Positions 1 through 21,599 of a stretch of 21,599 nucleotides of DNA are shown in pieces. The notes below the pieces were generated by a model. That model worked only from the letters and a program-made list of their open reading frames with translations, was not told the origin of the DNA and did no database searches. The stretch's first letter is position 1; each line of letters starts with the position of its first letter. Position numbers and translations under genes: made by a program. Source of the stretch: Bordetella parapertussis (GTDB lineage Bacteria > Pseudomonadota > Gammaproteobacteria > Burkholderiales > Burkholderiaceae_C). The stretch spans positions 1-21,599 of the forward strand of contig CAMBXY010000006.1 of NCBI GenBank assembly GCA_945871945.1. Reading direction: 5' to 3'.

Positions 1-3000
1 TACTTCAAATACATGATCGACTTGCTGCGCGAGCGTGGCGGCGCGCATATTCAGGTGTTTGGCGGCGGCGGCGGCGTCATCGTGGCGTCTGAAATCAATG
101 AGCTGCACGCTTACGGCGTGACCCGTATTTACAGCCCGCAAGACGGCCAACGTATGGGGCTGCAAGGCATGATTGGCGAGATGATCATGCGCTGCGACCA
201 AGACTTGAACGTCTACGCACCCAGCGCATTGAACGCCATCCAAGGCCACACACAAGCCCATTGGCGCGCCTTGGCGCAACTCATCACCGCTTTAGAAAAC
301 GGGCAAGCCCCTTCCGGTTTGGTTGATCAACTGCGCTCCCAAGCCGCTGGTTTGCAAGTGCCGGTGGTGGGCATCACCGGCACCGGTGGCGCCGGCAAAT
401 CCTCGCTCACCGACGAACTTATTCGCCGTATACGCCTCGACCAAGACGACAGCTTGCGCATCGCGGTCATCTCCATCGACCCCTCAAGGCGCAAAAGCGG
501 CGGCGCGCTCTTGGGTGACCGCATCCGCATGAACGCCATCTCGCCTTGGAATAAATTGGGGTCAGACCCCGATTTTGCGAAGCAAAACTCGGGCTCTGAC
601 CCCAAGCCGAGCGGCCAACGGGTCTTCATGCGCAGCTTGGCCACGCGTGAATTCGGCAGCGAAATCAGCGCGGCCTTGCCCGACGTGATTGCCGCGGCCA
701 AGTGCGCGGGCTTTGATGTGGTGATCGTGGAAACTTCCGGCATTGGTCAAGGCGATGCAGCCATCGTGCCGCATGTGGATGTGCCTATGTATGTCATGAC
801 GCCCGAATTTGGCGCCGCCAGCCAACTCGAAAAAATCGACATGCTCGACTTTGCCGAGTTTGTCGCCATCAACAAGTTTGACCGCAAGGGTGCCGCCGAC
901 GCGCTGCGCGATGTGGCCAAACAGGTGCAACGCAACAAAGAAGCTTGGACCACGCCCACCGATCAGATGCCGGTGTTTGGCACCATGGCAGCCCACTTCA
1001 ACGACGACGGCGTGACCGCGCTTTACCAAGCCATGAAGCTGCGTTTGCAAGCGCTGGGATTGAAGCTCAGCCAAGGCCGCCTGCCTGTGGTGAAGGTTCG
1101 CCACAGCTCGCACCAAACCCCTATCGTGCCACCTGCGCGCAGCCGCTATTTGGCAGAAATCAGCGACACCGTACGTGGCTACAAACAGCGCGCCCAGACC
1201 CAAGCGCAACTCGCCCGTGAGGTGCAACAACTGCTTGCCGCCTCAGCCATGTTGGCCGAAGGTAAACCGGGCAAGCCCCGCGCCTCTGAGGCCGCCCAAG
1301 GTTTGGCAGACGAGCGCCAAGCCCGCTTGCTGCCGGCTGCCCGCGCCTTGCTCGCCGATTGGCCGCAACTGCAAAAAGATTACGCTGCCGATGAACTGGT
1401 GGTGACCGTGCGCGACAAAGAAATCCGCACGGCGCTGGTGACCAAGTCACTCAGCGGTACAGCGGTGCGCAAAGTCGCCCTGCCCCAGTACCATGACCAT
1501 GGTGATGTGTTGCAGTGGCTGATGCTTGACAACGTGCCAGGGCGCTACCCCTACACCGCCGGCACGTTTGCCTTCAAGCGCGAAGGTGAAGACCCCACCC
1601 GCATGTTTGCGGGCGAAGGTGACGCGTTTCGCACCAACCGCCGCTTCAAACGCTTGAGTGACGGCATGCCAGCCAAACGCTTGTCTACCGCTTTCGACTC
1701 GGTCACGCTGTATGGCAACGACCCCGACTTGCGCCCCGATATTTACGGCAAGGTAGGCAACTCGGGGGCCAGCATCGCCACCTTGGACGACATGAAGGCG
1801 CTGTACGACGGCTTTGACCTTTGCTCGCCGTCTACCAGCGTGTCCATGACCATCAATGGCCCTGCGCCAACAATTTTGGCGATGTTCATGAACACCGCCA
1901 TCGACCAAAACCTAGACAAATTCAAAGCCGACAAAGGGCGTGAACCCAGCGCTGCCGAGATAGCCGATATTCGTGTTTGGGTCATGCAAAATGTGCGCGG
2001 CACGGTGCAAGCCGATATCTTGAAAGAAGACCAAGGCCAAAACACCTGTTTGTTCAGCACCGAATTTTCATTGAAGGTGATGGGCGACATTGCCCAATAT
2101 TTTGTCGAGCACCAAGTACGTAATTTCTACAGCGTATCCATCAGCGGTTACCACATCGCCGAAGCGGGTGCCAACCCCATTTCTCAATTGGCGTTCACCT
2201 TGTCCAACGGCTTCACATTTGTGGAGGCCTACTTGGCGCGTGGCATGCACATCGATGACTTCGCGCCCAACCTGAGTTTCTTTTTCAGCAACGGCATGGA
2301 CCCCGAGTACACCGTCATGGGGCGCGTGGCACGCCGCATTTGGGCTGTCACTCTGAAAGAAAAATACGGTGCCAACGAGCGCAGCCAAAAACTCAAATAC
2401 CACATCCAAACCTCTGGCCGCTCGCTGCACGCGCAGGAAATTCAGTTCAACGACATACGCACCACGTTGCAAGCGCTGATCGCGATTTACGACAACTGCA
2501 ACTCACTGCATACCAACGCGTTTGACGAAGCCATCACCACGCCCACTGAAGACAGCGTGCGCCGCGCCATGGCGATACAACTCATCATCAACCGCGAGTG
2601 GGGCTTGGCGAAAAACGAGAACCCAGGCCAAGGCGCTTTCATCATCGAAGAGCTCACCCAACTGGTGGAAGAGGCGGTGCTGTCCGAGTTTGTGGCGATC
2701 GCCGAGCGCGGTGGCGTTTTGGGAGCGATGGAAACCGGTTACCAGCGCGGCAAGATTCAAGATGAATCTATGCACTATGAAATGCTCAAACACACCGGCG
2801 AGTTACCCATCATTGGTGTGAACACCTTCAAGTCGCCGCATGCCAACGAAGTGCCAGCAAGCATAGAACTGGCCCGCTCCACCGAAGAAGAAAAGCAAAG
2901 TCAATTAAAGCGTTTGCACGCTTTTCACTTGCTGCACGCCGAACAAGCCCAGGCGCAACTGGCCCGCTTGCAGCAAGCCGTGCTGGACAACGCCAATGTG

Positions 3001-3096
3001 TTTGAGGTGCTAATGGTCGCCGTGCGCCACTGCTCTTTGGGACAAATTACCAAAGCTTTGTTTGAGGTGGGTGGGCAATACCGAAGAAATATGTAA
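1..3096 (+). CDS. icmF: Fused isobutyryl-CoA mutase IcmF (5' partial)
   Basis: Adenosylcobalamin-dependent mutase fused to its own G-protein chaperone, interconverting isobutyryl-CoA and n-butyryl-CoA. The reading frame is open from base 1, so the N-terminus with the cobalamin DxHxxG motif lies outside the window. Visible in order: the end of the B12-binding domain (glycine-rich FGGGGGVIV near base 55), a MeaB-like GTPase domain with P-loop GTGGAGKS at 379-402, ETSGIGQ near 730 and NKFD base-recognition motif at 871-882, a linker, then the mutase barrel from about 1480. Barrel segments include FAFKREGEDPTR, GNSGASIATLDDM and YHIAEAGANPISQLAF. The B12-GTPase-mutase order is specific to IcmF and differs from ordinary methylmalonyl-CoA mutase; the FAF and ISQLAF stretches fit the Phe/Gln substrate pair of isobutyryl-CoA mutases. 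Oddity: a 26-codon stretch at 541-618 replaces a loop of a few residues expected from the family and contains a palindromic repeat. The gene ends with TAA at 3094-3096. Confidence 0.93.
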   Translation, partial: YFKYMIDLLRERGGAHIQVFGGGGGVIVASEINELHAYGVTRIYSPQDGQRMGLQGMIGEMIMRCDQDLNVYAPSALNAIQGHTQAHWRALAQLITALENGQAPSGLVDQLRSQAAGLQVPVVGITGTGGAGKSSLTDELIRRIRLDQDDSLRIAVISIDPSRRKSGGALLGDRIRMNAISPWNKLGSDPDFAKQNSGSDPKPSGQRVFMRSLATREFGSEISAALPDVIAAAKCAGFDVVIVETSGIGQGDAAIVPHVDVPMYVMTPEFGAASQLEKIDMLDFAEFVAINKFDRKGAADALRDVAKQVQRNKEAWTTPTDQMPVFGTMAAHFNDDGVTALYQAMKLRLQALGLKLSQGRLPVVKVRHSSHQTPIVPPARSRYLAEISDTVRGYKQRAQTQAQLAREVQQLLAASAMLAEGKPGKPRASEAAQGLADERQARLLPAARALLADWPQLQKDYAADELVVTVRDKEIRTALVTKSLSGTAVRKVALPQYHDHGDVLQWLMLDNVPGRYPYTAGTFAFKREGEDPTRMFAGEGDAFRTNRRFKRLSDGMPAKRLSTAFDSVTLYGNDPDLRPDIYGKVGNSGASIATLDDMKALYDGFDLCSPSTSVSMTINGPAPTILAMFMNTAIDQNLDKFKADKGREPSAAEIADIRVWVMQNVRGTVQADILKEDQGQNTCLFSTEFSLKVMGDIAQYFVEHQVRNFYSVSISGYHIAEAGANPISQLAFTLSNGFTFVEAYLARGMHIDDFAPNLSFFFSNGMDPEYTVMGRVARRIWAVTLKEKYGANERSQKLKYHIQTSGRSLHAQEIQFNDIRTTLQALIAIYDNCNSLHTNAFDEAITTPTEDSVRRAMAIQLIINREWGLAKNENPGQGAFIIEELTQLVEEAVLSEFVAIAERGGVLGAMETGYQRGKIQDESMHYEMLKHTGELPIIGVNTFKSPHANEVPASIELARSTEEEKQSQLKRLHAFHLLHAEQAQAQLARLQQAVLDNANVFEVLMVAVRHCSLGQITKALFEVGGQYRRNM
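556..605. repeat. In-frame palindromic REP-like element inside icmF
   Basis: A 50-nt imperfect inverted repeat. The left arm (556-578) opens with TTGGGGTCAGACCCC, itself a near-palindrome, and the right arm (582-605) ends with GGGCTCTGACCCCAA. The two arms pair with one mismatch and one single-base bulge around a tiny loop. It is read through in frame as part of IcmF, giving a peptide with GSDP repeated twice. From memory, short GGGGTCAGA/TCTGACCCC palindromes recur in Burkholderiales genomes, so this looks like a dispersed repeat that landed in a coding region; no second copy is present in this window. Confidence 0.75.
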
Positions 3097-3130
3097 AAAT
3101 ATAAATCAATTTTATATATGAGTAATTTTT

Positions 3131-3715
3131 GTGCGTTTAGGTTTTTACCAAGAAAAGGTGTTGTGGGTTATTGTTTGTGCGGCGCTCTTTAGCCTCACGC
3201 ACCTTGCCAATGCTTGGTTATTTCAGTTTTTTAGCGTTTCCCCCAACATCAGTTGGATTTACCTGCCGGCTTTTTTACGGCTGATTTATGTGCTGGTGTT
3301 AGGCCCTTGGTGGGGATTTATCACTATTTTCTTGGGCGGTTTGCCCTTGATGGGCATGTTGGAAGGAAGTCTGAGCCAAGTGCTGCTGAATGTGGTCTGT
3401 TCTGCTTTGAGTCCGGTCTTGGCCTTGGGTCTTTTTAAATTGCTTAAACAGCGTGACTTGGTTCTCAACCGTTTAAGAGATTTGATAGAACTGTGCCTGC
3501 TCTGTGCCTTGCTCAACGCGGTTGTTCATCACTTAAGTTGGGCCTTGCAACAACCCGATCAGCTATTGACTGTCACGCAACTGCCCATCATGGTTGTCGG
3601 CGACTTGCTAGGTGCCGTTGTGGGTGCGTATTTATTCTCGCGGCTCATTCGCCGCTTAGGGCTGTACAAAAAACTAGAGCGTTTATCCCAAACCAAGTCT
3701 ACAGACCCGTCTTAA
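3131..3715 (+). CDS. Small polytopic membrane protein, resembles a MASE1-type sensor membrane domain
   Basis: A 194-residue protein that is almost entirely hydrophobic, with about five or six membrane segments (roughly residues 8-30, 40-62, 75-98, 110-133 and 145-168) and a short basic tail (RLIRRLGLYKKLERL). The stretch SPNISWIYLPAFLRLIYVL followed by LGPWWG is reminiscent of the N-terminal MASE1 membrane sensor domain, but no signalling output domain follows, so it would be a stand-alone membrane module. That assignment is tentative and no function is claimed. The start is GTG at 3131; an in-frame TGA lies just upstream and no clear Shine-Dalgarno is visible in the A/T-rich 34-base gap after icmF. 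Its TAA overlaps the convergent response-regulator stop within TTAA at 3712-3715. Confidence 0.8.
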   Translation: MRLGFYQEKVLWVIVCAALFSLTHLANAWLFQFFSVSPNISWIYLPAFLRLIYVLVLGPWWGFITIFLGGLPLMGMLEGSLSQVLLNVVCSALSPVLALGLFKLLKQRDLVLNRLRDLIELCLLCALLNAVVHHLSWALQQPDQLLTVTQLPIMVVGDLLGAVVGAYLFSRLIRRLGLYKKLERLSQTKSTDPS

Positions 3716-4395
3716 GCACCGCCCCCACGCTTGCTTCTGGACAAATCGACACCCAACTGTTTGAGCTTTCGGTACAAATGGGTTCTTTCCAGCCCTGTCT
3801 TTTCGGCTACCCGTGTCATAGAGCCCCCCTCTTGGGCCAAATGAAATTCGAAATAGGCTTTTTCAAACGCGTCTCTGGCTTCGCGCAGCGGATGGGATAA
3901 ATCGAAGTTTTGTACCGACGCGAGCAAACGCGATGCCGCTGCTTGCGCTTGCACCATGTTGGACGAATGCACCAGCGAGGGAGCAACCGGCGCTGGTATG
4001 ACGCCCAAGATGGGCCGCTCGGGGATGGCCGGTTTTCGCGCCAAACCCTGATCGACTGCTTTGAGCAGTTTTTGCATGGTGATGGGTTTTTCTAAAAACG
4101 CCAATGCCCCAATGCGAGTGGCTTGTACCGCGGTATCAATGGTGGCGTGGCCGCTCATCATGATCACCGGCATATTGAGCATGCCCGTGGCGGCCCATTC
4201 TTTGAGCAAGGTCACACCGTCGGTGTCTGGCATCCAAATATCGAGCAACACCAAATCGGGGCGGGCACTTGCGCGGGCTGTGCGGGCTTGCGCCGCGTTT
4301 TCAGCCAACTCCACTTGATGGCCTTCATCATTCAAGATTTCGAAAAGTAAATCGCGTATGCCGAGTTCGTCATCAACCACCAAAATTGTTGCCAT
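3712..4395 (-). CDS. NtrX-like response regulator lacking the AAA+ domain (receiver + Fis-type HTH)
   Basis: A 227-residue DNA-binding response regulator, the likely partner of the kinase immediately upstream (18-base gap). The N-terminal receiver domain (about 1-115) has the acidic pair D8/D9, phospho-acceptor D52 in LVLLDIWMPDTDG, switch residue S81 and conserved K103 in FLEKPI. A linker rich in Pro and Ala (about 120-160) follows, then a C-terminal Fis/NtrC-family helix-turn-helix at about 193-213 (TRVAEKTGLERTHLYRKLKQ). The sigma-54-interacting ATPase domain normally found between receiver and HTH in NtrC/NtrX proteins is absent: no GESGTGKE Walker A or GAFTGA loop exists, and the length is about half of a full NtrX. 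It should therefore bind DNA but cannot activate sigma-54 polymerase by itself. The receiver most resembles NtrX. The ATG at 4395 is well placed, although its Shine-Dalgarno is weak. Confidence 0.9.
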   Translation of the reverse strand: MATILVVDDELGIRDLLFEILNDEGHQVELAENAAQARTARASARPDLVLLDIWMPDTDGVTLLKEWAATGMLNMPVIMMSGHATIDTAVQATRIGALAFLEKPITMQKLLKAVDQGLARKPAIPERPILGVIPAPVAPSLVHSSNMVQAQAAASRLLASVQNFDLSHPLREARDAFEKAYFEFHLAQEGGSMTRVAEKTGLERTHLYRKLKQLGVDLSRSKRGGGA

Positions 4396-4413
4396 ATTGC
4401 TTGTCAGGTCAGG

Positions 4414-6672
4414 TTAGGTAGAGGGTGTAGCCAAGCGAAATGATAACGACACTTGCGCCCCGATGTTTTGGTCGCCCTCAATCCGATTTTTTATCTCGAT
4501 GCGGGCTTGGTGTTCATCCGCAATTTTCTTCACCACCGCCAAACCCAAGCCCGTGCCACCTGTTTTGGTGGTGACATAGGGCTCAAACGCACGTTGCAAG
4601 ACCGCCTCGCTAAAGCCACTGCCGTTGTCGATGATTCGCAGGCGTACTTTTTGACTGGAAGACAACTGCTCGGTCCACACTTGAACCATGGGGTGAAGAC
4701 TTTGCGCACTGGCGTCTTGTGCATTTTGAATCAAGTTGTGTACCACCTGACGCAGCTGAGACGCGTCTCCCAAGACCATGGGCAAATTTTCGGCCAAATG
4801 CCAACTGACATGAACCAAGGCATTCTCGTTGTCATACAAAGGCATCATCTCCTGCAGCAAATGGTTCAAATCCAAAGCATCCAGCCGTGCCTGAGGCAAA
4901 CGACCGAAATCGCGAAACTCGTTGACCAGCCTTTGCAAGGCATCGACTTGGTCGACAATGGTTTTAACGGATTTATGCAGCAGTGTTTTATCTGTGTCGA
5001 CCAATTTATCGGCCAGCTTCATCTCCAGACGCTCAGCCGAGAGTTGAATCGGTGTGAGCGGGTTTTTAATCTCATGCGCCAAGCGCTTGGCCACCTCGGA
5101 CCAAGCCTGTGAGCGTTGGGCTGAGACGATTTCGGTGATGTCATCGAACACCAGCAACCACTCGCCTTGCGGCAAGACCGCGCCCCGTGCAACCAAGGTG
5201 GTGTGTTGTTGACGATCCGGTCCAAACTCAATGAATGCTTGCTGTGTTTTGGTGTCAATTTCAAATGACTGCTGCCAATGGTCTAAAGAGCGCTGCTGTT
5301 GCTCATTCACGAAATCATGGAATTGCTCCATCACCTGCCGACCAAACACCTGTAAGCCTTCGACAACTTGCAGCTCTTTACCCAAATGAACCGCCAAGGG
5401 CAGTTGCAAAATCCTTGTCGCCCCTGGGTTGATGGACAAAATATGTCCTTGTGTGTCTAGCAACACCACGCCTGCTGTGAGGTTGTCGAGCATGGTTTGC
5501 AAGTGACTGCGGGCCAAGTTAACTTGCGCCATGCTCGACTCAACCGAGAGTCTTGCTTGGGCGAGTTGTTCTGTCATCTGGGCAAACGAACGGGTCAAGC
5601 CATCGAGCTCATCTTTGCCTTGCAAAACAGCTCGCGGCCGCAAGTCACCGGCGGCCACGTCTCTGACACCTTCAGCCAAAAGCAACAAAGGTCGCGCCAA
5701 CTGGTTACCCAACAAGACCGCTAATAAAACGGCACCAAATACCGCTAAAAATAAACTCAAGGTCAATGTGCCGATATACATGCGCTTCAAACCATCGCGC
5801 GCCAAAGCACGTTCTTGGTACTGTCGATTGGCGTCGAGTACGGCCAAGGCATTGGCCACCAGCGCGGGTGGCAATTTCTTCACTACTTGCAGCACACGGC
5901 CTTGCCCGTCTAGCTGAAAACCGCTTCCGCCCATTCGAACCAGCACGGTTATGCGTGGTTGGATGGCGGCCCCGCCTAAGTTGTCATCCAAGCCTTCGCT
6001 GCGCCAGCTGATGCCTTGGCTGCGCACCTGGCGCCATTCGGCGGCACTGGGTCGTTCGGGTTGGAGTTGATAACGCTCTTCAGTCACGCTGGCCACGGCC
6101 ACGCTGTTGTTGAGCCAAAGCGTGACTTCGCTGGCATCGAGTTTGTCGCGAATGGTTGCTAGCACCACAGGTACGGCACTGCTGGGTGCAGCAGAGACGT
6201 CTTGGCTGGCATTGCGCACACTGACAGCCAACTCGTTGGACAAGCTCTCCAAGGTTGATCGACTGAGATTCAAACCGGCATCCAAGGCCACTTCGACCTT
6301 GGTGTCAAACCACACCTCTATGGAGCGGGTAACAAACTGGTAAGACACCGCGTAAATCAATATGCCCGGCAAAATACCTACCAAGGCAAAAATACTGGCC
6401 AACTTCACCAGCAGTCGACTGCCAAATTTTCCTTGCTTCAGTCGCCCGAGCAAGCGCACACCCAACCAGGCAATGACGGCCAGCAGTACAGCGGCAAAAA
6501 CCATGTTCAAGCCGAACAACAGACCGTAATTTTGTTCGTAGGCTTCCCACTGCTGGGTCGCTTGGGTGAGTAAGAAGAGCAATACCAGCGCCATGGACAC
6601 CAAAATGGTCAAACCCACCACCCACAACCATCCTTGATGCCGCCAGACAGCCAGCGCAAAGGATGGTTTCAT
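4414..6672 (-). CDS. NtrY-like membrane sensor histidine kinase
   Basis: A 752-residue two-component sensor kinase predicted to phosphorylate the downstream NtrX-like regulator. Two hydrophobic segments lie near residues 15-37 and 50-76, another near 92-114, and one near 300-323 after a periplasmic region. HAMP follows (about 324-378, with LARPLLLLAEGVRDVAAGDL), then a PAS domain (about 390-515). The DHp helix carries the phospho-accepting histidine H533 in KRLAHEIKNPLTPIQLSAER, and the ATPase domain has an N-box (VVHNLIQNAQDAS), G1 (IIDNGSGF) and G2 (GGTGLGLAVVKK). This architecture matches NtrY. The start is set at the ATG at 6672, which overlaps the TGA of the upstream DUF4390 gene in ATGA; an ATG 51 bases further upstream would overlap that gene deeply and adds a poorly membrane-like leader. 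Confidence 0.92.
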   Translation of the reverse strand: MKPSFALAVWRHQGWLWVVGLTILVSMALVLLFLLTQATQQWEAYEQNYGLLFGLNMVFAAVLLAVIAWLGVRLLGRLKQGKFGSRLLVKLASIFALVGILPGILIYAVSYQFVTRSIEVWFDTKVEVALDAGLNLSRSTLESLSNELAVSVRNASQDVSAAPSSAVPVVLATIRDKLDASEVTLWLNNSVAVASVTEERYQLQPERPSAAEWRQVRSQGISWRSEGLDDNLGGAAIQPRITVLVRMGGSGFQLDGQGRVLQVVKKLPPALVANALAVLDANRQYQERALARDGLKRMYIGTLTLSLFLAVFGAVLLAVLLGNQLARPLLLLAEGVRDVAAGDLRPRAVLQGKDELDGLTRSFAQMTEQLAQARLSVESSMAQVNLARSHLQTMLDNLTAGVVLLDTQGHILSINPGATRILQLPLAVHLGKELQVVEGLQVFGRQVMEQFHDFVNEQQQRSLDHWQQSFEIDTKTQQAFIEFGPDRQQHTTLVARGAVLPQGEWLLVFDDITEIVSAQRSQAWSEVAKRLAHEIKNPLTPIQLSAERLEMKLADKLVDTDKTLLHKSVKTIVDQVDALQRLVNEFRDFGRLPQARLDALDLNHLLQEMMPLYDNENALVHVSWHLAENLPMVLGDASQLRQVVHNLIQNAQDASAQSLHPMVQVWTEQLSSSQKVRLRIIDNGSGFSEAVLQRAFEPYVTTKTGGTGLGLAVVKKIADEHQARIEIKNRIEGDQNIGAQVSLSFRLATPST

Positions 6673-7298
6673 TTGAAGCTGTCTTCCTGCAACTTCAAGC
6701 TCTGAACATAATCTAAGCCCCAACCAGCACCGCCTAATGCGCCAAACTGCAAAGGCTGTGGCAATTGACTCAAGTCAAGTCGAAAACGAAAATCCATTCG
6801 CTGCTTGGCGGAGCTGTCGATCGCCGACAGATCTGCGATTCGCCAGCGGGAAATTCTTTGGATGCCTTGCAAAGCTTCGGCCAAGCTGTCGTAACTTTGC
6901 CCCAAACTCACGCCAAGCCCCGTCGACTGAATCGGCTGGGCAGATACATAGATGCGCCAACGCTTGGACAGGGGTTGGTAACTGAGTCGGATGTAGCGCT
7001 CGGTTCGATTCACCAATTTATCTGCCCAGTACCAACGCTCTCGCATCACATCGGCTTGCATCACAAAGCCCAGCGGCATGCCGCGGCTCAAAGCGTCTTC
7101 CAAACTGGGGGGCATGTCAAAGTTCAAACGCGCACTCAGGTAGATGCCTTCATCGCTGCGCTGCAACTGAAAATCTTCAACCGAGACCGCGTTGTCCGCA
7201 TAGGACACGCCCACACTTATCAAACAATTAAGCACCAGCCCACGCAACAGCAACCGCGTCCAAGTTTTGCACAGTATCCAAGCGTCAGACATCGGCAT
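6669..7298 (-). CDS. Secreted DUF4390-type protein
   Basis: About 209 residues. A basic N-terminus and hydrophobic core (LLLRGLVLNCLISVGV) end in SYA, consistent with a Sec signal peptide cleaved before DNAVSVEDFQL. The mature part has the character of the DUF4390 family: alternating beta-strand-like segments such as EGIYLSARLNFDMP, LSYQPLSKRWRIYVS and RMDFRFRLDLSQLPQPL. The family's function is not established; in betaproteobacteria it is commonly encoded, as here, between rsmB and an NtrY-like kinase, so a periplasmic role connected with that sensor is possible but unproven. The start is either the ATG at 7298 (GAG-type ribosome-binding site seven bases upstream) or the ATG at 7292; both overlap the 3' end of rsmB by 8-14 bases. 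Its TGA overlaps the kinase ATG. Confidence 0.82.
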   Translation of the reverse strand: MPMSDAWILCKTWTRLLLRGLVLNCLISVGVSYADNAVSVEDFQLQRSDEGIYLSARLNFDMPPSLEDALSRGMPLGFVMQADVMRERWYWADKLVNRTERYIRLSYQPLSKRWRIYVSAQPIQSTGLGVSLGQSYDSLAEALQGIQRISRWRIADLSAIDSSAKQRMDFRFRLDLSQLPQPLQFGALGGAGWGLDYVQSLKLQEDSFK

Positions 7299-8643
7299 AG
7301 CGCTTCTCAAGCAAGGCATAAAAAAATCCATCGTGACTATCTGCTGCATTGTCCAAGAGGCCCGCAAGGTTTGCCGCCACCCCAGGAATTAAATGACCGG
7401 GGGATGGAAGTAATGCCGCCTGAGTGTTGCGTACAAGAAACGAATCGATTTGCCCTTGTCCCTCATCGCGAAAAACCGAGCAAGTGCAATACAACAATCT
7501 TCCTCCGGGTTTCAACAGTGGCCATAAGGCCAGTAGCAATTGGCGCTGGGTTTGAACCAATGCTGTCAGATCGCTTGCTCGCCTGAGCAATGGTATATCG
7601 GGGTGGCGTCTGACGATGCCGGAGGCGGTACAGGGTGCATCCAACAAAATCGCATCAAACAACTGGCCTGACCACCACGCTTTGGTATCAGCCACATCGG
7701 CGCACACCACCGTGGCTTGCAGCCCTAAGCGTTGCAAGTTCTCGCGGATACGCTCGCAGCGCTGGTCATCGATATCCACCGCCCACACTTGTGCATCTGC
7801 ATATTCCAGCAAATGCGCGGTCTTGCCTCCAGGAGCCGCGCATGCGTCAAGAACTTGCAATCGCACCCCCTCAGTTGCTTGCAAACCTTGCAGCAACAAA
7901 GGTGCGGCAAGTTGCGCGGCAGCATCTTGCACCGAACACAGACCTTGTGCAAAACCATGGACGGCTTGAACCGCTTTGGCTTGACGCAAAACCAAACCAT
8001 CTGCACCTACGGCATCAGACAACACGCCTTGTGAATGCCAAAGTTGCTGCAAAGCCTCGCGGGAAATTTTTTGACGATTGACCCTGAGGGTCATAGGCGC
8101 GGCTTGTTGGCTGGCCCGCAAAATGGTTTGCCAATGCGCGGGGTAGTCGTTTTGCACGCGCTTGATCCACCACGCGGGGAAATTCCATTGGACGGTTGGA
8201 CTTTGAAAAGCTTGCGCGCGCAAAGCATTTTCTTCGCGTAAAAATCTTCGCACACAAGCATTGATAAATGCCGATTGGGCGCGGGTTTGTGGGTGGTGCT
8301 TGGCGGCTTCTACCAACTGACTGACCAAGGTATGGGCTGGGTACATCGCCTCCTTGCCCATCAGCAACAAACCCAAGCCTGTACACAGCAATGCATCAAC
8401 GGGTGGCGAGGGCGCGCGTTTGATTAACAAGTCGCGTATGCCTTGGGTGGCGCCCCAATGCCGCAAAACCGCGAACAACAAGGCTTGAGCGGCGGGTCGC
8501 AAAGGCGTGGCCACTTGGGATAAGGCTTGGCTGTGGTTACGTCCGTCTAAAACGGATTGCAAAGCCGCTGCGCAGGCCTGTAGCTGACGCCACAAAGGAG
8601 GCGCCAAAGGTGCAAGCGCAACCGCACCCTGGGCTTGCATCAT
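7285..8643 (-). CDS. rsmB: 16S rRNA (cytosine-967-C5)-methyltransferase RsmB
   Basis: S-adenosylmethionine-dependent enzyme that makes m5C967 in 16S rRNA, 452 residues from the chosen start. The N-terminal third is an alpha-helical NusB-like RNA-binding domain (about 20-150). The catalytic Rossmann domain has the SAM loop LDACAAPGGKT (about 265-275), the acidic AVDIDD strand end (about 288-293), LLDAPCTASGIVRRHPDI with C338, and YCTCSVFRDEG with C388. These are the two conserved cysteines of RNA m5C methyltransferases, C388 being the expected nucleophile. The ATG at 8643 overlaps the LemA-like TGA as ATGA; an in-frame ATG at 8733 would extend the protein by 30 residues into that upstream gene and is less likely. 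The gene sits in a tight string with genes for envelope signalling. Confidence 0.95.
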   Translation of the reverse strand: MMQAQGAVALAPLAPPLWRQLQACAAALQSVLDGRNHSQALSQVATPLRPAAQALLFAVLRHWGATQGIRDLLIKRAPSPPVDALLCTGLGLLLMGKEAMYPAHTLVSQLVEAAKHHPQTRAQSAFINACVRRFLREENALRAQAFQSPTVQWNFPAWWIKRVQNDYPAHWQTILRASQQAAPMTLRVNRQKISREALQQLWHSQGVLSDAVGADGLVLRQAKAVQAVHGFAQGLCSVQDAAAQLAAPLLLQGLQATEGVRLQVLDACAAPGGKTAHLLEYADAQVWAVDIDDQRCERIRENLQRLGLQATVVCADVADTKAWWSGQLFDAILLDAPCTASGIVRRHPDIPLLRRASDLTALVQTQRQLLLALWPLLKPGGRLLYCTCSVFRDEGQGQIDSFLVRNTQAALLPSPGHLIPGVAANLAGLLDNAADSHDGFFYALLEKRYADV

Positions 8644-9197
8644 GCCAGTGGCCGTGCAGGATGGAATTGAAACAGTTTTGCCAGCAAGGCTGCTGGGTAC
8701 TGCCCGATGGCCTGGTTGTACTCGTTGATGCAAGCATTAAAACGTTGCACCTCGGGCTGCACCAATAAATCCAGACCCCACCAGCGCTGCTGCAATGCCT
8801 CGGGCACATTCACATAAAAAGCGTCGGGGTGGATCAAACTGGCCCAGGCTTGATGGAGCGCCGCAGCCGCATCTTGCAAGGACTGCGAACTGTCAGGTTC
8901 AAGGGGATGGGTTTGCATACGTGCCATCGCCACAGTGAGCAAACCCGCACAGATTTGCAAGCGCGTCCAAAGATCTACATCTGATTCGGCAGAATATGAA
9001 TTGCCCCATAACTGAGGCGAGGTAGAGGCCGATGTCACTGCTTGTTGCACCACTTCTTGGTACTGCAGCAACACCGACTCTAGGGATACAAATTGCTGGC
9101 CAACGGCAGAACGTAAACGGACCAAACGGTTGTACGCGCCCAAGGACCAAAAGACCGCAAGGGCGAGTAGCAACCAAAACCAGCCAGATTTCAGCAT
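8640..9197 (-). CDS. Divergent LemA-family membrane-anchored protein
   Basis: 185 residues. A single N-terminal membrane anchor (about residues 4-20, GWFWLLLALAVFWSLG) is followed at once by AYNRLVRLRSAVGQQFVSLE, the typical LemA opening (YNxLVxLRxxV). The C-terminus carries FNACINEYNQAIGQYP and then LLAKLFQFHPA, matching the YNxxIxxFPxxLxAxxFxF signature that ends LemA proteins. The middle is helical and divergent, so the assignment rests on the two ends. LemA proteins are of uncertain function, with an N-terminus anchored in the inner membrane. The gene follows rpoC by 27 bases that hold a hairpin, and its TGA overlaps the rsmB ATG, so it probably depends on readthrough from rpoC or on a promoter inside rpoC. 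Confidence 0.72.
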   Translation of the reverse strand: MLKSGWFWLLLALAVFWSLGAYNRLVRLRSAVGQQFVSLESVLLQYQEVVQQAVTSASTSPQLWGNSYSAESDVDLWTRLQICAGLLTVAMARMQTHPLEPDSSQSLQDAAAALHQAWASLIHPDAFYVNVPEALQQRWWGLDLLVQPEVQRFNACINEYNQAIGQYPAALLAKLFQFHPARPLA

Positions 9198-9204
9198 GGT
9201 AGAT

Positions 9205-9222
9205 AAAGGCCCGCAGGCCTTT
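9205..9222 (-). terminator. Hairpin between rpoC and the LemA-like gene, possible weak terminator
   Basis: A perfect 7-bp stem, AAAGGCC pairing with GGCCTTT around a 4-base loop (9212-9215), lies just after the rpoC stop codon and eight bases before the next ATG. The A-rich upstream and T-ending downstream arms resemble a short intrinsic terminator, but the T tract is only three bases, so partial termination or 3'-end stabilisation of rpoBC mRNA is the more modest reading. Confidence 0.45.
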
Positions 9223-9224
9223 AC

Positions 9225-12200
9225 TTATTCCGTTGGGCTCTCTTCGCTGCTGCCTTCTTGCTGCGCCAAGGCGAGTTCTTCTGCCTCGGTTTGTGCAATT
9301 TGGCGGCGCTCGGCCTCGTCCATCAGTTCTTTTTCTTTGCGTGCACGGTGGTAGGCCATGCCTGTGCCCGCAGGAATAAGACGGCCGACGATGACGTTTT
9401 CTTTCAAGCCTCGCAACTCGTCGCGCTTGCCCATGATGGCAGCCTCGGTGAGCACGCGGGTGGTTTCTTGGAAAGAAGCCGCAGAGATAAAGGAGTCGGT
9501 TGACAAAGATGCTTTGGTGATACCCAACAACAGGTTGGTGAACGTGGCCGGGATCTTGCCATCGCGCTGCAAGGCCTCGTTGGTGTTGAGGATCTCGGAA
9601 CGCTCAACTTGCTCACCAGAGATATAGCCAGAGCCACCCACGTTGTCGACCACCACACGGCGCAGCATCTGACGCACGATAACCTCGATGTGCTTGTCGT
9701 TGATCTTCACGCCTTGTAAGCGGTAAACATCCTGCACCTCATCAACAATGTAGCGAGCCAACTCTTCGATGCCCAACAAACGCAAGATGTCTTGTGGGTC
9801 GGCGGGGCCGTCCACAATACTCTCGCCCTTGTTGACCACTTGGCCTTCATGCACCACGATGTTTTTCTCTTTGGGAATGAGTTCTTCCCACACCGTGCCT
9901 TCGGGATCGGTGATCTGCAAACGGATCTTGCCTTTGGTCTCTTTACCAAACGACACGGTGCCGGTCATCTCAGCCAAGATACCCTTGTCTTTGGGCGTAC
10001 GTGCTTCAAACAGTTCGGCCACACGCGGCAAACCACCGGTGATGTCGCGGGTCTTTTGACCTTCCACAGGAATACGTGCCAGCACCTCGCCTGGGCCCAC
10101 CTCTTGACCGTCACGCACTTGAATCAGCGCACCGACTTGGAAGCCAATCGTCACCGAGTGATCGGTGCCAGGGATCTTGACTTCTTTGCCAGAGGCGTCG
10201 AGCAACTTCACCTGCGGTCTGACCACTTTGGTGGAACCACGGCGTTTGGGGTCAATCACCACCAAGGTTGACAAACCAGTGACTTCGTCCAATTGCTTGG
10301 CAACCGTCAAACCTTCTTCGACATTTTCAAATTGGGTTTTACCAGCGAACTCGGTGATCACAGGGCGTGTGAGTGGGTCCCAGTTAGCCAGAATAGTGCC
10401 GGCTTTGATGGCTTGGTCGGGCTTGATCGCCAAAATCGCACCGTAAGGTACTTTGTGACGTTCGCGTTCGCGACCTTGTTCGTCATGAATCACGATTTCG
10501 CCTGAGCGAGAAATGACCACCAACTCTTTTTTACTGTTGGTCACATAACGCATGGTGGCGTTGAAACCGATCACGCCATTGGATTTGGCGTCCACGCTGG
10601 AGGCCACTGCCGCCCGCGAAGCAGCACCACCAATGTGGAAAGTACGCATGGTCAGCTGTGTGCCAGGTTCGCCGATGGACTGCGCGGCGATGATGCCCAC
10701 CGCCTCACCGATGTTGATCAAACCACCCCGGCCCAAATCGCGGCCGTAGCAACTGGCGCACAAGCCAAAGCGGGTCTCGCAGGTCAGCGCCGTGCGGACT
10801 TTGATTTCATCCACGCCCAAGAGCTCAATTTCATCAATCAAGTCTTCGTCGAGCATGTGACCCGCTGGTACCAGGGTTTGGCGCGTTTCGGGATGCACCA
10901 CATCTTCGGCAACCGAGCGGCCCAGCACACGATCGCGCAAAGATTCAATCACCTCACCGCCTTCAACGATGGCGCGCATGACCGAGCCGTTGTGCGTGCC
11001 GCAGTCTTGTTCGATGACAACCAAGTCCTGCACCACATCGCACAAACGACGGGTCAAGTAGCCCGAGTTGGCTGTTTTCAACGCGGTATCGGCCAGACCT
11101 TTACGCGCACCGTGGGTGGAGATGAAGTACTGCAACACATTCAGACCTTCACGGAAATTGGCCGTGATGGGGGTCTCGATGATGGAGCCGTCAGGCTTGG
11201 CCATCAAACCGCGCATACCCGCCAACTGGCGAATTTGAGCCGCAGAACCGCGCGCACCAGAGTCGGCCATCATGTAAATGGAATTGAACGACTCTTGCTC
11301 AACTTCATTGCCATGGCGGTCAATGGTTTTTTCTTTGCGCAACTGATCCATCATCACTTTGGAGACGGCGTCACCGGCTTTGCCCCAAATGTCGACCACC
11401 TTGTTGTAGCGCTCGCCAGAGGTCACCAAACCGGAGACATATTGCTGCTCGATGTCTTTGACTTCTTTTTCTGCGCTTTCAATGATGGCGTGCTTCTCAA
11501 ATGGCACCAACATATCGTCGATGCAAATCGAGATGCCTGCACGGGTGGCCAAGCGAAAGCCGTTTTGCAACAACTTGTCGGCAAACACCACGGTTTCCTT
11601 CAAGCCGCATTTGCGAAATGAGGTGTTGATGAGTTTGGAAATTTCTTTCTTCTTCAAGGCCTTGTTCAAATGGCTGAAAGGCAAACCCTTGGGCAAAATT
11701 TCCGACAACACCGCACGTCCCACGGTGGTTTCTACCAACGAGGCACTGCTGGTGAATTCGCCGGTTTCTTTGTCCTTGGCCCACTCGGTCATGCGCACCG
11801 TGACTTTGGCGGTGAGTTCCACCACATCGGCGTCGAGTGCCCGCTGCACCTCGCCAATGTCAGCAAACACCAAGCCTTCACCTTTGCCGTTGATACGTTC
11901 ACGGGTGGTGTAGTACAAGCCCAGAACCACGTCTTGTGAAGGCACGATGGACGGTTCGCCGTTGGCGGGGAAGAGCACGTTGTTGGAGGCCAGCATCAAT
12001 GTGCGGGCTTCCATTTGCGCTTCCACCGACAAAGGAATGTGCACCGCCATTTGGTCGCCGTCGAAGTCGGCATTGAAAGCAGAACACACCAGAGGGTGCA
12101 ATTGAATGGCTTTGCCTTCAATCAAGATAGGCTCAAAAGCCTGAATGCCCAAGCGGTGCAAAGTGGGCGCACGGTTGAGCAACACGGGATGCTCTTTGAT

Positions 12201-13439
12201 GACCTCTTCCAAGATGTCCCACACCACGGGGGTGCCGGCTTCAACTTCCTTCTTGGCCGCTTTGATGGTGGTGGCAATACCCATCAACTCCAGTTTGCTG
12301 AAGATGAAAGGCTTGAAGAGTTCAAGCGCCATCAATTTAGGCAAGCCGCACTGATGCAATTTGAGTGTGGGGCCCACTGTGATGACAGAACGTCCAGAAT
12401 AATCGACGCGCTTGCCCAGCAAGTTTTGACGGAAGCGTCCCGATTTACCTTTGATCATGTCGGCCAAAGACTTCAAGGCACGTTTGTTGGCGCCAGTCAT
12501 GGCTTTGCCGCGACGACCGTTATCCAGCAAACTGTCCACCGCTTCTTGCAGCATGCGCTTTTCGTTGCGCGCAATGATTTCAGGCGCATTGAGTTCGAGC
12601 AAACGACGCAAGCGGCTGTTGCGGTTGATGACGCGGCGGTACAAATCGTTCAAGTCGGAGGTGGCAAAACGCCCACCATCCAAGGGCACCAAGGGGCGCA
12701 AATCGGGTGGCAACACAGGCAGCACCGACAACACCATCCACTCGGGCTTGATACCCGATTTTTTGAACGCCTCAAGGACTTTCAAACGCTTGGCGTTTTT
12801 CTTGATCTTGACCTCGGAGCCAGTTAAGTCATTGCGTAACTTTTCGATTTCCATGTCAATTTCCATGGTCTCGAGCAAGTCGCGTATGCCTTCTGCACCC
12901 ATCTTGGCTTGGAACTCGTCGCCCAACTCGACGCGCTTGGCTTCATAGTCGTCCTCGGTCATGATGGCGTATTTTTTCAGCGCCGTCATGCCGGGATCGG
13001 TCACCACATAAGCTTCGAAATACAACACGCGTTCGATGTCGCGCAAAGTCATGTCCAACACCAAACCCAAACGGCTGGGCAATGATTTGAGGAACCAAAT
13101 ATGGGCGCAAGGGGCGGCCAAATCGATGTGGCCCATACGGTCACGACGGACCTTGGTTTGGGTAACTTCAACGCCGCACTTTTCGCAAATCACACCACGG
13201 TGCTTGAGGCGCTTGTATTTGCCGCACAAACATTCATAGTCTTTGATAGGGCCAAAAATTTTGGCGCAAAACAAACCATCGCGCTCGGGTTTGAAGGTGC
13301 GGTAGTTGATGGTCTCTGGTTTTTTGACTTCGCCAAAAGACCATGAACGGATTTTTTCCGGAGAAGCCAGTCCAATTTTGATGGCATCGAAATGCTCATC
13401 TGGTGTGAACTGCTTAAAGAGGTCGAGTAATGATTTCAT
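9225..13439 (-). CDS. rpoC: DNA-directed RNA polymerase subunit beta'
   Basis: Large catalytic subunit of RNA polymerase, 1404 residues, close to the 1407 of E. coli. The N-terminal zinc site is intact and collinear with E. coli (C70, C72, C85 and C88 in [20 protein letters not shown]). The magnesium-binding active-site loop [12 protein letters not shown] is present near residue 458, and the second zinc cluster shows as [13 protein letters not shown] near 890. The trigger-loop region with [16 protein letters not shown] follows, and the C-terminus is the usual acidic tail. No intein, insertion or frameshift is seen. The ATG overlaps the rpoB stop as ATGA, and GGAG five bases upstream provides the ribosome-binding site inside the last rpoB codons, so the two subunits are probably translationally coupled. 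Confidence 0.99.
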
Positions 13440-16400
13440 GAACGCTCCAACTCTATATCTATGCCCAATGAACGAATTTCTTTGACCAACACATTGAACG
13501 ATTCGGGCATGCCCGCTTCGATAGCGTGTTCGCCTTTGACGATGCTTTCGTAAACCTTGGTTCGACCTTGCACGTCATCAGATTTGACGGTGAGCATTTC
13601 TTGCAGGGTGTAAGAGGCACCATAGGCTTCCAAAGCCCATACCTCCATCTCGCCAAAGCGTTGACCACCAAACTGGGCCTTGCCGCCCAGCGGTTGTTGT
13701 GTGACCAAGCTGTAAGGGCCGGTGGAGCGTGCGTGCATTTTGTCGTCCACCAAATGGTGAAGTTTCAGCACATGCATATAGCCTACGGTGGTGGGGCGCT
13801 CAAAAGCGTCGCCGGTGCGGCCGTCAAACAAATTTGCTTGGGTACGCGCGGGCGTCAAGCCCTTGGCCTTCACCACCTCTTCAGGGTAAGCCAGTTTCAA
13901 CATGGTGCGAATGTCTTCTTCTGAAGCGCCATCGAACACCGGTGTTGCAAAAGGCACACCTGTGGAGAGGTTGAGAGCCATTTCCTTGATTTCTTTGTCG
14001 GCCAGCTTGCTCAACTCTTCCTTGTGACCTGTACTGTTGTACAAGGTCTCTAAGAAAGTGCGGATCTCGGCTGTCTTGGCTTCTTCTTGCATCATGTGGC
14101 CCAGTTGGTAACCAATACCCTTGGCAGCCCAGCCCAAGTGCACTTCCAAAACCTGTCCCACATTCATGCGTGAAGGCACGCCCAAAGGATTGAGCACGAT
14201 GTCAACGGGTGTGCCGTCGGCCATATAAGGCATGTCTTCGACGGGCACAATTTTGGAGACCACGCCTTTGTTGCCATGGCGACCAGCCATCTTGTCACCA
14301 GGTTGCAAGCGACGCTTGACCGCCAAGTAGACCTTGACCATCTTCAACACACCGGCCGGCAACTCGTCGCCTTGGGTAAGTTTTTTGCGCTTTTCTTCAA
14401 AAGCCAAATCGAAGCTGTGTCGGGTTTGGGTTAAAGCGTTTTTAATGCTTTCAAGCTGTGAGGCCGTGTCTTCATCAGCAGGACGGATGTCGAACCAATG
14501 GAACTTCTCCACGCTGTCCAAATAGGCTGTGTCGATCTTGCTGCCTTTGGGCAGTTTGTTGGGGCCGCCATTGGCGGTTTTGCCGTTGAGCAGTTTGCCA
14601 ATCCGGTCAAACGCATCCGCTTCCACAATGCGCAGTTGGTCATTCAAGTCCAAACGAAAGCGCTTCAATTCATCGTCAATAATTTGCTGAGCGCGTTTGT
14701 CACGCACAATGCCTTCGCGGGTGAACACCTGCACATCGATGACCGTGCCTTGTGAGCCTTGGTCTACGCGCAAAGAAGTGTCTTTCACGTCCGAGGCTTT
14801 TTCACCAAAGATGGCGCGCAGCAATTTTTCTTCTGGCGTCAAAGTGGTTTCGCCCTTGGGGGTGACCTTGCCCACCAAGACATCGCCGGGTTGAACTTCA
14901 GCACCCACAAAAATAATGCCCGACTCGTCCAATCGGTTGATTTGTTGCTCAGCCAAATTGGGGATGTCGCGGGTGATTTCTTCTGCGCCCAATTTGGTGT
15001 CGCGCGCCATCACCACGAGTTCTTCGATGTGGATGGAGGTGTAACGGTCTTCAGCCACCACACGCTCAGAGATGAGGATGGAGTCTTCGAAGTTGTAGCC
15101 GTTCCAAGGCATGAAGGCCACCAACATGTTTTGACCCAAGGCCAATTCGCCCAGGTCGGTTGATGCACCATCGGCCACCACATCACCTTTGGCGAGTTTG
15201 TCGCCGCGCTTGACGATGGGGCGTTGGTGGATGTTGGTATTTTGGTTTGAACGCTGGTATTTGATGAGGTTGTAAATGTCCACACCCACTTCACCCGCTT
15301 GGGTTTCTGCATCGTTCACACGCACAACGATGCGGGTGGCGTCAACATAATCGACCACGCCACCACGCAAGGCAGTGACCACGGTGCCAGAGTCGATCGC
15401 CGCAACCCGCTCAATACCGGTTCCCACAAATGCTTTCTCTGGTCGCAACACAGGCACGGCTTGGCGCTGCATATTGGCGCCCATCAAAGCGCGGTTGGCG
15501 TCATCATGCTCCAAGAAGGGCACCAAGGAAGCGGCCACCGACACGATCTGCGCGGGCGACACGTCCATGTACTGAACGCGCTCTTTGCCACACAAAATCG
15601 ATTCGCCCTTTTCACGGGCAGACACCAAGTCACCAATCAACCGGTCTTCTTTGTCCAACAAGGCGTTGGCCTGGGCAATCACATATTTGGCTTCTTCTAT
15701 GGCTGACAGGTAATCAATTTCCATGGTCACTTGGCCGTCAATCACTTGGCGGTAAGGTGTTTCAATGAAACCGTATTCGTTCAAGCGCGCATACAAAGAC
15801 AGCGAGTTGATCAAACCAATGTTGGGGCCTTCAGGTGTTTCGATAGGACAGACACGGCCATAGTGGGTCACGTGCACATCCCGCACTTCAAAGCCTGCAC
15901 GCTCACGCGTCAAACCGCCCGGGCCAAGGGCCGAGACACGACGCTTGTGCGTGATCTCAGACAAGGGGTTGGTTTGGTCCATGAACTGCGACAACTGCGA
16001 CGCGCCAAAAAACTCTTTGAGCGCTGCAGAAATAGGCTTGGAGTTGATCAGGTCATGCGGCATCAAAGGCTCTTGCTCGGCTTGACCCAAACGCTCTTTC
16101 ACCGCCTTTTCAATACGCGCCAAACCGGTGCGGTATTGGTTCTCAGCCAACTCACCCACACAACGCACACGGCGGTTACCCAAGTGATCAATGTCATCGA
16201 CCTCACCGCGGCCATTGCGCAAGTCAACCAAGATTTTGACCACCGCCAAGATGTCTTCGTTATTGAGAACCATGGGGCCGGTTGAGTCTTCACGACCCAC
16301 ACGCGCATTGAACTTCATGCGACCGACACGTGACAAGTCGTAGGTGTCAGGGTTGTAGAACAAACGCTGAAACAAGGCTTGCACTGCATCTTCGGTGGGT

Positions 16401-17548
16401 GGCTCGCCAGGGCGCATCATGCGGTAGATGGCGACACGCGCGGCAAATTCGTCGGCAGTCTCATCTATGCGCAGGGTTTGTGAGATATAGGAGCCTTGAT
16501 CGAGTTCATTGGTGTAGATGCACTCTAAGTCTTGAACGCCGCTTGAGCGCAATTTTTTCAACAGCGCTTCAGTCAGTTCTTCATTGGCCTTGGCAATGAT
16601 TTCGCCGGTCTCTTCTTCGACGATGTTGCGTGCGACCACGCGACCGATCAGGAAATCTTCGGGGACTGACACATGGGTGGTGCCAGTTGTTTCCATTTCG
16701 CGGGTATGGCGCGCAGTGATGCGTTTGTCTTTGGCGACAACCACATTGCCGGATTTATCGGTGATGTCAAAGCGCGCGACTTCACCGCGCAAGCGCTCGG
16801 CGACAAAAGCCATTTGTGCGCCACTGTCCATCATTTTGAAAGTGTCATTGACGAAGAAGTTGGCCAAAATGGCTTCAGGCGTCAAACCAATGGCTTTGAG
16901 CAAAATGGTGACGGGCATTTTGCGACGGCGATCGACGCGGAAATACAAAATATCTTTGGGGTCGAACTCATAGTCCAGCCATGAGCCACGGTAAGGGATG
17001 ATGCGCGCACTGAACAGCAATTTGCCCGAACTGTGAGTTTTCCCCTTGTCGTGCTCGAAAAACACGCCGGGCGAGCGATGCAACTGAGACACGATCACGC
17101 GCTCTGTGCCGTTGATAATGAAAGAGCCTTTGTCGGTCATCAAAGGCACTTCGCCCATATAGACCTCTTGCTCCTTGACTTCCTTGACCACTTTGGATTG
17201 GGGTGTGGAAGAGTCACGGTCATAAATAATCAACTGAACTCGCGCACGAACAGCCGAGGAAAAAGTCAGTCCTCGTGTTTGGCATTCACGCACATCAAAT
17301 GCGGGGCGGGCCAAGTTGTACTCAAGGTACTTCATCTCGACAAAACCATTGTGCGAGACGATGGGGAAAGCCGCTTCGAATGCTGCTTGCAAGCCTTCGG
17401 ATGTGCGCTTCTTGGGTGGGGTGTCTGCTTGCAAAAATGCGGTGTAGGCATCTTTTTGCATTTGTAGCAGGTAAGGGACTTCTAGCACGCTGTCGCGGCT
17501 GCCAAAACTCTTGCGAATACGCTTGCGTTCGGTAAATGTGTAGGCCAT
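13436..17548 (-). CDS. rpoB: DNA-directed RNA polymerase subunit beta
   Basis: RNA polymerase beta subunit, 1370 residues, slightly longer than the 1342 of E. coli. The start [16 protein letters not shown] is the normal one for the proteobacterial protein, with GGAG five bases before the ATG. The rifampicin pocket ([20 protein letters not shown]) has the sensitive-type residues at the usual resistance positions (D524, H534 and S539 here, equal to E. coli 516, 526 and 531), so the sequence predicts rifampicin susceptibility; Thr replaces E. coli Asn518, a position not itself diagnostic. [34 protein letters not shown] and the C-terminal clamp segment [18 protein letters not shown] are intact. 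It lies 252 bases after rplL, with an attenuator-like structure in the gap. Confidence 0.99.
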
Positions 17549-17586
17549 AAATTCTCCGGACTGATTTCTCTCGGCGACTGTTCACA

Positions 17587-17647
17587 CGCAGGCAGTTTTC
17601 ACCTGCGCGTTGGCTTGGTCCGCTGGCCACTACCAGCGTTGGCGGAC
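17587..17647 (-). promoter_or_regulatory. Structured rpoB 5' leader with nested inverted repeats
   Basis: Within the region between the attenuator and rpoB are a hairpin CGCAGG/CCTGCG (17587-17592 with 17602-17607), a hairpin CGCTGG/CCAGCG (17621-17626 with 17633-17638), and a competing pair GTCCGC/GCGGAC (17618-17623 with 17642-17647). In E. coli the rplL-rpoB spacer is cut by RNase III; a similar processing role is possible here but is an inference. Confidence 0.4.
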
Positions 17648-17735
17648 GGTCGCGCATTGCACACAACCCGAACCAAGGTTCTTCTGCAGTCAGATCAGAA
17701 GACACTCCAGAAAAGCGATTGCGGCCTCTCTGGGG

Positions 17736-17752
17736 TGTGCTCTGAGAGCACA
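17736..17752 (-). repeat. Perfect 7-bp hairpin beside the rplL-rpoB attenuator
   Basis: TGTGCTC (17736-17742) pairs perfectly with GAGCACA (17746-17752) around a three-base loop. Its last three bases overlap the 3' end of the attenuator stem, so both cannot be fully formed at once; it can be nested inside the alternative GGGGTG/CACCCC pairing. Confidence 0.5.
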
Positions 17753-17789
17753 AAAGGCCGGCACCCCGTTAGGAGTAGCCAGCCTTTGT
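17750..17789 (-). terminator. Attenuator-like terminator between rplL and rpoB
   Basis: Read on the minus strand, ACAAAGGC (17789-17782) plus GGC (17780-17778) pairs with GCC (17762-17760) plus GCCTTTTGT (17758-17750), a G/C-rich stem running into TTTT. It begins twelve bases after the rplL stop, where many proteobacteria carry a partial terminator that lowers rpoBC expression relative to the ribosomal proteins. The loop also contains GGGGTG (17767-17762), which could pair instead with CACCCC (17737-17732). Confidence 0.65.
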
Positions 17790-17800
17790 TAACGCTAGGT

Positions 17801-18178
17801 TTATTTGAGTTCGACCTTGGCGCCAGCTTCTTCCAATTTCTTCTTGGCTGTTTCAGCATCAGCTTTGGACGCGCCTTCTTTGACAGCTTTAGGTGCGCCG
17901 TCAACCAAGTCTTTGGCTTCTTTCAAGCCGAGACCGGTGATTTCGCGCACAGCCTTGATGACGGAAACTTTGTTTGCGCCAGCTTCGAGCAACATCACGT
18001 TGAACTCGGTTTGCTCTTCAGCAGCAGCTGCACCAGCGCCACCACCCGCAGCAGCAGGGGCCGCCATGGCTGCAGCACTGACACCAAATTTCTCTTCGAT
18101 GGCTTTGACCAATTCGTTGAGTTCCATGACCGTCATGCTGTCCAAAGCGGTCAAAAATGCGTCTTTATCGAATGACAT
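17801..18178 (-). CDS. rplL: 50S ribosomal protein L7/L12
   Basis: Stalk protein that recruits translation GTPases, present in several copies bound to L10. 125 residues, the usual size. The N-terminal dimerisation region ([19 protein letters not shown]) leads through the Ala/Gly-rich hinge (about residues 38-54) into the C-terminal domain with [20 protein letters not shown] and the ending [16 protein letters not shown] lies about six bases before the ATG. The gene follows rplJ by 68 bases that contain no further gene. As the last ribosomal protein gene before the rpoBC attenuator, it is positioned to be made in excess over polymerase subunits, and its abundance relative to L10 is normally set by its own translation signals. 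Confidence 0.98.
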
Positions 18179-18239
18179 AAATGTTTCCTTAACTTTTCAG
18201 GGCCACCACTTGGGCGGCAGATTTTTTTGAATGGGTTAA

Positions 18240-18254
18240 CAGCCTTTTAGGCTG
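18240..18254 (-). repeat. Short hairpin overlapping the rplJ stop codon
   Basis: CAGCCT and AGGCTG form a 6-bp stem with a three-base loop that spans the rplJ TAA. No T tract follows, so it is not an intrinsic terminator; it might influence rplJ-rplL coupling, but this is speculative. Confidence 0.35.
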
Positions 18255-18747
18255 CAACCGCTTCGCCTTTTTTCGCCGCCAAGGCGCCAAGCACCACCGC
18301 GGTACGAGACATGGGCGACATGAGCAAGCCACACAATTGCGCTAGCAAGACTTCCTTGGAAGGAATATTGGCCAGTTGTTTGACGCCGTTGACATCCAAA
18401 GTTTTTCCGGCAAATGCACCTCCGCGAATCACCAACTTGTCGTTGGTCTTGGCGAAATCGGCAACCACTTTCGCGGCAGCCACTGCATCCACAGAAAACC
18501 CATAGATCAGCGGTCCGGTCATCTGGTCTGCGACACCTTCAAATGACGTACCAGCGACAGCACGGCGGGCCAAGGTGTTTTTCAACACACTCAGGGAAAC
18601 GCCATGGCTGCGCGCATTGGCGCGAAACTTGATCATGTCAGCGACCGTGATGCCGCGGTATTCCGCCATCACCAGCGTCTGCGCTTGTGCAGCAAGTCCC
18701 GCCACTTCGGCGACAACTGCTTCTTTTTCACTGCGATTCAGACTCAA
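18247..18747 (-). CDS. rplJ: 50S ribosomal protein L10, TTG start
   Basis: 166-residue stalk base protein that binds 23S rRNA and anchors L7/L12 dimers. The sequence begins [17 protein letters not shown] and contains [29 protein letters not shown] and [12 protein letters not shown], as in other proteobacterial L10 proteins. The initiation codon is TTG at 18747: a strong AAGGAG lies exactly six bases upstream, the protein aligns with the family from this point, and no ATG fits. L10 in complex with L12 is known to repress its own mRNA in other bacteria; the 236-base upstream leader is highly structured and is the likely target. A rare start codon with a good ribosome-binding site may be part of that control. 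Confidence 0.97.
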
Positions 18748-18983
18748 GGTCTACTCCTTCAAAATGTGTTGTCAGGTTGCCCCTTCAACACGCTACTTTT
18801 GCAGCGACCTGACTGTTAAGAAAAAATCTTTTCAGCGGGATCGCCATCTGCGTTGGCTGGTGAATTAAGTGCAAACGGGTTGCACGCCAACGGTCTTGGA
18901 TGGCTCGGGCCTGTTTTTCAACCGGCTCGACCCACCGCTTCTTGCGCCGCCCTTGTAGGCAACACAAGAAATTGCTGAACGCC
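18748..18983 (-). promoter_or_regulatory. rplJ leader, probable L10(L12)4 autoregulatory RNA
   Basis: This 236-base gap between rplA and rplJ holds no gene. On the transcript, CGTTGGC (18892-18886) pairs with GCCAACG (18857-18851), enclosing a perfect 6-bp hairpin GTGCAA/TTGCAC (18885-18880 with 18874-18869). Nearer the gene, GTCAGGT (18813-18807) pairs with ACCTGAC (18777-18771), while GTGTTG (18791-18786) can pair with CAACAC (18771-18766); the last two pairings cross and share one base. The location and branched fold fit the L10 leader known from other bacteria. No convincing sigma-70 promoter was found in it by eye. Confidence 0.6.
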
Positions 18984-19679
18984 TTAGGCGCTCAAGGTTT
19001 GTGTATCTACACGCACGCCCACACCCATGGTGGAGGACACGGCCAACTTGCGCAGGAAAACTCCTTTGCTGGTAGCTGGCTTGGCTTTGTTCAATGCATC
19101 AATCAATGCCAACAAGTTACCTTGCAACTTGTCGCTGTCAAATGAGCGCCTGCCGATGGTGCCGTGAATGATGCCGGCCTTGTCAACGCGAAACTGCACT
19201 TGACCCGCTTTGGCGTTTCGAACGGCCGTGGCGACGTCGGGTGTGACAGTGCCCACTTTGGGGTTGGGCATCAGACCACGTGGGCCCAAAATTTGACCCA
19301 AGGTACCCACCACGCGCATGGCGTCAGGTGCAGCAATAACGACATCGAAAGGCATGTCGCCGGCTTTGATGCGGGCTGCCAAATCGTCCATACCGACCAC
19401 GTCAGCACCGGCGGCCAAAGCTTCTTCGGCTTTGGCGCCTTGTGCAAACACAGCCACACGTGCTGTTTTGCCTGTGCCGTTGGGTAGCACGACCGCGCCG
19501 CGCACCACTTGGTCTGACTTCTTGGCGTCAATACCGAGCTGGACCGCCACATCGATAGATTCATCGAACTTGGCGGTCGCACATTCTTTGACTATGGCCA
19601 AAGCGGCAGCAAAAGGGTAGAGCTTGTTGGAGTCGACTTTGCCGTCAAATGCTTTTTGTTTTTTGGTGAGCTTGGTCAT
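18984..19679 (-). CDS. rplA: 50S ribosomal protein L1
   Basis: 231-residue L1-stalk protein that binds 23S rRNA and helps move deacylated tRNA out of the E site; free L1 represses the L11-L1 mRNA in other bacteria. Family segments seen are [54 protein letters not shown] and [19 protein letters not shown]. Length is standard. The ATG overlaps the rplK TGA by four bases (ATGA), and GGAGG lies seven bases upstream inside the end of rplK. The intergenic region after it is long and structured. Confidence 0.98.
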
Positions 19680-20110
19680 ACAACACCCTCCACGGTCACG
19701 CCCATGGAGCGTGCCGAACCAGCGATGGTGCGCACAGCGGCGTCCAAGTCGGCAGCTGTCATGTCAACCATTTTGGCTTTGGCGATGTCTTCTAACTGCG
19801 CGCGGGTGATCTTGCCAACCTTGTCGACGTGGGGCCTGGCAGAGCCTTTGTCAAGCTTGATGGCTTTCTTGATCAAAGTAACCGCAGGCGGGGTCTTGAT
19901 GATGAAAGTAAAGGACTTGTCTGCAAACGCCGTAATCACCACGGGCAGTGGCAGACCGGGCTCGACGCCTTGGGTCTGGGCGTTAAACGCCTTGCAGAAT
20001 TCCATGATGTTCAAACCACGTTGACCCAATGCGGGGCCAATCGGTGGCGATGGATTGGCTTTACCAGCTGGCACTTGCAGCTTGATGAAGCCGACGATTT
20101 TCTTCGCCAT
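19676..20110 (-). CDS. rplK: 50S ribosomal protein L11
   Basis: 144-residue protein of the GTPase-associated centre, binding the thiostrepton-loop region of 23S rRNA. The N-terminal domain has [20 protein letters not shown] with the Pro-rich thiostrepton/RelA-contact face, and the C-terminal RNA-binding domain has [19 protein letters not shown] and [20 protein letters not shown] sits six bases before the ATG. It is the first gene of the L11-L1 pair, and the 107-base leader from nusG would be the place for L1-dependent repression. Confidence 0.98.
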
Positions 20111-20160
20111 GCTTTTCTCCTTGCGGGTACAAACGCCTGTTGAGGGCTCCCCGGGGTTAA

Positions 20161-20192
20161 CGACTCTCTTTCAATACACCAGCACCGAGTCG
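20161..20192 (-). promoter_or_regulatory. Inverted repeat in the rplK leader
   Basis: CGACTC (20161-20166) and GAGTCG (20187-20192) pair across a 20-base loop in the 107-base nusG-rplK gap, next to a CCCCGGGG palindrome (20149-20156). In E. coli, L1 represses translation by binding this leader; whether this fold mimics the 23S L1 site was not established here. Confidence 0.35.
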
Positions 20193-20217
20193 GGAAGCGC
20201 TGGAAATCAAGCCTTGG

Positions 20218-20802
20218 TCAGGTTTTCTCGACTTGACCAAATTCCAATTCAACAGGTGTTGCGCGACCAAAAATCGTCACTGACACACGCATTTTATTTT
20301 TGTCGTAATTCACTTCTTCCACAGTGCCGTTGAAGTCGGTGAAAGGACCATCTTTGACACGCACAAACTCGCCCACCATGAATTCGACTTTGTGGCGCGG
20401 CTTGTCCGTGCCTTCTTGCATTTGGTTGACGATTTTGAGCACGTCTTCTTGAGAAATGGGCGCTGGACGGTTGCGCGCGCCGCCCACAAAGCCAGTGACT
20501 TTGTTGGTGTGCTTGACCAAGTGCCAGCTTTCATCGTCCATGATCATTTCCACCAGCACATAGCCAGGAAAGAAGCGACGCTCTGTGGTTTTGCGCTGGC
20601 CGTTTTTCATCTCGACCACCTCTTCTGTGGGAACCAAGATGCGTCCAAATTTCGATTGCATGCCGGCACGGTTGATACGCTCAACGATGTTGCGCTCAAC
20701 TGCTTTTTCCATGCCGGAATAAGCGTGCACCACATACCAACGCATATCGGGATGCGCGGGCGGAGTAGTTATTAATGTGGTTTCCAGAGATTCTTCGGTC
20801 AT
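20218..20802 (-). CDS. nusG: Transcription termination/antitermination factor NusG
   Basis: 194-residue RNA polymerase clamp-binding elongation factor that also links to Rho and to the ribosome through S10. After an about 20-residue N-terminal extension, the NGN domain begins at [20 protein letters not shown], with [20 protein letters not shown] in its core. The C-terminal KOW domain reads [20 protein letters not shown] and ends [10 protein letters not shown]. The start is taken as the ATG at 20802, which shares a base with the secE stop (TAATG) and has GGA-type pairing upstream; in-frame ATGs at 20814 and 20841 lie within secE and would add residues not expected in the family. Confidence 0.96.
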
Positions 20803-21185
20803 TATTTTTTCCATCCCAGAATCAAGTCGTAGAAAACCCATTCAATGGTTTTGTCTGTCACCCATAAAAACAAAGCCATGATGAATACAAAGCCGAAGAC
20901 ATAAGCGGTCATTTGCATGGCCTCTTTGCGCGCGGGCCAAACAACTTTTTGAACCTCACGCCACGCATCCCGACCAAAGCCGACCAATTGTTGGCCGTGC
21001 AGCGAGGTGAAAAAAACCACCACAGACAAAAAGAGGCCGCCAAGCAATGATGCCCACTGAACCCAAACGCCTTGCGCTGACAGCGCATAAAAAGCCACCA
21101 CTGCAGCGACCACCAAGGCCAGCGCAGCGGCCAACTTGGCTTTATCGGCAGTGCTGAATACGGTTTCTATCTGAGCAGAAGACAT
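20802..21185 (-). CDS. secE: Preprotein translocase subunit SecE
   Basis: Essential inner-membrane subunit of the SecYEG channel, 127 residues. It is of the three-helix type found in E. coli: membrane segments near residues 17-34, 40-57 and 93-115. The conserved cytoplasmic amphipathic segment [15 protein letters not shown] lies just before the last helix. The ATG at 21185 is preferred; an in-frame TTG three codons upstream is possible, but neither has a clear Shine-Dalgarno. The stop overlaps the nusG start by one base, the usual secE-nusG coupling. Confidence 0.95.
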
Positions 21186-21264
21186 GGGCGGCAATACATT
21201 CGGTGAGAAAAAATGTTATTTCAAAGAGACCACAAACCCGCCAAGTGATGACGGGCTTGCCGAG

Positions 21265-21280
21265 CACCAGACATCTGGTG
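21265..21280 (-). repeat. Hairpin at the 3' end of tRNA-Trp
   Basis: CACCAG (21265-21270) pairs perfectly with CTGGTG (21275-21280) around a four-base loop. On the transcript its 5' arm overlaps the encoded CCA end of the tRNA, so it could affect 3'-end maturation of the tRNA from the tRNA-secE transcript. Confidence 0.4.
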
Positions 21281-21354
21281 GCAGGGGCAGAGGGAATCGA
21301 ACCCCCAACCTTCGGTTTTGGAGACCGACGCTCTGCCAATTGAGCTATACCCCT
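21279..21354 (-). tRNA. trpT: tRNA-Trp (anticodon CCA)
   Basis: 76 bases including an encoded CCA. The acceptor stem AGGGGTA/TGCCCCT closes with one G-U pair. The D-arm (GCTC/GAGC), anticodon stem TCGGT/ACCGA with loop CTCCAAA (anticodon CCA) and T-arm with GGTTCGATTCC-type loop are all present. Its position between tuf and secE is standard in betaproteobacteria and other proteobacteria. Confidence 0.98.
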
Positions 21355-21364
21355 ATCGCTTGGC

Positions 21365-21393
21365 ATTGTTTAGCACGCAAGGTGCTAAACAAT
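21365..21393 (-). terminator. 12-bp perfect hairpin after tuf
   Basis: ATTGTTTAGCAC (21365-21376) and GTGCTAAACAAT (21382-21393) form an uninterrupted 12-bp stem with a five-base loop, between the tuf stop and tRNA-Trp. There is no T run after it on the minus strand, so a processing or mRNA 3'-end element for tuf is as likely as an intrinsic terminator. Confidence 0.55.
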
Positions 21394-21407
21394 CTTCATC
21401 AGAAGCT

Positions 21408-21599
21408 TCAGGCAATGATTTTGGCAACAACGCCAGCGCCGACGGTTTTGCCGCCTTCACGGATAGCAAAGCGCAAGCCCTCTTCCATCGCAATCGGGTG
21501 GATCAACTTCACCGTGATCGACACGTTGTCGCCAGGCATCACCATCTCTTTGCCTTCAGGCAACTCAATCGCACCCGTCACGTCCGTTGTGCGGAAGTA
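21408..21599 (-). CDS. tuf: Elongation factor Tu, C-terminal end (5' partial)
   Basis: Only the last 63 codons of EF-Tu, the GTPase that delivers aminoacyl-tRNA to the ribosome, are inside the window; the rest lies beyond the right edge. The visible part is domain 3: [36 protein letters not shown] and [20 protein letters not shown], ending in IIA and TGA. These are near-invariant EF-Tu segments contacting tRNA and EF-Ts. Betaproteobacteria usually carry two near-identical tuf copies; the copy next to tRNA-Trp and secE is the one here, but which name it should bear cannot be told from this fragment. Confidence 0.97.

Follow-up and report, generated by a model that had tools for sequence, protein, structure and literature searches.

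A palindromic repeat, probably derived from a RAYT-like transposon, within a length-tolerant loop of IcmF

The 21,599-nt stretch of DNA analysed here (the window, taken at its full length) carries an in-frame palindromic insert in the chaperone part of icmF, which probably represents a mobile repeat derived from a RAYT-like transposon, probably moved in trans, that entered a loop tolerant of changes in length. This loop, located just after switch I, is an insertion hotspot in IcmF.

The icmF gene and its palindromic insert

The gene icmF, encoding a fused isobutyryl-CoA mutase/G-protein chaperone, occupies nt 1–3096 of the forward strand, its 5′ end lying beyond the window edge. The predicted product matched NCBIfam NF045497 (1747 bits versus a cut-off of 1500, residues 1–1031) as well as Pfam MeaB and MM_CoA_mutase, and 4xc6 aligned with it across residues 1–1031; the nearest named IcmF records were from Comamonadaceae. 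In contig C34 of genome G017, two equal-score IcmF matches were observed in opposite orientation (nt 41134–41655 and 253998–254519), which may reflect a duplication, inverted, within that assembly. Further along the window, minus-strand frames between nt 9225 and 21194 resembled, by sequence appearance, rpoC, rpoB, the genes for L7/L12, L10, L1 and L11, nusG, and secE, and a tRNA-Trp was found at nt 21279–21354 (ARAGORN).

On the forward strand of icmF, the P-loop GTGGAGKSS (residues 127–135, nt 379–405), the switch II region ETSGIGQ (nt 730–750, positioned by MeaB switch II), switch III QLEK (nt 823–834), and the base-specificity motif NKFD (nt 871–882) were all intact, the residues of switches II and III being taken from PMC10481361. 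The Q of QLEK corresponds to Q341 of C. metallidurans IcmF, as confirmed by the Q341A chain 8ssl, which differs at this position in the alignment. Columns of the four motifs were invariant or nearly so in an alignment of 36 rows, in agreement with the initial annotation, which had described the reading frame, P-loop, ETSGIGQ and NKFD as intact. Switch I was placed at D160 to R176 (nt 478–528, forward strand) by homology to MeaB 92–108, GDRIRM being aligned with GDKTRM of MeaB-like chains. With the loop excluded, dN/dS was 0.064–0.115 in comparisons with seven relatives (334–1009 codons); icmF is open and under purifying selection. On the basis of this selection IcmF carrying the insert is presumably active, in line with the tolerance of the extra residues suggested in the initial annotation.

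The motif DRIRMNAI ends at nt 540 and RVFMRSLATR starts at nt 619, so that the 26 codons between MNAI and RVFMRS occupy nt 541–618 (forward strand), coordinates that had been given correctly, as verified by translation. They replace the usual 7–8 residues. Compared with a 7-residue loop, the insert comprises 19 codons (nt 553–609, forward strand; residues 185–203), with edges that are approximate because DNA exactly matching the empty state is absent from the relatives read. Within it lies the imperfect palindrome of 50 nt (nt 556–605, unstranded), with GGGGTCAGA at nt 558–566 and TCTGACCCC at nt 595–603. The predicted single-strand fold pairs exactly this span, as had been proposed, at -23 kcal/mol; shuffled sequences averaged -10.6 (z -5.1), and none of 200 did as well. 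Two copies of GGGGTCAGA, inverted and both confined to the hairpin ends, were present in the window, while shuffling gave a mean of 0.12 and none of 100 shuffles reached two. With one mismatch allowed, 5 matches were obtained in the window versus 3.4 expected; hence, decayed copies were not apparent in the rest of the window.

Among the 78 of 80 IcmF loci that were readable (L041 and L071 failed the search pattern), the stretch after MNAI had 7 residues in 57, and in the solved C. metallidurans IcmF 3–4 residues stand at this position. In the nearest genus, 40 of 52 loops had 7–8 residues; of the remaining 12, seven were longer without a recognised repeat and five contained the GSDP element or a remnant, namely G014 (full), G100 (three units), G022 (half), and G071 and G066 (remnants). 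Since most relatives have 7–8 residues, the loop in the window has about 18–19 extra codons, versus about 20 in the initial annotation, and an old conserved feature of IcmF was rejected on the same loop lengths. Among the best 120 of 7998 scored proteins, the full GSDP peptide was found in P0001–P0007, of which P0002–P0007 share the insert of the window (92–97% identity), and of the 32 proteins ranked directly below P0007 at least 30 had a short remnant. The same icmF insert was also found in a separate genome (G014, locus L160). Among relatives, neither conservation of the 26 codons without the palindrome nor absence of the element was seen.

The insert begins eight residues after R176, the equivalent of MeaB R108 in the alignment to MeaB-like chains. 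According to PMC10481361, MeaB switch I spans residues 92–108, and the active G-domain dimer is stabilised by a salt bridge between R108 of one chain and switch III of the other. The structure models were weak in this region, both that of the full-length protein (pLDDT 51, pTM 0.39) and that of the G-domain (pLDDT 71, pTM 0.77), the latter with IcmF chains as its best PDB matches and with the insert and most of switch I at pLDDT below or near 50.

A dispersed repeat family and its candidate transposase

Judged from sequence, the palindrome is a member of a GGGGTCAGA...TCTGACCCC family, here called family A, that is dispersed in relatives. Of 61 genomes, many of them draft assemblies, 20 contained the pattern GGGGTCAGAN{12,42}TCTGACCCC (17 of the 37 from the nearest genus and 3 of the 24 others), and none contained the reversed control pattern. 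By analogy with these relatives, further copies would be expected in the genome of the window itself. Of the 49 distinct nearest-genus sites examined with their surroundings (two overlap in G036), 13 were placed by hand in frame inside genes: six in hrpA, three in metG, three in uvrA and one in icmF. This set excludes L154 (G017), which was above threshold with upstream residues that look non-coding, and L149 (G007), with an open span of merely 52 residues after the element. Six of the host proteins were scanned with profiles, two HrpA, two MetG and one UvrA scoring above the cut-off and UvrA L144 (G005) below it; the other host genes were named by matching flanking residues. The element, initially described as a palindromic repeat, is therefore dispersed both in and outside genes of the relatives.

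Ten of the 13 in-gene copies were read in the frame GS(D/E)x...SDP, and three had the left arm in another frame, that is, one uvrA site in G005 and G011 and the second hrpA site in G012. In contig C84 of G005, uvrA carried two different copies at different sites (L144 and L099); this gene was split over two overlapping frames, both copies thus lying in a gene interrupted in that assembly, by either a sequencing error or a break in the gene itself. Copies of GGGGTCAGA were observed at more than one site in hrpA of G012 (L095) and G001 (L172), the former having a GSDP remnant in its Walker A loop and, some 480 residues downstream, another copy in frame. The alike hrpA copies of G007, G024 and G036 may share descent.

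The elements in icmF were more alike than the gene around them. That of the window differed from that of G014 at 2 of 46 nt, versus a median of 6 differences in 15-codon segments from the rest of the gene (39 of 815 overlapping segments had two or fewer), and from that of G100 at 1 nt, versus a median of 7 (11 of 775 segments as similar). Compared with copies in other genes, the icmF copies showed 1–2 differences from hrpA of G001, 3–4 from hrpA of G008, and 2–7 from metG. Such near-identity in different genes fits recent copying; constraint at the DNA level would fit too. Copies in genes mostly possessed a stop-poor TTTTGC or TTTTCC hairpin core, versus mostly a AATTAATT core, as in the transposon ends, in copies outside genes. 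Of the 15 other-core copies 11 lay in genes, compared with 2 of the 34 that have an AATT core (Fisher p 3e-6, for classes defined after the data had been viewed, with shared descent ignored and the AATT-like uvrA copy L102 counted as other); the association of core type with location is treated as a lead only.

A RAYT gene, for which the initial annotation had proposed a search, has candidates among the relatives. Y1_Tnp matches were found in 44 of 61 genomes, including 30 of 37 from the nearest genus, 26 of these 30 having one match each. For the candidate transposase of family A, flanks were analysed at 21 loci of the genus and nine from other genera. The motif GGGTCAG upstream together with CTGACCC downstream bordered the gene at 14 of the 21 genus loci; with five more at which the motif was downstream only, 19 had it downstream in all, and the two with it on neither side (G006 and G019) both had stops in the match. 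The opposite-orientation control gave 0 upstream and 2 downstream at the same 21 loci, and the motif was on both sides at one of the nine loci from other genera. Y1_Tnp was above cut-off in all three transposases scanned with Pfam; against NF047646 (REP_Tyr_transpos, cut-off 80), that of G001 scored above the threshold (83.9 bits) and those of G004 (72.1) and G059 (67.3) below. Mobilisation of the palindrome by a RAYT-like transposase would be consistent with these flanks. Neither a transposition event nor a duplicated target site or a site of cleavage was observed in the sequences.

The IcmF loop as an insertion hotspot

In an indel profile of the window and 79 loci (80 rows in all), nine rows had insertions of 15 residues or longer, each of them at window residues 184–205, where two adjacent alignment intervals were summed (L075 reaches 22 extra residues only in the sum); the largest insertion elsewhere had 12. 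Eight of the nine long rows contained repeats, which fall into five families: A in the window, B in L017, L054 and L070, C in L055 and L064, D in L027, and E in L075. The presence of at least four other repeat families in the same loop of other species had been missed in the initial annotation. The ninth row, L026 from a Rhodoferax MAG, had a 24-residue loop with many Ala, Pro and Gly residues; at the DNA level this loop was closer to the L017 insert than any of 100 shuffles, and it may be an eroded copy of family B. A shorter piece in L047 was assigned to family C by eye.

Families B to E are repeats in their own genomes, with 4, 6 and 11 sites for B and 42, 12 and 3 for C (control 0 in each case), and with 75 and 10 BLAST matches, the icmF copy included, for D and E, respectively. 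Members of B matched one another, as did those of C, better than any of 100 shuffles. Family A showed no match beyond chance to B, D or E in the shuffle test, and the closest between-family pairs joined B L054 to D, a likeness equalled by 1 of 100 shuffles, and C L064 to B L017 and A to C L055, each equalled by 4 of 100. The peptides accepted by the loop vary widely, including GSDP, VRPEPVEG and PPEGAG. Because different families use the loop, a target sequence is not favoured as the cause of the hotspot.

A 153-row tree was computed with the loop left out; 49 of its 150 inner branches have weak support, and gains are not separable from losses on it. At a minimum, family A required 10 changes and family B 3, while C, D and E required a single change each; the counts for A are not frequencies, because the P rows were chosen one per distinct loop. 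If the changes in B to E are gains and A is counted once, the loop would have received seven independent insertions.

A second loop was surveyed in HrpA, with 29 of 30 family loci readable. Two loci from two other genera (L242 and L243) had long Ala/Arg/Pro-rich loops after Walker A with no obvious palindrome. As far as these sequences go, the hrpA loop tolerates change in length, and the term multi-family hotspot is not extended to it.

Turnover, rival explanations and known systems

Several states of the element were found in icmF. The loop of G100 (L189) has three head-to-tail GSDP units over 67 residues in an otherwise open IcmF, and tandem units and partial duplications were observed in G100, P0004 and P0111. 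In G022, a 33-nt stretch from the left arm to the right flank is missing, leaving a half-element; this flank reads GACCCCGATTT in G014 and is similar to the left arm. Half-elements without the hairpin occurred in open icmF frames of G022 and G071, and in G001, the nearest of the genomes compared and a member of the clade of the window, the loop is empty, with 7 residues. Taken together, these states suggest that the element enters, multiplies in tandem and collapses. The initial annotation had regarded the repeat as domesticated, a term that implies a settled host role; the three-unit array, the 33-nt collapse, the empty sister loop and the near-identical copies across genes speak for turnover instead, and the palindrome is best read as a tolerated mobile passenger.

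By this most likely account, the palindrome would be a non-autonomous repeat resembling the two inverted ends of a RAYT-like transposon (Y1/HUH, 'TIRYT' class) joined together, and a RAYT-like transposase would probably move it in trans. A stop-poor form, read as GS(D/E)x...SDP, would have entered the loop after switch I in an ancestor of the species of the window and afterwards been duplicated in tandem, or collapsed between its own repeats into short remnants. It would persist in IcmF because the loop tolerates change in length, a tolerance suggested by the uptake of at least five repeat families across Burkholderiales while the rest of IcmF had no insertion of 15 or more residues in the 80 rows; the inserted loop would then be neutral. 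An extension of this account, in which a coding-adapted stop-poor TIRYT subfamily occupies genes, a AATTAATT-core sister lies between genes, and the IcmF loop is a landing pad that remodels the chaperone interface and affects cofactor loading, is speculative and considered unlikely.

If existing palindromes were copied by template switching or gene conversion, a transposase would be unnecessary, and the tandem units and partial duplications of G100, P0004 and P0111 could have arisen in this way; furthermore, the search for a transposase covered family A. However, the family A motif stands at both ends of the RAYT gene at 14 of 21 genus loci and the element is present in unlinked genes, so this route appears improbable, about as much so as the landing-pad extension. 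Selection for the insert itself is doubtful to a greater degree. An acidic, turn-rich loop might tune the transient G-domain dimer during adenosylcobalamin loading, insertions there being selected, and both the use of one loop by five families and the start of the insert eight residues past the equivalent of R108, the salt-bridge partner of switch III (PMC10481361), agree with such a role; yet the very different peptides accepted, the prevalence of empty and short loops (40 of 52) and the length-tolerant loop of hrpA all fit simple tolerance.

A hairpin kept for a nucleic-acid role (mRNA stability, pausing or protein binding), with the peptide as a by-product, would account for the strong predicted fold and for icmF and hrpA arms that are almost identical despite diverged host codons, but recent copying would also yield near identity, the core differs between in-gene and outside copies, and the half-elements of G022 and G071 have no hairpin; this reading is very unlikely. 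Many of the sources are metagenome assemblies, which might raise the suspicion of an assembly artefact; the insert recurs, however, in L160 of G014 and in P0002–P0007, and shuffled sequences fall short of the observed fold energy and motif count. Chance palindrome and assembly error were accordingly rejected on the shuffle tests and the independent assemblies, their probability being practically negligible.

Of the known systems, the closest kin of the repeat, as far as sequence features can tell, fits the GGGGWSAS 'TIRYT' class rather than the Rickettsia elements or GTAG REPs. TIRYT transposase genes are flanked by inverted repeats sharing GGGGWSAS (PMC3733652), and this class has been placed in TnpAREP subclass 2.1, with a C-terminal helix-turn-helix domain (PMC6006769). 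Similar to TIRYTs or TIRtrons, a RAYT-like Y1 gene lies between inverted GGGGWSAS repeats (GGGGTCAG fits) in relatives of the window, and the repeat is also a dispersed self-complementary family. The differences are that section 15 of PMC3733652 covers in-gene GTAG and CGTC repeats and not TIRs, and that no C-terminal helix-turn-helix, only Y1_Tnp, was found in the three transposases by Pfam at E 0.1, for which reason they are not assigned to subclass 2.1. With GTAG REPs and REPINs the element shares a short palindrome, a RAYT usually in single copy in the same genomes, and inverted copies around the transposase gene; by eye, no GTAG was present at the palindrome foot in nt 541–618 of the window or in the genus copies, and a classical GTAG REP was rejected on this absence. 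The likeness to Rickettsia palindromic elements noted at the outset holds for behaviour, that is, in-frame copies in unrelated protein genes with host frames open; the elements here are about 46–60 nt versus about 150 bp in the first-reported ones (PMC10969869), probably differ in host and sequence, and have a candidate transposase.

Intragenic GTAG/CGTC REPs were reported in 2013 in uvrA, RNA helicases, tRNA synthetases and recB, the recB of two Xanthomonas being struck at about the same site (PMC3733652). The kinds of host gene shared with that report are uvrA, RNA helicase and tRNA synthetase, whereas the repeat families are others, and its section 15 contains neither IcmF nor a loop used by several families. 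In the openly licensed literature, including passages of PMC5896051 and PMC8266576, neither in-gene repeats of the TIR class nor an IcmF hotspot for several families was found to be reported. Thus, in-frame palindromic repeats are already known, while TIRYT-class copies in genes and the multi-family loop appear to be new.

Rickettsia, an obligate intracellular genus, provides the best-known examples of mobile palindromes inserted in frame. The present case is from Comamonadaceae and has a candidate transposase in sight; therefore, movement, frame choice and clean-up become testable. Since solved structures of the IcmF chaperone exist, it can be measured how the insert affects GTP hydrolysis, oligomerisation and the loading of B12. 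One loop with five repeat families amounts to a natural insertion-tolerance experiment beside a G-protein chaperone switch, and hence to a natural test of how far an enzyme tolerates selfish DNA.
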